64,000 bases of DNA from an uncultured Pelagibacteraceae bacterium (lineage in GTDB: Bacteria > Pseudomonadota > Alphaproteobacteria > Pelagibacterales > Pelagibacteraceae), in contig CACPQM010000001.1 in NCBI GenBank assembly GCA_902636075.1, forward strand, positions 124,001 through 188,000, written 5' to 3'. Position 1 is the first letter of the stretch. Every line of letters begins with the position of its first letter. The translations under genes and the position numbers were made by a program. Below the pieces are notes generated by a model. It did no database searches, was not told where the DNA came from, and saw only the letters and a program-made list of their open reading frames with translations. Shown in pieces: positions 1-64,000 of this stretch.

Positions 1-256
1 GGTTTTTTAGCATCTGGTCGACAAGTTCTTTTCTTTTGTCATAAACACTATCATCTTCATTAACTGATGTGCTTCCTTCTCCAACATTTTCCCCAACTTT
101 AAATCTCATTATGAAATTTTCTCCATCATTATCTGCATAGAGAGCGTATCCGGTTGAGTCAGGACCTCTATGTTTTAATGCTTGAAGCATTAATTGTAAC
201 TCGTTCCCGACATCTGAGGATTTTCCTCTATGAATAAGTCCAGCAATACCGCACAT
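1..256 (-). CDS. Class II glutamine amidotransferase, GlxB/MgsA-like (partial)
   Basis: Only the N-terminal 85 residues lie in the window; the gene continues past the left edge. It starts MCGIAGLIHRGKSSD, where Cys2 is the N-terminal nucleophile that Ntn-type class II amidotransferases use to release ammonia from glutamine. HRGPDSTGYALYA is the typical glutamine-binding segment. It is not in the ORF track. It sits 22 bp downstream of a type III glutamine synthetase gene on the same strand. In methylotrophs this pairing matches GlxB/MgsA, one of three subunits of a split glutamate synthase or N-methylglutamate synthase. The GlxC and GlxD partners would lie to the left, out of view. The family is clear; the substrate is inferred. 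Confidence 0.85.
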   Translation of the reverse strand, partial: MCGIAGLIHRGKSSDVGNELQLMLQALKHRGPDSTGYALYADNDGENFIMRFKVGENVGEGSTSVNEDDSVYDKRKELVDQMLKN

Positions 257-278
257 TTTTTTCCTTTCCTAATTTACC

Positions 279-1748
279 TTATGGTAAGCAATCCAAGTAT
301 GTATCAAGATCCCATTGAGTTGTTGCTCCAAGAAATCTTTCCCACTCATCGTTTTTATACCAATGGAAAACTTTATACATTTCATCAGGCATTGCTGATT
401 TGATTACCTCATCCTCAGCAAGTCTATTTAACGCTTCACCAAGACTTAGTGGTAATTTTTTAACATCTTTACCAGCTTTTTGAGCTTCATAAATATTTCT
501 AGATTCAGGTTTAGCTGGTTTCATTTTTTTTGATATTCCCTCATCACAAGCTTTTAGCAAAGCTGCACCTAGTAAGTATGGATTATGCATTGAGTCAACA
601 GATCTATACTCAAATCTTCCAGGTGCTGAAACTCTTAATCCACATGTTCTATTTTGATATCCCCAGTCAGCATATACTGGTGCCCAAAAACCCTGGTCCC
701 ACAACCTTCGATATGAATTAACCGTAGATGATCCTAGAGCTGTCAAAGCTGGTAAATGTTTCATTATACCAGCAATTGATTGAAGTCCAATTTTTCCAGG
801 CAACTGCATATCCTTTGTGTCTGGCATAAAAGTGTTTGTTCCGCCAGATACATAACTAAACACTTCTTCAACTCCCGGAAGTTTTTTATTTCCTAATTTG
901 TTAACAGAAACTTTTCCACCTTTCCATAAAGACATGTTAGTGTGACATCCACTTGCAGATACACCCATGAACGGTTTAGTCATAAAGCAAGCTATTAGAT
1001 TGTTCTCTCTTGCAACTTGGGCACAAATTTGCCTATATGTTGATAATCTATCAGCATTTCTTAAAACATTATCATAAGTCCAATTAAGTTCTAGTTGTCC
1101 AGGAGCATCTTCATGATCACCTTGTATCATGTCCAATCCCATCGCTTTTGAATATTCTATTACTTTCATAAAAACTGGTCTCAAAGACTCGAATTGATCG
1201 ATATGATAACAAAAAGGTTTAGAAAAACCTTTACCAGTTGGAGTTCCATCATCATTTTTAGTTAACCACATCATTTCTGGTTCAGTGCCAACTCTTAATT
1301 CTAGTCCATGTTTCTTTTTAAATTCGTCACTAAAAATTCTTAAATTTCCTCTGCAATCAGAAGTTAAGTGTCCACCCGGATTTTTTCTCTCTTCTCTATT
1401 TCTAAAACATGTTACAAAAACTCTTCCAACTCTTTTATCCCATGGTAATTGCACAAACGTTTCTGGGTCTGGTATTCCCACCAACTCCATGGCTTCTGGT
1501 CCATAACCAATATAGTTATTGTGCCTGTCCAAAAATAAATTTGCTGTTGCTCCATATACTAATTGAAAACCTTTTTCAGCAGTCCTTTCCCAATGGTCTG
1601 CAGGGATACCTTTACCTACTACTCTACCTGTTACCGAAATAAATTGGTAATATATATAGGTTATTCCTAATTCGTTAATTTTTTCTCTTACTTTTTTAAC
1701 TAACTTTGCTCTACCTGGTTGATTTACATGTTTTTCTAGATCAGTCAT
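279..1748 (-). CDS. glnT: Type III glutamine synthetase family (GlnT; candidate gamma-glutamylmethylamide synthetase)
   Basis: A 489-residue ATP-dependent amide ligase that joins ammonia, or in GMAS methylamine, to glutamate. Catalytic-domain landmarks are visible: GTEPEMMW (metal-binding glutamate), GDHEDAPGQLELNW, GCHTNMSLW (ATP/metal histidine) and SSTVNSYRRLWD (glutamate-binding arginine). The N-terminal beta-grasp domain covers roughly residues 15-130. Its neighbours are a GlxB/MgsA-like amidotransferase downstream and an FAD oxidoreductase upstream, with tdm and tmm close by. In methylated-amine users a GlnT-like enzyme in this context is often GmaS, the first step of the N-methylglutamate route for monomethylamine. 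Sequence alone does not separate GmaS from glutamine synthetase III, so the methylamine role is an inference. Confidence 0.85.
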   Translation of the reverse strand: MTDLEKHVNQPGRAKLVKKVREKINELGITYIYYQFISVTGRVVGKGIPADHWERTAEKGFQLVYGATANLFLDRHNNYIGYGPEAMELVGIPDPETFVQLPWDKRVGRVFVTCFRNREERKNPGGHLTSDCRGNLRIFSDEFKKKHGLELRVGTEPEMMWLTKNDDGTPTGKGFSKPFCYHIDQFESLRPVFMKVIEYSKAMGLDMIQGDHEDAPGQLELNWTYDNVLRNADRLSTYRQICAQVARENNLIACFMTKPFMGVSASGCHTNMSLWKGGKVSVNKLGNKKLPGVEEVFSYVSGGTNTFMPDTKDMQLPGKIGLQSIAGIMKHLPALTALGSSTVNSYRRLWDQGFWAPVYADWGYQNRTCGLRVSAPGRFEYRSVDSMHNPYLLGAALLKACDEGISKKMKPAKPESRNIYEAQKAGKDVKKLPLSLGEALNRLAEDEVIKSAMPDEMYKVFHWYKNDEWERFLGATTQWDLDTYLDCLP

Positions 1749-1814
1749 TTTCCCCCTAAGAATTTTTAGAACAAAAAGTTAACTGAAAAAAAAACATCTG
1801 TCCACTTAGATAAA

Positions 1815-3140
1815 TTAACTCCAAGGGAACGGACTGTTAGATGTCGGATGCAATTCACCTTTCGCGTATCGATTGAATCTAAACGGTTTTAATAATTCGC
1901 TCTCTGTACCTAAAATTTCTTTTGCCACTAGCTCTCCAACTCCAATCATTTTATAACCATGGTTAGAGTCTGCTATCATATAAACGTTTTCTAAAAATCT
2001 ATCGAAAATTGGAAAAGAATCTGGTGTCATACATCCAAGTCCGCCTGATGGTCCTTTTCTATATAAATCCGATTTTCCCTCAAATCTTTTTTGACAATGA
2101 GCTAAAGCTGAACACCACATATCATTAAAAGCTTCTGTAGTTTGATATTCAGGGGACTCTATTCCATACGGATCAACGTTTACTTGATCAAAATGTTTAT
2201 CAACAATGTAAGGTGAAGTTCCACCTTGAACACCAAGTCCGTCAATATCTGGTTTGTAATATATTCCCCAAATTTTATCTGTAATCAATTTTTTAGTTTT
2301 ATCTGAGTATAACGGAGCCGTTGAATCTACATGAATTACAGGTGGCTGTTCACCATTGTCCATTTTTAAAAAATCTGGTTCTACACCAAGTACACCCTCT
2401 TGAAGCATCCAATATTTCCACATGTCCGTTTCGTGAATTCTGCCATCTTTACCTTTAATATTTGCAGTTTTAGGAAGTTCTAGCATATTCCAAAAATCTC
2501 TTGCCCAAGGACCTGCACCAATAACAACTTGTTCACATTCTATCGTGCCTTTATCTGTTTCAACTCCTGTAACGGCTTTGCTGTTACTTCCTCTTTTAAA
2601 ACCTGTAACTTTTACACCTTTCATTACTTCAACACCATTTGAAGTAGATTTATGTTCAAGTGCTTTAATTGAATCTTTATTAAAAGCGTATCCACCTTTT
2701 TTTTCATGAAGAACAGAAGTTATGCCTTTTGCTTGCCAGTCACCAAACATTCCTTTCATATATTTCATGCAATCTTTTTCACCCTCTATAAATTCAGATT
2801 CGTAACCAATTGCTTTTTGTTGTTCATAAATAGTTGCAACATCTGCATGCATTACTTCTGGTGAAATCTGTAAATAACCAACTGCATTATATTTAAATGC
2901 TTTAGGATCACTTTCCCAAACTGAAACTGAATGAGCCATTAATTCTCTCATAGCAGGTTGAAAATAATTATTTCTAACAACACCACAGGCAATTCCACTT
3001 GCTCCTGCTGCAGTATCTTTTTTTTCTAATACGACAATATCACCTGGATTTTTATAAGTTTCGGACAGCTTCCAAGCAGTACTTAGACCGTGAATTCCCC
3101 CTCCAACGATTACTACTTTTGCTTTTGTCGGTAATGACAT
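1815..3140 (-). CDS. FAD-dependent oxidoreductase, DAO/sarcosine-oxidase-beta-like
   Basis: 441 residues with an N-terminal dinucleotide fold (VVIVGGGIHGLSTAW, residues 9-23) and the C-terminal FAD-contacting part GPSGGLGCMTPDSFPIFDR followed by NHGYKMIGVG. The whole length is one DAO domain; there is no GcvT extension. Family members oxidise N-methyl or amino groups of small amines and amino acids with FAD. It lies between the glutamine synthetase gene and the tdm operon on the same strand. A role in oxidising dimethylamine, N-methylglutamate or a related intermediate is plausible but inferred. It differs from the SoxB at 24.6 kb, having no N-terminal extension and no SoxA, SoxD or SoxG partners nearby. 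Confidence 0.8.
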   Translation of the reverse strand: MSLPTKAKVVIVGGGIHGLSTAWKLSETYKNPGDIVVLEKKDTAAGASGIACGVVRNNYFQPAMRELMAHSVSVWESDPKAFKYNAVGYLQISPEVMHADVATIYEQQKAIGYESEFIEGEKDCMKYMKGMFGDWQAKGITSVLHEKKGGYAFNKDSIKALEHKSTSNGVEVMKGVKVTGFKRGSNSKAVTGVETDKGTIECEQVVIGAGPWARDFWNMLELPKTANIKGKDGRIHETDMWKYWMLQEGVLGVEPDFLKMDNGEQPPVIHVDSTAPLYSDKTKKLITDKIWGIYYKPDIDGLGVQGGTSPYIVDKHFDQVNVDPYGIESPEYQTTEAFNDMWCSALAHCQKRFEGKSDLYRKGPSGGLGCMTPDSFPIFDRFLENVYMIADSNHGYKMIGVGELVAKEILGTESELLKPFRFNRYAKGELHPTSNSPFPWS

Positions 3141-3237
3141 GTTAAAACATTATTTTTTGAAAAGGGTTAAATATATAATTTTTTTTATATATAAAATTTA
3201 GAAATAAAAACTTATAGAACTTAGGATTTCCTAATTG

Positions 3238-3588
3238 TTAAAAGCTCAAATTTTTAAGAGTAGATAAATAATCGTTAAATTCCGCAATAAAAGAAGTGCT
3301 TGGTTTTATATGTTTTTTTCTTTGATCTTCAGCAGTTTTTTCTAAATAAAAAAAACCTTTTTCACATGCTTCATTGATTATTAATGCAGATTTTGGTCTA
3401 GAGGTCTTAAATAATTTAGTTTTAAGTTCCTCTACTGATAAATTTTGTTTTTGTTTAAAAGCTGACATTACTAGAAGCATCATATGATAATGAGAAGGTG
3501 ATTTTCTAAAAAAATAGTTGCTAGATGTGTGTGAAAGCTTCATTTGATCTTCCCAAAACTCTAGCAAATCCTTTGTTGATTTTGGCAT
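3238..3588 (-). CDS. Small winged-helix (MarR-like) protein coupled to tdm
   Basis: 116 residues. The start overlaps the tdm stop (TAATG), so it is probably translated by reinitiation after tdm. The middle resembles a winged helix: a predicted helix-turn-helix around residues 45-80 (NLSVEELKTKLFKTSRPKSA), then a wing-like ATAEDQRKKHIKPS-type stretch where the basic turn after DQR is typical of MarR proteins. It lacks the long N-terminal dimerisation helices of full MarR regulators, which are about 140-150 residues. It may regulate the TMAO genes, but no operator was identified. The family call is moderate and the function is inferred from position. Confidence 0.5.
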   Translation of the reverse strand: MPKSTKDLLEFWEDQMKLSHTSSNYFFRKSPSHYHMMLLVMSAFKQKQNLSVEELKTKLFKTSRPKSALIINEACEKGFFYLEKTAEDQRKKHIKPSTSFIAEFNDYLSTLKNLSF

Positions 3589-5927
3589 TATGATCTAACT
3601 TTAGTTTTCTTAGGATCGTAATGTGGAAATCCAACAATTTTTGCAGGTATTCTTTTTTGATGCCCATCTATTTTACCAACTTCTACATCATTACCTATTT
3701 CAGAATGACCAACATCAATTCTGCATAAAGCAATATTTTTATTTAAAGTCGGTGAAATACATCCGCTTGTTATAATACCAACCTGAGATCTTCCAATATG
3801 AACACAATCTCCATGATTTGCTATCTCTTTACCAATCAGCTCTAATCCTACTAGTTTTTTTTGAGGGTTTTCTTTTCTTTTAATTAAATTTTCTCTTCCA
3901 ATAAAATCTTCTACTTTAGATTTTAAAGGAACAGAAAACCCAATGCCAGCTTCAAATGGATCTTGTTGTCCGTCAAACTCATTACCAAATAAAATTAAAC
4001 CAGCTTCAATTCTTAAAAGATCTAAAGCTGCAAATCCTGCTGGTATCAAACCTTCATCTTGTCCTGCCTTCATTACCTTATCCCAAACGGTAGGAGCATC
4101 ACTTGGATGACACCAAATTTCAAAACCAAGTTCACCAGTATAACCTGTTCTTGAAACAATTAATGGTATTCCGTTTAATTCTTCCAATCGACAAATTGTA
4201 AATCTAAACCATTCCAATTCAGATATAGAAGGTTGGGTAGGTGGAGTAAAAATTATTTTTTCTAGAATTTTTCTACTTTTGGGACCTTGTAATGATAAAT
4301 TATTTATTTGGTCAGTAGAATTTTTGATATGAACTTTATAATTTTTTTTCTTCGCTTGTTCTTTAAGCCACTCACCTCCATATTCATCACCACAAACCCA
4401 TCTAAAACCATGATCACTAAGTTTTAATAAAGTACCATCATCAAACATGGTTCCATTTTCATAACACATTGCTGAATAAACAACCTGACCAACTGAAAGT
4501 TTTTTTACATTTCGTGTCAATGTATAATTCATTAATTCTTCTGCATCTGGCCCAAGAATTTCAAATTTTCTCAATGAAGATAAGTCAATTAAGACGGCGT
4601 CTTCTCTGCATGCATTGTATTCATTAATTACACCATGTTTTGTATAATCATTTGGTAACCAAAAACCTCTAGCATCAACAAAGTTTCTAGTTAATTTTGA
4701 TGTTCTTTCATAGAAACCTGTATTTCTTGTAAGTTTATTTTCTGAATCTGTTTTCATTCTAAAACCATATGATTTAGTAAATTCTTTACTTTTTTCATAA
4801 GTTCTAACAAAAATATCAGTAGGGTTCCATCCATTACAGCTATCAATATCACTAGGGCATGCAGTAGTTCCACATGTTAAATCTTTTAAAGCTTTAAAAA
4901 TTACGTAATCACCAGGTCTCGCGTAAGACTCATCAGATGTAACAGAATTTTGACCGCCTGAAGATGTATTAAAGAAAAGATTAATTGCATGCCAACCTTT
5001 TTTTTCTTCTACACCATATTTTTTCATTGAGTCATTTAAATTGTCAGAGCAATTTGCATGACCAAAATATCCAGAATCTTCATAATACTTTGAGGTACAA
5101 GCTAAATTAAATGTATCATGAATACCCACTGTATCTCTTATAACTTCTACCAATGGTTCATGATCAGTATCATAGAATTTTGAAAACAAACCAGGACCAG
5201 GAAAAGTATTTCCCATAAAAGTTCTAGTTGTTTGCCAATCAAGACCTCTCTCTTTGCCTTTTTCTAATTTAGCTGTATCATAAGCAACAAAATCTGAACA
5301 TTGTCTTCCAGTTGGTGTAATTATTTGAATATAGTCCCCAGCCTTAACTTGATATCCTGTTGCAGTTTTTCTATCTATATTAACTTCATAGTCAGGATCG
5401 TAAATTGGATCAGGAATTATTGAAAATTCTTTTTCAGAATTTTTAATTTTTGCTCTTTTAACTAATACAGTCAAATCTGAAGGTGGATTTTGATCATGAA
5501 CAAGCATATCGTTCCCAGGAGCGGCGAATATACAATAACAATTATCTTTTGCATTTAGAGTTATTTTTTCTCCAGCAATAGTATTTTTATCAAAGAGAAT
5601 TGATGAGGTAGCTTTTTCAATTTGTAAATTTCTTTTTTTTAATTGAAGTAATGCCTGCAAAGAACTTTCCTCTTTTTTCAAAAGTATTTTTTTTATTGCA
5701 GATGAATTTTTATTTTCTTTCAAATTTAAAATTCCCAATTCTGATTTTCCATTTTTGTTAAAAATACTAATTTCACAAATTTGATTTCCCTCATTATTTA
5801 TTATTTCAATTTCATCTTCAGGAAATATTTGAATACCAGTAATTCCACCTGCATTGACTACATATCTTTCAACTCCAGGTGGTAATACGTTTAAACCAGG
5901 TTCTTTAATACTTAAACTTGTTTGCAT
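3588..5927 (-). CDS. tdm: Trimethylamine-N-oxide demethylase Tdm (DUF1989-GcvT fusion)
   Basis: 779 residues. Tdm converts TMAO to dimethylamine and formaldehyde; its C-terminal GcvT domain can hand the C1 unit to tetrahydrofolate. The N-terminal part (about 20-380) is DUF1989, with cysteines at about 277, 352 and 357 (CGTTACPSDIDSCNGW region) as candidate metal ligands. The C-terminal part (about 410-779) is GcvT: it starts at the ACREDAVLIDLSSLRKFEI segment and includes SRTGYTGELGFEIWCHP and the C-terminal barrel. Length and domain order match known Tdm proteins. It is divergently transcribed from the TMAO-binding protein gene across about 145 bp. Strong call. Confidence 0.93.
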   Translation of the reverse strand: MQTSLSIKEPGLNVLPPGVERYVVNAGGITGIQIFPEDEIEIINNEGNQICEISIFNKNGKSELGILNLKENKNSSAIKKILLKKEESSLQALLQLKKRNLQIEKATSSILFDKNTIAGEKITLNAKDNCYCIFAAPGNDMLVHDQNPPSDLTVLVKRAKIKNSEKEFSIIPDPIYDPDYEVNIDRKTATGYQVKAGDYIQIITPTGRQCSDFVAYDTAKLEKGKERGLDWQTTRTFMGNTFPGPGLFSKFYDTDHEPLVEVIRDTVGIHDTFNLACTSKYYEDSGYFGHANCSDNLNDSMKKYGVEEKKGWHAINLFFNTSSGGQNSVTSDESYARPGDYVIFKALKDLTCGTTACPSDIDSCNGWNPTDIFVRTYEKSKEFTKSYGFRMKTDSENKLTRNTGFYERTSKLTRNFVDARGFWLPNDYTKHGVINEYNACREDAVLIDLSSLRKFEILGPDAEELMNYTLTRNVKKLSVGQVVYSAMCYENGTMFDDGTLLKLSDHGFRWVCGDEYGGEWLKEQAKKKNYKVHIKNSTDQINNLSLQGPKSRKILEKIIFTPPTQPSISELEWFRFTICRLEELNGIPLIVSRTGYTGELGFEIWCHPSDAPTVWDKVMKAGQDEGLIPAGFAALDLLRIEAGLILFGNEFDGQQDPFEAGIGFSVPLKSKVEDFIGRENLIKRKENPQKKLVGLELIGKEIANHGDCVHIGRSQVGIITSGCISPTLNKNIALCRIDVGHSEIGNDVEVGKIDGHQKRIPAKIVGFPHYDPKKTKVRS

Positions 5928-6012
5928 TTTTAAAAAATATTAAAAAATTATACAAAAGTATAAATAAATTTATATATAAATTTTATATATACATTTGTAT
6001 CTATTTTGCTAG

Positions 6013-6041
6013 TTGACTGTAACTTTAATAGAGGGGATACT
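6013..6041 (+). promoter_or_regulatory. Predicted sigma-70 promoter of the TMAO-binding protein gene
   Basis: TTGACT (6013-6018) is followed after exactly 17 bp by GATACT (6036-6041), giving 5/6 and 4/6 matches to the consensus hexamers. A start near 6048 would leave a leader of about 25 nt carrying AAGGAAAGG, a good ribosome binding site, about 6 nt before the ATG at 6073. The region is shared with the divergent tdm gene. The assignment is by eye only. Confidence 0.45.
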
Positions 6042-6072
6042 TTAATCACTTAATATTAAGGAAAGGGAAATA

Positions 6073-7026
6073 ATGAAAAAAATAATATCTCTATTATCAG
6101 CTATGGTGATATCTCTTGTAAGTTTTGCAGGGATTTCAAACGCAGCAGATAGTAAAAAACCGATTGTTATCCCAACTCATAACTGGTCAAGCCAAATTGT
6201 AATGGCTTACGTAATTGGCGGAATTTTTGAAAGTATGGGGAACAATGTAAAATATGTTAATGCTGACTCGCAAGCAGTTTATGAGTCGATTAGAATCGGT
6301 GACGTAACTATATCTCATGAAGTATGGGAATCTGCATTCGGAAAATCATTCACAACTGCTTTAGATAAAGGTGGTTTATTAGATATGGGTGATCACGAAG
6401 CTAGAACTCTTGAGGATATGGGATATCCAAACTGGGTTGTAGAAAAAGGCTTATGCCCAGGTCTACCAGACTGGACAGCATTAAAGAATCCTGATTGTGC
6501 GAAAAATTTCACAACACCTGACTCACCAGATGGAAAAGGAAGAATGTTGGAAGGTCCACAAACATGGCACGGAGATTTAATACCTCAAAGAGTTGACGCT
6601 CTAGGACTAGGAGATCTTTGGTGGGTTAAATTTGCTGGAAGTGCAGATGCACTTTGGGCAGAGTTAGCTGCAGCTAAAAAAGAAGGAAGAGGAACTATCA
6701 TATTTAACTGGACACCAAACTTTACAGATGGTGCTGGATTTACATTTATCGACTTCCCACCATACACAGCTGGTTGTAGACCAGAAGATGGTGGAGATGG
6801 AAAATGTGGTTCTCCGGATGGTTATTTGAAAAAAGCAGCACATGAAGATTTTCCAAAAACTCATCCAGCAGCTGCAAAAGCGTTTAAAAAAATGTCATTC
6901 TCTACAAGTCAAATTGGAGCAATGGCAGCTTTAGTTGATGTCGACAAAATGACTCACGAAGATGCAGCAAAAAAATGGTTAGCTGACAATAAAAGTGTGT
7001 GGGAAGAATTTACACACGATCATTAA
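6073..7026 (+). CDS. tmoX: TMAO/glycine-betaine-type ABC transporter substrate-binding protein (TmoX-like)
   Basis: 317 residues with a signal peptide (MKKIISLLSAMVISLVSFAGISNAAD, cut after NA-A). It is an OpuAC-family periplasmic binding protein rich in aromatic residues that would form a cage around a trimethylated headgroup (HNWSSQI, VWESAFG, GDLWWVKF, FNWTPNF). The insert CRPEDGGDGKCGSPDGY near the C-terminus has paired cysteines and acidic residues, like the metal-binding loop seen in TmoX-type proteins. It is divergent from tdm, has a good promoter and Shine-Dalgarno, and is closed by a strong terminator. It is thus expressed apart from the ATPase and permease genes 1.5 kb downstream. 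TMAO preference is inferred from tdm and tmm nearby; glycine betaine or choline are alternatives. Confidence 0.88.
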   Translation: MKKIISLLSAMVISLVSFAGISNAADSKKPIVIPTHNWSSQIVMAYVIGGIFESMGNNVKYVNADSQAVYESIRIGDVTISHEVWESAFGKSFTTALDKGGLLDMGDHEARTLEDMGYPNWVVEKGLCPGLPDWTALKNPDCAKNFTTPDSPDGKGRMLEGPQTWHGDLIPQRVDALGLGDLWWVKFAGSADALWAELAAAKKEGRGTIIFNWTPNFTDGAGFTFIDFPPYTAGCRPEDGGDGKCGSPDGYLKKAAHEDFPKTHPAAAKAFKKMSFSTSQIGAMAALVDVDKMTHEDAAKKWLADNKSVWEEFTHDH

Positions 7027-7047
7027 GGTTAATTTAATAAATTTAAG

Positions 7048-7080
7048 ATCTCTCCCAATTTTATTGGGGGAGATTTTTTT
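7048..7080 (+). terminator. Rho-independent terminator after the TMAO-binding protein gene
   Basis: A 12-bp stem (7048-7059 paired with 7063-7074, one G-T wobble) with a 3-nt TTT loop is followed by a run of seven T. It begins about 20 bp after the stop codon. It isolates the binding-protein transcript, which allows high expression of that protein alone. Confidence 0.9.
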
Positions 7081-7098
7081 TATCAACTCAAATAATTA

Positions 7099-7560
7099 AT
7101 GGTAAAAGTATTTTATTTAATATTATTAAACTTTTTTATTTTCAATTTTGCCTATGCAAAAGATATAAGTATTGGTGAAAATTTAAATTTAGAGTTTACA
7201 TGTGAGTTAGAAAAAAAAATTGTTAAGAATTCGGAATATAATTATAAAACTTTTCTAGCAAAAGACCTAAATGTTAAAAATTTAGATTCATTTCAAATTT
7301 ATTCAAATAAACCAAGCACATTAATGGTAAATGGATTATCAAAATTTTTCTCTCAAAATTCAAATTTTGATGTCAAAATAGTTAATAAGGACGTAGTTTT
7401 ATTTAAAGCCTTTAATAATGAAAAAACGTATTCAGAATCTGCGATAATTACAAGAAAATCAGGCGAATTAATTCATGAAATTACCAATAATATAAATACC
7501 GAAAATTCAGAAAAAGATATTTCAATTTATATCTGTAAGAATAAATCAAAAAATGCCTAA
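7099..7560 (+). CDS. Hypothetical secreted protein
   Basis: 153 residues, lysine- and asparagine-rich. The N-terminus MVKVFYLILLNFFIFNFAYA looks like a signal peptide cut before KDIS. The mature part is a small soluble domain with two cysteines (Cys at FTCELEK and ICKNKS) that could form a disulfide, and predicted beta strands. I recognise no family. The next gene begins 34 bp later on the same strand. Confidence 0.6.
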   Translation: MVKVFYLILLNFFIFNFAYAKDISIGENLNLEFTCELEKKIVKNSEYNYKTFLAKDLNVKNLDSFQIYSNKPSTLMVNGLSKFFSQNSNFDVKIVNKDVVLFKAFNNEKTYSESAIITRKSGELIHEITNNINTENSEKDISIYICKNKSKNA

Positions 7561-7594
7561 TTTTTTTTTAAGAAATTTTGTGTAATATATTTCC

Positions 7595-7972
7595 ATGAAA
7601 AAGCTTATATTTTTTTTACTTTTTTCGTCATTAATCACATCTTTAGCATCAGCAAGAAGTACAGGGTGTAAAGAGGGAAATTGTGAAAATGGTTATGGTA
7701 AGTGGGTTTACACAGATAAAACAACTTATGAAGGCGAATGGGTAGCTACGAAAAAACATGGCCAAGGTACTGAAACATGGCCGAATGGATATATTTACAA
7801 AGGTGAATTTAAAGAAAGTCAGTGGAACGGTATAGGAATTTTATATTTTCCTGATGGCTCAACCTATGAAGGTGAATGGGCTAATGGTTTTATGAACGGG
7901 GAAGGTACTTTTACTTGGTCAGACGGTAAACAAAAAAAAGGTATTTGGAAAAATGGAAGCTTTCAAGAATAG
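7595..7972 (+). CDS. Secreted MORN-repeat protein
   Basis: 125 residues: a signal peptide (MKKLIFFLLFSSLITSLASA) and then about four MORN repeats, for example TTYEGEWVATKKHGQGTETW, YIYKGEFKESQWNGIGILYF and STYEGEWANGFMNGEGTFTW. MORN repeats form a beta-hairpin rod used in membrane association or protein contacts. A CKEGNCENGYG segment before the repeats carries two cysteines. The stop lies 20 bp inside the next gene in another frame, so the two are probably co-transcribed. The cellular role in bacteria is not established. Confidence 0.85.
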   Translation: MKKLIFFLLFSSLITSLASARSTGCKEGNCENGYGKWVYTDKTTYEGEWVATKKHGQGTETWPNGYIYKGEFKESQWNGIGILYFPDGSTYEGEWANGFMNGEGTFTWSDGKQKKGIWKNGSFQE

Positions 7973-8498
7973 TTTTAAAACTTTGTCAGAGCCAGTCAAA
8001 CAATTTGGTGGATTAGTTGGTATAATTATTCTTATCTTTCTAACTTTTTTTGTTTTAAATAATATTTTTGGTGAAGGTGATGAACTGGTTGCTAAAATGA
8101 AAATAGAAGAAGAAAGAATAGCTGAAGAAAGAAAACTTAATAAGCTAATTTCTAGTCTCCCCTCAGGAGTTTTGGTTTCGTTTGACGGCACTGATAATTT
8201 TAAATTATCTGACGAATTATATGAGGCTGTATGCAAGGCAACTAAACTTATACCTCAACGTGCAATTATGGGTGCTAATTTTCTAAACTTTAGAGCCCAT
8301 GAAATTTATACAATTAACGGAAATAAAATAGATGAAACATTTGTAAAATGGGACGATGAAAAAAATAAATGTTTTGCAGGTTTCGTTGTAAGTGGAAATA
8401 ATGTTGGTGTAGATGAAACTGTAAAAGTAAGTGGAGAAGCTTTGAGTTTTTTAAGCACAGGTATTGATACAAGAGTTTATTTTATTAAAAATTTTTAG
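7953..8498 (+). CDS. Hypothetical membrane-anchored protein
   Basis: 181 residues. One transmembrane helix (about residues 20-40, FGGLVGIIILIFLTFFVLNNIF) is followed by a short charged coiled stretch (KMKIEEERIAEERKLNK) and a probably periplasmic domain of about 120 residues containing two cysteines. The start overlaps the MORN gene by 20 bp, which supports coupling. No family was recognised. It lies 65 bp upstream of the betaine/TMAO ABC ATPase gene but need not be functionally linked to it. Confidence 0.6.
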   Translation: MEAFKNSFKTLSEPVKQFGGLVGIIILIFLTFFVLNNIFGEGDELVAKMKIEEERIAEERKLNKLISSLPSGVLVSFDGTDNFKLSDELYEAVCKATKLIPQRAIMGANFLNFRAHEIYTINGNKIDETFVKWDDEKNKCFAGFVVSGNNVGVDETVKVSGEALSFLSTGIDTRVYFIKNF

Positions 8499-8563
8499 GA
8501 GGCAATTTAACAAATTATAGAGATTTTATTTTATCTTAAATTCGTATAACCTTAATATTATTT

Positions 8564-9595
8564 ATGTCTGAACCAGTAATTAAATGCCAATCTGTTTATA
8601 AAATCTTTGGAGCAAACGCTGAAAGTATGCTTAAAGAAGCAAATGGTAATGTTGATGCAAAAACATTTCAAGAAAATGGATGTATTGTAGGAGTTAACAA
8701 TGCCTCTTTTGAGGTATCTAAAGGTGAAATGTTAGTTGTAATGGGCTTATCAGGTTCAGGTAAGTCAACATTGTTAAGGTGTATTTCTAGATTAACGGAC
8801 GCAACTGGTGGAAAAATTTTTATTGAAGGTCAAGATTTGCTTAATTTAAATAACAAGGAACTTATTGATTTAAGAAGAAATAAAATGGGAATGGTTTTTC
8901 AAAGTTTTGCGCTACTTCCACATAAAACAGTTTTAGAAAATATTGCTTTTCCTCTTCAAATTAAGGGTATTAAAACTGAAGATAGCATTAATAAAGCAAT
9001 GGATATGGTCAAACTTGTTGGTCTCGATGGAAGAGAAAATTATTTTCCAAGAGAGTTATCTGGAGGACAACAACAAAGGGTAGGAATTGCAAGATCATTG
9101 GCAGTTGAGCCAGATATATGGTTCTTAGACGAACCTTTCTCTGCATTAGATCCTCTTATAAGGAAAGAAATGCAAGATGAATTTTTAAGACTTCAAGAAA
9201 AATTACAAAAAACTATTATGTTTATTACTCATGATTTTGATGAAGCCTTAAAACTTGCTGATCGAATTGCAATTATGAAAGATGGAATAATTGAGCAATT
9301 AGATACACCTGCTAACATTGTTTTAAATCCAGCTACAGAATATGTAAGAAAATTTACAGAAGAAGTTCCAAGGGAAAAAGTTTTATTAATTAAAGATGTA
9401 ATGGATGAAATAACCTCTGATAACATGGGTGATATAAAAGTTTCAAAAGACGAGATTATTGAAAATGTTGCTGAAAAAATATTAACTCAAGAAAAAACAG
9501 CAGCTGTTACAGATGGCAAAAATAATATCGTAGGTTCAATTAATCCTGCAAAAATTATTAATACAGTTTTTGGGGGAAGAAAAAATAATCATTAA
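8564..9595 (+). CDS. Betaine/TMAO ABC transporter ATP-binding protein (ProV/OpuAA type)
   Basis: 343 residues. Walker A GLSGSGKST, signature LSGGQQQRVGIARSL, Walker B DIWFLDEPFSALD and the switch histidine in ITHDFDEA are all present. The N-terminal 60 residues and the C-terminal extension of about 70 residues (CBS-like remnant after VPREKVLL) are typical of ProV/OpuAA rather than simpler ATPases. It powers uptake through the permease whose gene starts 3 bp downstream. The most likely binding protein is the TmoX-like one at 6.1 kb. It may also serve the ProX/ProW system at 41 kb, which has no ATPase gene of its own here. Confidence 0.92.
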   Translation: MSEPVIKCQSVYKIFGANAESMLKEANGNVDAKTFQENGCIVGVNNASFEVSKGEMLVVMGLSGSGKSTLLRCISRLTDATGGKIFIEGQDLLNLNNKELIDLRRNKMGMVFQSFALLPHKTVLENIAFPLQIKGIKTEDSINKAMDMVKLVGLDGRENYFPRELSGGQQQRVGIARSLAVEPDIWFLDEPFSALDPLIRKEMQDEFLRLQEKLQKTIMFITHDFDEALKLADRIAIMKDGIIEQLDTPANIVLNPATEYVRKFTEEVPREKVLLIKDVMDEITSDNMGDIKVSKDEIIENVAEKILTQEKTAAVTDGKNNIVGSINPAKIINTVFGGRKNNH

Positions 9596-9598
9596 ATT

Positions 9599-11752
9599 AT
9601 GGAATTACTTAAAAAATATCCTAAATTATTTCAATGGTTATTCTTATTAGCTGTATTTTTTGCACTATGCTTCGCAATTGATGTTCCTGAAACTTACAAA
9701 TTTATTAGAGGACAAGCTGAATTTGTAAAAGATCCTAATCAGAGTGCCTTCGTATTTCTGGGTAAAGAGGTTAGATATTACGCTTTTGACGTTTTCTGGA
9801 GATTACCTCCGTTGCTTGGATGGCTTCCAATTTGGATAAATGACTCATTATTCTTTTTAATGAATGATTGGATGCCAATGGAATTTTGGAATGAAGATAC
9901 GCAGGAATATAAAACACGACCTTTAGTTTTACAAATAACTAGAAACCTAACCGCATTTATGACTTTTCTAATAGAATTAATTAGAGAGATTTTATTAGGC
10001 GGTCTTGAAACAATTGTTGCTTTTACTAGTTGGGATTGGATTGATGCTAATCCCTGGGCAGAATTGCCAGGCTTACCTTGGACTATTGTAGCAGCAGGAT
10101 CAGCGATACTTGCTTATAAGTTAGGAGGCAAAGGATTGGCCTTATATGCACTTTTATCAATGACTTACATTTCAATATTTGGACAATGGAAACCGTCTAT
10201 GCAAACACTGTCTTTTATATTAGTTGCAGCACCTCTGTCATTTATTTTTGGTTTAGGTTTGGGTGTTGCGGCATACAAAAGTAAAAGAGTAGAAAAAGCT
10301 TTATATCCAATACTATTAGTTATGCAGACGATGCCCCAGTATGCGGTATTAGTTCCTGCACTAGTTCTTTTTGGGGTAGGAGACCATGCTGCAGTAATTA
10401 TAACAATGATTGTTGCTGTGCCACCAATGATACTATTAACTTTATTAGGTTTAAGGGCTGTTCCCCCAGAGGTAATTGAAGCTGGTAGAATGAGTGGATG
10501 TAGCAACTGGCAACTAATGTCAAAAGTATTAATTCCAACAGCGAGAAGAGATATTTTAATAGGAGTTAACCAAGTTATAATGGTGTGTTTTTCTATGGCA
10601 GTTATCTCTGCATTTATAGGAGCAAAAGGTTTAGGTTTTAATTTATTATTAGCTCTAAATCAGTTGAATATTGGATTAGCATTAGAGGCAGGTCTTTGTA
10701 TTAGTTTGATTGCAATTTTATTAGATAAGATGTCTTTAGCTTGGGCAAATAAACAGGTTGATTATTTTGGTAATTTAAATTTTTTTCAACGAAATAAAAA
10801 TTCATTATTCTTTGGAGTTATAGTAATAGTAGGTATTCTATTAGCTTACTTTGGATCAATTTATTTTAAAGATGGATATAATTATTTATTTGAAGTTCCG
10901 CATAATAAAGGAATATCAACAGCAGACTTTTGGAATAAAGGTGTTGACTGGATATTTGATACTTTCTTTGTATATATAAAAGCATTTAACACTTGGCTAA
11001 TTGTTGATGTACTCCAACCGATGAGAGCTTTATATTTGAGAATGCCAGCCGTAGCCACATTAGTTCTAGTCGTTGGAGCTGGATATTTAATTGGTGGAGT
11101 TAGATCTGCTTTAGTTGTTTGTGGTTTAACTTTATTTATAGCTCTAAGCCCATGGTGGGATAGAGCTTTAGTAACTACATACATGGCTACATTTGGTGTA
11201 CTAGTATCTTGCACAATTGGATTTACTGTTGGAACTTTATGTTTTCAAAATAAACATTCAACAAACTTTATGTTAAATGTTTGTGATATATTTCAAACTT
11301 TTCCATCTTTTGTATATTTAATTCCTGTGATGATGCTTTTTGGAATTACAGATACTTCAGTTTTAATTGCTGTAATAGTTTATGCTACGATACCAGCAAC
11401 AAGATACACAATTGAGGGTCTTAGAAGTGTTCCAGCTGGACTACATGATGCTGCAACGATGTCAGGCGTCACAAAGTTTCAAAGACTATTTAAAATAGAA
11501 TTTCCATTAGCATTTCCACACATGATGTTGGGGCTTAATCAAACAATAGTTTTTGCATTATTTATGGTGATTATTGGTGCCTTTATTGGAACTGAAGATT
11601 TAGGTCAGTACATTCTAAAAGCTCTATCAGATAAAAAAGGGGCAGGTATTGGATTAACACTCGGAATTTGTGTTGCATTTATTGGACTAATTTTTGACAA
11701 CTTAATTAGAACTTGGGTAGGACAGAGAAAAAAACATCTAGGTATAGACTAA
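9599..11752 (+). CDS. Betaine/TMAO ABC transporter permease, duplicated ProW-type domains
   Basis: 717 residues, about twice a normal ProW. Two binding-protein-dependent permease domains are fused. The first (about 190-390) has the EAA-type loop EAGRMSGCSNWQLMSKVLIP and the second (about 530-710) has DAATMSGVTKFQRLFKIEFP. A large N-terminal section with two or more membrane segments precedes them, and there is a roughly 140-residue linker with an extra-membrane part around YFKDGYNYLFEVPHNKG. A single polypeptide therefore supplies both halves of the channel. It is adjacent to its ATPase. TMAO or betaine import is inferred from context. Confidence 0.9.
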   Translation: MELLKKYPKLFQWLFLLAVFFALCFAIDVPETYKFIRGQAEFVKDPNQSAFVFLGKEVRYYAFDVFWRLPPLLGWLPIWINDSLFFLMNDWMPMEFWNEDTQEYKTRPLVLQITRNLTAFMTFLIELIREILLGGLETIVAFTSWDWIDANPWAELPGLPWTIVAAGSAILAYKLGGKGLALYALLSMTYISIFGQWKPSMQTLSFILVAAPLSFIFGLGLGVAAYKSKRVEKALYPILLVMQTMPQYAVLVPALVLFGVGDHAAVIITMIVAVPPMILLTLLGLRAVPPEVIEAGRMSGCSNWQLMSKVLIPTARRDILIGVNQVIMVCFSMAVISAFIGAKGLGFNLLLALNQLNIGLALEAGLCISLIAILLDKMSLAWANKQVDYFGNLNFFQRNKNSLFFGVIVIVGILLAYFGSIYFKDGYNYLFEVPHNKGISTADFWNKGVDWIFDTFFVYIKAFNTWLIVDVLQPMRALYLRMPAVATLVLVVGAGYLIGGVRSALVVCGLTLFIALSPWWDRALVTTYMATFGVLVSCTIGFTVGTLCFQNKHSTNFMLNVCDIFQTFPSFVYLIPVMMLFGITDTSVLIAVIVYATIPATRYTIEGLRSVPAGLHDAATMSGVTKFQRLFKIEFPLAFPHMMLGLNQTIVFALFMVIIGAFIGTEDLGQYILKALSDKKGAGIGLTLGICVAFIGLIFDNLIRTWVGQRKKHLGID

Positions 11753-11756
11753 AATT

Positions 11757-13235
11757 GTGAAAAAATTTCTTGTTGCTATCGACCAAGGTACAACATCGTC
11801 TAGAGCAATTCTCTTTGATTTAGATGGCAATATAAAATTTACATCTCAGTTTGAATTTAAACAATACTTTCCAAAAAATGGGTGGGTAGAGCATAATCCA
11901 AATGAAATTTGGTTAACAACTCTTAAAGCTTTAAAAAAAGTAATTAAAAAAGCATCTCTACTAAAAGGACAAATATTAAGTATTGGAATAACCAACCAGA
12001 GAGAGACAACTATTCTATGGAACAAGAAAACGGGTAAACCAGTATACAATGCAATTGTTTGGCAAGATAGAAGAACTCATGAGTACTGTGAAAAGCTTAA
12101 GCAAAAAAAATATGAAAATATTTTTAGAAGAAAAACTGGTTTATTTATTGATCCATATTTTTCAGCTACTAAAATTAAATGGATCTTAGAAAACGTAAAA
12201 ATTTCGAAGAAACTTCAAAAATCAAATAATTTATTATTTGGCACTGTTGATACTTTCTTAATTTGGAAACTAACTAGCGGACAACATCATTTAACAGAGG
12301 CAACAAATGCAAGTAGAACAATGTTGTTTAATATAAATAATAACACTTGGGACAAAGAAATTTTGAAAAAGCTCAATATCTCAAAAAGTATTTTACCTGA
12401 CGTAAAAAATTCAGCGGATGATTTTGGAATAACAAATAAAAAAATAGTTGGATATGAAATTCCTATATCTGCAGTTTTAGGTGATCAACAAGCTGCAGCT
12501 GTAGGACAATCTTGTTTTAAAAAAGGCTCAATTAAAAGTACTTATGGCACAGGTGCTTTTGTAATAATGAATACTGGGTCAAAAAAAATTTTTTCAAAAA
12601 ATAAATTACTAACCACAATTTGTTACAGATTAAACGGAAAAAATACTTTTGCTCTTGAAGGTTCAATTTTTATCGCTGGAGCAGGTGTTCAATGGTTAAG
12701 AGATAAGTTAAAATTAATTAATAATGCTTATGACACAGAACAAATTGCTAAATCAAAAAAAAATAATGAAGGTGTCTATGTTGTGCCAGCTTTTAGTGGA
12801 CTGGGAGCTCCATACTGGAGACCTGACGCAAGAGGAGTTATAACTGGATTAACTAGAAATAGTGATTGGAAAACCTTAGTAAGAGCAGTTATAGAATCTG
12901 TGGCATACCAAAGCTATGATCTATTTAATGCCATGAGAAAAGATGGATTAAAACCAAATATAGTAAAAATTGACGGAGGCATGGTAGAAAACGACTGGTT
13001 TTCACAGTTTTTGGCAAATATTATTGATATTAAAACAGAAAGACCCAAAGTTTTGGAAACTACAGCACTTGGTGTTGCTTTATTTGCTGGATACCAAATA
13101 GGAATATTTAAATCATTGGATCAAATAAAGAGAAAATGGAAAAAAGATAGAACCTTTAAACCTAAACTAAGTTCGACAATGAGAAAAAAACTATTGAATG
13201 GGTGGAAGCTGTCAGTCGAGAAAACTTTATTGTAA
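11757..13235 (+). CDS. glpK: Glycerol kinase
   Basis: 492 residues, full length for GlpK. FGGY-kinase landmarks are AIDQGTTSSRAILFD at the N-terminus, ITNQRETTILW, AIVWQDRRT, the adenosine motif STYGTGAF and VVPAFSGLGAPYW. It phosphorylates glycerol to glycerol 3-phosphate in the cytoplasm. The start is GTG at 11757, 4 bp after the permease stop, so it appears co-transcribed with the TMAO/betaine ABC genes. No facilitator GlpF or GlpD is present, but a GpsA-like dehydrogenase lies 1.5 kb downstream. Glycerol could come from osmolytes cleaved by the GH63-like hydrolase at 19.6 kb; that link is an inference. Confidence 0.95.
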   Translation: MKKFLVAIDQGTTSSRAILFDLDGNIKFTSQFEFKQYFPKNGWVEHNPNEIWLTTLKALKKVIKKASLLKGQILSIGITNQRETTILWNKKTGKPVYNAIVWQDRRTHEYCEKLKQKKYENIFRRKTGLFIDPYFSATKIKWILENVKISKKLQKSNNLLFGTVDTFLIWKLTSGQHHLTEATNASRTMLFNINNNTWDKEILKKLNISKSILPDVKNSADDFGITNKKIVGYEIPISAVLGDQQAAAVGQSCFKKGSIKSTYGTGAFVIMNTGSKKIFSKNKLLTTICYRLNGKNTFALEGSIFIAGAGVQWLRDKLKLINNAYDTEQIAKSKKNNEGVYVVPAFSGLGAPYWRPDARGVITGLTRNSDWKTLVRAVIESVAYQSYDLFNAMRKDGLKPNIVKIDGGMVENDWFSQFLANIIDIKTERPKVLETTALGVALFAGYQIGIFKSLDQIKRKWKKDRTFKPKLSSTMRKKLLNGWKLSVEKTLL

Positions 13236-13241
13236 ATTCTA

Positions 13242-14570
13242 TTATTTTAAAAAAGTATCCATAGAGTCATCCATTGCAGATGACCAAGGTGTGTGATGAA
13301 CAGGAGCTATGGATCCAGTCACAGGTGATGAAAAAGATTTATTTCTGTAAGTTGAAATATCATCCATTTTATGATGTTCCCAATCTTTGAAATGTTTTCT
13401 TATTAATTCAAAATCAATTTTTGGGTAATCAGACATATCATGAAGCTCTTTAGTATACTCAGTTTGAAAATCGATCATTTGATCTGGATTTTCTAATTTT
13501 TCTTCCATAGAAACCCATTTAGAAATATCTTTTTCTATTTCACTATCATTTGGAATTTTAATTTTATTCATTATCACATCTCTTGCGAACCATGCTTGGC
13601 AATCAAACATATTAAAAGTATGAAATTGATCCTGCATGCCCAGGTACATTAGCTTGTGATTATCTTGCCAAACTACTCCTTTATATAATTTTGGTGGATA
13701 TAATCGGTTGTGAGTTTTGAGACTTAGTTTTTCGTTCAAAAATGGAAAATGATGCAGGTAGCCAGTGCATAATATAATTACATCTGCTTCTTGCTCTGTA
13801 CCATCTTTAAAAATTGCTTTGTTACCGTCTAATCTATCTAGATAGTAGACTTCTTTCATACCAGCAGGCCATTTAAAACCCATTGGATTATGTCTATAAC
13901 CTATGGTTACACTTTTAGCTCCATATTTATTACATTGTAGAGCAACATCTTCAGCTGAATAACTGCTTCCAAGCACTATCACATTTTTATCTCTAAATTC
14001 TTCAGCATCTCTGAAATCATGAGAATGCATTATTCTTCCTGGAAAAGAACTCATACCCTTGTATTCAGGAATAAATGGCACTGAAAAATGTCCAGTTGAA
14101 ACAATTACATAATCAAACTTGTCAGACAAAATTTTATTGTTAGTTTTATCTTGATAAATAACTTCAAATTTATCTGAATTATAATTTACACTCTTTACAC
14201 TCGTGCTAAATTTAATTTTGCCTTTAATGTTTCCTTTACTTACTCTTCCAATAATATAATTATATAATACTTCTCTAGGTGGAAAAGATGGAATAGGTTT
14301 TCCAAAATGCTCGTCAAAAGAATAATCTGCAAATTCCAAACATTCTTTTGGTCCATTTGACCATAAATATCTATACATACTGTTGGGTACTGGATCACCA
14401 TATTGATCTGAACCAGTTCTCCAACTGTAGTTCCATAGTCCTCCCCAATCATCTTGTTTTTCAAAACATACGATTTCTGGAACCTTTTCTCCCTTTTGCT
14501 CAGCATGTTCGAAGGCTCTTAACATTGATAAACCACAAGGCCCTGCACCAATTATTGCTATTTTATTCAT
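13242..14570 (-). CDS. tmm: Trimethylamine monooxygenase Tmm (bacterial FMO)
   Basis: 442 residues, closely resembling characterised marine Tmm proteins. It uses NADPH and oxygen to convert trimethylamine to TMAO. The FAD site is IAIIGAGPCGLS at the N-terminus. The FMO signature is FPGRIMHSHDFRD, the NADPH site is VIVLGSSYSAEDVA, and LCTGYLHHFPF is the ATGY-like motif linking the two sites. It is convergent with glpK (6 bp apart) and divergent from the gpsA-like gene, so it is monocistronic. Together with tdm and the importer it makes a TMA to TMAO to DMA route. Strong call. Confidence 0.95.
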   Translation of the reverse strand: MNKIAIIGAGPCGLSMLRAFEHAEQKGEKVPEIVCFEKQDDWGGLWNYSWRTGSDQYGDPVPNSMYRYLWSNGPKECLEFADYSFDEHFGKPIPSFPPREVLYNYIIGRVSKGNIKGKIKFSTSVKSVNYNSDKFEVIYQDKTNNKILSDKFDYVIVSTGHFSVPFIPEYKGMSSFPGRIMHSHDFRDAEEFRDKNVIVLGSSYSAEDVALQCNKYGAKSVTIGYRHNPMGFKWPAGMKEVYYLDRLDGNKAIFKDGTEQEADVIILCTGYLHHFPFLNEKLSLKTHNRLYPPKLYKGVVWQDNHKLMYLGMQDQFHTFNMFDCQAWFARDVIMNKIKIPNDSEIEKDISKWVSMEEKLENPDQMIDFQTEYTKELHDMSDYPKIDFELIRKHFKDWEHHKMDDISTYRNKSFSSPVTGSIAPVHHTPWSSAMDDSMDTFLK

Positions 14571-14685
14571 ATAAACCGTATAATTTTAAAAATTTATCTT
14601 ATTAAACAAATCAAAAAAAATAAAACTATTTTTTCTTTAAATTTACTTGTTATTAATAAATAGTTTATTTTTAGTGAATTTATTT

Positions 14686-15642
14686 ATGAAAAAAATTCTA
14701 ATTATTGGAGGCGGAGCTATGGGGTCAGCGTTCTCTGTTCCATGTATAGATAATAATAATAAAGTATTTATTACAGAACCATATAGCCAAAGATTTATTA
14801 AAAATTTATCATCAAAAAATATATTTCATTCAGGTTTAAAAATTAATCTTTCAAAAAAATTAATATTTAAAAAATATGCCAAGGAATTATTTTTTGAAAA
14901 ATATGATCTTATTGTTATTGCATTAAGTTTATCAGGTATTAATTTTGTTAGTAAAGAATTAAAAAAGTATAAAGTAAAATCTCCAGTTTTAGTTCTTACA
15001 AAAGGTCTCAAATATGAAAAGAAAAATAAAAAAATTACAACTATTTCGCAAACTCTTTTAAAAAATATTCCTAAATTAAATGTATCAGTTTTGAAGGGAC
15101 CTTGTTTAGCTAAAGAATTGGCAAGAAAAAATCAAACGAGTGTAATTATAGCTAACAAAAACATTAAAATTGCAAAATTGTTAGGTAAAATGATTTCAAC
15201 TAAATATTATTTAATAGAATACTCTAAAGATGTAATTGGTGTTGAAATATGTTCAGCAATAAAAAATATTTATTCTATGATAATTGGCTCTGGTTTAAGT
15301 TTGAATAAATCTTCAAGTCTATTTCAAAAATCACTATTAGAAATGAAATACATAACTAGACAGTTAAAAGGAAAAGAAGAAACAGTTTTAAGTCTAGCAG
15401 GAGTTGGAGACCTGTATGTAAGCGCTGCAGGTGGAAGAAATAGCAAAATGGGAAACTATTTAGGACAAGGTTTTACTTTCAAAAGTGCCAAAAAAAAGTT
15501 TATGGCAAATGATACAGTAGAAGGCGAACAACTTGTGAGAGAAATCGCGCCATTTATTTTAAAAAAATTTAATTCAAAAAAAATTCCTTTGATGTTTAGA
15601 ATGATTAGAGCAATTCTAAAAAATAAAAAATTTTCGATTTAA
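14686..15642 (+). CDS. gpsA: NAD(P)-dependent glycerol-3-phosphate dehydrogenase, GpsA-like
   Basis: 318 residues from the ATG at 14686. The ORF track begins at an upstream TTG, but MKKILIIGGGAMGSAF is the natural Rossmann start. Other landmarks are VLTKGLKYE, LKGPCLAKELA (usual GPSFAKE), the catalytic lysine region CSAIKNIYSMIIGSGL, and LAGVGDLYVS with RNSKMGNYLG. It interconverts dihydroxyacetone phosphate and glycerol 3-phosphate. The sequence is divergent for GpsA and may be a second copy. Its place between glycerol kinase and a sugar ABC operon suggests a catabolic direction, feeding G3P to DHAP; this is inferred. Confidence 0.8.
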   Translation: MKKILIIGGGAMGSAFSVPCIDNNNKVFITEPYSQRFIKNLSSKNIFHSGLKINLSKKLIFKKYAKELFFEKYDLIVIALSLSGINFVSKELKKYKVKSPVLVLTKGLKYEKKNKKITTISQTLLKNIPKLNVSVLKGPCLAKELARKNQTSVIIANKNIKIAKLLGKMISTKYYLIEYSKDVIGVEICSAIKNIYSMIIGSGLSLNKSSSLFQKSLLEMKYITRQLKGKEETVLSLAGVGDLYVSAAGGRNSKMGNYLGQGFTFKSAKKKFMANDTVEGEQLVREIAPFILKKFNSKKIPLMFRMIRAILKNKKFSI

Positions 15643-15753
15643 AAAATATTATATTTATTGACTTTTTGATTAGGGGAGACTTTTTTAACTTATTGTCATT
15701 CATTTCTCTCGCTGATACATTTAATTTATTAATCAACGAAAAGAGGGGAATCA

Positions 15754-17082
15754 ATGATTAAAAAAACAATAATAACCGTCTGTACGCTTATATTTTTAAT
15801 TTCAAATATTAGTTACGCAGACATCACTTTTTGGACTACAGAAGTTCAGCCAGCTAGAATGGCTAAACAAGAGGCAATGGCTAAAGATTTTGAAGCTAAA
15901 ACTGGCATCAAAGTTGAAGTTATTCCTGTAGAAGAAAAAGATTTAGGAACAAGAGCAACTGCAGCAGCTGCAGCTGGTGATCTACCTGATGTAATCTATC
16001 ATACATTACAGTATGTACTACCTTGGGCAGAAGCTGGAATATTAGATGTAGATGCTAATAATGCAGTTGTTAAAGAACTTGGCAAAAAAACTTTTGCGCC
16101 AGGCGCTTTAAATATGGCTAAAAAAGGATCAAAAATAGCCGCTGTACCAGTTGATGGTTGGACGCAAATGGTCGTTTATAGAAAAGACTTATTTGAAAAA
16201 GCAGGTCTTGCACCACCAACAAGCTATGAAAATATTACTAAAGCCGTTGAAGCACTTTCTGGTGATGGAATGTTTGGATTTGTTGCAGCAACAAAAACTG
16301 ACGAAAACTTTATGAGTCAGGTTTTAGAACATGTTCTTTTAGCAAATGGAGTAAATGTTGTTAAAAAAGGCGCAATAAGAAAACAAGGCAAAAAGTTAAA
16401 AGCTTCTTTAGAGTTTTATAAAGTTATTGCAAATGCAAGTCCTCCAGGAGAATTATACTGGAAGCAATCAAGAGAATTGTATTTTGCTGGAAAAACTCCA
16501 ATGATAATTTGGTCTCCATTTATTATGGATGAATTAGCTGGTTTAAGAGACTCAGCGCCGCCAACAATAAATAGTGATCCAACATCTGGGGAGTTAGCTT
16601 CAAAAACTGGCTTTATCACGAACCTAAAAGGTCCTAACAATAATAAAGGGGCTGCATGGGCTGATGTCAGATATTTTGGAATAACTGCTGATGCTGATAC
16701 AGAAGAAGCAAGTGCTTTTATCAAATACTCAATGGATGAAGGTTATACAAAAACTCTTTCAATCGCACCAGAAGGTAAGTTTCCTGTAAGAAGAGGAAAT
16801 GCAAGCGACCCTGAGGCATTTACAAAAGCATGGAGTAAACTACCTGTTGGAGTTGATAGAAAAGCTCCTTTATCAGACTTATATTCAGAGGATGTTATAA
16901 ATAATATCGTTGCTGGATTAGATAAGGCTCAAAGATGGGGTGTAAAAGAAGGTGAACTTTCTAGAGCTTCTAAAATTATTAATAACAAGTTTATTAATAG
17001 AATAACTAGACTTTATGTTGATGGACAGATTGATATTGATCAAGCAGTAGACATGATCAATCAAAAACTCTCTCAATTTTAA
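15754..17082 (+). CDS. Sugar-type ABC transporter substrate-binding protein (UgpB/MalE family)
   Basis: 442 residues with a signal peptide (MIKKTIITVCTLIFLISNISYAD). It is a family 1 solute-binding protein: DITFWTTEVQP and FEAKTGIKVEVIPVEEKD near the N-terminus, AAGDLPDVIYHTLQYVLPWAEAG in the middle, and a C-terminal helix bundle. A good ribosome binding site (AAGAGGGG) precedes the ATG. It is the first gene of an importer operon with two permeases and a GH63-like hydrolase. A perfect hairpin follows its stop. The ligand is probably a glycoside or polyol osmolyte, judged only from the hydrolase and glycerol kinase nearby. Confidence 0.88.
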   Translation: MIKKTIITVCTLIFLISNISYADITFWTTEVQPARMAKQEAMAKDFEAKTGIKVEVIPVEEKDLGTRATAAAAAGDLPDVIYHTLQYVLPWAEAGILDVDANNAVVKELGKKTFAPGALNMAKKGSKIAAVPVDGWTQMVVYRKDLFEKAGLAPPTSYENITKAVEALSGDGMFGFVAATKTDENFMSQVLEHVLLANGVNVVKKGAIRKQGKKLKASLEFYKVIANASPPGELYWKQSRELYFAGKTPMIIWSPFIMDELAGLRDSAPPTINSDPTSGELASKTGFITNLKGPNNNKGAAWADVRYFGITADADTEEASAFIKYSMDEGYTKTLSIAPEGKFPVRRGNASDPEAFTKAWSKLPVGVDRKAPLSDLYSEDVINNIVAGLDKAQRWGVKEGELSRASKIINNKFINRITRLYVDGQIDIDQAVDMINQKLSQF

Positions 17083-17100
17083 TCTAATAATTTTAATTTA

Positions 17101-17136
17101 AATAAAAGCGGATAATATGTATTATCCGCTTTTATT
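17101..17136 (+). other. Perfect 17-bp inverted repeat between binding-protein and permease genes
   Basis: AATAAAAGCGGATAATA (17101-17117) and TATTATCCGCTTTTATT (17120-17136) are exact reverse complements with only TG between them, so the hairpin loop is four or more bases. The right arm ends exactly at the permease ATG (17137), leaving no free Shine-Dalgarno. It could be a partial terminator (right arm ends CTTTTATT), a 3-prime-end stabiliser for the binding-protein mRNA, or a block on permease translation. Each would give more binding protein than permease. Confidence 0.85.
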
Positions 17137-18396
17137 ATGAGTGACACACTTTCAAAAATAGAGAAAAGAACTGCATATATATTAATATTACCTGCAGTTT
17201 TCCTTGTTTTTTCAATCATCTTATTTCCAATATTTGCAAATGTATGGATAAGTTTTAAAGAGGTTGGTCTAAAAGATATCAGGATCCCTGAACCTAGAGC
17301 AAAAAAAATTGTAAAATCCATTAAAGATAATCCAGATCAATTAAAGGTTATTTATAAACTTAGAAATAGTTCATTAATTTTAGAAATAAGGGATGTTAAA
17401 TTTCAAGATAAATTACCTAAGAATATCAAGCCTATTAATTTAGATGAAAGATGCAGGGTCAAATCAAATAAAATTTATTGTGAATTTGGAAATTGGGAAG
17501 CAAAATACAAGGAAAATTTTCAAATATTATTAAAGAGTTCTGATGGCAAAGAATTAAATAAAAAAGAATTAAAAACCATTAAACCAAAATTAACAGGTAA
17601 ATCAGATAATATTCTATTAAATACTAATTTTACATTAAAGAATTTTAAAAAGGTTTTTTTTCAAAATGAATTTTTTGAGTTATTATCAACTACTTTTTAC
17701 TATACCTTTTTTGGTACAATTGGTTCAATTGTATTTGGAATACTAACTGCACAACTCGTAAACCAGAAGTTTTTTGGAAGAACATTTATGAGAAGTGTTT
17801 TGCTTTTTCCATATGTAGGTCCAGTTGTTGCCTTAGCTTATACTTGGGAGTTATTACTAGATCCTTACAGTGGAACTTTAAACAATCTTCTTATGAATTT
17901 TCAAGTTATCCAGGAACCCTTAAATTTACTAGGTCAAAAATATTTAACTGTAAATTTTTTTGGTTTTGATCTTAAATTACGATTAGCATTAACAACTGTT
18001 ATTATTTTTGAAATTTGGAGATACTTTCCTTTAGCATTCTTATTTATATTAGCTCGACTGCAAGCAGTGCCTAAAGAATTATATGAGGCAGCTGAAGTGG
18101 ATGGTGCTGGTCCTTTACAAAAATTTATTAATATCACACTTCCTCAAATAACAGCTGTGATATCCATTCTCTTTATGATTAGGTTTATTTGGAACTTTAA
18201 TAAATTTGAGGATATTTTTTTATTAACAGGAGGTGCCTCAGGAACTAGAACTTTGCCAATAAATGTTTATGAGCAAGGATTTACTATTTCCGATATTGGC
18301 ATGGGATCAGCAGTATCAATTGTAATAGTTGCTCTGCTGCTAGTATTTATGTTCGTTTATTTTAAATTAATAGGTAAGAGGGCTGATGAAAACTAA
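17137..18396 (+). CDS. Sugar-type ABC transporter permease (UgpA/MalF family) with large periplasmic insert
   Basis: 419 residues, longer than a typical UgpA of about 295. TM1 is ILILPAVFLVFSIILFPIFANVW (about 15-38). It is followed by about 125 hydrophilic residues with two cysteines (ERCRVKSNKIYCEF) before the remaining membrane helices start near residue 180. This resembles the MalF P2 loop that docks on the binding protein. The ATPase-contacting EAA loop is YEAAEVDGAGPLQKFINITLP. The ATG abuts the hairpin at 17101-17136. It overlaps the next permease gene by 11 bp. Function as half of the import channel is secure; the substrate is inferred. Confidence 0.88.
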   Translation: MSDTLSKIEKRTAYILILPAVFLVFSIILFPIFANVWISFKEVGLKDIRIPEPRAKKIVKSIKDNPDQLKVIYKLRNSSLILEIRDVKFQDKLPKNIKPINLDERCRVKSNKIYCEFGNWEAKYKENFQILLKSSDGKELNKKELKTIKPKLTGKSDNILLNTNFTLKNFKKVFFQNEFFELLSTTFYYTFFGTIGSIVFGILTAQLVNQKFFGRTFMRSVLLFPYVGPVVALAYTWELLLDPYSGTLNNLLMNFQVIQEPLNLLGQKYLTVNFFGFDLKLRLALTTVIIFEIWRYFPLAFLFILARLQAVPKELYEAAEVDGAGPLQKFINITLPQITAVISILFMIRFIWNFNKFEDIFLLTGGASGTRTLPINVYEQGFTISDIGMGSAVSIVIVALLLVFMFVYFKLIGKRADEN

Positions 18397-19579
18397 AAGT
18401 GTAATATACTATGCATTAATATCCTCTATATTTTTGTTTTCTTTGGTCTCTATTTGGAAAATTTTAGTAACGTTGCAGGGAGTTGAGATAAAAAATTTTA
18501 ATTTTGCAATAATTATTACTTTAGGTATCGCTATTAGTCTTTTAAATTTACTTATAGGAGAAAAGTTAAATTATTATATAAAATCAACTTTTTTTGCCTT
18601 TATATTTACTTTTGTTGATGGATATATCGTTCAGATAATGCCCATTTGGTACAATATTGGAATATTTGCAATTTTGATATTTTTTTCATTTAAAATTAAT
18701 AAGTATAATCAAAAATACTTAGCATCCGAGCATTCATCACAACTAGTAGTATTTGATTTTTTAACTCTTTTTGGAATTGTTTTATTCTCATTTGTCATTT
18801 TATTTCCATTTTACATGATGTTGATTACAAGCTTTAAAACCCAAGCTGCTTTGTTAATTAATCCTTTAGATTTTAGTATTAATTTTAACCAGGATTTTAA
18901 GGAATTATTTAAGTCATACTTTGTGATATTTGATACCTATAAATTTGGTAGATACATACTTATAAGTACATTTGTTTCGGTCGGGACAGTGATAGTTACT
19001 TTACTATTTGCAATACCAGCTGCTTATGCTGTAGCGAGGTTAAATTTCTTTGGAAAAAACTTTCTGTCGACTTCAATATTAATTATTTATATGTTTCCTG
19101 CCATTGTATTAGTTATTCCTTTGTATACTGTTTTTAGTCAACTAGGTTTAAGAAACTCGGTAGGTGGTTTATTAATTGTTTATACAGCAACTACTTTGCC
19201 AGTTGCAATTTACATGTTACAAGGTTACTTTAGAAGTATTCCTAAAGAACTAGAAGAAGCAGCAATCATGGATAAATTAAATTGGTTTGGCATAATTATA
19301 AAAATAATTTTGCCTTTAAGTATACCTGCAATCTCATCAGTTGCTTTATATGTATTTATGATTGCGTGGAATGAGTTTTTATTTTCTCTTATGTTCTTAG
19401 ACAATCCAAACTCATTTACATTATCAAGGGCAATACAATATCTTAGCGGTGACGCTGAAACTCCAAGACAATATTTAATGGCTGGGTCAGTAGTTGTTAC
19501 AATACCTGTTTTGTTAATTTTTGTATACTTTGAAAAATATTTAGTCAGTGGTCTTACTGCAGGAAGTGTAAAGGGTTAA
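18386..19579 (+). CDS. Sugar-type ABC transporter permease (UgpE/MalG family) with extra N-terminal helices
   Basis: 397 residues. The C-terminal 275 residues are a standard UgpE/MalG permease with the EAA loop EEAAIMDKLNWFGIIIKIILPLS and the family ending LVSGLTAGSVKG. The first 115 residues add about four hydrophobic helices (for example IYYALISSIFLFSLVSIWKIL) that normal MalG proteins lack. It pairs with the preceding permease. No ATPase gene follows, so a shared MsmX/UgpC-like ATPase elsewhere in the genome is needed. The stop overlaps the ATG of the hydrolase gene (TAATG). Confidence 0.88.
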   Translation: MKTKSVIYYALISSIFLFSLVSIWKILVTLQGVEIKNFNFAIIITLGIAISLLNLLIGEKLNYYIKSTFFAFIFTFVDGYIVQIMPIWYNIGIFAILIFFSFKINKYNQKYLASEHSSQLVVFDFLTLFGIVLFSFVILFPFYMMLITSFKTQAALLINPLDFSINFNQDFKELFKSYFVIFDTYKFGRYILISTFVSVGTVIVTLLFAIPAAYAVARLNFFGKNFLSTSILIIYMFPAIVLVIPLYTVFSQLGLRNSVGGLLIVYTATTLPVAIYMLQGYFRSIPKELEEAAIMDKLNWFGIIIKIILPLSIPAISSVALYVFMIAWNEFLFSLMFLDNPNSFTLSRAIQYLSGDAETPRQYLMAGSVVVTIPVLLIFVYFEKYLVSGLTAGSVKG

Positions 19580-20847
19580 TGGAAGATTTTATCAAATCAG
19601 CAAAGAAAGTTTTATTAGGCAATAAAAAAAAAGGATATACATTACCAACCAATAACAAATTGTACCCAGCACAATGGAATTGGGACTCAGGTTTCATTGC
19701 TTTAGGATATTCTCATTTTAAACTTAAATATGCTTTAGATGAAATAAAGACGCTTATAAGAGGTCAATGGAAAGATGGAATGATACCTCATATATTATTT
19801 CACGATTTAAATACTAATTATTATCCAAACCATTCTGTTTGGGCTTGTGGAAATAAAATACATTCATCTGGCATTACTCAACCACCAATTCTTGCAATAA
19901 TTTTAAAACTAATTTTAGATAAAAAAAGAATTAACAAAAAAGATAAACCCGAAATAAAAAAAATAATTAAGGGGATATTAAAATATCACAAATGGTTTAT
20001 TAAATTTAGGGATCCAAATAATTCTGGATTAGTATCAATTTTACACCCCTGGGAGAGTGGCTATGATAATTCGCCATTATGGGATGATCCTATGAGCAAA
20101 GTAAAAGTCCCAAAAAACCTTAAATACAAAAGAGGAGATAACAAAGTTGTTAATCCTGAATATAGACCATTAGATATTGATTACGATAGATACGTAACTA
20201 TCAAAAATCATTTGAGAAAAAATAATTATAATCCAAAAAAACTTTATAAAGCATCTTTATTCAATGTAGTTGATGTTGGTTTTAACTCTATATTTTTGCG
20301 AGCAAATAAAGATCTTCTTAAATTATTAAATACCTTCAATTTGCAAAGTATTGAATTAGAATCTTATATATCAAGATCCGAAAATAAAATTGTAAAATTA
20401 TATAATCAGAAAAAAAATACATTTTTTAACATTGATATAAAAAATAAAAAAAAAATAAACATTCCATCAATTACTCATTATTTTATTTTATTTGCAGATT
20501 TAAAAGACAAAGTATTAAATAATAAAATTATTAAAAACTTAAAAAAACACAGTTCTAAAGAAAAATATTTATTATCAAGTGTAAAACCAAATCACCAAAA
20601 GTTTGAAGAGAAAAGATATTGGAGAGGTCCGGTATGGATTAATTGTAATTGGATAATATATCAAGGGTTAAAAAATAAGAATATTAAATTTGCTAAACAA
20701 ATAAAAAGAAAAACTATTAATTTAGTAAAGCAAAAAGGGTTTAATGAATACTTTAGCTGTAAAACTGGTAAAGGATTTGGTGCAACAAATTTTTCTTGGA
20801 CTGCCGCATTATTTTTAGACCTAATACTTGAAAATAAAAATGACTAA
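19579..20847 (+). CDS. GH63-like glycoside hydrolase (mannosyl/glucosylglycerate-hydrolase type)
   Basis: 422 residues, no signal peptide, so cytoplasmic. It resembles the (alpha/alpha)6-barrel GH63 family including bacterial mannosylglycerate and glucosylglycerate hydrolases: YPAQWNWDSGFIALGY near the N-terminus, LHPWESGYDNSPLWDDPM containing a conserved acid, and the C-terminal KRYWRGPVWINCNWIIYQG and FGATNFSWTAALFLDL. In this family the Asp of WDSG and a C-terminal Glu usually act together; here a Glu occurs in FEEKRYWRGP. It is coupled to the permeases by TAATG, so it probably cleaves the imported glycoside. Glucosylglycerol, glucosylglycerate and mannosylglycerate are candidates. Confidence 0.75.
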   Translation: MEDFIKSAKKVLLGNKKKGYTLPTNNKLYPAQWNWDSGFIALGYSHFKLKYALDEIKTLIRGQWKDGMIPHILFHDLNTNYYPNHSVWACGNKIHSSGITQPPILAIILKLILDKKRINKKDKPEIKKIIKGILKYHKWFIKFRDPNNSGLVSILHPWESGYDNSPLWDDPMSKVKVPKNLKYKRGDNKVVNPEYRPLDIDYDRYVTIKNHLRKNNYNPKKLYKASLFNVVDVGFNSIFLRANKDLLKLLNTFNLQSIELESYISRSENKIVKLYNQKKNTFFNIDIKNKKKINIPSITHYFILFADLKDKVLNNKIIKNLKKHSSKEKYLLSSVKPNHQKFEEKRYWRGPVWINCNWIIYQGLKNKNIKFAKQIKRKTINLVKQKGFNEYFSCKTGKGFGATNFSWTAALFLDLILENKND

Positions 20848-21997
20848 TTACAATTGGAATTATCCAACAACTGTTTGGGTAGGCAAAGATAGAGCTAAGG
20901 ATTTAGAAAAGGCTTGTGATGAAATTAAAACTTTAAATCCATTATTAGTAACAGATAAAGACTTAATCAATTTAGAATTTATAAAAGATTTAATTAATGA
21001 TTTAGAAAAGAAATTTAAATTATCTACTTTTTCTAATTTCTCAGGAAACCCTACGGGTGAGAATGTTGATGAAGGCGTTGAACTATTCAAGAATAATAGT
21101 TGTGACAGTGTAATAGCTATTGGAGGTGGAAGTGCATTAGACGTGGGTAAAGCCATTGCTTTTATGTCTGGTCAATCTAGACCTATTTGGGATTTTGAGG
21201 ATATTGGTGATTATTGGAAAAGGGCAGATGAAAAAAATATTTCTCCAATAATTGCAGTTCCAACAACTGCTGGAACTGGTTCTGAAACTGGCAGAGCATC
21301 AGCAATAATTAATGCAAAAACTGGAATAAAAAAAATTATTTTCCACCCAAAATTTTTACCATCTATTGTCATATTGGACCCAGTTCTTACTAAAGATCTT
21401 TCTCCCCGATTAACAGGAGCGACAGGAATGGATGCATTAGCGCATAATTTAGAAGCATTTTGTGCACCTGGCTTTCACCCAATGGCTGATGGAATAGCAA
21501 TTGAAGGAATGAGGTTGATAAAAAAATCACTTTTGAAAGCTGTTAAAGATGGAAGTGATCTAGATGCTAGATCAGATTTGTTAGCTGCAGCAAGTATGGG
21601 ATCTACTGCATTTCAAAAAGGCTTAGGAGCCATTCATTCACTTAGCCATCCACTAAATGCTCAATTTAATCTTCATCACGGATTATCTAATGCAATATTT
21701 ATGCCTTATGTTTTAACTTTTAATAAAGAAAATATTGAGGAAAGAATAATTTCTATATGTGATTACCTTAACTTAAGTAAAAGTTTTGATGCTTTTCTTG
21801 AATGGATATTAGAGCTAAGAAAAGAATTAAATATTCCACATAAACTATCAGACTTAATAGAGGCAAAAAAAATGAACTTAGATGATTTATCAAAGATGGC
21901 TCTTGATGATCCATCAACATCTTCAAATCCAAAAAAATTGACTATAAATGATATGAAAGCTATGTATGAGCATAGTATTTCAGGAGATTTATTTTAA
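20840..21997 (+). CDS. Iron-containing alcohol dehydrogenase
   Basis: 385 residues from the ATG at 20840; the ORF track starts four codons earlier at TTG, which I consider too early. Group III Fe-ADH features are GGGSALDVGKAIAF (NAD-binding), PTTAGTGSETGRASAI, and metal ligands in TGMDALAHNLEAF and GAIHSLSHPLNAQFNLHHG. It overlaps the hydrolase gene by 8 bp. It oxidises or reduces an alcohol or aldehyde with NAD(P); the substrate in this operon is unknown. A polyol or aldehyde from the imported osmolyte is possible. Confidence 0.85.
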   Translation: MTNYNWNYPTTVWVGKDRAKDLEKACDEIKTLNPLLVTDKDLINLEFIKDLINDLEKKFKLSTFSNFSGNPTGENVDEGVELFKNNSCDSVIAIGGGSALDVGKAIAFMSGQSRPIWDFEDIGDYWKRADEKNISPIIAVPTTAGTGSETGRASAIINAKTGIKKIIFHPKFLPSIVILDPVLTKDLSPRLTGATGMDALAHNLEAFCAPGFHPMADGIAIEGMRLIKKSLLKAVKDGSDLDARSDLLAAASMGSTAFQKGLGAIHSLSHPLNAQFNLHHGLSNAIFMPYVLTFNKENIEERIISICDYLNLSKSFDAFLEWILELRKELNIPHKLSDLIEAKKMNLDDLSKMALDDPSTSSNPKKLTINDMKAMYEHSISGDLF

Positions 21998-22782
21998 TGA
22001 AAAAAATACTAATAGTTGAGGGAAATTTAAGAGAGGAAAATCAGAGTTTTACTGATGGTGGAATTAAAACACATACAGAAAGTCTTAAAGATAGCATAGC
22101 CTATTTTACTGATAAAATTGAAATAGATGTTGTAAATCCCTCATCTGATAAAAATATTTCTGAAAAAGTAACTGATCTCAATAAATATGATGGACTAATA
22201 TGGGGTGGGAGTAGTCTAAATATTTATAATGATACCATCGAAATAAGAAGACAGATCGAATTTATGAGAGAGTGTCAAAAAAAAATTAAAAAAATATTAG
22301 CTATTTGCTGGGGACTTCAGGTTGCTGTTACGGTAGCAGGAGGTCAAGTAAAAAGATGTACTAACGGATCTCACAGAGGTATAGCACTAAACATTGAAAT
22401 AAATAATGAGGGATTAAAACATCCAATATATAAAAATAAAGATAAAATTTTTAATACACCTGCTTTTAATTTTGATGAAGTTGCAACATTACCAAAAAAT
22501 TCAAAATTACTAGCCTCAAATCCTGTAAATAAAGTTATGGGAGTAAATTTTCAGTCTGCAATAAGTGATATATGGGGTATTCAATATCATCCTGAAATAA
22601 CTTACGATAAAATGATAAGCCTTATACATTTCAGAAAAGAACGACTTTTAAACAATAATGCCTTTGTAGATGAGCAAGAGATAAATAATCATGTAAGAAT
22701 GATTGCTGAAGAAAATAAGATTACAAATAAAGATCTTAGAATGCGTGAACTTGAAAACTGGCTTAATTATCTTTTAAAATAG
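21997..22782 (+). CDS. Class I glutamine amidotransferase-like protein (GuaA-N family)
   Basis: 261 residues. The catalytic triad of type 1 amidotransferases is visible: nucleophile Cys in [12 protein letters not shown], and His and Glu in [10 protein letters not shown]. The oxyanion region is DGLIWGGSS. The C-terminal 50 residues ([21 protein letters not shown]) extend past the core. It overlaps the ADH stop (TAATG), making it the last gene of the ABC/GH63 operon, and overlaps fhs convergently by 9 bp. It could hydrolyse a gamma-glutamyl compound or supply ammonia to a partner; no partner synthetase is adjacent. The role is unknown. Confidence 0.75.
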
Positions 22783-24450
22783 ACCTTCTGTTTCACCTTT
22801 TTCATTAATACAGATTGAGTCCGCAGCTGGCACTTTTGGCAATCCTGGCATTGTCATTATTGCACCGCATACAACAACGATAAATTCTGCTCCTGATGAT
22901 AGTCTTACTTCTCTTATTGGTAATACATGACCTGAAGGTGCTCCCTTTAGATTTGGGTCAGTGGAAAAACTATATTGAGTTTTTGCAATACAAATTGGTA
23001 ATGATTGGTAACCTCTTTCTTCAAAAGCTTTTAATTGTTCCCTTATTTTAGTATCTGCTACTACTTCGCTTGCTCTATAAAGTTCCTTGGCAATTGTTTC
23101 TATTTTTTTAAATAACGAAGTTTTATCATCATATAAAAATTTAAAATCACTATCTTTTTCACATAGTTCAACTACATCATTTGCTAAATTAGTTGCACCT
23201 TCTCCACCTTTTTCCCAATGCTTTGATATAGAGGCTTTAATATCCTTTTGTTCACAAAATTGGGTAACTTCATCAATTTCTTTATCAGTATCTAAAACAA
23301 AGTGGTTAATAGCTACTGTTACAGGTAATCCAAATTTTTGAATATTTTCTATATGTCTTTCTAAGTTAACCAATCCTTTTTTAACTGCATCTACATTTTC
23401 ATTTTTTAATTCATCTTTTTTAACTCCTCCATGCATTTTTAGAGCTCTTATAGTTGCAACAATCACAACACAACTTGGTTTTAATCCTGATTTTCTACAT
23501 TTAATATCTAAGAATTTTTCTGCTCCTAGGTCAGCTCCAAACCCTGCTTCTGTTACGACATAATCTGAGAGTTTTAATGCTGTCTTAGTTGCTAAAACTG
23601 AATTACATCCATGAGCAATATTTGCAAATGGTCCACCATGAATTATAGCAGGATTGTTTTCCAAGGTTTGTGTAACATTTGGTCTAATAGCGTCTTTTAA
23701 CAATACAGTCATTGGACCCTGCGCGTTTAAATCTTTTGCATATATCGGTTTTTTATCTCTAGTATAAGCAACAGTAATATTACCAATTCTATTTTCAAGA
23801 TCATGCAAATCATTTGATAAACAAAAGATTGCCATTATTTCTGACGCAACAGTAATATCAAAACCATCTTCTCTTGGAAATCCATTCGCAACACCACCAA
23901 GATTAATATTTATAGATCTTAAAGCTCTATCATTCATGTCGAGAACTCTTTTCCAAACTATTCTTCTGACATCTATATTTAGTTTATTTCCCCAATATAT
24001 GTGGTTATCTATTAATGCAGATAAAAGATTATGCGCAGATGTAATTGCATGAAAGTCTCCTGTGAAATGAAGATTTATTTGCTCCATAGGAACTACTTGA
24101 GCATAACCACCACCAGCAGCCCCACCTTTCATTCCAAAAGAAGGACCAAGACTTGGTTCTCTTAAACAAACAATAGATTTTTTACCTATTTTGTTTAATC
24201 CATCTGACAATCCTACAGAAGTTGTTGTCTTTCCTTCCCCTGCCGGAGTAGGTGTAATTGCTGTTACTAGAATTAATTTTCCATCTTTTTTGTCTTTAAA
24301 TTTTTCTAAGTATTCAAGTTTGATTTTAGCTATATATCTGCTTATTGGACTATATGCCTCAGTTTTGTCGGGTACTCCCACTCCATCCAAAATTTCTTGG
24401 ATAGGTTTCATTTTTGCTTCTCTAGCAATTTGAATATCTGATTTTGACAT
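22774..24450 (-). CDS. fhs: Formate-tetrahydrofolate ligase
   Basis: 558 residues, full length. It converts formate, ATP and tetrahydrofolate to 10-formyl-THF, or runs in reverse to make ATP while oxidising C1 units. Visible landmarks are the P-loop [51 protein letters not shown], and [12 protein letters not shown] at the C-terminus. It is divergent from soxBDAG across 128 bp, so both may be induced together. In methyl-group oxidising SAR11 cells it is the exit point of the THF-bound C1 pathway. Strong call. Confidence 0.96.
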
Positions 24451-24578
24451 TTAGTTTAAAATTTATAATTGTTTAATGTGCAAAATGTCTATACTTTTTT
24501 GGTTTGATTTTAAACATCTAAAAAATATATATATAAAAAATAAGAAAAAATTTATGTTTAATTGGATAAAATTATAAA

Positions 24579-25835
24579 ATGCAAAAATACTCTGTTTTTA
24601 GCCTCATTAAAAATGCATTCTCAGATCATCAGAATTGGGAAGTAGCATGGAAAGATCCAACTCCTAAAAAAGAATATGATGTGATTATCATAGGTGGCGG
24701 GGGTCATGGTTTAGCAACTGCATACTACTTAGCTAAGGAGCACAATATTACAAATGTAGCTATCATTGAAAAAGGCTGGATAGGTGGAGGTAATGTTGGA
24801 AGAAACACTACAATAATTAGATCAAACTATATGCATGATGACAATGCTTTGTTCAGTGAATTTGGTATGGATTTGTGGAGAAAGATGAGTCAGGATTTGA
24901 ATTACAATGTCATGTTTTCTCCAAGAGGAATAATAAATCTTGCCCATTCAGATGCACAAATGAATGCGTACTCTAGAAGAGGAAATTCAATGCGATTAAA
25001 TGGGATTGATGCAGTTTTATTAAATAGGGAAGAGGTTCAAAAAAAAATTCCAATGGCAGATTTTTCTGACAATGTGCGATTTCCAATTTTTGGAGGTTTG
25101 ATGCAACCAAGTGCTGGGACTGCTAGACACGATGCTGTTGCTTGGGGATATGCAAGACAAGCAGACTCAATGGGTGTTGACATAATTCAAAATTGTGAAG
25201 TTACAGGATTTGATGTTACTAACGGAAAAATAGTTGGTGTAAGAACTTCCAGAGGAGATATCAAAGCGAAAAAAGTTGGTTTGTGTGTTGCAGGTAGCAC
25301 AAATATTTTAGCAGAAATGTTAAATATGACACTACCAATTGAAACTCATCTCCTTCAAGCATGTGTATCAGAACCTGTAAAACCTTTGCTTGACCATGTA
25401 GTTACATTTGGTGCAGGTCACTTTTATTGTAGTCAATCAGATAAGGGAGAGATGGTTATGGGTGGAGACTTGGACGGATACAATAGTTACTCACAAAGAG
25501 GAAATTTACCAACACTCCAACACGTATTGACTGAAGGTATTGCAATGTTTCCATTTCTAAGCAAATTGAAAATGCTTAGAACTTGGGGTGGAATTATGGA
25601 TATGTCAATGGACGGTTCACCAATTATTGATAAAACACATATTGATGGCTTATACTTAAATTGTGGCTGGTGTTATGGTGGATTTAAAGCTACTCCTGCT
25701 TCAGGTTGGACTTTTGCACATACAATTGCGCAAGATAGAGTTCATGAATTAAACTCAGGTTACAGTTTAAATAGATTTAATACTGGTGATTTAATTGATG
25801 AAAAAGGTCTTGGTACCAAAACTTGGATATCTTAA
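24579..25835 (+). CDS. soxB: Heterotetrameric sarcosine oxidase beta subunit
   Basis: 418 residues. The FAD-binding fold is DVIIIGGGGHGLATAYYLA (about 34-52). His184 in AGTARHDAVAWG lines up with the histidine that binds FMN covalently in characterised SoxB. NCGWCYGGFKATPASG is the conserved C-terminal FAD contact. With SoxD, SoxA and SoxG it oxidises sarcosine to glycine, passing the methyl group to THF. The MgdABCD N-methylglutamate dehydrogenase has the same architecture, and with tdm, glnT and a glxB-like gene in the window that function is a serious alternative. First gene of the operon, 1 bp from soxD... adjacent without gap. Confidence 0.9.
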   Translation: MQKYSVFSLIKNAFSDHQNWEVAWKDPTPKKEYDVIIIGGGGHGLATAYYLAKEHNITNVAIIEKGWIGGGNVGRNTTIIRSNYMHDDNALFSEFGMDLWRKMSQDLNYNVMFSPRGIINLAHSDAQMNAYSRRGNSMRLNGIDAVLLNREEVQKKIPMADFSDNVRFPIFGGLMQPSAGTARHDAVAWGYARQADSMGVDIIQNCEVTGFDVTNGKIVGVRTSRGDIKAKKVGLCVAGSTNILAEMLNMTLPIETHLLQACVSEPVKPLLDHVVTFGAGHFYCSQSDKGEMVMGGDLDGYNSYSQRGNLPTLQHVLTEGIAMFPFLSKLKMLRTWGGIMDMSMDGSPIIDKTHIDGLYLNCGWCYGGFKATPASGWTFAHTIAQDRVHELNSGYSLNRFNTGDLIDEKGLGTKTWIS

Positions 25836-26105
25836 ATGCTCTATATATTCTGTCCACATTGTGGATCAAGATCACAGAATGAGTTTGCTTATGGCGGAGA
25901 TGCAACAGTAAAACGACCAGAGCTTAACAAGGAAATTAGTGACCAAGAGTGGAATAATTTTGTTTATTTAAGAAAAAGTCCTAGAGGAAAACACCTAGAG
26001 TTATGGCACCATATATCTGGCTGCAGACAATGGATAAAAGTTGAAAGAGATACTTCAACTCACGAGATTTTTAAAACCTATAAAGCAGATGAACTGACTG
26101 AATAA
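25836..26105 (+). CDS. soxD: Sarcosine oxidase delta subunit
   Basis: 89 residues, the usual SoxD size. Zinc ligands typical of SoxD are present: Cys6 and Cys9 in IFCPHCGSR, His59 and Cys63 in HHISGCRQW. FAYGGDATVKRP is a family signature. It bridges the alpha and beta subunits of the heterotetramer. It starts directly at the soxB stop and overlaps soxA by one base (TAATG), so subunit synthesis is coupled. Confidence 0.94.
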   Translation: MLYIFCPHCGSRSQNEFAYGGDATVKRPELNKEISDQEWNNFVYLRKSPRGKHLELWHHISGCRQWIKVERDTSTHEIFKTYKADELTE

Positions 26106-29101
26106 TGTCACAAGATTTTAGATTAGATAACATTGGAATGGTAAATAGAAATAAAAAAATTTCTTTTACATTTAATGGTAAAAAATATTTTGGTTATGAA
26201 GGAGATACTATTGCTTCTGCTTTAATAGCAAATGGAGTGCATCTTGTTGGGAGAAGTTTTAAATATCATAGACCTAGAGGTTTCTTTGGAGTTGGTGTTG
26301 ATGAACCTTATGCAATTTTACAATTAGAAAGAAATAATGAGAGAGATCCTAATATTAGAGCTACTGAACAGGAGATTTTTGAAGGTTTAGAGGTTAAAAG
26401 TGTAAATTGTTGGCCTAGTGTAAACTTTGATATTGGAGCAATTAATAATTTCTTAAAAATGTTTTTTCCAGCCGGGTTTTATTATAAAACTTTTATGTGG
26501 CCACCAAGTTTCTGGTACAAAATTTATGAACCTTTCATTAGAATGGCAGCAGGTTTTGGAGAAGCATCTATCAAACATGATAAAGAAAGATACGAGCATA
26601 AATATGAATATTGTGATTTATTAATCACTGGATCAGGACCTTCAGGTTTAGCTAGTGCATATGCAGCAGCAAAAAATGGTGCGCGTGTAATTTTAGCTGA
26701 AGACAAACCTAGGTACGGAGGTAGCTTGTTAACTAGTGATGTAAATATTGGTAATCAAACTGGTGCTGAATGGTCAGAGAAAATAATTACTGAGTTAAAG
26801 TCAATGTCAAATGTGATTGTAAAAAATAGATCACAAGTATTTGGTTATTATGATCATAATATGTTGGTAATGTCGGAACGAATAAGTGATCACTTGCCTA
26901 AAACCCAAAAATATTTACCTAAACAACGTTTGTGGTACATAAGAGCAAAAGAAGTTCTTATTTCATCAGGTTCAATTGAAAGACCATTAGTATTTGGTAA
27001 CAATGATACCCCAGGTGTAATGTTATCTTCGGCAGCTAAAGAATACATAAAGGTCTATGGAGTTTTAGTTGGGAAAAAACCTTTGATATTTACTAATAAT
27101 GACAGTGGATATGAAACCGCTATAGAGTTCAAAAAAAATGGTGTTAATCCATTAATTTTAGACACTAGAAAAGAACCATCTTCTGACATTATTACTGAAG
27201 CAAAAAATTTAGGAATTGAAATTAAATATTCTTATGTGGTAGTTGCTGCTAAAGGATACAAAAAAGTTAAATCAGCTGATATTGCAAAAATATCTGATAA
27301 TAAAAAAGATTTATCAAATATAGAAAATATTGAATGTGATTGTATTTGTGTTTCAGGGTTTTGGACGCCATCAATTCATTTAGCATCACAATCTGGAAAT
27401 AAATCTGAATTTAATGAGAAAATAGATGCATTCATTCCAAAAAAATCTAAACAGAAAGAAAATACTATTGGTTCAGCAAACGGTAAATTTACTTTAGAGG
27501 AAACTATTAATGAAGCATTCAATAAAGGATACGAAGTCTCAAACAAAATAACTGAAAATAATAATAAAGTTTCTGTTCCAACAGTAGTTGAAAAAAAATC
27601 TACAGAGCATGACAAGTTTTGGTGTGTTCCATTACCAAAAGGTAAATCTTACAAAAGATTTTTAGATTTTCAAAACGATGTGGCTGTATCAGATATAGAG
27701 TTGGCATTAAGAGAAGGTTTTAGATCAATCGAACATGTAAAAAGATATACCACCCTTGGAATGGCCACAGATCAAGGAAAAACAAGTAATCTTAATGGTT
27801 TACAATTAGTGTCAGACATTGAAAATAAAGTTGTACCACAAGTTGGCCACACAACATTTAGGCCACCTTATACACCTGTTTCAATTGGAGCAATTGTGGG
27901 AAGAGAAGTTGGCAAGCATTCTAAACCAACAAGAAAATCACCAATGCACGAGTGGCACGAAAAAAATAATGCAGTATTTGTTGATGCTGGAGTTTGGTTG
28001 AGACCAAGATACTATAAGCAAGGAAATGAAACATTATTTGAAGCCTCAAAAAGAGAAGCAAAAAATGTAAGAAAAAATGTAGGTGTATGTGATGTAACTA
28101 CTTTAGGAAAAATAGATGTTAAAGGTCCCGATGCTGCAGAATTTTTAAATAGAGTTTATACTAATGCATGGCTTAAACTTCCAGTTGGTAAAGCAAGATA
28201 TGGAGTGATGTTAAGAGAAGATGGAATTGTTATGGATGACGGAACAACAACAAGAATTTCTGAAAATCATTACCACATGACAACTACAACAGCTCAGGCG
28301 GCCAATGTCCTATCTCATTTAGAATATTATTTGCAACTAGTTTGGCCAGAATTAAATGTTAATGTGGTTTCAACAACAGAGCAGTGGGCTGGTGCTGCAA
28401 TAGCAGGCCCAAATTCAAGAGCATTACTAATGAAATTATTTCCAAATACCGATGTATCTAATGAAGGTCTCCCATTTATGGGTTACAAAGAGGCTGATTT
28501 ATTTGGTATTCCGGCAAAAATTTATAGAATTTCATTTTCAGGAGAACTTGCTTATGAAGTTAACGTGGAATCAGACTTTGGTAATTTCATGTGGGAAAAA
28601 ATTATTGAAGTTGGTAAAGAATTTCAAATACAGCCATATGGAACTGAGGCACTATCTACTTTAAGGATAGAAATGGGTCACGTTGCTGGCTCTGAGCTTG
28701 ATGGTAGAACAATTCCTCATGATGCATCGCTTGAAGGTTTAGTAAGTAAGAAAAAAGACTTTATTGGTAAAAGATCTTTAAGCAGATCAGCTTTTACAAA
28801 ACCAGATAGAGAAAAAATAGTAGGTGTTGTTCCATTAGACAAAACAACAAGTATTCCTGAAGGCTCATATATTGTTAAAGACCCTAAAGCAAAACTTCCA
28901 AACCCTAAATTAGGTCATGTCTCAGCATCATGTTGGAGTGTTGAGTATGATAATCCATTCTCACTTGCGATAATTAAAGATGGTAAAAATATGATAGGAC
29001 AAAAGCTATTTGCTATGTCACCTTTAAAAAACAAAACTATTCCTGTGGAAATTGTTTCATCGCATTATGTTGATCCTGAAGGAAAGAGAGTAAGAGCATG
29101 A
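26105..29101 (+). CDS. soxA: Sarcosine oxidase alpha subunit (FAD/NAD fold plus GcvT)
   Basis: 998 residues in the expected order. An N-terminal ubiquitin-like domain (FTFNGKKYFGYEGDTIASAL) is followed by a dinucleotide-binding region (LLITGSGPSGLASAYAAAKNGARV, about 172-195) and then the FAD/NAD domain to about residue 600. The C-terminal GcvT domain (about 625-998) includes ISFSGELAYEVNVESDFG and KDFIGKRSLSRSA. The GcvT part receives the methylene unit as 5,10-methylene-THF. It overlaps soxG by 4 bp (ATGA). N-methylglutamate dehydrogenase subunit MgdC is the alternative identity, having the same domain plan. Confidence 0.93.
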   Translation: MSQDFRLDNIGMVNRNKKISFTFNGKKYFGYEGDTIASALIANGVHLVGRSFKYHRPRGFFGVGVDEPYAILQLERNNERDPNIRATEQEIFEGLEVKSVNCWPSVNFDIGAINNFLKMFFPAGFYYKTFMWPPSFWYKIYEPFIRMAAGFGEASIKHDKERYEHKYEYCDLLITGSGPSGLASAYAAAKNGARVILAEDKPRYGGSLLTSDVNIGNQTGAEWSEKIITELKSMSNVIVKNRSQVFGYYDHNMLVMSERISDHLPKTQKYLPKQRLWYIRAKEVLISSGSIERPLVFGNNDTPGVMLSSAAKEYIKVYGVLVGKKPLIFTNNDSGYETAIEFKKNGVNPLILDTRKEPSSDIITEAKNLGIEIKYSYVVVAAKGYKKVKSADIAKISDNKKDLSNIENIECDCICVSGFWTPSIHLASQSGNKSEFNEKIDAFIPKKSKQKENTIGSANGKFTLEETINEAFNKGYEVSNKITENNNKVSVPTVVEKKSTEHDKFWCVPLPKGKSYKRFLDFQNDVAVSDIELALREGFRSIEHVKRYTTLGMATDQGKTSNLNGLQLVSDIENKVVPQVGHTTFRPPYTPVSIGAIVGREVGKHSKPTRKSPMHEWHEKNNAVFVDAGVWLRPRYYKQGNETLFEASKREAKNVRKNVGVCDVTTLGKIDVKGPDAAEFLNRVYTNAWLKLPVGKARYGVMLREDGIVMDDGTTTRISENHYHMTTTTAQAANVLSHLEYYLQLVWPELNVNVVSTTEQWAGAAIAGPNSRALLMKLFPNTDVSNEGLPFMGYKEADLFGIPAKIYRISFSGELAYEVNVESDFGNFMWEKIIEVGKEFQIQPYGTEALSTLRIEMGHVAGSELDGRTIPHDASLEGLVSKKKDFIGKRSLSRSAFTKPDREKIVGVVPLDKTTSIPEGSYIVKDPKAKLPNPKLGHVSASCWSVEYDNPFSLAIIKDGKNMIGQKLFAMSPLKNKTIPVEIVSSHYVDPEGKRVRA

Positions 29102-29685
29102 CGGTGATTTCTGCATTACAAAATGTCCATATCGAGGGGTCATTTGGAAACTTTGAAAATAAATCTGAAAATGAATTATTAAAAATTAAAGAATTAAAAA
29201 ATTTATTAATTGTTCAAATAGTTCAATATAAAAATTCTTCAATTAAAATTGACGATATAAATTTTAACAATTTAAAATTTGTAAATCAGGCACAAAAAGT
29301 AGTTTCAAATGAAAATATAAGAGTTTTGTGGAACTCACCAAATAATTGGCTTTTAGTTTCTCATGAAAAAGAATTGTTAAAAGAAATTTACAGTACTTAT
29401 AATGAAAATGATTTTGCTGTTACAGACCTTTCTCATTCAAAAGCAACAATCGAATTAGAAGGACCATACGTAAAAGAAGTTTTAAAAAAAGGATGTCCTT
29501 TTAATTTTAACATTTTAACAAAAAATATGAGTATTAACTCAGCTTATAATGGAATTTCTTTTATAGTTGATATGGTTGAAAATGAACCAGAAAAAGCAAG
29601 AATTTTTTCTCTAAGGAGTTTTGGAGAATCTCTATACCATTCTATCACTGATGCTTCTTTAGAATTTGGTTATAAGTGTAATTAG
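29098..29685 (+). CDS. soxG: Sarcosine oxidase gamma subunit
   Basis: 195 residues, last gene of soxBDAG. SoxG is a truncated GcvT-like fold that caps the complex and is poorly conserved. Recognisable parts are VLWNSPNNWLLVS, FAVTDLSHSKATIELEGPYVKEVLKKGCPFN and the C-terminal IFSLRSFGESLYHSITDASLEFGYK. Call rests on these together with position and ATGA coupling to soxA. It ends 3 bp before a convergent MFS gene. Confidence 0.9.
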   Translation: MTVISALQNVHIEGSFGNFENKSENELLKIKELKNLLIVQIVQYKNSSIKIDDINFNNLKFVNQAQKVVSNENIRVLWNSPNNWLLVSHEKELLKEIYSTYNENDFAVTDLSHSKATIELEGPYVKEVLKKGCPFNFNILTKNMSINSAYNGISFIVDMVENEPEKARIFSLRSFGESLYHSITDASLEFGYKCN

Positions 29686-29688
29686 TTA

Positions 29689-31302
29689 TTATTCCTCAGT
29701 TTTAAATCTAGATTTCTGAATAAATAAAACAAATAGCACTGGTATAATTAAGGTAATAATTGTAACTGTAATTAATAACAATCCTAGCTCAGAATAGTCT
29801 GCTGTAGTTAAAATTGCGTTTGTAACCTTATCTTTTACTTCTCTTGTGATTGTAAAGATTTCATTAAGATATTTTGTTAATAAAGCACTTGCAGACAAAG
29901 CTAAATTAGTGAATGAGGCAAAAACCGCAAAAAAAGTTGCTTTTAAATGTGAAGGAGCATTCTTAGCAATCCAAGCCAAAAGTGGAATCATAGATATTTG
30001 ACCCAATGGAGATTCTAATGCTGTATTAATTATTGCTATAAATTTTGCATCAACAATTCCATTTGTTAACGAAGAAGTCCAGTTATGAAATCCATAATAC
30101 ATTCCAACACTTGGCAAAAATAATATTGATCCAGCAATTGATAAAATTATGATTATTTTAGCAATAGAATTTTTTGCCATAAATGGTCTAAGCATTATTA
30201 TTCCAACTAATGTTAGGATAGAAGCTAGTAAAGACAGTATTGAAAAAAATTGTTCATTAAATTGTAGTTCATCAATTTCAAACCAAGATAAGCCCGGTCC
30301 AGGTCCAGGCATGGCTCTAAATATAAAAATAATTATAGCAGTTCCAACTATAGTAAATCTTAACTTTTCAGGTAACTCTTTAATAAGTTTGTTCATAAGA
30401 AATAAAATGATTAACATAGAACCTAAAAAAACAATTTCTTGTGCAAAAGGTAATCCTAACGAACCGACACTCAATGTGAAAATTACAAAAATTAAACTAC
30501 CACCTAGTATCCACCAATTTACTTTTGTTTGCTCATGATTAAAATTATCTTCTTCACCTGATAGACCTTGTCTAATTAAAATGTTTTTCTTTTTATTTTT
30601 TAAATAAGCAGCAAAAATAACACCTAAAATTGAAACCACTGGTATTATTAATGCATAAAGATATATCGAGCCGTATAATTGTATTTTTTCAGCCTGTTCA
30701 AGATCATCTACCCCCTTAAATAATATCACATTGGCAAGAGCAACCAACACTGTCCCACCTATAATTGCAAATCTTCCAAGTGTTTGCATCGTCGTATGCA
30801 TAATTTTAACTTGATCTGCTGTAAATGTTTCTCCGTTCTCATTTATTAAAGGCACAGCTTCGACTGTCATTGCATCAGCAACAACATCTTGAACTACATA
30901 TCCAATAGGAGCTAAAAGAACACTTATTACAAACCAAGTTTCAACTTTTAAATAAGATGACATTTGCTCTGTATGAATTATTAGTCCGTACATTATTAAT
31001 AAACTTACACCAATTAATGAGGCACCGACGTAAACCATGTAATTCTTTTTATTCCATATTAAATCTACCAAATGCCCTAGTGGCATTTTTAAAGCCCAAG
31101 GTATTCCTGCCCAGAAACCTAATCCTGCAAGAAATGCTGCAGATAAATTTAAGTAATCTTTTACAAAGAAAGTACCTACTATTCCTGTAAGTCCAGATAT
31201 ACCCGCTGCCACGTAAATCATTAACGGAGGTAAATAAGACAATTTAAATTGTCTTCCTAAATCAAACAGTGTTGAGTCTATAAATTGAATGATTCTGTCC
31301 AT
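29689..31302 (-). CDS. MFS-type transporter, BT1 (folate-biopterin transporter)-like
   Basis: 537 residues with about 12-14 hydrophobic helices. The N-terminal part (FLAGLGFWAGIPWALKMPLGHLVD, then a short loop WNKKNYMVYVG) fits the BT1 layout in which helices 2 and 3 flank a conserved Pro/Gly-Asp loop. VQDVVADAMTVEAVPL also matches the DVVADAL-like motif of BT1 proteins. Such carriers move folates, pterins or related compounds. It is convergent with soxG (3 bp apart) among many THF-dependent enzymes, which makes a folate or pterin link attractive but unproven. A sugar-phosphate or muropeptide-like MFS role cannot be excluded. Confidence 0.7.
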   Translation of the reverse strand: MDRIIQFIDSTLFDLGRQFKLSYLPPLMIYVAAGISGLTGIVGTFFVKDYLNLSAAFLAGLGFWAGIPWALKMPLGHLVDLIWNKKNYMVYVGASLIGVSLLIMYGLIIHTEQMSSYLKVETWFVISVLLAPIGYVVQDVVADAMTVEAVPLINENGETFTADQVKIMHTTMQTLGRFAIIGGTVLVALANVILFKGVDDLEQAEKIQLYGSIYLYALIIPVVSILGVIFAAYLKNKKKNILIRQGLSGEEDNFNHEQTKVNWWILGGSLIFVIFTLSVGSLGLPFAQEIVFLGSMLIILFLMNKLIKELPEKLRFTIVGTAIIIFIFRAMPGPGPGLSWFEIDELQFNEQFFSILSLLASILTLVGIIMLRPFMAKNSIAKIIIILSIAGSILFLPSVGMYYGFHNWTSSLTNGIVDAKFIAIINTALESPLGQISMIPLLAWIAKNAPSHLKATFFAVFASFTNLALSASALLTKYLNEIFTITREVKDKVTNAILTTADYSELGLLLITVTIITLIIPVLFVLFIQKSRFKTEE

Positions 31303-31308
31303 TTATTC

Positions 31309-31749
31309 TTAATCTAAAAGGTTTAATTTAATTAAACTATTATTTTTTGTTTCTTTGCACCACAATTCATAACTTTCGCACACTCGCCACAAATGATTTG
31401 TAGCTCTTTGTGATATTTCCAAGGGAAAATGACTCTTTGCATAGTACAAATCAGGAAATTTAATCAATTGTTTAATCATTGCTTCTTTTTGTAAATTCAA
31501 AAGTCTTAAAACCTCTTTAGAAATTTTTTCTCCTGAGGTCTCATCAACAAAATCGTTTTCTTTTAGTTTCTCAAACCATTCATCATGAAATTTACCACTA
31601 CTTACTTTTTGATACAACTTTGAACCCATAAATCTTTCAATTGCGTCTATATTGGAAATATCAATATTTTGCTTTTTAATTTGAAATATTTCTAAATAGA
31701 TTGCCTCAGCAACATAAAGTATGTAGGGTTTTTTATTTTCATCTCCCAT
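31309..31749 (-). CDS. Hypothetical protein
   Basis: 146 residues, soluble, helical and charged, without signal peptide or membrane segment. A tract of tryptophan/cysteine residues near the C-terminus (NHLWRVCESYELWCKETK) is the most distinctive part. I recognise no family. It lies 4 bp from the GNAT gene upstream and 6 bp from the MFS gene downstream on the same strand, so the three probably share a transcript. Confidence 0.6.
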   Translation of the reverse strand: MGDENKKPYILYVAEAIYLEIFQIKKQNIDISNIDAIERFMGSKLYQKVSSGKFHDEWFEKLKENDFVDETSGEKISKEVLRLLNLQKEAMIKQLIKFPDLYYAKSHFPLEISQRATNHLWRVCESYELWCKETKNNSLIKLNLLD

Positions 31750-31753
31750 AAAA

Positions 31754-32224
31754 TTATAAATCTAAAGTATAGTAACAAGAATTAGGGTCCTCTTTATAAT
31801 GAGCAAATGGTTTACATTTACTAAATTTAAAATGTTCAAAAAGTTTTCTGGCCGGTAAAAAGAATTTTCCAGATCCTGTTTCAATACTTAGCTTTTTTAT
31901 ACCAATTTTTTTTGCCTGAAATATCAAATGTGAGATTATTTTACTGCCAATACCTCTATTTCGAAAATCATCAGATACTCTAATAGATTTAAATTCACCA
32001 TGATTTTGTCCAATAAATTTTAAGGCTCCACATCCAATTAAATGATTATTATTCCACAAGCTCCAAAATTTTATACTTGGATCTTTAAGTCCAGGGATAT
32101 CTAAAACGTGAGTGCTACCTTTAGAAGAAACAGATCTTAATTCAATAAAGTGTTTTATTAAAAGATGATTTACCTTTGGGTGGTCAAAGTTATTTTCTAT
32201 TGATTTAATCATTAGCATGAACAT
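31754..32224 (-). CDS. GNAT-family N-acetyltransferase
   Basis: About 156 residues. The acetyl-CoA-binding core is visible: GCGALKFIGQNHGEFKSIRVSDDFRNRGIGSKIISHLIFQAK, where R-N-R-G-I-G-S is the pyrophosphate loop. LSIETGSGKFFLPARKLFEHFKF is the typical C-terminal half. It resembles YafP/PanZ-like small acetyltransferases that act on amino compounds; the substrate is unknown. Three in-frame Met codons at the N-terminus (MFMLMIKS) leave the exact start open. Confidence 0.82.
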   Translation of the reverse strand: MFMLMIKSIENNFDHPKVNHLLIKHFIELRSVSSKGSTHVLDIPGLKDPSIKFWSLWNNNHLIGCGALKFIGQNHGEFKSIRVSDDFRNRGIGSKIISHLIFQAKKIGIKKLSIETGSGKFFLPARKLFEHFKFSKCKPFAHYKEDPNSCYYTLDL

Positions 32225-32260
32225 ATAATCTAAAAAAAAATTAAACCAATACGAAAAAAT

Positions 32261-32881
32261 ATGTGTGGAAGATACGTCATTACTAATGCTGTTTCAAAAA
32301 CAAGTAAAATCGTTAAAACTGCAATTAAAGTAGAAGACTCAGAAAATTATAATGCACATCCTTACCAAAAACTTCCAGTTATTAAGAAATATAACAATGG
32401 AAATACTCTTGAAAATTTAAATTGGGGGATTGTACCTAGTTGGGCTAAAAAAAAAGACTTTAAACCACTAATTAATGCAAGATTAGAGACGATTGATGAA
32501 AAGGTCTCTTTTAAAAAGTTAATAAAACTTCAAAGATGTGTTGCCGTGGCCGACGGATTTTATGAATGGAAGAGAATAGAAAAAGAGAAGACCCCTTATT
32601 ACTTTTTAAGAGAGGATAAGAAACTTATTTATATTGCTGGTATTTATGAAGAAGATCAATTTTGTATGATTACTGAAGAAGCAAGTTTAAATGTAACAGA
32701 AATTCATCACAGACAGCCAGTTATCTTAAATGAAAGTGATGTTAATAAATATTTGAATATTGAAATTTCAGGTTCAAATTATTTAAAACAATCGCAAAAA
32801 TCAAAACTTTCTTTTTATGAAATTTCTAAGGATGTAAATAAGCCAACAAATAACAATATTTCTCTAATACAACCTCTATAA
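32261..32881 (+). CDS. SRAP/HMCES-type DNA-protein crosslink protein (YedK family)
   Basis: 206 residues. Cys2 in MCGRYVIT is the residue that forms a thiazolidine crosslink with abasic sites in single-stranded DNA. Other conserved parts are NLNWGIVPSWAK, INARLETIDEK (the Asn), VAVADGFYEWKR (the Glu) and TEIHHRQPVIL (the active His, normally IHDRMPVIL). The protein protects abasic sites during replication. It stands alone, divergent from the GNAT gene and convergent with purK (2 bp apart). Full length for the family. Confidence 0.93.
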   Translation: MCGRYVITNAVSKTSKIVKTAIKVEDSENYNAHPYQKLPVIKKYNNGNTLENLNWGIVPSWAKKKDFKPLINARLETIDEKVSFKKLIKLQRCVAVADGFYEWKRIEKEKTPYYFLREDKKLIYIAGIYEEDQFCMITEEASLNVTEIHHRQPVILNESDVNKYLNIEISGSNYLKQSQKSKLSFYEISKDVNKPTNNNISLIQPL

Positions 32882-32883
32882 AA

Positions 32884-33927
32884 TTATTTTTCAATAATTG
32901 TTAGATGTCCCATTTTCCTTTTTGCTTTTACTTGTTTTTTTAAATAATCATAAAAAAACTCATTCTCTTTAAAAGTTTTATTTCTATAAATTGTTATATC
33001 ATCACCAATGAGATTAATCATTTGAGCATTATATATTTTTTTTGTGTCGATTTTTTTTAAACCACAAACAGCTCTAATATGATTTTCAAATTGACTAACA
33101 TTATGTGAGTTTATTGTTAGATGACCAGAATTATGAACTCTAGGTGCAATTTCATTAACATATAAGTTTTCATTTTTATCAATAAAAAACTCAACACATA
33201 AGGTTCCAATATAATCTAGTTCTTCAACAATTTGTTTTGCCCATTCTTTAGATTTTACCTTTATTGTTTCTGAAATTTCAGCAGGAATTTTTGAATGTTT
33301 CAAAATTTGATCTTCATGAACATTCTCAATCGGTTCATATATTTCATATTTTTGATTGCCAAATCTACATATAACAATTGAAATTTCTTTTTTAAGATTA
33401 ATAAACTTTTCTAAAATATATTCTTTAGTAAAATCAATGTCTTCATTTATGTCAATAAAACTGTTTAATTTATATTGACCTTTACCATCATATCCAAGAG
33501 TAGTAGTTTTAAGTAGCCCAGGCAAAAGGTTTTCATTATCTTTTATTTCATCCTTATTTTTAATTAAAGCATAGTTAGTCGTTCTAATATTGTTTTTATT
33601 TAAAAAATCCTTTTCGGTTAATCTATTTTGGATTAAACTATTTATTTCTGGTTTGGGTAAAACACTCTTTGATTTATTGATTTCATTTAATATATCAAAG
33701 GGTATATTTTCAAATTCATAAGTAACTAAATCAACGCTATTAACAAATTCTGTTATGATTTTTGTATCATTATAGTTTCCATATATGAACTTATTTGCAA
33801 AATTTTTGGCAGGCGCATCTGGATCATCACTAAGTACTACAGTTTTTATATCTATCTTTTTAGCAGCTTCAGAAAGCATACTACCTAGCTGACCACCTCC
33901 AATTATTCCTAAAACTGGCTGGTTCAT
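32884..33927 (-). CDS. purK: N5-carboxyaminoimidazole ribonucleotide synthase
   Basis: 347 residues, ATP-grasp enzyme of purine synthesis that carboxylates AIR to N5-CAIR. N-terminal LGIIGGGQLGSMLSEAAKK, the ATP-grasp core LLKTTTLGYDGKGQYKL, and VNEIAPRVHNSGHLTINSHNVSQFE (metal/phosphate site) are clear. It lies directly after purE with no gap, the usual gene pair. Confidence 0.96.
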   Translation of the reverse strand: MNQPVLGIIGGGQLGSMLSEAAKKIDIKTVVLSDDPDAPAKNFANKFIYGNYNDTKIITEFVNSVDLVTYEFENIPFDILNEINKSKSVLPKPEINSLIQNRLTEKDFLNKNNIRTTNYALIKNKDEIKDNENLLPGLLKTTTLGYDGKGQYKLNSFIDINEDIDFTKEYILEKFINLKKEISIVICRFGNQKYEIYEPIENVHEDQILKHSKIPAEISETIKVKSKEWAKQIVEELDYIGTLCVEFFIDKNENLYVNEIAPRVHNSGHLTINSHNVSQFENHIRAVCGLKKIDTKKIYNAQMINLIGDDITIYRNKTFKENEFFYDYLKKQVKAKRKMGHLTIIEK

Positions 33928-34422
33928 TTATTTTGGTTTTTTTTTAACAGATTTTGATTGTTTAGATCGCCACTTATTCAGATTATTTTTAACACTCTTA
34001 TCAAAGTTAGAAATAATTGATGCGGCATACAAAGCTGCATTTATTGCCCCATCTTTACCAATTGCTACTGTTCCAACAGGTATACCTTTTGGCATTTGAG
34101 CTATTGATAGTAAACTATCTAGACCTTTTAATTTTTTACTTTCGATTGGCACTCCTATTACTGGAATTCTTGTTAGAGATGCAATCATTCCTGGTAAATG
34201 GGCTGACCCGCCAGCTCCAGCAATTATTACAGAAATTTTATTGTTTTCTGCAGATTTTGCATACTTAAACATACGTTCTGGAGTTCTGTGAGCTGAAACT
34301 ATATTTGATTCGTAATTAATTTTAAGCAATTTAAGAATTTTTTCACAAAATTTCATGGTTGAGTAATCAGAATTACTTCCCATAACAATTGATACCTTGT
34401 GACTATATTTTTTGTTTTTCAC
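33928..34422 (-). CDS. purE: N5-carboxyaminoimidazole ribonucleotide mutase
   Basis: 164 residues, class I PurE. It moves the carboxyl group of N5-CAIR to give [19 protein letters not shown] holds the conserved Ser and Asp, [14 protein letters not shown] has the catalytic histidine, and [27 protein letters not shown] is the active-site loop. It precedes purK on the minus strand. The C-terminal tail ([19 protein letters not shown]) is a lysine-rich extension. Confidence 0.96.
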
Positions 34423-34509
34423 TATACGAATTTGAATTAATATAGATTAACATATTCTTTAAATTTAAACTAGTCGACAAATTATTTTATACTTATATTG
34501 TCTTTAAAT

Positions 34510-35478
34510 ATGAACTATCGAATAGATAATCTTCAATATTGTAACTGGTCTAGAGATATTTTTCTCATCAATCGGGAAGCTGGATTAAATGCAGTGCACG
34601 TTACTCTAGTATATCACGAAGATTATGACGAGTTTTTACAAAGAGTTAAAGAGTGGGATAAATTTTTTGAAGAAAATTCAGATTTAATTTTTTTGGGAAA
34701 AACATTCGAAGATATTACAAAAGCACAATCTGATAACAAAACAGCAATTTTTTTTGGTTTTCAAAATTGTTCCCCAATCGAGGATGATATAAATTTAATA
34801 GAGAAAGTCCATGAGCATGGTTGTAGATTTATGCAACTTACTTATAATAATCAATCTCTTCTAGCCACAGGATGTTATGAAAAAAATGATTCTGGAGTCA
34901 CAAATTTTGGAAGAGAAGCAATTAAAGAGATGAATAGGGTAGGAATAGTTGTAGACATGTCTCATTCAGCAGAAAAAAGCACTTTAGATGCGATCGAAAT
35001 AAGCGAAAAACCAATTGCAATTACCCATGCAAATCCTTCTTTCTGGCATCAAGCTTTAAGAAATAAATCAGATTTCTTGTTAAAGAAACTTTCTGAAAGT
35101 GGAGGTATCTTAGGTTTATCATTATATTCTCATCATTTAAAAGATGGAACAAATTGTAAATTAGAAAGTTTTTGTGAAATGGTTGCTAAAACAGCAGAAA
35201 TAATGGAAGTAAAAAATATTGGTATTGGGTCAGATCTATGTTTGAACCAACCTGACAGTGTTGTTGAATGGATGAGAAACGGAACTTGGTCTAAAAGTAC
35301 AAATTATGGAGAGGGAAGTAAAAAAAAACCTGGATTTCCAAAACAACCTGACTGGTTTTTGGATGCTAGAGGGTTTAATAATTTAGAAAGTGGATTAAAA
35401 AAAATTGGTTTTAATAAGCAAGAAGTAGAAGGAATTTTAGGAAATAATTGGTTTAATTTTTATAAAGGAATTAATTAA
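34510..35478 (+). CDS. Divergent peptidase M19 (membrane/renal dipeptidase family) protein
   Basis: 322 residues from ATG 34510; the track begins at an upstream TTG. The M19 fold is visible in IVVDMSHSAEKSTLDAIE, PIAITHANPSFWH and NIGIGSDLCLNQ, which supply two histidines and an aspartate. The N-terminal His-x-Asp zinc pair is replaced by LQYCNWSRDIF, and the usual glutamate region is GFQNCSPIED. The two-zinc site therefore looks altered. Family members cleave dipeptides with a C-terminal D or unusual residue. It is coupled by TAATG to a 551-aa unknown gene and heads a four-gene operon. The reaction is uncertain. Confidence 0.8.
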   Translation: MNYRIDNLQYCNWSRDIFLINREAGLNAVHVTLVYHEDYDEFLQRVKEWDKFFEENSDLIFLGKTFEDITKAQSDNKTAIFFGFQNCSPIEDDINLIEKVHEHGCRFMQLTYNNQSLLATGCYEKNDSGVTNFGREAIKEMNRVGIVVDMSHSAEKSTLDAIEISEKPIAITHANPSFWHQALRNKSDFLLKKLSESGGILGLSLYSHHLKDGTNCKLESFCEMVAKTAEIMEVKNIGIGSDLCLNQPDSVVEWMRNGTWSKSTNYGEGSKKKPGFPKQPDWFLDARGFNNLESGLKKIGFNKQEVEGILGNNWFNFYKGIN

Positions 35479-37133
35479 TGGAAATAAGATTAAGAGATCC
35501 AAAATTTTTGATGAAACTATCTAAATTGGGGTCTTTTCATCAATCAAAATTATCATTTCTAAGATCTTTTTTATCTGAATTTAAAGATTGGAAGTATAGC
35601 CGAGATTTATTTCAACTAAATGACAAAGGACATGGTAGAGCAGTTTACTCATTTACAAAAAACAAAAGAACATATTCTCTCATTTGTTTTGCTAGTGAAA
35701 TCAATGATGATGAAAGATCAGATAGAGTAATAGCCACTAAGTGGGATGCTGCTTTTACCTTATTTGATGGAATTCCATCAAAAGAAGACATAGATAGACT
35801 TAACAATAATGTTCCAAAACAAGAGGTTGGAAGACTTTCGTATAAGGAATTAACGTTATCAAGAGCTAACAAGTCAGTAAGAGTTTTCGACCATGTGGTT
35901 GACAGTTTATCAAATGGAGATCAACCTAATAAAGAAATTTTATCAAAGGTTGGGTATTTATATAGAACAACAGCAGTTTATGGATCAGGAAAATTTGGTT
36001 TAGCAGACAGGTTTAGAATTAAAAATAGAGAGGAAATCAGAGGACCTTTTAGATTAGAGATGATGCTAGTATATCTCGTTAGACAATTTACATTTGATCA
36101 GGTTAATCATATTGCAAAAAATAAAAATCCAAAACTAGCAGTAGAATTAGATCCTTCAATCAGCAGGAACTTAGGAATAGGAAATTCTACTGGCCTTGGC
36201 ATGGCTCCTTTTATTGTTAATCATCCTACTTTGTTGAATAATTGGATACATGCAAGAGAAACTGCTTTGAAACAAATAAGAGAAATAGAGCGAGTTTCAA
36301 AAAATGAGATTGATATTTTTTATAATTGCCTAATTAAATCTTTAAAGAATATAACCAGTTGGCACACAGATAGCGAATTTCAAAAAGAAAAAATCAAAGG
36401 TTTAATTGTCGATTTAAAAAAGTTTATTAAATTTATGAAAGAAGATTTTAAATTTCAAAATTCATATCAATTTAATCAAATTTACAACTGGTCAGAGGAA
36501 AATTTAAATGATGAATGTATAGAATATATTGTATCTATGATGATGGAGCCATTTGATGACATAGTTAATCCATTGATTACTCAAATGAGTTCTGATGAGG
36601 AAGAACATTTTAACATTCCTGTTGATAGAACTATTGAAGATTTAAGAAACATATTAGAAAATAAATATTCTGAAATACTTAAAATTGATTTTTTAAAAGA
36701 CGAAAATAATCAAAACTTTTGGTTTATATCAAAAAATAAAGAAGAGCCTAGAATAGGAGACAGATATATTGATGAGGGATCTGATTTAGAACAGCCATTA
36801 GCAATAGCAAGAGACATAAATAAACTTTATGATGCTGTATTTACAAAAAAAAATAGTTCTAAAATTGGTAAATTTTTAAAAGATAATAATCATTTAAGAC
36901 ACGTTGTCAGAAGAGCATTTATTGCAGAAAAGTTTCCTTATTCAGAAATCCAAGACAATACAATTGGGTCCAAACTAGTTCCAATTGATATGTTAAGATT
37001 AAAATTATCATTTTTTGGAGCTATAAAGTTTGATCCTAGATCAGATAAATGGTTGCGTATTTGCATGTTCCAAGGAGCACCTTTGCCTTCAGAATTGCGA
37101 AATTTTGATGATAAATGGATTTATAAATCATAA
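35478..37133 (+). CDS. Conserved-looking 551-residue protein of unknown function
   Basis: 551 residues, soluble, no signal peptide. Distinctive segments are SDRVIATKWDAAFTLFDGIP, GYLYRTTAVYGSGKFGLADR, FRLEMMLVYLVRQFTFDQVNHIA, GNSTGLGMAPFIVNHP and the C-terminal FGAIKFDPRSDKWLRICMFQGAPLP. The glycine-rich GNSTGLGMAPF stretch could be a ligand loop. Low-complexity is absent and codon use matches neighbours, so it is a real enzyme-sized gene. I do not recognise the family. It is coupled to the M19-like gene (TAATG) and lies 4 bp before a DUF3726 gene; the three probably act together. Confidence 0.7.
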   Translation: MEIRLRDPKFLMKLSKLGSFHQSKLSFLRSFLSEFKDWKYSRDLFQLNDKGHGRAVYSFTKNKRTYSLICFASEINDDERSDRVIATKWDAAFTLFDGIPSKEDIDRLNNNVPKQEVGRLSYKELTLSRANKSVRVFDHVVDSLSNGDQPNKEILSKVGYLYRTTAVYGSGKFGLADRFRIKNREEIRGPFRLEMMLVYLVRQFTFDQVNHIAKNKNPKLAVELDPSISRNLGIGNSTGLGMAPFIVNHPTLLNNWIHARETALKQIREIERVSKNEIDIFYNCLIKSLKNITSWHTDSEFQKEKIKGLIVDLKKFIKFMKEDFKFQNSYQFNQIYNWSEENLNDECIEYIVSMMMEPFDDIVNPLITQMSSDEEEHFNIPVDRTIEDLRNILENKYSEILKIDFLKDENNQNFWFISKNKEEPRIGDRYIDEGSDLEQPLAIARDINKLYDAVFTKKNSSKIGKFLKDNNHLRHVVRRAFIAEKFPYSEIQDNTIGSKLVPIDMLRLKLSFFGAIKFDPRSDKWLRICMFQGAPLPSELRNFDDKWIYKS

Positions 37134-37137
37134 ATAA

Positions 37138-37746
37138 ATGAGAAGCTTTAGTGAAATAGAAGTAACTACAAAAAAAGCATCTAAAGCTATTGGTTTTTCT
37201 TGGGGAGTATCAGAGGAGGTTGGAAAAAATATTCGATTACTAGAAATGTTTGGACTACCAGGTCTTAAAAATTTAAACCAATACTACAAAATTTATAAAA
37301 TCAGTAATTTTGAAAATATTGATGAAATATCGGTCTCAAATACTCCAAAGACTTTTTATTGTCCTATATCATCTGGATTAAATTTTTTTGATCAATCTTC
37401 ATCAATATCTAAATTCAATGAAATTGAAATTAATAAGATTGCTTTTCCACTTATATTTTTATCATTTGTAAGCAGAACTTCAGAAATTATTGGTAAGAGA
37501 ATTTTTTTAAAGATGGATGATAAAGAATTTTTATTTAATTTTAACGAGTCTATTTATTCAAACTATCTAACAGGAGATGTATTGGAAAAATCAGATAAAA
37601 TTAACTTAAAATTTTTAGATAATAAGAACAGTTTTACTGAAGATGATTGGTCTGAAATTTATAATTTATCTCTAAAAACTTACGTCGATGAAAGTGATAA
37701 ATCGAGGGAACGAACAGCAGGAGCTGGATTAACAGATAATGACTAA
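37138..37746 (+). CDS. DUF3726 family protein
   Basis: 202 residues. The N-terminus (SEIEVTTKKASKAIGFSWGVSEEVGKNIRLLE) and the conserved C-terminal tail (SRERTAGAGLTDND) fit DUF3726, a family with no known function. The RxxxAGAGLTDND end reads like an interaction or cofactor motif. It sits 4 bp after the 551-aa gene and overlaps the next tiny gene by 8 bp. The family call is from memory and is moderate. Confidence 0.7.
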   Translation: MRSFSEIEVTTKKASKAIGFSWGVSEEVGKNIRLLEMFGLPGLKNLNQYYKIYKISNFENIDEISVSNTPKTFYCPISSGLNFFDQSSSISKFNEIEINKIAFPLIFLSFVSRTSEIIGKRIFLKMDDKEFLFNFNESIYSNYLTGDVLEKSDKINLKFLDNKNSFTEDDWSEIYNLSLKTYVDESDKSRERTAGAGLTDND

Positions 37747-37906
37747 AGAATATGATGCAGAATTAAATAAGAATTTAGAAGCAGATTTAAATGATATTTG
37801 TGAAGAGTGTAAAAAAGAAGATGAAAGTGTAACTCAAAATTTATTCCTTACTGGTTTTAAAATATGCAAATCTTGCAGAACATCTAAAACTGTTTTTCCT
37901 TTTTAG
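37739..37906 (+). CDS. Tiny CxxC-CxxC protein (55 aa), last gene of the M19-like operon
   Basis: Absent from the ORF track because of its size. ATG at 37739 overlaps the DUF3726 stop; it encodes 55 residues ending TAG at 37906. It starts MTKEYDAELNKNLEADL and carries two Cys pairs, ICEECKK and ICKSCRTS, spaced by about 20 residues, which suggests a small zinc ribbon. Overlap with DUF3726 and lack of frame breaks support a real gene. It ends convergently, overlapping the Yip1 gene by 4 bp. Function unknown; a zinc or partner-binding subunit is possible. Confidence 0.7.
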   Translation: MTKEYDAELNKNLEADLNDICEECKKEDESVTQNLFLTGFKICKSCRTSKTVFPF

Positions 37907-38448
37907 CTAATATTACTAATTGGAATTGAATTCATTCTATTAATTATGAAAGTTATAGATAGGAACGCTATTATTAGAAAAGATAAAAATACTATTCCAA
38001 ATGATTTTAAATTAGATTTTAAATTCAAAATTTGTTTTGTTGATATTATGAGAGATGCAAAAATCCAAAATTGAGTAAGGAAAATAATTGGTAGAACTAA
38101 GTCAGGTGTTACTGCAAAAAACCTAATTAAACCTGGCGCATGAGCATATCCCACAGCTATTAAAATTTTTTTGAAAGGCACCTTATTCCCTTTATCTGGA
38201 AAAATTTTTACTCCAATTACAAAAATAAAAATAGCCCAAACAAACCATGTTAATAGAGCTGTCAAGCCTGAGATGCCAATTGATGTTCTCACAATTGAAT
38301 TTGCCGCTACTGCTCCCGCAACACCATCAAGTATCATTACAAGACCAGCAAAATAGATTGCAGCCTCACCAAAGTATTTATTATCTCTATATAAGCTTTT
38401 ATCTAATTTTAAAGATTTAAAAAAAATTTCTAAAAATTGTGCGAACAT
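37903..38448 (-). CDS. Yip1-family integral membrane protein
   Basis: 181 residues with about five hydrophobic helices (for example IYFAGLVMILDGVAGAV, LTALLTWFVWAIFIFVIGVKIF, LVLPIIFLTQFWIFASLIIST, IVFLSFLIIAFLSITFI). The arrangement, with a KILIAVGYAHAPGLIRF segment in the middle, fits bacterial Yip1-domain proteins. It follows the GcvT-like gene on the minus strand after a hairpin. The function of bacterial Yip1 proteins is poorly known. Confidence 0.75.
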   Translation of the reverse strand: MFAQFLEIFFKSLKLDKSLYRDNKYFGEAAIYFAGLVMILDGVAGAVAANSIVRTSIGISGLTALLTWFVWAIFIFVIGVKIFPDKGNKVPFKKILIAVGYAHAPGLIRFFAVTPDLVLPIIFLTQFWIFASLIISTKQILNLKSNLKSFGIVFLSFLIIAFLSITFIINRMNSIPISNIS

Positions 38449-38455
38449 TTTAATT

Positions 38456-38478
38456 AGGGAGGAGCTAAACTCCTCCCT
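38456..38478 (-). terminator. Hairpin between the GcvT-like and Yip1 genes
   Basis: AGGGAGGAG (38456-38464) and CTCCTCCCT (38470-38478) form a perfect 9-bp, GC-rich stem around a 5-nt loop in an otherwise AT-rich region. On the minus strand it follows the GcvT-like stop by about 10 bases. No clear T-run follows it, so it may be a partial terminator or an mRNA stabiliser, or it may mask the ribosome binding region of the Yip1 gene. Confidence 0.6.
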
Positions 38479-38487
38479 TAAAGTTAT

Positions 38488-39846
38488 TTAACCTTTTACA
38501 ACTTCTCTTGTATTTGCGTTGTAAGATTCTTTAAATGGTATATCTACAATTACTGCATCAACAGGTTTACCTGGAGTTTCAGAATATATCTCTGGCAAAT
38601 GTACCTTAAACTTAGATCCTACCTTTCCTTTTGGAAATCCATTTGCGTTCAATGTACCATCAAATGGCACATAGCCCATAGCAATGTTCTGTTTTTTTTC
38701 AGGATGATACCAAGGAGAAGTAATAAAGCCTATAGGTTCTCCACCACCCTCATCAGAAATTAGCCAAAAGTCAGGAGCATATTCCTCAATTGGTTTTCCA
38801 CCTAATTCAAGACCAACTAATTGAAGTTTGTATGGTTTGTGACCTGCTTTTAAATCAGATTTCATTTTTTCAAGAGCTTTCTTACCTACGTAATCTGCCT
38901 TCTTGTTCCATTCTCCTTTTCCAGATAATGATACTTGATAACCTAAATTACATTGAAAAGGATTATGTTGATTGTCCATGTCTTGACCCCAAGAAAGAAT
39001 TCCAGCTTGAATTCTTCTATGGTGCGCAGGGGCAATAACCATTAGGCTATGTTTTTTTCCTGCTTCAAGAACTGCATTCCACATATCCTCAGCATATAAA
39101 GTACATTCTCTTAAATAAATTTCGTAACCAGCTTCACCTGAAAATCCTGATTGAGATATCACACAACTTCTACCACCGATTTTAGCCTCTGCTAAACCGT
39201 AGAATGGCATATTGTCAAAATCAACTTGATCTCCACATAAATCTTTCATTAATGCTTTAGATTTTGGCCCCTGTATCTGAACTGGGCTTACATCTATCTC
39301 ATCAATTTCTACGTTAAATCTCTCGTCAGCATTTACGCCTTGTAAATAAAGACCTATATCACTATCAGATAAACTGAACCAAAATTCGTCTTTTGATAAT
39401 CTTAAAAGTATGGGATCATTTAATACGCCGCCATATGCGTTGCAAAGAATTACATATCTTGCTCTCATTGGAGAGATTTTTGTAGCATCTCTTGTAATTA
39501 CATAGTCTACAAATTTTTCTGCATCAGGACCCTTCACTCTAATTTGTCTTTCAACAGCAACATTCCACATTGTTACATGATTAACAATTGCATCATACTC
39601 GACCATTGCACCACCATCTTCAGGTTTTACATAGCCTCTTGGGTGATAAATACGATTATATACAGTTGCTCTCCAACAACCTGCTTTCATTGATAAATGC
39701 CAGTAGGGTGATTTTCTTACACGAGTTGAAATCAACATTTCTACTTTTGTAGGTCCGCTTTGTCTTAAATTATAAGGCACTTTTCTATCAGATTGATCTA
39801 CTGATGTTACGTGTCTTAGCTTACTATAGTCAAATTCTTTAGACAT
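38488..39846 (-). CDS. GcvT-family THF-dependent aminomethyl/demethylase-like protein
   Basis: 452 residues, longer than GcvT or DmdA (about 370). The GcvT/DmdA core is visible: VERQIRVKGPDAEKFVDYVITRD, VQIQGPKSKALMKDL, SQSGFSGEAGYEIYLRE and GYQVSLSGKGEWNKKADYVGKKAL, followed by the C-terminal barrel. The first 80 residues (STRVRKSPYWHLSMKAGCW) are an extension rich in aromatic residues. Such proteins move a methyl group from a small donor to tetrahydrofolate. It overlaps an upstream MetF-like gene by 8 bp, suggesting that the methyl-THF product is processed by the neighbour. The donor is unknown; betaine- or DMSP-type osmolytes are candidates given ProX/ProW upstream. Confidence 0.82.
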   Translation of the reverse strand: MSKEFDYSKLRHVTSVDQSDRKVPYNLRQSGPTKVEMLISTRVRKSPYWHLSMKAGCWRATVYNRIYHPRGYVKPEDGGAMVEYDAIVNHVTMWNVAVERQIRVKGPDAEKFVDYVITRDATKISPMRARYVILCNAYGGVLNDPILLRLSKDEFWFSLSDSDIGLYLQGVNADERFNVEIDEIDVSPVQIQGPKSKALMKDLCGDQVDFDNMPFYGLAEAKIGGRSCVISQSGFSGEAGYEIYLRECTLYAEDMWNAVLEAGKKHSLMVIAPAHHRRIQAGILSWGQDMDNQHNPFQCNLGYQVSLSGKGEWNKKADYVGKKALEKMKSDLKAGHKPYKLQLVGLELGGKPIEEYAPDFWLISDEGGGEPIGFITSPWYHPEKKQNIAMGYVPFDGTLNANGFPKGKVGSKFKVHLPEIYSETPGKPVDAVIVDIPFKESYNANTREVVKG

Positions 39847-40567
39847 AGTTATTCTCCTTCAACCACTTGTTTGTTTCCTTCAAGCCGCCGAATGTATAAA
39901 TGTGAAAATAATCAGTATGCGATTTAACTTTCCCAATTAGATCATTAGGGTCTTTAGGTTTCAATAAATCTAATGCCTTAGTAAAATTAGATTTAAGAAA
40001 GTTAATGGAATTTTTTGCCCCTACAATATTTGCAAACTTTATTAAGCTTGAAATTTTCATGGGCCCAGTTATTCCAACATGAACTGGTATCGTTTGTTTA
40101 GAAATGAAATCAACGATAGGCTGAGAATCTAATAACCATTGGGTTACAATATAATCAGCGTAAGGCTTTTTATCCATCATTGCTTTTTCTAATTCTGAAT
40201 CGGATATATCAGGACTACCCTCTGGATGTCCAGCAATTCCAATCTTAATTCCATCAAATAATCCTGTCTCTAATATTTGATATGAGCTGTCAAATTTTCC
40301 AACTGGGTCTCTACTTCCACCTATAGCCAATATCTGTTTCACACCTAAATCTTTACATCTCGAAATGTAGTCTTTAAGTTCTTCTTCATTATTTATTGAT
40401 CTAGCTGGGAAGTGGGGTACTGGATTAAATCCTTTCTTAACCAAGTCACCAGATTTATCCGCAGTTTCTTTATAATCTCCTCCAGGTAGCATAGTCACAT
40501 AAACATCTTTAACTTCAGGTAAAGTATCAAGATCTGTGTGAGGTCCAATTTCTAATGAAAAATTCAT
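39839..40567 (-). CDS. Methylenetetrahydrofolate reductase-like protein (MetF superfamily)
   Basis: 242 residues, shorter than classical MetF (about 290). The barrel is recognisable from FSLEIGPHTDLDTLPEV (position of the usual catalytic Glu), DVYVTMLPGGDY, KQILAIGGSRDPVGKF, GIAGHPEGSP and ADYIVTQWLLDSQPIVDFI. FAD-linked MetF enzymes interconvert methylene-THF and methyl-THF. It precedes and overlaps a GcvT-like methyltransferase gene. A role in oxidising the methyl-THF produced there is plausible. It has diverged enough that a different C1-THF reaction is possible. Confidence 0.8.
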   Translation of the reverse strand: MNFSLEIGPHTDLDTLPEVKDVYVTMLPGGDYKETADKSGDLVKKGFNPVPHFPARSINNEEELKDYISRCKDLGVKQILAIGGSRDPVGKFDSSYQILETGLFDGIKIGIAGHPEGSPDISDSELEKAMMDKKPYADYIVTQWLLDSQPIVDFISKQTIPVHVGITGPMKISSLIKFANIVGAKNSINFLKSNFTKALDLLKPKDPNDLIGKVKSHTDYFHIYTFGGLKETNKWLKENNYV

Positions 40568-40629
40568 TTTTGAATAATTATTTATTTTAAAATGTCTGTC
40601 TAGAAAAATCGTAAGCTAAAATGTCAGAG

Positions 40630-41514
40630 CTATTTTTTCTGGCCTCTGTGCTTTTGAATTCTCTCACCATATTTCTGAGTTACCCTATCAAAGATAATTG
40701 CTAAAGCAACTATGGCTAGCCCATTCATCATTCCAAGTGCTAAATACTGATTTGAAATTGCTTGTAAAATAGGTACTCCAAGACCTTTTACCCCAATCAT
40801 AGATGCAATAACTACCATGGCTAAAGCCATCATAATTGTTTGGTTAATACCTGCAAAAATAGTTGGTAGAGAAAGAGGTATTTGAACTGATTTTAACTTC
40901 TGCATAGGTGTTGCGCCAAATGCTTCACTTGCCTCAAGTGTTTCTTTATCTACTTCTCTAATCCCAAGATTTGTTAGCCTGACTACTGGAGGTAAAGCAT
41001 ATATGCATACTGCCAATAAACCAGGGACTTTTCCGATACCCAAAAGCATAATTATTGGAATTAGATACACAAAACTTGGAATCGTTTGCATCATGTCCAA
41101 TACGGGTAGAATAGTTTTTTCTGCTCTACTTGATTTTGACATTAATACTCCAATAGGTATTCCAACAACAATACAGACAAGTGTAGAAACAGAAATTATA
41201 GCAACAGTTGCCATACAATTTTTCCACATCCCAAAATAACCTATAATTAGAAAACAAATTACAGTTCCTATAACCAGCTTAATACTTCTTGAACCAATCC
41301 AAGCCAACAGAGCAAATGTTCCTATGACTAAAGGCCAAGGACTATTTACTAATAACTTTTCTAACCAAATTAAAAAATATAGTAGTGGATCAAAAAAACT
41401 TTCTATTCCATCTCCATAAGCTCTTGAAAAATCTTTAAAACTTAAATCAATACCCTTTTTCAGCTCCCTAAGAGCTGTTCTATCCATTACAGGTATCGAA
41501 TTTAAGAAATCCAT
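40630..41514 (-). CDS. proW: Glycine-betaine-type ABC transporter permease (ProW)
   Basis: 294 residues, normal ProW size. N-terminal MDFLNSIPVMDRTALRELKK is the extended cytoplasmic/periplasmic tail of ProW, followed by about six helices. The EAA loop is LEASEAFGATPMQKLKSVQIPLSLP, and SFVYLIPIIMLLGIGKVPG is typical. It forms the channel for the betaine binding protein encoded upstream. The ATPase gene ProV is not in this operon. A hairpin separates it from proX. Confidence 0.92.
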   Translation of the reverse strand: MDFLNSIPVMDRTALRELKKGIDLSFKDFSRAYGDGIESFFDPLLYFLIWLEKLLVNSPWPLVIGTFALLAWIGSRSIKLVIGTVICFLIIGYFGMWKNCMATVAIISVSTLVCIVVGIPIGVLMSKSSRAEKTILPVLDMMQTIPSFVYLIPIIMLLGIGKVPGLLAVCIYALPPVVRLTNLGIREVDKETLEASEAFGATPMQKLKSVQIPLSLPTIFAGINQTIMMALAMVVIASMIGVKGLGVPILQAISNQYLALGMMNGLAIVALAIIFDRVTQKYGERIQKHRGQKK

Positions 41515-41521
41515 TTTTTTA

Positions 41522-41548
41522 ACTGAACCCGTTATAAACGGGTTCAGT
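41522..41548 (-). other. Perfect 11-bp hairpin between proX and proW
   Basis: ACTGAACCCGT (41522-41532) and ACGGGTTCAGT (41538-41548) are exact reverse complements around TATAA. On the minus strand it lies between the proX stop and the proW start, and is followed by A residues instead of a T-run, so it is not a classical intrinsic terminator. It more likely stabilises the proX mRNA 3-prime end or limits proW expression. Confidence 0.8.
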
Positions 41549-41562
41549 AATATTTACACTAA

Positions 41563-42573
41563 TTATAGTGCTTTTTTTATTTTTGCAGCAGCTTCACTTG
41601 AAACCCACTTAGACCAAACATCTTCTTGGTTTGTTAGGAATTCAATTGCAGCATCAGCACCCTCTGCTTGGTTTTCACCCATCCAAACTAACATACTGTT
41701 CATTACTGGACCTGGATAAGTTCTTTTTTTGAAATAATCCATACCAGCACTTCCAGCTGTATTTTTGAAATTGTCAGTTACGATTGTGTAAACTTCAGAT
41801 TTTGTCCATGAAGTTGCTTTAGGGTCTCCACATTCTTGTTCTGGTAAAACTATACATTTATCCCAGTTATCTTTTCCACCCCAAGCTCCCATGTCCACAG
41901 CTCTCATATCATATTTACCAATGATAGCTGTTGGTGACCAATAGTAACCAAACCAGTTTTCACCTCTTTCAGCAGCTTTAGCAATTGATCCATCTAATCC
42001 TGCAGCAGAACCTGTTTCAACAATAGCCCAACCTTTTGCTTCCATGTCAAAAGCTTTGTAAAGATTTCTATTACTTAGTTCACAGTTCCATCCTGGAGGA
42101 CAAATATGAAACCCACCTTTTGATGGATCCTCTGGATGAGGAAATAGATCCGGTCTTGCCAAAATTGCTTCAGCAGTTGTAAGTTCAGGATGTTTTTCTA
42201 AAGTAGCAGGTAACACCCACCATCCTTCACCTAAACCAGTAATAGGTGCTTTATTAAGTGAGTGCATTCTTCCTTCATCAACTGCTTTATTTAAAGCAAT
42301 GATTGCAGCGTTAGCCCAAAATTCTGGGGCTACATCTGGTTCACCTTTTTCTTGCATAGATGCAAAAGTTGGCTGAGTTGCACCAGGCACAAGCTCAACA
42401 TTACATCCATAACCTTCTTCTAATATGATTTTGTCAACTTCAGCCATGAAGTTTGCAGAAGCCCAGTTCATATTAGCAATACTAATGTCTCCACATTTTG
42501 CATTAGCAACATTACCGAAAGATGTAACGCCTAAAACAAATAATGCAGAAAGTAAGATTCTTTTTAATTTCAT
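41563..42573 (-). CDS. proX: Glycine-betaine-type ABC transporter substrate-binding protein (ProX)
   Basis: 336 residues with a signal peptide (MKLKRILLSALFVLGVTSFGNVANAK). OpuAC-family fold with many tryptophans for a cation cage: ANMNWASANF, GLGEGWWVLP, WFGYYWSPTAI. Paired cysteines (ICPPGWNCEL) are probable disulfides. A good ribosome binding site (TTAGGAGAAATA) precedes the ATG. It is divergent from bhmT, and the two probably share control. Glycine betaine is the likely ligand; proline betaine, DMSP or choline are possible. Confidence 0.92.
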   Translation of the reverse strand: MKLKRILLSALFVLGVTSFGNVANAKCGDISIANMNWASANFMAEVDKIILEEGYGCNVELVPGATQPTFASMQEKGEPDVAPEFWANAAIIALNKAVDEGRMHSLNKAPITGLGEGWWVLPATLEKHPELTTAEAILARPDLFPHPEDPSKGGFHICPPGWNCELSNRNLYKAFDMEAKGWAIVETGSAAGLDGSIAKAAERGENWFGYYWSPTAIIGKYDMRAVDMGAWGGKDNWDKCIVLPEQECGDPKATSWTKSEVYTIVTDNFKNTAGSAGMDYFKKRTYPGPVMNSMLVWMGENQAEGADAAIEFLTNQEDVWSKWVSSEAAAKIKKAL

Positions 42574-42629
42574 TATTTCTCCTAATTAATTAATTATAAA
42601 TCATCAGAACATATAGATGGAAAAATTGC

Positions 42630-42652
42630 AAACTAGTTTCAACTTTGAGTTG
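42630..42652. promoter_or_regulatory. Palindromic region between divergent proX and bhmT
   Basis: AAACTAGTTT (42630-42639) is a perfect 10-bp palindrome immediately followed by CAACTTTGAGTTG (42640-42652), a 5-bp inverted repeat with TTG spacer. Both lie in the 132-bp space between the divergent betaine importer and bhmT genes, so a regulator site is possible. No matching site was found by eye elsewhere. Confidence 0.3.
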
Positions 42653-42705
42653 TGTTAAAATTGTCTTTAAACTCTCTTTATTTAGAAATAAATTATTAAA
42701 TAAAT

Positions 42706-43746
42706 ATGAATAAAAATTTATTATCAAGATTAGATGAGGGTCCCGTAATATTCGCAGAGGGATATTTATTTGCGATGGAAAGGAGAGGATATCTTTCTGC
42801 AGGTCCATTTGTGCCAGAAGTAGTTTTAGAGCATCCAGATGTAGTTACACAATTACATAGAGAATTTATTAGAGCTGGTTCAGATATTGTTCAAGCTTTC
42901 ACCTATTATGGACATAGAGAGAAATTAAGAATTATTGGAAAAGAACATTTGCTAGAGCCGATGCAAAAAAATGCACTTAAAATTGCAAAGGATGCTGCGA
43001 AAGAATTTAAAGATTTAGATTTAATGGTTTGTGGAGATGTTGCTAATACAAATATTTTTGATCCAAAAGACAAAAACTCATTCAAAGAATGTCAAAAGAT
43101 GTACGAAGAGCAAGTGCTTTGGGCAAAAGAGGCAGGAGTTGACTTTGTAGTCGCAGAAACAATTAATTGGGTAGATGAAATGAAGATAGCTTTAAAAGCA
43201 ATTAAGGATGAAGGTTTGATTGCAGTTGCCAATTATGCAATACCTCGTGGTGATTTGACAAGAGATGGCCACACTGCTGAAGATGCATGTAAAATAATTG
43301 AAGATCTTGGTGCTGATGTTGTTGGTTTGAATTGTTACAGAGGTCCAGAAATGACCATGAAACTTTTAAAAAAAATAAGAAAAAAAGTTTCCTGTCATGT
43401 TGCAGGTCTTCCTGTTCCATATAGAACAACAGAGGAAGAACCAGGATTTTTGAATCAAACAGATCACGGATGTGACTGCATTCCTGGAGGAAATGCATTC
43501 CCTGTTGCTCTAGATAATTTATATTGTAACAGATTTGAAATGGCTGAATTTGCAAAAGAATGTCTTAAAGAAAAAATTAATTTAATCGGTATTTGTTGTG
43601 GTGCTGAAGCTCATCATGTTAGAGAAATGGCTGTTGCAGTTGGTAAAAAACCAATTGCCATGAAGTACATGCCAGATATGACTAAACATTTTCACCATGG
43701 GACAGACAAGACATTGAAAGACGTCAATAAACAAATAAAATACTAA
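42706..43746 (+). CDS. bhmT: Betaine-homocysteine S-methyltransferase
   Basis: 346 residues. It transfers a methyl group from glycine betaine to homocysteine, giving dimethylglycine and methionine. Zinc-binding cysteines are visible in VVGLNCYRGPEMT and IGICCGAEAHHVREMA. The N-terminal EGYLFAMERRGYLSAGPFVPEVVLEHP and FTYYGHREKLRIIG fit BHMT. It starts the long plus-strand run, followed 1 bp later by a dimethylglycine-dehydrogenase-like gene, and is divergent from the betaine importer. This gives an import, demethylate, oxidise order. A different methyl donor such as DMSP remains possible. Confidence 0.9.
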   Translation: MNKNLLSRLDEGPVIFAEGYLFAMERRGYLSAGPFVPEVVLEHPDVVTQLHREFIRAGSDIVQAFTYYGHREKLRIIGKEHLLEPMQKNALKIAKDAAKEFKDLDLMVCGDVANTNIFDPKDKNSFKECQKMYEEQVLWAKEAGVDFVVAETINWVDEMKIALKAIKDEGLIAVANYAIPRGDLTRDGHTAEDACKIIEDLGADVVGLNCYRGPEMTMKLLKKIRKKVSCHVAGLPVPYRTTEEEPGFLNQTDHGCDCIPGGNAFPVALDNLYCNRFEMAEFAKECLKEKINLIGICCGAEAHHVREMAVAVGKKPIAMKYMPDMTKHFHHGTDKTLKDVNKQIKY

Positions 43747-43747
43747 C

Positions 43748-46153
43748 ATGCAAAATCATGCAAAAGTAGTCATCATAGGTGGCGGCGTAGTAGGCTGTTC
43801 CATTCTTTATCATTTATCAAAGTTTGGTTTAAAAGATTGTATTCTTCTTGAAAGAAATGAACTCACATCTGGATCCTCTTGGCATGCAGCTGGAAATGTA
43901 CATGTGATTTCATCTGACCCAAATATTTCTAGAATGATGGCTTATACAATCGGATTGTACAAAGAAATTGAAAAAGAGTCTGGCCATTCAGTTGGATTCA
44001 AATCAAGTGGGGGATTTTATTTGGCTTCAAATGATGTTTGGGCTGATTATTTAAAAAGAGAGAGGTCTAAAGCAAGATATATGGGTCTTGACCAAGAGTT
44101 TGTTTCTTTAGAGGAAGTAAAAAAGAAAAATCCTTTAATTGATCCATCAAGATACCTTCTAGCATTGTGGGATCCAATTGATGGGGAAGTAGACCCATCA
44201 GGTGTGACTTATGCTTTTGCTAAAGCAGCAAAAGTTCATGGTGGAAAATATTATACACATACAGTTGTAAAAGACACAAAACAAAAAGAGGATGGAAGTT
44301 GGGATGTGATAACTGACAAGGGCAATATAAAAGCTGAAATAGTTATTAACGCTGGAGGTTTATGGGCAAGAGAAGTTGGACAGCTTGCAGGAATTAATCT
44401 ACCAGTTCAACCAATGGAGCATCATTACTTAATCACTGAAGCTATTCCAGAAATTGAAGCAATGGGTGATCAAAGAATTCCTATTGGAACTGATTTTGAA
44501 GGTAACATTTATTTTAGACAAGAAGGAAAGGGAATGCTTCTTGGAACTTATGAACCAAAATCAACACCATGGAAGGTTGAAGGAACACCTATGAATTTTG
44601 GTCATGAGTTATTAGAACCAAAACTAGATAATATTCAAGATAGATTAGCAATAGGTTTTGAAAGAATGCCAGCGTTAGAAAAGGCAGGAATTAAAAATAT
44701 TGTAAATGGGCCTTTTACTTTTGGACCTGATGGATCACCATTAATTGGTCCTGTTCCCGGAATGAAAAATTATTGGGTAGCAGTGGGTGTAATGGCTGGT
44801 TTTTGTCAAGGAGGAGGAGTTGGAAAATGTATTGCTGAATGGATAATTGACGGAGAACCATCAATAGATGTTTGGGCAATGGATGTTGCAAGATTTGGAG
44901 ATTATGCATCACCTCAATACGGAACAATTAAATCTTCTGAAAATTATGAACGAAGATTTATTATGACATTTCCAAATGAAACTTTACCAAAAGGAAGAAA
45001 ACAAAAAACAACAGCTCTTTATGATCGGTTTGTAGAACAAGGAGCGGTTATGGGAGACAGCTTTGGTTTAGAAAATGTTTTGTGGTTTGCAAATGATAAA
45101 AAAGATGCATACGAAGAGCCAACTATAAAAAGATCTAGATCGCATAATTATGTCTCCAAAGAAGTTATTAATGTAAGAGAAAATGTTGGTTTTATTGAAG
45201 TTGCTAATTTTTCAAAACATCAATTTAAAGGAAAAGATGCAAGAAAATTTTTAGATCATATTATGGCAGGTAAGCTTCCAAATCCTGGAAGAATATCGTT
45301 ATCTCCAATGTTATCTTATAGAGGAAAATTATGTGGCGATCTTACAGTTTCATGCCTTGATGAAAACGAATTTATGGTTTTTGGTTCAGGTGCAGCTCAA
45401 GAAATGCATAGACGTTGGTTTGAAAGCCATTTAGATAAATTTAATGTTGAATATAAAAATAGATCAGATGAATTTCATGGAATATCTATAGCAGGACCTA
45501 ATTCGAGAAAAGTTTTAGAAAAAATAGTTAGAGACGATGTATCTAATGAAAAATTTAGATTTAGAGACTCAAGAAGAATGTTTGTTGGAGGTGTTCCAGC
45601 AATTATAAACCGAATTTCATTCACGGGTGAACTTGGTTATGAAATATATGTTGCGCCACATTTCCAAATTAAACTTTATGAGGAGTTAATGGAGGCGGGA
45701 AAAGAATTTGGTATTAAACCTTTTGGTGGAAGAGCTTTAATGTCTATGAGACTAGAGAAAAATTGGGGTGCGTGGACTTTAGACTATCGACCTGATTTTA
45801 CTGCTAAAGAAACTGGATTAGAAAGTTTCATTAATTGGAACAAAGAATTTATTGGTAAAGAAAAAGCTAAACAAGACAATAGCTCGAATAGATTAGTTCC
45901 TTTAATAATTCAAACAAACGACATAGATGTCACAAACAATGAAGCAGTAATGAAGGGAGATAATAGCATTGGGTATATAACTTCAGGTGGATTTGCTCAT
46001 TTTGTAAATAAAAGTGTTGCTTTTTCATATCTAGATCAAAAAAATTTATCATCTGAAGATGGAATACAAGTAGAAATTAATGGTGATTTATTCAATTGTT
46101 CAATTATCAAAGAACCACTTTATGATCCAAGTGGAGAAAAAATGAGAGGGTAA
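43748..46153 (+). CDS. Dimethylglycine dehydrogenase-like FAD-GcvT fusion (first copy)
   Basis: 801 residues. N-terminal DAO domain: KVVIIGGGVVGCSILYHLS, and LTSGSSWHAAG, whose His matches the covalent FAD histidine of DMGDH. C-terminal GcvT domain from about residue 430, with ISIAGPNSRKVLEKI, ISFTGELGYEIYVAPHFQ and a THF-binding core. DMGDH oxidises dimethylglycine to sarcosine and gives 5,10-methylene-THF. It lies 1 bp after bhmT and overlaps the methyltransferase gene. A second DMGDH-like gene at 53.0 kb is linked to ETF. The two may differ in substrate; dimethylglycine is the likely one here. Confidence 0.87.
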   Translation: MQNHAKVVIIGGGVVGCSILYHLSKFGLKDCILLERNELTSGSSWHAAGNVHVISSDPNISRMMAYTIGLYKEIEKESGHSVGFKSSGGFYLASNDVWADYLKRERSKARYMGLDQEFVSLEEVKKKNPLIDPSRYLLALWDPIDGEVDPSGVTYAFAKAAKVHGGKYYTHTVVKDTKQKEDGSWDVITDKGNIKAEIVINAGGLWAREVGQLAGINLPVQPMEHHYLITEAIPEIEAMGDQRIPIGTDFEGNIYFRQEGKGMLLGTYEPKSTPWKVEGTPMNFGHELLEPKLDNIQDRLAIGFERMPALEKAGIKNIVNGPFTFGPDGSPLIGPVPGMKNYWVAVGVMAGFCQGGGVGKCIAEWIIDGEPSIDVWAMDVARFGDYASPQYGTIKSSENYERRFIMTFPNETLPKGRKQKTTALYDRFVEQGAVMGDSFGLENVLWFANDKKDAYEEPTIKRSRSHNYVSKEVINVRENVGFIEVANFSKHQFKGKDARKFLDHIMAGKLPNPGRISLSPMLSYRGKLCGDLTVSCLDENEFMVFGSGAAQEMHRRWFESHLDKFNVEYKNRSDEFHGISIAGPNSRKVLEKIVRDDVSNEKFRFRDSRRMFVGGVPAIINRISFTGELGYEIYVAPHFQIKLYEELMEAGKEFGIKPFGGRALMSMRLEKNWGAWTLDYRPDFTAKETGLESFINWNKEFIGKEKAKQDNSSNRLVPLIIQTNDIDVTNNEAVMKGDNSIGYITSGGFAHFVNKSVAFSYLDQKNLSSEDGIQVEINGDLFNCSIIKEPLYDPSGEKMRG

Positions 46154-46782
46154 TGGCCCAAAAAGATGTAGGTAACAAAGTTCCAATTTATAAACTAAAA
46201 GAAACAAAAGAGGTGATGGATTTTTATGACGAATGGGGTTTGGATAATAAATATGATAAAGATATGGTTGAATGGAATTATACTGGCCCAAAGGAAACAG
46301 CAGAAGTTTTCAATAAACATCAAAAAGAAAAAGATATTAATATTTATGATGCTGGATGTGGAACTGGATTGGTTGGTGTAGAATTGAAAAAGTATGGTTT
46401 CACTAATTTTTTTGGTGCCGATCTATCCCAAAAACTTTTAGATTTGGTTCCAAATAACCTTTATAAAAAATTAGATAAAGTAGATTTAAATAAACCAATC
46501 AAGGAAAAGGATGATCAATATGATGCTTTAATGTGTGTGGGCACATTTACTTTTGGACATGTAAAACCACCTGCATTAGATGAGTTTATTAGAATTACTA
46601 AAAATAAAGGTCTAATTTGTTTCACTATTAACGAGGGAATATATGAGGAATATGGATTTGATAAAAAAATCAAACAATTAAAAAATGAAAATAAATGGAA
46701 AGAAATAGAGTTTTTTAAATCTGATTATATTGCTAGTAAAGATGTAAATGCATGGCTTGGTCTATATGAAGTGACAAAATAA
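46153..46782 (+). CDS. SAM-dependent class I methyltransferase
   Basis: 209 residues. The SAM-binding glycine motif is NIYDAGCGTGLVGVELKKYG, then acidic FFGADLSQKLLDL, and CVGTFTFGHVKPPALDEF is the motif 4/5 region. The fold matches small-molecule methyltransferases such as UbiE/WBSCR27-like enzymes. TAATG coupling to the DMGDH-like gene and 1-bp spacing to the Rieske gene place it in a betaine/methylamine operon. It may make, rather than break, a methylated compound; the substrate is unknown. Confidence 0.8.
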   Translation: MAQKDVGNKVPIYKLKETKEVMDFYDEWGLDNKYDKDMVEWNYTGPKETAEVFNKHQKEKDINIYDAGCGTGLVGVELKKYGFTNFFGADLSQKLLDLVPNNLYKKLDKVDLNKPIKEKDDQYDALMCVGTFTFGHVKPPALDEFIRITKNKGLICFTINEGIYEEYGFDKKIKQLKNENKWKEIEFFKSDYIASKDVNAWLGLYEVTK

Positions 46783-46783
46783 A

Positions 46784-47959
46784 ATGTCAGCAATTTATAA
46801 AATTATAGATAAAAAAAAATTAGATATAGTTAAGAAATCAATTTCAAAAGCACATGGACTCCCCAACGAATGTTATACAAGTAAAGATTATACTTTAATA
46901 GAAAGAGAGAAAATATTTGAAAATAAATGGACTGTAATAGGAGTAGCAAGTTCTTTGCCAAATATCGGCGATGTAAAACCATTTAACTTGTTAGGACTGC
47001 CATTATTTTTAGTAAGGAATAAAAAAGATCAGATAAAAGTTTTTCATAACGTCTGTAGTCATAGAGGAGTAAAGCTAGTAAACAAAAAAGGCAATATTAG
47101 AAATGTTATCAGATGTCCTTATCATTCATGGTCATACACATCAGATGGAAAGCTAATTGCAACACCTCATATAGGTGGGATGAACCAACATAGTAGCCCA
47201 AAATTTAAAAAAAATAAAAACAATTTAAAAGAAATAAGATCATGTGTTTGGTTAGATTTAATTTTTATTAATATTAGTAACAACGAAATTCCATTTGAAA
47301 AATATATTAAACCCTTAAGTGATAGGTGGGCTAAATTTTGGAAAAAAAAAGATAGAAAATTAATTAATCATGCAAATGATTTTGGTTATTTTAAAATAAA
47401 TGCAAAATGTAATTGGAAATTTGCAATTGAAAATTATTGTGAAAGTTATCATTTGCCATGGGTTCATCCAGGTTTAAATTCTTATTCAAAAATTGAAGAT
47501 CACTATCATATTCAAGGATTACCAAACCGCTTTGCAGGCCAAGGCACAGTTGTTTACAATCCAAAATTTAAAGGTAAGAAAAAATTTCCTTGCTTTCCTA
47601 ACTGGCCCAAAGAAAAAGAAAATATTGCAGAGTATGTAGCTTTGTTTCCCAATGTTATGTTAGGTATACATAAAGATCATTTCTACGCATATTGGTTAGA
47701 ACCTATTAGTCATAAAAAAACCTTAGAGCATATGGAAATATATTACGTAGGTGAAAAAGCCTCAAAATCATTAGAGTTTAAACCATTAAGAAAACAAAAT
47801 CATAAATTGTGGGAAGATATTCAAAAAGAAGATGTTGGTATAATTCAAAGAATGCAATTAGGCCGCAACTCACATGCATATAATGGTGGAAATTTTTCTC
47901 CTGATATGGATAATCCAACACATCAATTTCACAAGTGGGTGGCAACTCACATTGTGTAG
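46784..47959 (+). CDS. Rieske aromatic-ring-type oxygenase, GbcA/choline-monooxygenase-like
   Basis: 391 residues. The Rieske 2Fe-2S site is VCSHRGVKLVNKKGNIRNVIRCPYHSW (CxH and CxxH). The mononuclear iron site is in ENYCESYHLPWVHPGL, with a C-terminal acidic ligand expected in HKLWEDIQKEDVG. It resembles GbcA-type glycine betaine monooxygenases and choline monooxygenases, which remove one N-methyl as formaldehyde. No matching reductase is nearby. The presence of BHMT beside it would make glycine betaine demethylation redundant, so another quaternary amine (for example proline betaine or carnitine) is possible. It overlaps the SET gene frame at the end but not the SET start at 47974. Confidence 0.82.
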   Translation: MSAIYKIIDKKKLDIVKKSISKAHGLPNECYTSKDYTLIEREKIFENKWTVIGVASSLPNIGDVKPFNLLGLPLFLVRNKKDQIKVFHNVCSHRGVKLVNKKGNIRNVIRCPYHSWSYTSDGKLIATPHIGGMNQHSSPKFKKNKNNLKEIRSCVWLDLIFINISNNEIPFEKYIKPLSDRWAKFWKKKDRKLINHANDFGYFKINAKCNWKFAIENYCESYHLPWVHPGLNSYSKIEDHYHIQGLPNRFAGQGTVVYNPKFKGKKKFPCFPNWPKEKENIAEYVALFPNVMLGIHKDHFYAYWLEPISHKKTLEHMEIYYVGEKASKSLEFKPLRKQNHKLWEDIQKEDVGIIQRMQLGRNSHAYNGGNFSPDMDNPTHQFHKWVATHIV

Positions 47960-47973
47960 AAAGTGCGAAATAT

Positions 47974-48414
47974 ATGTACAGACCTTTACCAGATGCATTA
48001 ACAATAAAAAGTTCACCAATCGAAGGTTTGGGATTATTCGCAACCAAAGAAATTAAAGCTAATACTTTTATCGGAATTACTCACATAAGAGATGAGCAGT
48101 TTGAAAATAAATATATAAGAACTCCATTAGGTGGTTTTTATAATCATTCTGACAATCCTACAGTTCAAAGAATGGTATCAAATATTTTACCTACATTAAA
48201 ATTTGGTGATCCAATTGATCCTACCGCAAAAGCAAAAAAATTTAACAAAAATGACGATAATTTAGAAAACATGTATTATAATTTAAGAGAGAAACCAAAC
48301 GCAAAATATTTTTTTATGGTTTCAATAAAAGATTTGAAACCAGGAGATGAGCTTTGTGCAAATTATAATTTATACACCTATCCAAAAACAGGAGTTGGTG
48401 TACAGATGTTATAG
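47974..48414 (+). CDS. Small SET-domain protein
   Basis: 146 residues from ATG 47974; the track starts 13 codons upstream inside the Rieske gene. SET landmarks are SSPIEGLGLFATKEIKANTFIG, FYNHSDNPTVQR (the NHS motif) and DELCANYNLYTY (the tyrosine motif). SET domains transfer methyl groups from SAM to lysine side chains. The gene lies 14 bp after the Rieske gene and 2 bp before an M24-family gene, so it is operonic. A bacterial SET domain in a methyl-compound operon is unusual. The target protein is unknown. Confidence 0.85.
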   Translation: MYRPLPDALTIKSSPIEGLGLFATKEIKANTFIGITHIRDEQFENKYIRTPLGGFYNHSDNPTVQRMVSNILPTLKFGDPIDPTAKAKKFNKNDDNLENMYYNLREKPNAKYFFMVSIKDLKPGDELCANYNLYTYPKTGVGVQML

Positions 48415-48416
48415 AG

Positions 48417-49652
48417 ATGAAGTTTAACAGAAAAATTCTTTCAGAAAACCAACCAATTAAGAAATATATTTCAAAAAAAAGATTAAGAGAAGATGAAATA
48501 GATTTTGACGAACTTAGATCTTATAGACTTGACAGATTAAGAAATGAATTAAAGAAAAATAATATAGAGGCATGTATTTTATTTGATCCAGTAAATGTAA
48601 GGTATGCATTAGATACTGTGAATATGAGTGTTTATAATATGCATAATCTTACAAGATATTGTTTTATCTCTGTTGATGGTCCAACAATATTATATGAATA
48701 TTTTAACTGTGAAATATTATCTAAAGGTCTCAATTTAATAGATGAAATAAGACCAGCAATTACTTGGGATTATTTTAGCAATGGTGACCAATCAGAGTTG
48801 CAACTTAAAAAATGGGTCAATGAAGTAAATGATTTATCTAACTCTTATTTTAAAAGTAAAAAAATCGCAATTGATGTAATCAATGGTCCAGCCGTAAATG
48901 AGCTTAATAAAAAAGGAATTCAAGTTTTAGAAGCGAAAAAAATACTTGAACAGGCTAGAGTTATTAAATCTTCTGAAGAAATTAAATGCATGCGAGCAGC
49001 TTTAGATGTTGCTGATATTGGAATAATTAAAATGAGAGATTATTTGAAATCAGGAATTACTGAAGATGAGTTATGGTCGATTTTACATAAAACGAACATT
49101 GAAAATGGTGGAGAGTGGATAGAGTGTAGAATATTATCTTCAGGCTCTAGAACCAATCCTTGGATGCAAGAAAGTAGTAATAAGATTATTCAAGATGGTG
49201 AGATCGTATCCTTTGATACAGATATGGTAGGCCCTTATGGATATTGTGCAGATATTTCTAGAGCTTTTGTTTGTGGAAATAAATTTAATGAACATCAAAA
49301 AAAAATTTATTCAACAGCAGTTGAGCAGATTGACTATAATTCAAGATTAATTAAAAATGGAGTATCATTTAGAGAATTTACTGAAAAGGCATGGATACTT
49401 CCTGAAAAATATTACGGAAATAGATATTCAGTCATGCTTCATGGAATAGGTTTATGTGATGAGTGGCCAGCAATTAGATATCCGACTGATGGTGGAGAAA
49501 GAAGCGGTATATTTCAAAAAAATATGACAATTACTCTAGAAAGTTATATCGGCGAAGTTGGAGGTCATGAGGGAGTGAAATTAGAACAACAATATTTAGT
49601 TGGCGAAAATGGATTAGAATTAATGTCTCATCATCCTTTAGAACAAATTTAA
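48417..49652 (+). CDS. M24-family protein closely resembling DMSP lyase DddP
   Basis: 411 residues, no signal peptide. It has an M24 creatinase-like N-domain (about 30-180, with LFDPVNVRYALDTVNM) and a pita-bread C-domain. The metal ligands expected for DddP can be located: Asp267 and Asp269 (SFDTDMVG), Asp279 (CADISRAF), His342 (LHGIGLCDEW), Glu375 (TLESYI) and Glu390 (KLEQQY). Asp348, in HGIGLCDEWP, matches the catalytic Asp of DddP. WIECRILSSGSRTNPWMQE also resembles DddP. DddP cleaves DMSP to DMS and acrylate. The neighbouring genes are betaine-related. It could instead act on another onium compound, so no gene symbol is given. Confidence 0.75.
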   Translation: MKFNRKILSENQPIKKYISKKRLREDEIDFDELRSYRLDRLRNELKKNNIEACILFDPVNVRYALDTVNMSVYNMHNLTRYCFISVDGPTILYEYFNCEILSKGLNLIDEIRPAITWDYFSNGDQSELQLKKWVNEVNDLSNSYFKSKKIAIDVINGPAVNELNKKGIQVLEAKKILEQARVIKSSEEIKCMRAALDVADIGIIKMRDYLKSGITEDELWSILHKTNIENGGEWIECRILSSGSRTNPWMQESSNKIIQDGEIVSFDTDMVGPYGYCADISRAFVCGNKFNEHQKKIYSTAVEQIDYNSRLIKNGVSFREFTEKAWILPEKYYGNRYSVMLHGIGLCDEWPAIRYPTDGGERSGIFQKNMTITLESYIGEVGGHEGVKLEQQYLVGENGLELMSHHPLEQI

Positions 49653-50059
49653 TGAAAATAGTTTTAATTATGGGTTTGCCTGGGGCTGGCAAAACAACAT
49701 TGGCAGAAGAACTTGCTCCAAAACTGAATGCAAAAAGATTAAATGCTGACGAAGTTAGAAAAGAAGCAAATGATTGGGATTTTTCTGAGGAGGGTAGAAA
49801 AAGACAAGCTAAAAGAATGGCAGACTTTGCTTTAAAGCTGAAAAATCAAGGAAATTATGTTGTGGCAGATTTTATTTGCCCAACTCCAGAAGCAAGAAGT
49901 TTATTCCCTGCAGATTTTGTTATTTGGGTAGACACGATTAAAGAAGGAAGGTTTGACGATACTAATCAAATGTTTGTCAAACCAGAAAAATATGATTTTC
50001 ATGTAACTACTCAAGATGCTAAGTTTTGGGCGGATAAAATAATAAAGGAGATATCATAA
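49652..50059 (+). CDS. Small P-loop kinase (adenylylsulfate-kinase-like)
   Basis: 135 residues. Walker A is IMGLPGAGKTTLAEELA. The Walker B/acidic part appears in VVADFICPTPEARSLF. Size and the DEVRKEANDW segment resemble APS kinase, but the usual lid region is shorter. It overlaps the M24 gene and the next nucleotidyltransferase gene (both TAATG), giving a coupled trio. It may phosphorylate a small alcohol or nucleotide intermediate, with the next gene adding a nucleotide. The substrate is unknown; assimilatory sulfate APS kinase is a weak alternative. Confidence 0.75.
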   Translation: MKIVLIMGLPGAGKTTLAEELAPKLNAKRLNADEVRKEANDWDFSEEGRKRQAKRMADFALKLKNQGNYVVADFICPTPEARSLFPADFVIWVDTIKEGRFDDTNQMFVKPEKYDFHVTTQDAKFWADKIIKEIS

Positions 50060-50433
50060 TGAGTTATGAATGGGATAATAAAAAACCAACAGCACAAATG
50101 CTTGGAAGATGGCAGCCATTTCATGAGGGTCACTATACTTTATTTAAAGAGATCATCAAAAAGACCGGTCAAGTGTGTATTCAAATAAGAGACGTTCAAG
50201 GAGTTGATGACAATCCATTCGACTTTGAAACGGTAAAAAAAAATATTGAAAATAAATTAAATCCTGAATTTGAAGGAAGATTTAAAATAATGATGGTGCC
50301 AAATATTACAAATATTTGTTATGGGAGAGGAGTTGGTTACAAAATTGAGGAGATAGTATTGTCTGAAGAAATACAAAAAATTTCTGCCACAAAAATTAGA
50401 GCTAAAATGCGTGAAGACGGAGAATTAAAATAA
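50059..50433 (+). CDS. Nucleotidyltransferase (cytidylyltransferase-like)
   Basis: 124 residues. The HxGH-type motif is GRWQPFHEGHYTLF, and ISATKIRAKM is the second nucleotide-binding motif (ISxTxxR). These define small adenylyl/cytidylyltransferases such as NMN or glycerol-phosphate nucleotidyltransferases. It is shorter than TagD-like enzymes of about 130 residues but has both motifs. It is coupled by TAATG to the kinase gene. A phosphorylated alcohol or nicotinamide-like substrate is inferred from the family; the product is not known. Confidence 0.8.
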   Translation: MSYEWDNKKPTAQMLGRWQPFHEGHYTLFKEIIKKTGQVCIQIRDVQGVDDNPFDFETVKKNIENKLNPEFEGRFKIMMVPNITNICYGRGVGYKIEEIVLSEEIQKISATKIRAKMREDGELK

Positions 50434-50447
50434 TTATAAACTTTAAT

Positions 50448-51221
50448 ATGAATGTAAAAACAAGAAAATTAGGTAATGGAATTACAAATGTGGTAATTAA
50501 TGATCCTAAAACCTATAATTCTCTATCATTTAAAACTTTAAGAGATCTTTTAAATACATTTATTAGTTTAGATAAAGATAATGATACTAGGGTAATAATA
50601 TTAGAAGGTTCCGGTAAAGGTTTTAGCGCTGGTCATAATCTTAAAGAAGTAGGTGGAATAAAAAACAGGTCAAACCACTTAAAATTATTTAATCTTTGTT
50701 CAAAATTAATGATGAAAATTGTTGAAGGAAAGAAACCAGTTATTGCAAAAGTGCATGGTGCAGCTTATGCAGCTGGATGTCAGTTAGCTGCAAGTTGTGA
50801 CCTTGCATACAGCACAACAACAGCTACATTTGCAACACCTGGAGTAAATATTGGATTGTTTTGCAGTACGCCAATGGTTGCTGTTAGTAGAAAGGTGACT
50901 AGAAAAATTATGATGAAGATGCTTTTAACTGGAGAGCCAATAAATGCTAAATATGCAAAAGATATTGGTTTAATTAATGATTGTTTTTCAAGTAAAAAAC
51001 TTAATTCAGAAGTTTTAAAAATTGCCAAAACCATTTCTTCAAAATCAAATTTAACAATTAAAATTGGTAAACAAGCTTTCTACAAACAATTAGAAATGCC
51101 ATTAGGAGATGCATACAAATTTACGAGTAAAATGATGACTTTAAATATGGCCTCAAAAGATGCAAAAGAGGGAATATCAGCTTTTTTACAAAAAAGAAAA
51201 CCTAACTGGAAAAATAAATAA
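50448..51221 (+). CDS. Enoyl-CoA hydratase/isomerase family protein (ECHDC3-like)
   Basis: 257 residues. Crotonase oxyanion-hole parts are GSGKGFSAGHNLKEVG and AAYAAGCQLAASCDLAYS. NIGLFCSTPMVAVSR resembles ECHDC3-type members. It acts on CoA thioesters by hydration, hydrolysis or isomerisation. In DMSP users crotonases of this kind process acryloyl-CoA, and an AcuI-like reductase lies at 60.3 kb. That reading is an inference. It starts 14 bp after the nucleotidyltransferase gene. Confidence 0.85.
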   Translation: MNVKTRKLGNGITNVVINDPKTYNSLSFKTLRDLLNTFISLDKDNDTRVIILEGSGKGFSAGHNLKEVGGIKNRSNHLKLFNLCSKLMMKIVEGKKPVIAKVHGAAYAAGCQLAASCDLAYSTTTATFATPGVNIGLFCSTPMVAVSRKVTRKIMMKMLLTGEPINAKYAKDIGLINDCFSSKKLNSEVLKIAKTISSKSNLTIKIGKQAFYKQLEMPLGDAYKFTSKMMTLNMASKDAKEGISAFLQKRKPNWKNK

Positions 51222-51242
51222 TAATTATTTTAAATTTTAATT

Positions 51243-51710
51243 ATGAACGACGATCAAATTAAATCTATTTTAAGAAAATCAAAAGTCATAGCAATGATTG
51301 GCGTAAGTTCTGAGAAAAAAGGGGAAGATAAAAAAAATCTTAAAAGAAAACCTGCAAACGTAGTCATGAAGTATATGCAAAACTTTGGTTATAAAGTGAT
51401 ACCCATAAACCCTTTTGCAGTAGGTGAAATTGTAAATGGTGAGCCAATGGTTGAAAGCTTGGATAAAATCAAAGAAGAAATCGATATAGTTGATGTTTTT
51501 AGACCTTCAAATGAAGCAGAGGGCATTGCAAAAGAAGCAATTCAAAAAGGAACTAAAGTATTATGGTTACAGTATGGAATTCATAGCGATGAGGCTCAAG
51601 TGATTGCTGACAAAGAAAATATTGAATTTATTTCCAATAGATGCATAAAGCAGGAATATCAAAAACTTTTTCAAAAATCTAATCCAGTTTTTCCAGTTCT
51701 TAAAGACTAA
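51243..51710 (+). CDS. CoA-binding domain protein (YccU-like)
   Basis: 155 residues. VIAMIGVSSEKKGEDKKN is the CoA/nucleotide-binding turn of the succinyl-CoA synthetase alpha-like fold. FGYKVIPINPFAVGEIVNGEPMVESLDKI and LWLQYGIHSDEAQVIA are standard in this family. NRCIKQEYQKLF is the conserved C-terminal cysteine region. Role is unknown across bacteria. It overlaps the next gene (TAATG). Confidence 0.88.
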   Translation: MNDDQIKSILRKSKVIAMIGVSSEKKGEDKKNLKRKPANVVMKYMQNFGYKVIPINPFAVGEIVNGEPMVESLDKIKEEIDIVDVFRPSNEAEGIAKEAIQKGTKVLWLQYGIHSDEAQVIADKENIEFISNRCIKQEYQKLFQKSNPVFPVLKD

Positions 51711-52279
51711 TGAAAAAAGTATTTTTGGTTTATGGCCATTATAATGAAAAATCTTTCAATTCAGCAATCAAAGATGCGTTTATAAAATCAGCAGAAGAAA
51801 AAGGTCATTCAGTAGAATGTATAGATTTATATAAAGAAAAGTTTAACCCAGTATATGCTGGTGAAAAAGCTGACGAAGTAGTTTTAGATCACAGAAAAAA
51901 AATAGATGAATCTGATTTAATTGTCCTTGTAGCACCTATTTGGAACTATAGAATGCCAGCAATATTAGAGGGTTGGATAGATAAAGTATTAGCACCACCT
52001 TGGGCTTTTTCTTTTAAGAAACTTATCGGTAACCATGGATATGCTGTAGGAAAACTAAAAAGTAAAAAAGCTATAATTTTCTGCACATATGGCTCTCCAA
52101 GATTTTCAATTACAGATTTTTTTTTAAATTTACCCCTCAGAAGAATTAAAAAAGGTATTTTTAATAAGTGTGGTATTTATGACATTGCCTATAAACGATA
52201 TTTTGCTGTACCATTTGTCTCAAATGAAAAAAGAATTGAATTTTTGGAAGATGTTAAAAATACAGCCAGCAATCTATAG
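51710..52279 (+). CDS. NAD(P)H-dependent flavodoxin-fold oxidoreductase (quinone-reductase-like)
   Basis: 189 residues. The flavodoxin-like fold of the KefF/MdaB/NQO2 family is visible in VFLVYGHYNEKSFNSAIKDAF (FMN phosphate loop), YKEKFNPVYAG, LIVLVAPIWNYRMPAILEGWIDKVLAPPWAF and FCTYGSPRFSI. It reduces quinones or related electrophiles with NAD(P)H. It is coupled by TAATG to the CoA-binding protein gene. The substrate is unknown. Confidence 0.85.
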   Translation: MKKVFLVYGHYNEKSFNSAIKDAFIKSAEEKGHSVECIDLYKEKFNPVYAGEKADEVVLDHRKKIDESDLIVLVAPIWNYRMPAILEGWIDKVLAPPWAFSFKKLIGNHGYAVGKLKSKKAIIFCTYGSPRFSITDFFLNLPLRRIKKGIFNKCGIYDIAYKRYFAVPFVSNEKRIEFLEDVKNTASNL

Positions 52280-52724
52280 CATCTTATTTCTATTTATTTT
52301 TTCTTTAAATGAATTATCTGCCGAGATAAGAAAACCAAATCCAGAGATAAAACCAAGAGAAGTTATTGAGATACAACTGAATGCTTTAATGAAGAATGAC
52401 AGTCCAGAAAAAGACAGTGGTATCATTCAAACTTGGTTTTTTGCTCACCCAAATAATCAAAGAGTTACAGGACCCATTGAGAGATTTAAAAACATGATTA
52501 AGACCGATTCTTATTCAATGCTTTTAAACCACGAAAATTATGAAATTTTAGAAGTTTATAAATCTAAAGGTGTATCGACATTTGAAGTAACCATTATGGA
52601 CAAGGATAAAAAATATTACAAATTCAAATGGCAAGTTGAAAAATACGAAGTTGATGGATTTTTAAAAAATTGTTGGCTCACTACTGCAGTATCTCAACCA
52701 ATGCCAATGGGCTCTTCTATTTAA
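52251..52724 (+). CDS. DUF4864 family secreted protein
   Basis: 157 residues from ATG 52251; the ORF track starts inside the previous gene. MLKIQPAIYSILFLFIFSLNELSA is a signal peptide. The mature part (PREVIEIQLNALMKNDSPEKDSGIIQTWFFAHPNNQRVTGPI) fits DUF4864, seen in cyanobacteria and marine bacteria, a small NTF2-like fold. It overlaps the upstream gene by 29 bp and shares one base with the next start. Function unknown. Confidence 0.75.
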   Translation: MLKIQPAIYSILFLFIFSLNELSAEIRKPNPEIKPREVIEIQLNALMKNDSPEKDSGIIQTWFFAHPNNQRVTGPIERFKNMIKTDSYSMLLNHENYEILEVYKSKGVSTFEVTIMDKDKKYYKFKWQVEKYEVDGFLKNCWLTTAVSQPMPMGSSI

Positions 52725-52939
52725 TGAAAAAACCTAGTTTTCCAGTACGAATTGCAATACTTATGGCAATTCTTTGTATCCCACCGATTGGTGCCACCCA
52801 GATAGGTTGGTATTATTTTGGACAAACTATGGGAGTAAATTTTGGTATGGCTGCAGGAGTGGTGAGTGTAATAACTGCCGCATATTTAATGTACCAAATG
52901 GGTTGGAGAGATGACGATGATGATGATTATCCCTATTAG
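52724..52939 (+). CDS. Small membrane protein with acidic C-terminal tail
   Basis: 71 residues from ATG 52724 (TAATG overlap with the preceding stop); the track gives a longer frame. Two hydrophobic helices (VRIAILMAILCIPPIGATQIG and GMAAGVVSVITAAYLMYQM) are followed by RDDDDDDYPY, a run of six acidic residues. No family was recognised. It lies 40 bp before the DMGDH-like gene. The acidic tail could bind metal or a partner. Confidence 0.65.
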   Translation: MKKPSFPVRIAILMAILCIPPIGATQIGWYYFGQTMGVNFGMAAGVVSVITAAYLMYQMGWRDDDDDDYPY

Positions 52940-52979
52940 AATTATGTTTAGTTTATAGAAAAAATTTAGTAAAAATCGC

Positions 52980-55415
52980 ATGATGAAATCAAAAGCAAAA
53001 GTTGTAGTAGTAGGTGGTGGAGTTGTTGGCGTTAGTGCTCTGTATCACTTAGCTAAAAAGGGCTGGTCTGATGTTGTTTTGATTGAAAGAAAGGAATTAA
53101 CCTCAGGTTCAACATGGCATGCAGCTGGTCTACTTCCATTATTTAACATGAGCTACTCAGTTGGCCAGTTACATAAATATGCAGTTAATCTTTATAAAAG
53201 TTTAGAGGAAGAAACAGGCAAGAACGTCGGTTTCAGTGTTGTTTCAAATATTAGATTAGCAGACAACAAAGATAGAATGGATGAGTATCATCAATACGCT
53301 GGAGTTGCAAAAACTATCGGAGTAGATGTAAAATTTCTAACACCAGACCAAGTAAAAGAAATTTGGCCTTTGTGTAATACAAATGATTTAATTGGAGCAA
53401 TACAACATCCCGAAGATGGATATATTCAACCAGCAGATTTAACGCAAGCGTTAGCTACGGGCGCAAGGAATAGAGGTGCTGAGATTTATAGAAATACTAC
53501 AGTTCTGGCAATGAAACAAAATAAAGATGGATGGGTTGTTGAAACAGATAAGGGATCTATAGAATGTGATCACGTAATTTCATGTTCAGGAAATTTTGCT
53601 AGACAAACTGGTAAGATGGTTGGTTTAGATATTCCAGTAATACCAGTTGAACATCAATATATTGTAACAGAACCACATCCAGAAATTCAAAAAAGAAAAA
53701 AAGAAGGTCTTCCAGAAATGGGAGTTTTGAGAGATAGCGATAGCAGATGGTACATGAGAGAGGAAGCAGGTGGTTTAATTTTAGGACCATATGAAGATGG
53801 TGCTCCTGCCTGTTATGTAGATGGTCCTTCAAAGGAATCTGAGTATGAACTTTTTCAAGAAGATCTAGATAGACTTGCTCCTCATATTGAAGGAGCTATT
53901 CATAGAGTTCCAGCATTTGGAGAGGTAGGTGTTAAAAAAGTTTACAACGGTGCTATTTGCTATACTCCAGATGGAAATCCGATAGTTGGTCCAGCATGGG
54001 GATTAAAGAACTTTTGGATTAATGAAGGTCATAGTTTTGGAATTACAGCAGCCGGTGGAGCCGGATGGCAATTAGCAGAGTGGATTGTTGATGGTGAACC
54101 TACAATTGATATGCTTGGAGTAGAACCAAGAAGATATGGAGATTATTGCTCAAAATCATATCTTAAAGAGAAGAATGAAGAAGCTTACAGTCATGTATTT
54201 ATAACTCACTTTCCAGATGAAGAAAGACCAGCTGCAAGACCTTTAAGAACAGCCCCGTGTTATGACAGAATGAAAAATCTTGGTGCAGTTTTTGGTCAAA
54301 AATTTGGATGGGAAAGACCAAACTTTTTTGCAACTGATGGCATGGAACAAAAGGATGATTGGTCATTTAGAAGATCTAATTGGTTCAAAGCAGTTGAAAA
54401 AGAGTGTAAAAATGTAAAAGAAAATGTTGGACTGCTAGATATGACCGCATTTGCTAAATGTAGAATTAAAGGACCTGGAGCTGAAGAATTTTTAGATAAG
54501 TTGGTAGCAAATAAATTACCAAAAAAAGTTGGTAGAATTAATTTATGTCATGCATTGAATACAAAGGGAGGTGTTCACTCAGAATTTACAATAATGAGAG
54601 AGTCAGAAAATAGTTTTTATCTTGTTTCTGCTGGAGCTTATCAAAGATTGGATCACGATTGGATATTTGGTTGGATGCCAAAAGATGGATCAGTTCAATT
54701 TGAGAATTTAACAAATAGCAAAGGTGTTCTTGTAGTATCAGGACCAAAAGCAAGAGAATTAATGCAAAGAGTATCAAATGATGACTTTTCAAATGAAAAT
54801 TTCAAATGGTTAAGTGCAAAACAAGTAGATGTAGGTTTTGCACCCGTTAATGCGATGAGGGTTAACTTTGTGGGAGAGCTTGGATGGGAACTTCATCATC
54901 CTATTGAATATCAAAATCATATTTTCGATAAACTTATGGATGCAGGTCAAGACTTAGGTTTAAAGCCTTACGGTATTAGAGCAATGAACAGTTTAAGAGT
55001 TGAAAAATCATATAAACTAGTTGGAACTGAATTATCAATTGAGTATTCACCTTATGAAAGCGGATTAGATAGATTTATTCATCCAAACAAAGGAAGTTTT
55101 ATTGGACTTGATGCTTTAAATAAATGGAGAGAAAAAGGCTTTGATAATAAGCTTGTTACTCTAGAGGTTCACGAAACTAGTGATGCGGATGTATTAGGAA
55201 ACAACCCAATTTATGAAAATGGTAGTGTTGTAGGACGTGCAACTGGTGGTGATTTTGGATTTAGACTAGGAAAATCTATCGCACTAGGAATGGTTAAACC
55301 AGAGTTAGCAAATGTTGGACAAAAACTAAGGATTGATATACTTGGTAAAATGCATGAGGCAACAATTTTAGAAGAAAGTCCTTACGATGCAGAAAATAAA
55401 TTATTGAGAGCTTAA
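52980..55415 (+). CDS. Dimethylglycine dehydrogenase-like FAD-GcvT fusion (second copy)
   Basis: 811 residues. DAO domain: [19 protein letters not shown], and [14 protein letters not shown] with the covalent FAD histidine. GcvT domain from about residue 450: [36 protein letters not shown] and the THF core, ending [18 protein letters not shown]. It directly precedes etfB (TAATG) and etfA, which fits DMGDH passing electrons to ETF. It resembles the 801-aa copy at 43.7 kb but is clearly different. Sarcosine, dimethylglycine or another N-methyl compound is the likely substrate. Confidence 0.88.
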
Positions 55416-56164
55416 TGAAAATTTTAGTCGCTGTAAAAAGAGTTATTGATTATAACGTTCAAATTAGAGTTAAAGAGGACGGTAGTGGAGTTGTTACTGA
55501 TAATGTTAAAATGTCAACAAACCCACCAGATGACAATGCTATTGAAGAAGCTGTAAAAATTAAAGAGGCAGGCAAAGCAAAAGAAATAATAGCTGTTACT
55601 GTTGGTGAAGAGAAAGCTCAAGAAACAGTCAGAAAAGCTTTAGCGGTAGGAGCGGATAGAGGAATTCATGTAAAGGTTGATGGTACCATTGAGCCTCTTG
55701 CTGTTTCTAAAATTTTAAAAAAAATTGTTGAAAAAGAAAATCCAGATTTAGTCTTTATGGGTAAACAAGCAATTGATGATGACTGTAATCAAACAGGCCA
55801 AATGTTAGCAGCACATTTAAATTGGCCACAAGCAACTTTTGCATCAAAAATTGAGGTAAACGATAAATCATTACAAGTTACCAGAGAGGTAGATGAAGGT
55901 CTGGAAACTATAGAAGTTAATACACCAGCTATTGTTACGTGTGATTTAAGATTAAATGAGCCAAGATATGCGTCACTGCCAAATATAATGAAAGCTAAAA
56001 AAAAACCTATTGAACAGATTAATGCGTCAGATCTAGGAGTTGATACAAACCCTAGAATAGAACATATTAAGATTGAAGAACCACCGAAAAGAAAAGCGGG
56101 TATAAAAGTTGCTAGTGTTGAGGAATTAGTGCAAAAATTAAAAAATGAGGCTAAGGTAATTTAA
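55415..56164 (+). CDS. etfB: Electron transfer flavoprotein beta subunit
   Basis: 249 residues. [23 protein letters not shown] at the start, [10 protein letters not shown], and [24 protein letters not shown] (AMP/FAD region) are typical of EtfB. With EtfA it carries electrons from the DMGDH-like enzyme to ETF-QO. It overlaps both neighbours by one base. Confidence 0.96.
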
Positions 56165-57117
56165 TGTCAGTTTTATTAATAGCAGAGCATAACAACAAAG
56201 AGGTAAAACCATTTACTTTAAACGCGATTACAGCTGCATCGCAAATAGATCAAGATCTTCATGTACTGTTAATTGGAAGTAAGGCAGATGATGTTGCAAA
56301 ATCTTTATCTGAAGTTTCTTTAGTAAAAAAAGTTCTGCATATAGATCATGAAATTTATGAAAATTATATTGCTGAGAATTATACTGCAGCAATTTTAAAA
56401 CACGCTGATAAATATTCACATATTATTTGCTCAGCAAATACATTTGGAAAAAACCTTATGCCAAGAGTAGCAGCATTATTGGATATTTCACAAGTAAGCG
56501 ATATTATAAAAGTTATATCTCCCGATACTTTTTTAAGACCAATTTATGCTGGAAATGCATTTGCTACAGTTAAAAGTAATGATGAAAAAAAATGTGTTAC
56601 TATTAGACCAACATCATTTGAAGCGGCTGAAACAACTGGAGGATCTGCCGAAATAGAAAAAATAGATGCAGCAGACCAAACTGAAAATACGAAATTTATT
56701 AATAGAGAAGAAATCAAATCAGATAGACCTGAATTAGGCACAGCTAGAATAGTAATTTCAGGTGGTAGAGGCTTGCAAAGTGGAGAAAATTTCAAATTAA
56801 TAACTGATGTAGCGGATAAATTAAATGCTGCAATAGGAGCTTCAAGAGCTGCGGTTGATGCTGGATATATTACAAACGAACATCAAGTAGGACAAACAGG
56901 AAAAGTTGTTGTACCTGATCTTTATATAGCAGTTGGAATTTCTGGAGCCATTCAACATTTAGCAGGAATGAAAGAAAGTAAAGTTATTGTTGCTATAAAT
57001 AAAGATGGTGAAGCACCTATTTTTAGTGTCGCAGATTACGGCCTAGAAGCTGATTTATTCGAAGCACTTCCTCAATTCTTAGAGGAACTGAACAAATTAA
57101 ACACTATACAAAAATAA
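56164..57117 (+). CDS. etfA: Electron transfer flavoprotein alpha subunit
   Basis: 317 residues. The C-terminal FAD domain shows VISGGRGLQSGENFKLI, AAIGASRAAVDAGYITNEHQVGQTGK and DLYIAVGISGAIQHLAGMKESKVIVAINKD. It forms the FAD-binding half of ETF. Its gene overlaps etfB by TAATG and is followed 21 bp later by the ETF-QO gene. Confidence 0.96.
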   Translation: MSVLLIAEHNNKEVKPFTLNAITAASQIDQDLHVLLIGSKADDVAKSLSEVSLVKKVLHIDHEIYENYIAENYTAAILKHADKYSHIICSANTFGKNLMPRVAALLDISQVSDIIKVISPDTFLRPIYAGNAFATVKSNDEKKCVTIRPTSFEAAETTGGSAEIEKIDAADQTENTKFINREEIKSDRPELGTARIVISGGRGLQSGENFKLITDVADKLNAAIGASRAAVDAGYITNEHQVGQTGKVVVPDLYIAVGISGAIQHLAGMKESKVIVAINKDGEAPIFSVADYGLEADLFEALPQFLEELNKLNTIQK

Positions 57118-57138
57118 CAAATACTGTAAGAAATTAGT

Positions 57139-58758
57139 ATGTCCAGAGAAGTGATGGAATACGATGTAGTAGTCGTAGGTGGCGGACCATCGGGACTTTC
57201 AACTGCAATAAAATTAAAGCAGTTAAATCCAGATATTAATGTCTGCCTTTTAGAAAAAGCATCTGAAATAGGTGCACATATTTTATCCGGGAACGTGTTT
57301 GAAACGCGAGCCTTAGATGAACTATTGCCAAATTGGAAAGATCTTAATCCACCAATTAAAACAAAAGTTAACAAAGAAAAGTTTCTATTTCTAGGAAAGA
57401 CAAAAAAAATTAGTTGGCCAACTTGGTTATTACCTAAAGTACAACAAAATCATAACAATTATATTATTAGTCTAGCTAATCTATGTAGATGGCTGGCTGA
57501 ACAAGCTGAAACTCTTGGAGTTGAAATATTCCCAGGTTTTCCTGCAAGTGAAGTTTTATATAATGAAGATGGTTCTGTTAAGGGTGTAGCAACTCAAGAT
57601 ATGGGTTTAGATAAAGAAGGTAATAAAAAAGATAGTTATGAACCAGGAATGGAACTTCACGCAAAAGTTACAGTTTTTGCAGAAGGGTGTAGAGGACATT
57701 TGGGTAAAGAATTAATCAAAAAATTTGATTTAGATAAAGGAAAAGATCCACAACAGTATGGAATAGGATTTAAAGAAATTTGGGAATTAAAAGAAGAAAA
57801 TCACGACGAAGGTCTAGTGATGCATACTGCAGGTTGGCCATTAGATAACAGCACCTACGGGGGAAGCTTTGTTTATCATGCTGAGAATAAACAAATATTT
57901 TTAGGATATGTCATTGGTCTTGATTATAAAAATCCACATCTTTCACCATTTGACGAATTTCAAAAGTTTAAAACTCATCCTGCGATTAGATCAATATTAG
58001 AAGGTGGTAAAAGAATATCATACGGAGCAAGAGCACTAATAGAGGGAGGTTTTCAAAGTCTACCTAAGATGTTTATGCCAGGTGCATTATTAGTTGGTTG
58101 CGATGCAGGCACATTAAATATGCCAAAGATTAAAGGATCACATACTGCAATGAAAAGTGGAATGATTGCAGCGGAAACTATTATTGATCACATAAAATCA
58201 AGCAAAGAATTATCTATTTATGAAGAAAAATTCAAAAAAAGTTGGGTTTATAAAGAGTTATATGAGGCTAGAAATGTTAAACCTAGCTTTAGCTGGGGTT
58301 TAATTCTTGGAATAATATTTACAGGAATTGATCAAATTTTATTTAAAGGAAGATTGCCATTTACACTTAAACATAAACATGCTGATCACGAAACCTTAAA
58401 ACCAGCAAGTGAAATGCCAAAAATAGATTATCCAAAACCAGATAACATTATTACATTTGATAAAACAAGTTCAGTTTATCTAACAGGAACTAATCATGCT
58501 GAAAATCAACCAGTACATCTTCAACTTAAAGATAAAGATTTACCTATAAAATATACTTTAGGTAAATACGATGAGCCTGCGCAAAGATATTGTCCAGTTG
58601 GAGTTTATGAAATTCAAAAAGAAAATGATGTTGAAAAATTTGTAATTAATTCTCAAAATTGTATTCATTGTAAAACTTGCGATATAAAAGAACCATCACA
58701 AAATATTACCTGGGTTACACCAGAAGGTGGGGGTGGGCCTAAGTACGGAAATATGTAA
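57139..58758 (+). CDS. Electron transfer flavoprotein-ubiquinone oxidoreductase
   Basis: 539 residues. FAD fold VVVVGGGPSGLSTAIKLKQL at the N-terminus, a ubiquinone/membrane-binding middle (GFQSLPKMFMPGALLVGCDAG), and a C-terminal 4Fe-4S site with CPVGVYEI and CIHCKTCDIKEPSQNITW. It moves electrons from ETF to ubiquinone at the inner membrane. Its gene closes the DMGDH-EtfBA set and ends one base before a convergent gene. Full length. Confidence 0.95.
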   Translation: MSREVMEYDVVVVGGGPSGLSTAIKLKQLNPDINVCLLEKASEIGAHILSGNVFETRALDELLPNWKDLNPPIKTKVNKEKFLFLGKTKKISWPTWLLPKVQQNHNNYIISLANLCRWLAEQAETLGVEIFPGFPASEVLYNEDGSVKGVATQDMGLDKEGNKKDSYEPGMELHAKVTVFAEGCRGHLGKELIKKFDLDKGKDPQQYGIGFKEIWELKEENHDEGLVMHTAGWPLDNSTYGGSFVYHAENKQIFLGYVIGLDYKNPHLSPFDEFQKFKTHPAIRSILEGGKRISYGARALIEGGFQSLPKMFMPGALLVGCDAGTLNMPKIKGSHTAMKSGMIAAETIIDHIKSSKELSIYEEKFKKSWVYKELYEARNVKPSFSWGLILGIIFTGIDQILFKGRLPFTLKHKHADHETLKPASEMPKIDYPKPDNIITFDKTSSVYLTGTNHAENQPVHLQLKDKDLPIKYTLGKYDEPAQRYCPVGVYEIQKENDVEKFVINSQNCIHCKTCDIKEPSQNITWVTPEGGGGPKYGNM

Positions 58759-59133
58759 TTAAGAAAGATCTATTGCAAATTTTTTTAAAGTTTCAATTGG
58801 TACCAACTTTAATGTGTTAACATGAGTTTTTTTTAAGTATATAGAACATCCAATTCCTGCCTCTAAAGCTCTTGCAACCCAACTGGCACATACACACCAG
58901 TTATCTCCATCTACCAATCCAGGAAAACCAAATTCAGGGTGAGGTGTTATCAAATCATTACCAGCCTCCTTACACCATTCTAAAAATTCGTCGTTAACTT
59001 TTACACAAACTGTGTGTAAACCACGATCGTTTTCATCTGTGTTACAACAACCGTCTCTGTACCAACCAGTTAATGGATTTTTTGAACATTCTTCAAGATC
59101 TTCACCAAGAACGTTTTTTTGAGCCTCACTCAT
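58759..59133 (-). CDS. DUF2237 family protein
   Basis: 124 residues, near full length for DUF2237. NVLGEDLEECSKNPLTGWYRDGCCNTDENDRGLHTVC and GLVDGDNWCVCASWVARALEAG are the conserved cysteine-rich segments. Function is unknown. It overlaps hisI by one base (TAATG) on the minus strand. Confidence 0.9.
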   Translation of the reverse strand: MSEAQKNVLGEDLEECSKNPLTGWYRDGCCNTDENDRGLHTVCVKVNDEFLEWCKEAGNDLITPHPEFGFPGLVDGDNWCVCASWVARALEAGIGCSIYLKKTHVNTLKLVPIETLKKFAIDLS

Positions 59134-59600
59134 TAAATTTTAGTAGGATTAGGTTGTCCTTTATAAACAACTTCTGGATCAAATTTTTTCTTTTCTTCTT
59201 CAAATTTCATTTCTACTTTACGTCCATTTTCAATTTTGCCTGTAGGTACTGATCTATAAAAACATGATCTGTAACCAACATGACAACTTGCACCATCACC
59301 AATATCTACAGTTATCCAAACTGCATCTTGATCATCGTCAATTCTTATTTCTTTTACTTTTTGAGTAAAGCCGCTAGTTTTTCCTTTATGCCAAATTTCT
59401 TTTCTAGACCTGCTCCAGTAGTGAGCTTCTTTTGTTTCTATTGTTAATTTTAAAGCTTCAACATTCATATAACCGTGCATTAGGATCTCTTTAGTTTCTG
59501 CACATGTTGTAATTACAGGGATTAAGCCATCATTATCGAATTTTGGAGATAAAAGGTTACCTTCCTCTATATCAGCGACATTTTCTCTTTTTTTAAACAT
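59133..59600 (-). CDS. hisI: Phosphoribosyl-AMP cyclohydrolase
   Basis: 155 residues. HisI opens the ring of PR-AMP in histidine synthesis. Visible motifs are EAHYWSRSRKEIWHKGKTSG, the metal-binding DDDQDAVWITVDI, and GASCHVGYRSCFYR with the zinc cysteines. The N-terminus is extended by about 25 residues relative to the core. No hisE is fused or adjacent. Divergent from folE. Confidence 0.94.
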   Translation of the reverse strand: MFKKRENVADIEEGNLLSPKFDNDGLIPVITTCAETKEILMHGYMNVEALKLTIETKEAHYWSRSRKEIWHKGKTSGFTQKVKEIRIDDDQDAVWITVDIGDGASCHVGYRSCFYRSVPTGKIENGRKVEMKFEEEKKKFDPEVVYKGQPNPTKI

Positions 59601-59679
59601 ATATAAGTCGCATTATCTAACATATTACTGAATATATTAAATATTTTAAATTTAAGGATTTACTGTATAAAAAGGCGCT

Positions 59680-60288
59680 ATGAAATTAGTAAAAGACACA
59701 GACAATAAAAATTTAGAGACTAAACAAGTTTCAGATAAAGAAGCTGAAGAAGCTTTGATTAAGATATTAACTTGGATTGGTGAGGATCCAAATAGAGAAG
59801 GTTTGTTAGAAACACCAAAGAGAGTAATAAAAGCATATAAGGAATTTTTTAGTGGGTATAAAGAGGATGCTAATAAAGTTTTAGAAAAAACTTTTGGTGA
59901 CGTTGAAGGATATAATGACATGGTAATTCAAAAGAATATATCTGTGCAAAGTCATTGCGAACATCATATGGTTCCAATATTGGGTATGGCACACGTTGCA
60001 TACATACCAAAAGAAAGAGTTGTAGGACTAAGTAAGCTAGCAAGGGTTGTTGATGTATTTGCAAAAAGGTTGCAAACACAAGAAAGATTAACACTACAAA
60101 TTGCTAAATCAATTATGACTGCTCTTGATGCTAAGGGTGTTGCAGTAACAATCGATGCAGCTCATCAATGTATGACTACTAGAGGGATAAAAAAAGAAAG
60201 AGCATCTACAGTTACTAATTACTTTTTAGGTCAATTTAAGGACGATCTTTCTATTCAGAATAGATACTTACGATTTATTAAAGAATAG
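59680..60288 (+). CDS. folE: GTP cyclohydrolase I
   Basis: 202 residues, full length. It makes dihydroneopterin triphosphate, the first step of THF synthesis. Zinc ligands are in QSHCEHHMVPI and AAHQCMTTRGI; SKLARVVDVFAKRLQTQERLT is the typical central helix. It supplies the folate cofactor that the many GcvT domains in this window need. It precedes the AcuI-like gene by 13 bp. Confidence 0.96.
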   Translation: MKLVKDTDNKNLETKQVSDKEAEEALIKILTWIGEDPNREGLLETPKRVIKAYKEFFSGYKEDANKVLEKTFGDVEGYNDMVIQKNISVQSHCEHHMVPILGMAHVAYIPKERVVGLSKLARVVDVFAKRLQTQERLTLQIAKSIMTALDAKGVAVTIDAAHQCMTTRGIKKERASTVTNYFLGQFKDDLSIQNRYLRFIKE

Positions 60289-60301
60289 AGTATAATTACA
60301 C

Positions 60302-61306
60302 ATGTCTGATACTTTCAAAGCCCTGGTTATAAACCAGGTGGGTGAAAATTTTTCTCAAGAAGTTAAAGAATTAAATTTTGATTTTTTAAACGAAGGTGAG
60401 GTTTTAGTAAAAATACAATACTCTGATTTAAATTATAAAGATGCTTTGATTTTAAAAGATGGTGCAAAATTAGTAAAAGAGTTTCCAAGGATTCCTGGAA
60501 TTGATTTCTCAGGTACAGTAGCAGAAAGTAAGTCAGATGAATTCAAAGAAGGTGATGAGGTAATACTTACTGGTTGCAGAGTTGGAGAATTATTTCACGG
60601 AGGATTCTCTCAATATGCAAGAGTTAAAAAAGAATTTCTTATAAAGAAACCTTCAGGTATTGATTTAAAGCAAGCAATGATGATGGGTACAGCAGGTTTT
60701 ACTGCTATGTTATGTGCCTTTGCAGTAAAAGCAAAAGAAGAATTATTACTACAAAGCAAAGTGAACGATGTCCTTGTAACAGGTTCAACTGGTGGTGTAG
60801 GGATGGTTGCAGTAAATATTCTGTCAAAAATGGGATGTAATGTAACTGCAATCACAGGAAAACCTGAAAAAGCTGATTATTTAAAAGAATTAGGAGCAAA
60901 AACTGTTTTAGATCGTAAAGAATTTGAAGGTGAACCAAGATTAATTGGCAAAGGTACTTGGGATGGTGTTGTTGACACTGTCGGTGGAAATATTTTAGCA
61001 AATGCAATATCTCAAACAAGATTAAAAGGAATTGTAGCTGTCTGTGGTAATGCGAGTGGAACTAACAAATTAAATACTTCTGTAGTTCCTTTTTATATCA
61101 GAGCTGTAAAACTATGGGGCGTAGATTCAGTTAATGTAAGCAATAAAAGAAAAGAATTCGTATGGGGTGAAGTACCAAGTTTAGTAGATTTTAGTATTAT
61201 TGAAAAATCAATTAAAATAGTTGGGCTTGAGGAATTATTGACTGTATTTCCGGAAATGCTTGAAGGAAAATTGAAAAATAGAATTTTAGTGGACGTAAAT
61301 AAATAA
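60302..61306 (+). CDS. acuI: Acryloyl-CoA reductase-like MDR enzyme (AcuI/YhdH family)
   Basis: 334 residues, zinc-independent MDR. DLNYKDALILKDGAKLV and FPRIPGIDFSGTV at the N-terminus, VTGSTGGVGMVAVNIL (NADPH fold) and WGVDSVNVSNKRKE at the C-terminus match the YhdH/AcuI family. AcuI reduces acryloyl-CoA, formed from DMSP-derived acrylate, to propionyl-CoA. The DddP-like gene at 48.4 kb could be the source of acrylate. A general quinone-reductase role cannot be excluded. It overlaps the LysR gene by one base. Confidence 0.82.
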   Translation: MSDTFKALVINQVGENFSQEVKELNFDFLNEGEVLVKIQYSDLNYKDALILKDGAKLVKEFPRIPGIDFSGTVAESKSDEFKEGDEVILTGCRVGELFHGGFSQYARVKKEFLIKKPSGIDLKQAMMMGTAGFTAMLCAFAVKAKEELLLQSKVNDVLVTGSTGGVGMVAVNILSKMGCNVTAITGKPEKADYLKELGAKTVLDRKEFEGEPRLIGKGTWDGVVDTVGGNILANAISQTRLKGIVAVCGNASGTNKLNTSVVPFYIRAVKLWGVDSVNVSNKRKEFVWGEVPSLVDFSIIEKSIKIVGLEELLTVFPEMLEGKLKNRILVDVNK

Positions 61307-62196
61307 TGGATTGGGATAAATTAAAAATTTTTCATGCAGTAGCCGAAGCTGGGAGTTTTACAAGCGCTACCGTAATTCTAAATCTAAGCCAATCTGCAAT
61401 TAGTAGACAAATTCAATCTTTAGAAGAAGATTTAAAAGTAAAGTTATTTGAAAGACATGCAAGAGGATTGACACTTACAGAAAATGGTGAATACGTTTAT
61501 AAAACTGCACATGAAGTTATCAGTAAACTTAAAGAGGTAGAAACAACTTTAGGAGATCAAAAACATAAACCAACCGGAAAACTAACAATTACAACTGTTA
61601 GAAGTTTTGGTACTCACTGGTTAACACCGAGAATTCAAGAGTTTATGCAATTAAATCCAGAAATTGAAATAGAATTAATTTTTGACGATAAAGAGTTAGA
61701 TTTAAGCACAAGACAAGCCGATATAGGAATATTTATGAGAAGACCAAAGCAACTTAATTATATTCAAAGAAAACTAATGGACATAAATTACCATATATAT
61801 GGCTCAAATAAGTATCTAGAAAAACATGGTATGCCTAAATCTATAAATGATTTAAACAAGCATAACTTTATATCATTTGGTAGAGGAGCCCCATCACCTG
61901 TGTTTAACCCAGATTGGGCATTAAAACTTGGTATAAAAGATAATAAAAAAAGAAAACCTGTTATGAAAGTAAATAGCGTTATGGGTTTACTGTTAGCAGT
62001 CGAAAGTGGTGTAGGCCTTGCGGCTCTTCCAGATTATTTAGTTTCTTTATCTCGAAATGTAATTAAAGTTCTACCCAGTGTTGAGGGTCCAATTACAGAG
62101 GCTCACTTTGTTTTTCCTGAATCATTAAAAAATGTAGCTAGAGTGACAACCTTCAGAAACTTTCTTTATAGTAAAATTTCGGAATTTAAGTCTTAA
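61306..62196 (+). CDS. LysR-family transcriptional regulator
   Basis: 296 residues. N-terminal winged helix: LKIFHAVAEAGSFTSATVILNLSQSAISRQIQSLEEDLKVKLFERH. The effector domain follows from about residue 90 (TITTVRSFGTHWLTPRIQEF to GVGLAALPDYLV). TAATG coupling to the AcuI-like gene suggests it may control acuI or genes nearby; no target site was seen. The ligand is unknown. Confidence 0.93.
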   Translation: MDWDKLKIFHAVAEAGSFTSATVILNLSQSAISRQIQSLEEDLKVKLFERHARGLTLTENGEYVYKTAHEVISKLKEVETTLGDQKHKPTGKLTITTVRSFGTHWLTPRIQEFMQLNPEIEIELIFDDKELDLSTRQADIGIFMRRPKQLNYIQRKLMDINYHIYGSNKYLEKHGMPKSINDLNKHNFISFGRGAPSPVFNPDWALKLGIKDNKKRKPVMKVNSVMGLLLAVESGVGLAALPDYLVSLSRNVIKVLPSVEGPITEAHFVFPESLKNVARVTTFRNFLYSKISEFKS

Positions 62197-62238
62197 AATA
62201 TCAATAATATTTTCATTAAGTGCGTCATTAATGCGATT

Positions 62239-62276
62239 GATAATCATTATCATTGAGAATAGTTATCAAAATCATT
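62239..62276 (+). promoter_or_regulatory. Tandem Fur-box-like operator
   Basis: GATAATCATTATCATT (62239-62254) is very close to the classical Fur consensus GATAATGATAATCATTATC core, and GAATAGTTATCAAAATCATT (62257-62276) is a second, weaker copy directly downstream. It lies about 50 bp before the ATG of an iron(III)-binding protein gene, as expected for iron repression. Confidence 0.75.
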
Positions 62277-62308
62277 ATAAATTATAAAAAACTAAAAGAT
62301 AGAGATAT

Positions 62309-63337
62309 ATGAAAAAAATGACAATTTCAGCATTAATCTTATCCTTATTTGCATCAAGCTTTGCAATAGCAAATGAGGTAAATATTTTTAATGCAAGACA
62401 TTATAAAGCTGATGCAGAACTTTATAGTAAATTTACAGCAGCAACAGGAATTAAAGTAAACTTAATCAATGGTAAAGCTGGTGCTTTAGAAAAAAGAATG
62501 ATTGAGGAAGGGGCTGATTCAGCTGCCGATCTTTACATAACAGCTGACGCTGGAAGATGTGGTGCTTTTAAAGCAAAAGGAATGACTCAATCAGGATTAG
62601 TTTCATCTACAATTAAATCATCTGTACCAAAAAGTTTTAGAACTACACACTGGGTTGGAGTAGCAAAAAGAGCAAGAATTGTTTACTACTCACCAGAAAG
62701 AGTAAGTGGTGCTGAGTTATCAGGGTTAACTTATGAAAGTTTAGCTGATCCAAAATGGAAAGGCAGAATTGCAATTAGAGCTTCTAGCAACATTTATAAC
62801 AAATCTCTTGTAGCTTCATTAATTAAAAATAATGGAAAAAAAGCTGCAGGTGAGTGGGCTAAAGGAGTTGTTGCAAACATGGCAAGAGATCCAAAAGGAA
62901 ATGATAGAGCACAAATTATGGCTGTAGCAGCAGGAGAAGCTGATATTGCTGTTGCAAATACTTATTACTTAGCTTTGATGTTATCTGGGAATAAAGGACC
63001 TGAACAACAAGAAGCTGCAAAAAAAGTTAAAGCTTTTTTCCCTAATCAGAATGATAGAGGAACACACATGAATATAAGTTGTGCAGCTTTAGTTAAAGGA
63101 GCGCCCAATAAAACTAATGCAATTACACTTGTTGATTTTTTATTATCACCAGAAGCTCAAGAACACTTTACAAATAATACGTTTGAGTTTCCAATGATAG
63201 CTGGAGTTTCACCAAGTCCATTGGTAGTAAATAACTTAGGTTTAGATTTTAAACAAGATCTAACAACAAGTGTTGCTAGTTATGGAGCAAAGCAAGCTGA
63301 CGCCTTAGAGGTAATGACAGCTGCTGGTTGGAAGTAA
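62309..63337 (+). CDS. Iron(III) ABC transporter substrate-binding protein (FutA/AfuA-like)
   Basis: 342 residues with a signal peptide (MKKMTISALILSLFASSFAIAN). It begins EVNIFNARHYKADAELYSKFTAATGIKV. The tyrosine-rich ligand parts VYYSPERVSGAELSGLTYESLADPKWKG and ANTYYLALMLSGNKGPEQQ fit FbpA-type ferric-ion proteins. A tandem Fur box lies upstream. A permease gene follows at 63.6 kb. Ferric iron is the probable ligand. Confidence 0.92.
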   Translation: MKKMTISALILSLFASSFAIANEVNIFNARHYKADAELYSKFTAATGIKVNLINGKAGALEKRMIEEGADSAADLYITADAGRCGAFKAKGMTQSGLVSSTIKSSVPKSFRTTHWVGVAKRARIVYYSPERVSGAELSGLTYESLADPKWKGRIAIRASSNIYNKSLVASLIKNNGKKAAGEWAKGVVANMARDPKGNDRAQIMAVAAGEADIAVANTYYLALMLSGNKGPEQQEAAKKVKAFFPNQNDRGTHMNISCAALVKGAPNKTNAITLVDFLLSPEAQEHFTNNTFEFPMIAGVSPSPLVVNNLGLDFKQDLTTSVASYGAKQADALEVMTAAGWK

Positions 63338-63360
63338 CATTGAAAGTAAAAAAAAAATTT

Positions 63361-63510
63361 ATGTCTGAAGTTAATTTAAATAAATCAGCCAATGCATGCT
63401 TACCATGTGCCGAGGAGTGTAAAAAAATTAACAAAAGAATAAATAAAAGAAAATTATCAGAGATAAGTACTAAAGATTTACCGCACATTTCAAAAGTATT
63501 CAATATCTGA
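63361..63510 (+). CDS. Small CxxC protein (49 aa) in the iron-uptake operon
   Basis: Starts at ATG 63361; the track begins at an upstream TTG inside the preceding gene. 49 residues: MSEVNLNKSANACLPCAEECKKINKRIN and a basic C-terminus. Cysteines in ACLPCAEEC could bind iron or zinc. It lies 23 bp after the iron-binding protein gene and is followed by a terminator hairpin. No family was recognised. Confidence 0.55.
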   Translation: MSEVNLNKSANACLPCAEECKKINKRINKRKLSEISTKDLPHISKVFNI

Positions 63511-63522
63511 CTTTTCTTAATG

Positions 63523-63554
63523 AAAGTGCCTATGCATCCTTCGTAGGCACTTTT
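63523..63554 (+). terminator. Rho-independent terminator in the iron-uptake operon
   Basis: AAAGTGCCTA (63523-63532) and TAGGCACTTT (63544-63553) form a perfect 10-bp stem with an 11-nt loop, followed by T-rich sequence. It lies between the iron-binding protein and its permease gene, so it would lower permease expression relative to the binding protein. Confidence 0.75.
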
Positions 63555-63603
63555 AAAAATATTAAAAGAGACTATATAGGTCATTTAAATTACAAATATC
63601 TCT

Positions 63604-64000
63604 ATGTTTACAAACAAATTTAGTATCTGGTTTTTAAGCTCTCTGCTTATTTCATTGCTTGTTATAATTCCTATTTTGACAGTCTCTTTTAGTTTTTTTG
63701 AAGATACTTCCAGATATTTTGACATACTTAAAAAAACTTTTTTGTTTGAATATATTTTTAATTCTTTGTCACTTTTAGTTGGTGTCTTAATACTAACTTT
63801 TTTTCTAGGTGTTGGATCTGCTTACATAGTCTCTTTTTACAAATTTCCAGGAGTTAACTTTTTTAAATGGGCATTAATTTTATCTTTTGCTATACCACCC
63901 TATATTTATGCATACTCTTTATTTGCATTTTTTGATAATTATGGCACTGCATTTACAATATTAAAGACTTTATTTGGTGATGGTGAGTACAATAAAAGTA
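63604..64000 (+). CDS. Iron(III) ABC transporter permease (FutB/AfuB-like), partial
   Basis: Not in the ORF track; it runs off the right edge. About 132 residues are visible: MFTNKFSIWFLSSLLISLLVIIPIL, FNSLSLLVGVLILTFFLGVGSAYIV and LSFAIPPYIYAYSLFAFFD, hydrophobic helices typical of FbpB-type permeases. Position after an iron(III)-binding protein and the Fur box support it. The second half of the permease and the ATPase would follow outside the window. Confidence 0.85.
   Translation, partial: MFTNKFSIWFLSSLLISLLVIIPILTVSFSFFEDTSRYFDILKKTFLFEYIFNSLSLLVGVLILTFFLGVGSAYIVSFYKFPGVNFFKWALILSFAIPPYIYAYSLFAFFDNYGTAFTILKTLFGDGEYNKS

Follow-up and report, generated by a model that had tools for sequence, protein, structure and literature searches.

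A three-gene unit encoding an M19-like protein, a 551-residue protein (P551) and a DUF3726 protein is genuine, old and widely shared among proteobacteria, and it is likely (probability roughly 0.7) to be part of a homarine-type pathway. Homarine, N-methylpyridinium-2-carboxylate, is a nitrogen compound that algae produce. The trio probably belongs to a recently published homarine system rather than to a new one, and its core enzyme, P551, has no known family. SAR11 bacteria rank among Earth's most abundant organisms, and if the proposal is true, the unit couples homarine, a major algal osmolyte, to their nitrogen and one-carbon economy. In that case P551 would be a catalytic protein that lacks known relatives, and DUF3726 would have both a structural identity and a partner assigned to it.

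The genes were found in a 64,000-nucleotide stretch of SAR11 DNA (the window), and are listed in Table 1 together with two neighbours. Genes for TMA, DMSP and betaine metabolism share the window with them. The M19-like and P551 genes are joined at the sequence TAATG with a 1-bp overlap, P551 and DUF3726 are separated by a 4-bp gap, and DUF3726 overlaps a gene for a small CxxC protein by 8 bp. The coordinates and the junction sequence agree with the four open reading frames and three junctions described in the initial annotation. Its reading of them as a four-gene operon stands for the M19-like, P551 and DUF3726 genes and falls for the CxxC gene, which is placed there by position only.

Table 1. 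Genes of the trio and neighbouring features, in window positions
Feature	Position	Strand	Basis
soxBDAG/mgdABCD-like operon, candidate N-methylglutamate dehydrogenase	24579..29685	+	TIGR01372/TIGR01373 over cut-off
M19-like protein, 322 aa	34510..35478	+	PF01244 E=2e-67
P551, 551 aa	35478..37133	+	ORF; without family match
DUF3726 protein, 202 aa	37138..37746	+	PF12525 E=2.3e-19
CxxC miniprotein, 55 aa, Cys4 motif	37739..37906	+	ORF; without family match

Conservation of the trio and its operon outside SAR11

DUF3726 is present in 43 of 385 alphaproteobacterial genomes. P551 adjoins it in all 40 of the alphaproteobacterial neighbourhoods examined (40/40), and the M19-like gene is there in 36 of them. 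A P551 profile matches 53 of the same 385 genomes, the 43 with DUF3726 among them, and 29 of 399 genomes taken phylum-wide, nine of which lie outside Alphaproteobacteria. In a separate collection of Pelagibacteraceae loci the order M19-P551-DUF3726 is kept in 80 of 80, with gaps mostly of -4 to +10 bp (one contig ends within DUF3726), and this order and tight spacing place the arrangement far beyond chance. P551 is carried by 45 of the 77 good-quality genomes of Pelagibacteraceae. One P551 copy (L131, 10001-11650) has an internal stop, with M19, DUF3726 and CxxC still present.

The three genes are neighbours across Alpha- and Gammaproteobacteria, which bears out the single functional unit claimed in the initial annotation as far as these three are concerned; finding them rarely adjacent outside SAR11 was one of the two outcomes it had named as counting against it. 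P551 and DUF3726 are fused into one 814-aa protein in Mesorhizobium sp. 131-2-1. This fusion, along with the constant adjacency, is good evidence that P551 and DUF3726 form a two-subunit complex, with M19 as a pathway or complex partner.

Outside SAR11 the trio lies in an operon made up of a LysR regulator, an aldehyde dehydrogenase (ALDH), M19, in some loci a BCCT betaine importer, P551, DUF3726 and an Ldh-family reductase. The operon is annotated whole or nearly so in Phaeobacter (strain Phaeobacter inhibens 2.10), Tritonibacter, Aliiroseovarius, Aminobacter and Mesorhizobium. Its locus tags are PGA2_RS18655-18625 in Phaeobacter and K3X22_RS15180-15205 in Aliiroseovarius. The set LysR-ALDH-M19-BCCT-P551-DUF3726, lacking Ldh, is found in gammaproteobacterial loci and in Vibrio campbellii, where the last gene was assigned by position. 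The M19 gene was absent from the ORF calls in one gammaproteobacterial locus and in Caballeronia. The operon ALDH is nearest to 2-oxoglutarate-semialdehyde dehydrogenases, at scores below their cut-offs.

The importers linked to the trio are BCCT, a glycine-betaine ABC importer (Aminobacter) and OpuA-like genes, which suggests that the substrate is a betaine-like zwitterion. Where the initial annotation had allowed for a biosynthetic or a degradative pathway, the trio looks degradative; a biosynthetic role is disfavoured by its partners: a betaine-type importer, the ALDH, the Ldh-family reductase and LysR. Next to the trio operon of Phaeobacter inhibens 2.10 and of Aliiroseovarius lies a soxBDAG/mgdABCD-like operon with an AraC regulator, and in Phaeobacter inhibens DSM 17395 a copy of the trio operon adjoins DMSP demethylation genes. 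The AraC-soxBDAG layout matches the tmaR-mgdABCD layout given in PMC13390433.

A second subtype or copy of P551-DUF3726 was seen in Rhodobacterales-type genomes (L191, L192, L193), some of which carry both subtypes. It has different neighbours and possibly another substrate. A Rieske oxygenase weakly like GbcA is encoded at 46784-47956 of the window. A Rieske cluster also turns up close to the trio in about five further genomes and could serve the same pathway or a betaine pathway.

The proposed pathway and its SAR11 version

What was observed is the linkage of the genes alone, and each chemical step is inferred. The trio would supply three of the five enzymes of an operon that breaks down a zwitterion with a quaternary nitrogen, homarine being the most likely one. 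P551, with DUF3726 as a non-redox partner subunit, would attack and open the N-methylpyridinium ring. This would yield a 5-carbon aldehyde, which the ALDH would oxidise, and leave behind an N-formyl group or its equivalent. Deformylation, by hydrolysis of the C-N bond, would fall to the M19-like protein, whose two remaining His perhaps hold a single metal. The Ldh-family enzyme, from a family that includes reductases of cyclic and N-methyl imines, would reduce the resulting N-methylimine to N-methylglutamate, and Mgd would convert this to glutamate and a one-carbon unit for folate. The exact chemistry of this scheme is tentative at best, and we would put it below an even chance.

Ferrer-Gonzalez et al. 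2026 (Nat Microbiol 11:1531) are said to describe a homarine catabolic operon, homABCDER, with five enzymes and a regulator, and the pathway reportedly yields N-methylglutamate and glutamate. The trio operon best fits this hom operon, judging by gene content, the Mgd link and the gene set reported for it: the gene number matches ALDH, M19, P551, DUF3726 and Ldh plus LysR, and the link to Mgd is common to both. SAR11 differs in having three of the five genes together, without an adjacent LysR. The literature searched contained no assay of any trio enzyme and no mention of DUF3726, of PA5396 with dipeptidase, or of homABCDER.

The choice of N-methylglutamate as the product comes from the adjoining mgdABCD-like operon with its AraC gene and from the published link of Mgd to homarine; PMC13390433 reports a role for Mgd in the breakdown of homarine and refers to a 2026 paper on a conserved homarine pathway. 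The loci show a conserved multi-gene catabolic operon with a regulator and a link to mgd, provided that the linked soxBDAG genes are mgd. They are candidate Mgd genes, with sarcosine oxidase as the alternative.

Some other quaternary or N-methylated nitrogen compound, such as trigonelline or a proline-type betaine, may instead be degraded by the trio, with an end product other than N-methylglutamate, which we regard as unlikely. The importers are of a kind general to betaines. The nearest M19 structure, 2i5g, is PA5396 of a dimethylglycine gene cluster. Distant copies come with putrescine-type ABC transporters, an aminotransferase and succinate-semialdehyde dehydrogenase, so the chemistry is not confined to a single substrate. 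The mgdABCD-like operon with AraC, and the Mgd-homarine link published in PMC13390433, point to N-methylglutamate.

Trigonelline degradation (trg genes, Acinetobacter) resembles the proposed pathway in breaking down an N-methylated pyridine carboxylate through an N-formyl intermediate with an aldehyde dehydrogenase, but uses a flavin monooxygenase pair instead of P551/DUF3726; those monooxygenase genes are absent from the annotated loci.

Substrates seem to vary within the P551 superfamily, since in distant relatives (~28-35% identity) P551 and M19 have putrescine-type ABC importers as partners. On pSymB of Sinorhizobium meliloti (L161, 8947-12393), distant P551-like, ~240-aa and M19-like proteins are encoded with a putrescine-type ABC importer, in a cluster that also holds an aminotransferase and a semialdehyde dehydrogenase.

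Returning to the homarine-type pathway, its SAR11 version would keep only the trio together and draw its reductase and aldehyde dehydrogenase from genes elsewhere. The hom gene set is incomplete around the SAR11 trio, with ALDH and Ldh not adjacent to it. A search of SAR11 for the operon ALDH gave no close orthologue (best 36%). A candidate unlinked Ldh2 (34%) was found in 18 of the 21 trio-bearing SAR11 genomes and in 3 of the 15 that lack the trio (Fisher p=1.2e-4, a value that ignores relatedness), and on this co-occurrence it could be the reductase that is missing. In the genome under study this Ldh2-family gene stands alone at G000:C8:63795-64793 (L225, 7796-8794). One Ldh2 candidate of the genome (L152), whose extracted reading frame was that of a hydrolase, was left out.

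The genome under study has two soxBDAG-like operons. The one in Table 1, 5 kb upstream of the trio, is slightly closer than the second copy to the trio-linked copies of other bacteria, and we suggest that it would finish the pathway. A gmaS-like gene is also present in the genome, as are genes that resemble mgsABC when read by eye (window 282-1748 and L168).

The CxxC miniprotein gene

The CxxC reading frame is a real conserved gene. It was found in 75 of the 80 Pelagibacteraceae trio loci, and its four Cys are invariant in 33 aligned sequences; neither Pfam nor NCBIfam has a family that matches the protein. The initial annotation proposed it as a zinc or partner subunit, which would make the trio part of a four-subunit system. 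The invariant Cys4 speaks for such a system, as does the 8-bp overlap with DUF3726, which nearly all of the 75 loci preserve, but the distribution of the gene contradicts it and leaves it very improbable. The gene is absent beside the trio in all 38 non-SAR11 loci, and the CxxC profile matches SAR11 only (3/372 genomes, all of the same genus as the window). Within SAR11 it occurs without P551 in genomes G791, G853, G747, G757, G375 and G754, and apart from P551 in G297, G790, G746 and G751, while four SAR11 loci have no CxxC gene after the trio.

The usual neighbour of the CxxC gene is Yip1 rather than DUF3726. Yip1 is its convergent neighbour in 8 of the 10 loci that lack the trio or have it elsewhere, mostly followed by dmdA. 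The order in G791 and G853 is purE, CxxC, Yip1, dmdA, with the trio missing between purE and CxxC. The overlap with DUF3726 is therefore positional, and the CxxC gene belongs with the convergent Yip1 gene, outside the trio unit. Its membership of the unit is ruled out by its occurrence without the trio, its occurrence away from the trio and its SAR11-only range; taking the protein out of the model avoids a wrong complex. Positions 37739-38448 of the window thus hold a pair in its own right: a SAR11-specific gene for a Cys4 miniprotein (~43-63 aa) and a convergent gene for a Yip1-family membrane protein, usually located by dmdA.

Predicted properties of the three proteins

P551 matches no Pfam or NCBIfam family, and the other 36 relatives searched gave no consistent Pfam match. 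A P551 profile had no credible match in the PDB, and the P551 model, used as query against solved folds, matched no known fold (best match E=0.3, probability 0.05). Membership of a known family was ruled out on the combined result of Pfam (37 members), NCBIfam, the PDB profile search and the fold search, so the second outcome that the initial annotation had named against itself, that P551 belongs to a known and unrelated enzyme family, did not come about. The P551 model is of moderate quality (pLDDT 75, pTM 0.80), and several of the most conserved loops are among its least confident parts; both this model and that of DUF3726 were built from SAR11 relatives only, which limits their confidence.

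Nine Arg are invariant across 63 P551 relatives: R6, R83, R119, R163, R202, R425, R479, R507 and R527. The same 63 sequences have no conserved Cys or His cluster. No cofactor motif was recognised in P551, and its neighbouring genes include no reductase that could serve an oxygenase. P551 and DUF3726, perhaps with the M19-like protein, may be a ring-opening enzyme of a new kind that acts on N-methylpyridinium and combines a fold unlike those of solved structures with a dehydrogenase partner devoid of redox function; related copies, found with other transporters, would have other nitrogen compounds as substrates. This is a possibility to which we give somewhat less than even odds.

The DUF3726 protein scores 69.5 bits against PF12525 (gathering cut-off 22.1) and ends in the tail AGAGLTDND. 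There is moderate evidence that it has a shortened type-2 malate/lactate dehydrogenase (Ldh2) fold. Its model (pLDDT 88) has 16 best PDB fold matches that all belong to the Ldh2 superfamily, with probability 0.96-1.0, E of ~0.01-0.07 and TMq of 0.39-0.54. A local profile alignment (hhalign) matches its first 56 residues to the N-terminal end of the operon's Ldh protein at P=0.0016; four controls gave 0.4-0.9. The Pfam Ldh_2 family gave no match. The protein thus seems to share its fold with the Ldh2 superfamily (PF02615; YiaK, AllD, DpkA), and its N-terminal helices align by profile, but it has ~200 aa where that superfamily has 330-360. An active dehydrogenase of that superfamily has a catalytic Ser-His-Gly motif and an NAD(P)-binding domain; in DUF3726 the motif position reads L-P-G, and the protein is ~130 aa shorter. 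With that motif and ~130 residues absent, DUF3726 is probably a partner without redox activity.

The M19-like protein is related to the TIM-barrel dipeptidases. It matches PF01244 over its full length (residues 22-317), and its nearest solved structure is 2i5g (9e-52), that of PA5396, sited in a dimethylglycine gene cluster. It shares with peptidase family M19 two His ligands, an Arg and the catalytic Asp: His152, His173, Arg184 and Asp242 in its own numbering, equivalent to His198, His219, Arg230 and Asp288 of renal dipeptidase. It differs from that family in that His-x-Asp is gone, the bridging Glu is replaced by Gln and the third active-site His by Tyr in 48 of 48 relatives, so that two His are what is kept of the binuclear zinc ligand set (His-x-Asp, Glu, His, His). 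The initial annotation was right that the His-x-Asp zinc pair had been lost, and the bridging Glu has gone with it. The aligned part of 2i5g shows the same pattern of loss. The protein is unlikely, on these residues, to hold the usual two zinc ions.

The PF01244 match might suggest an ordinary membrane dipeptidase in a peptide-processing operon, but this is scarcely credible for the M19-like protein, given these replaced ligands and operon partners unrelated to peptides. Some amidohydrolases, such as E. coli NagA, work with one metal. The ligand pattern of the M19-like protein resembles theirs, which suggests that it is possibly a hydrolase and unlikely to be a normal dipeptidase.
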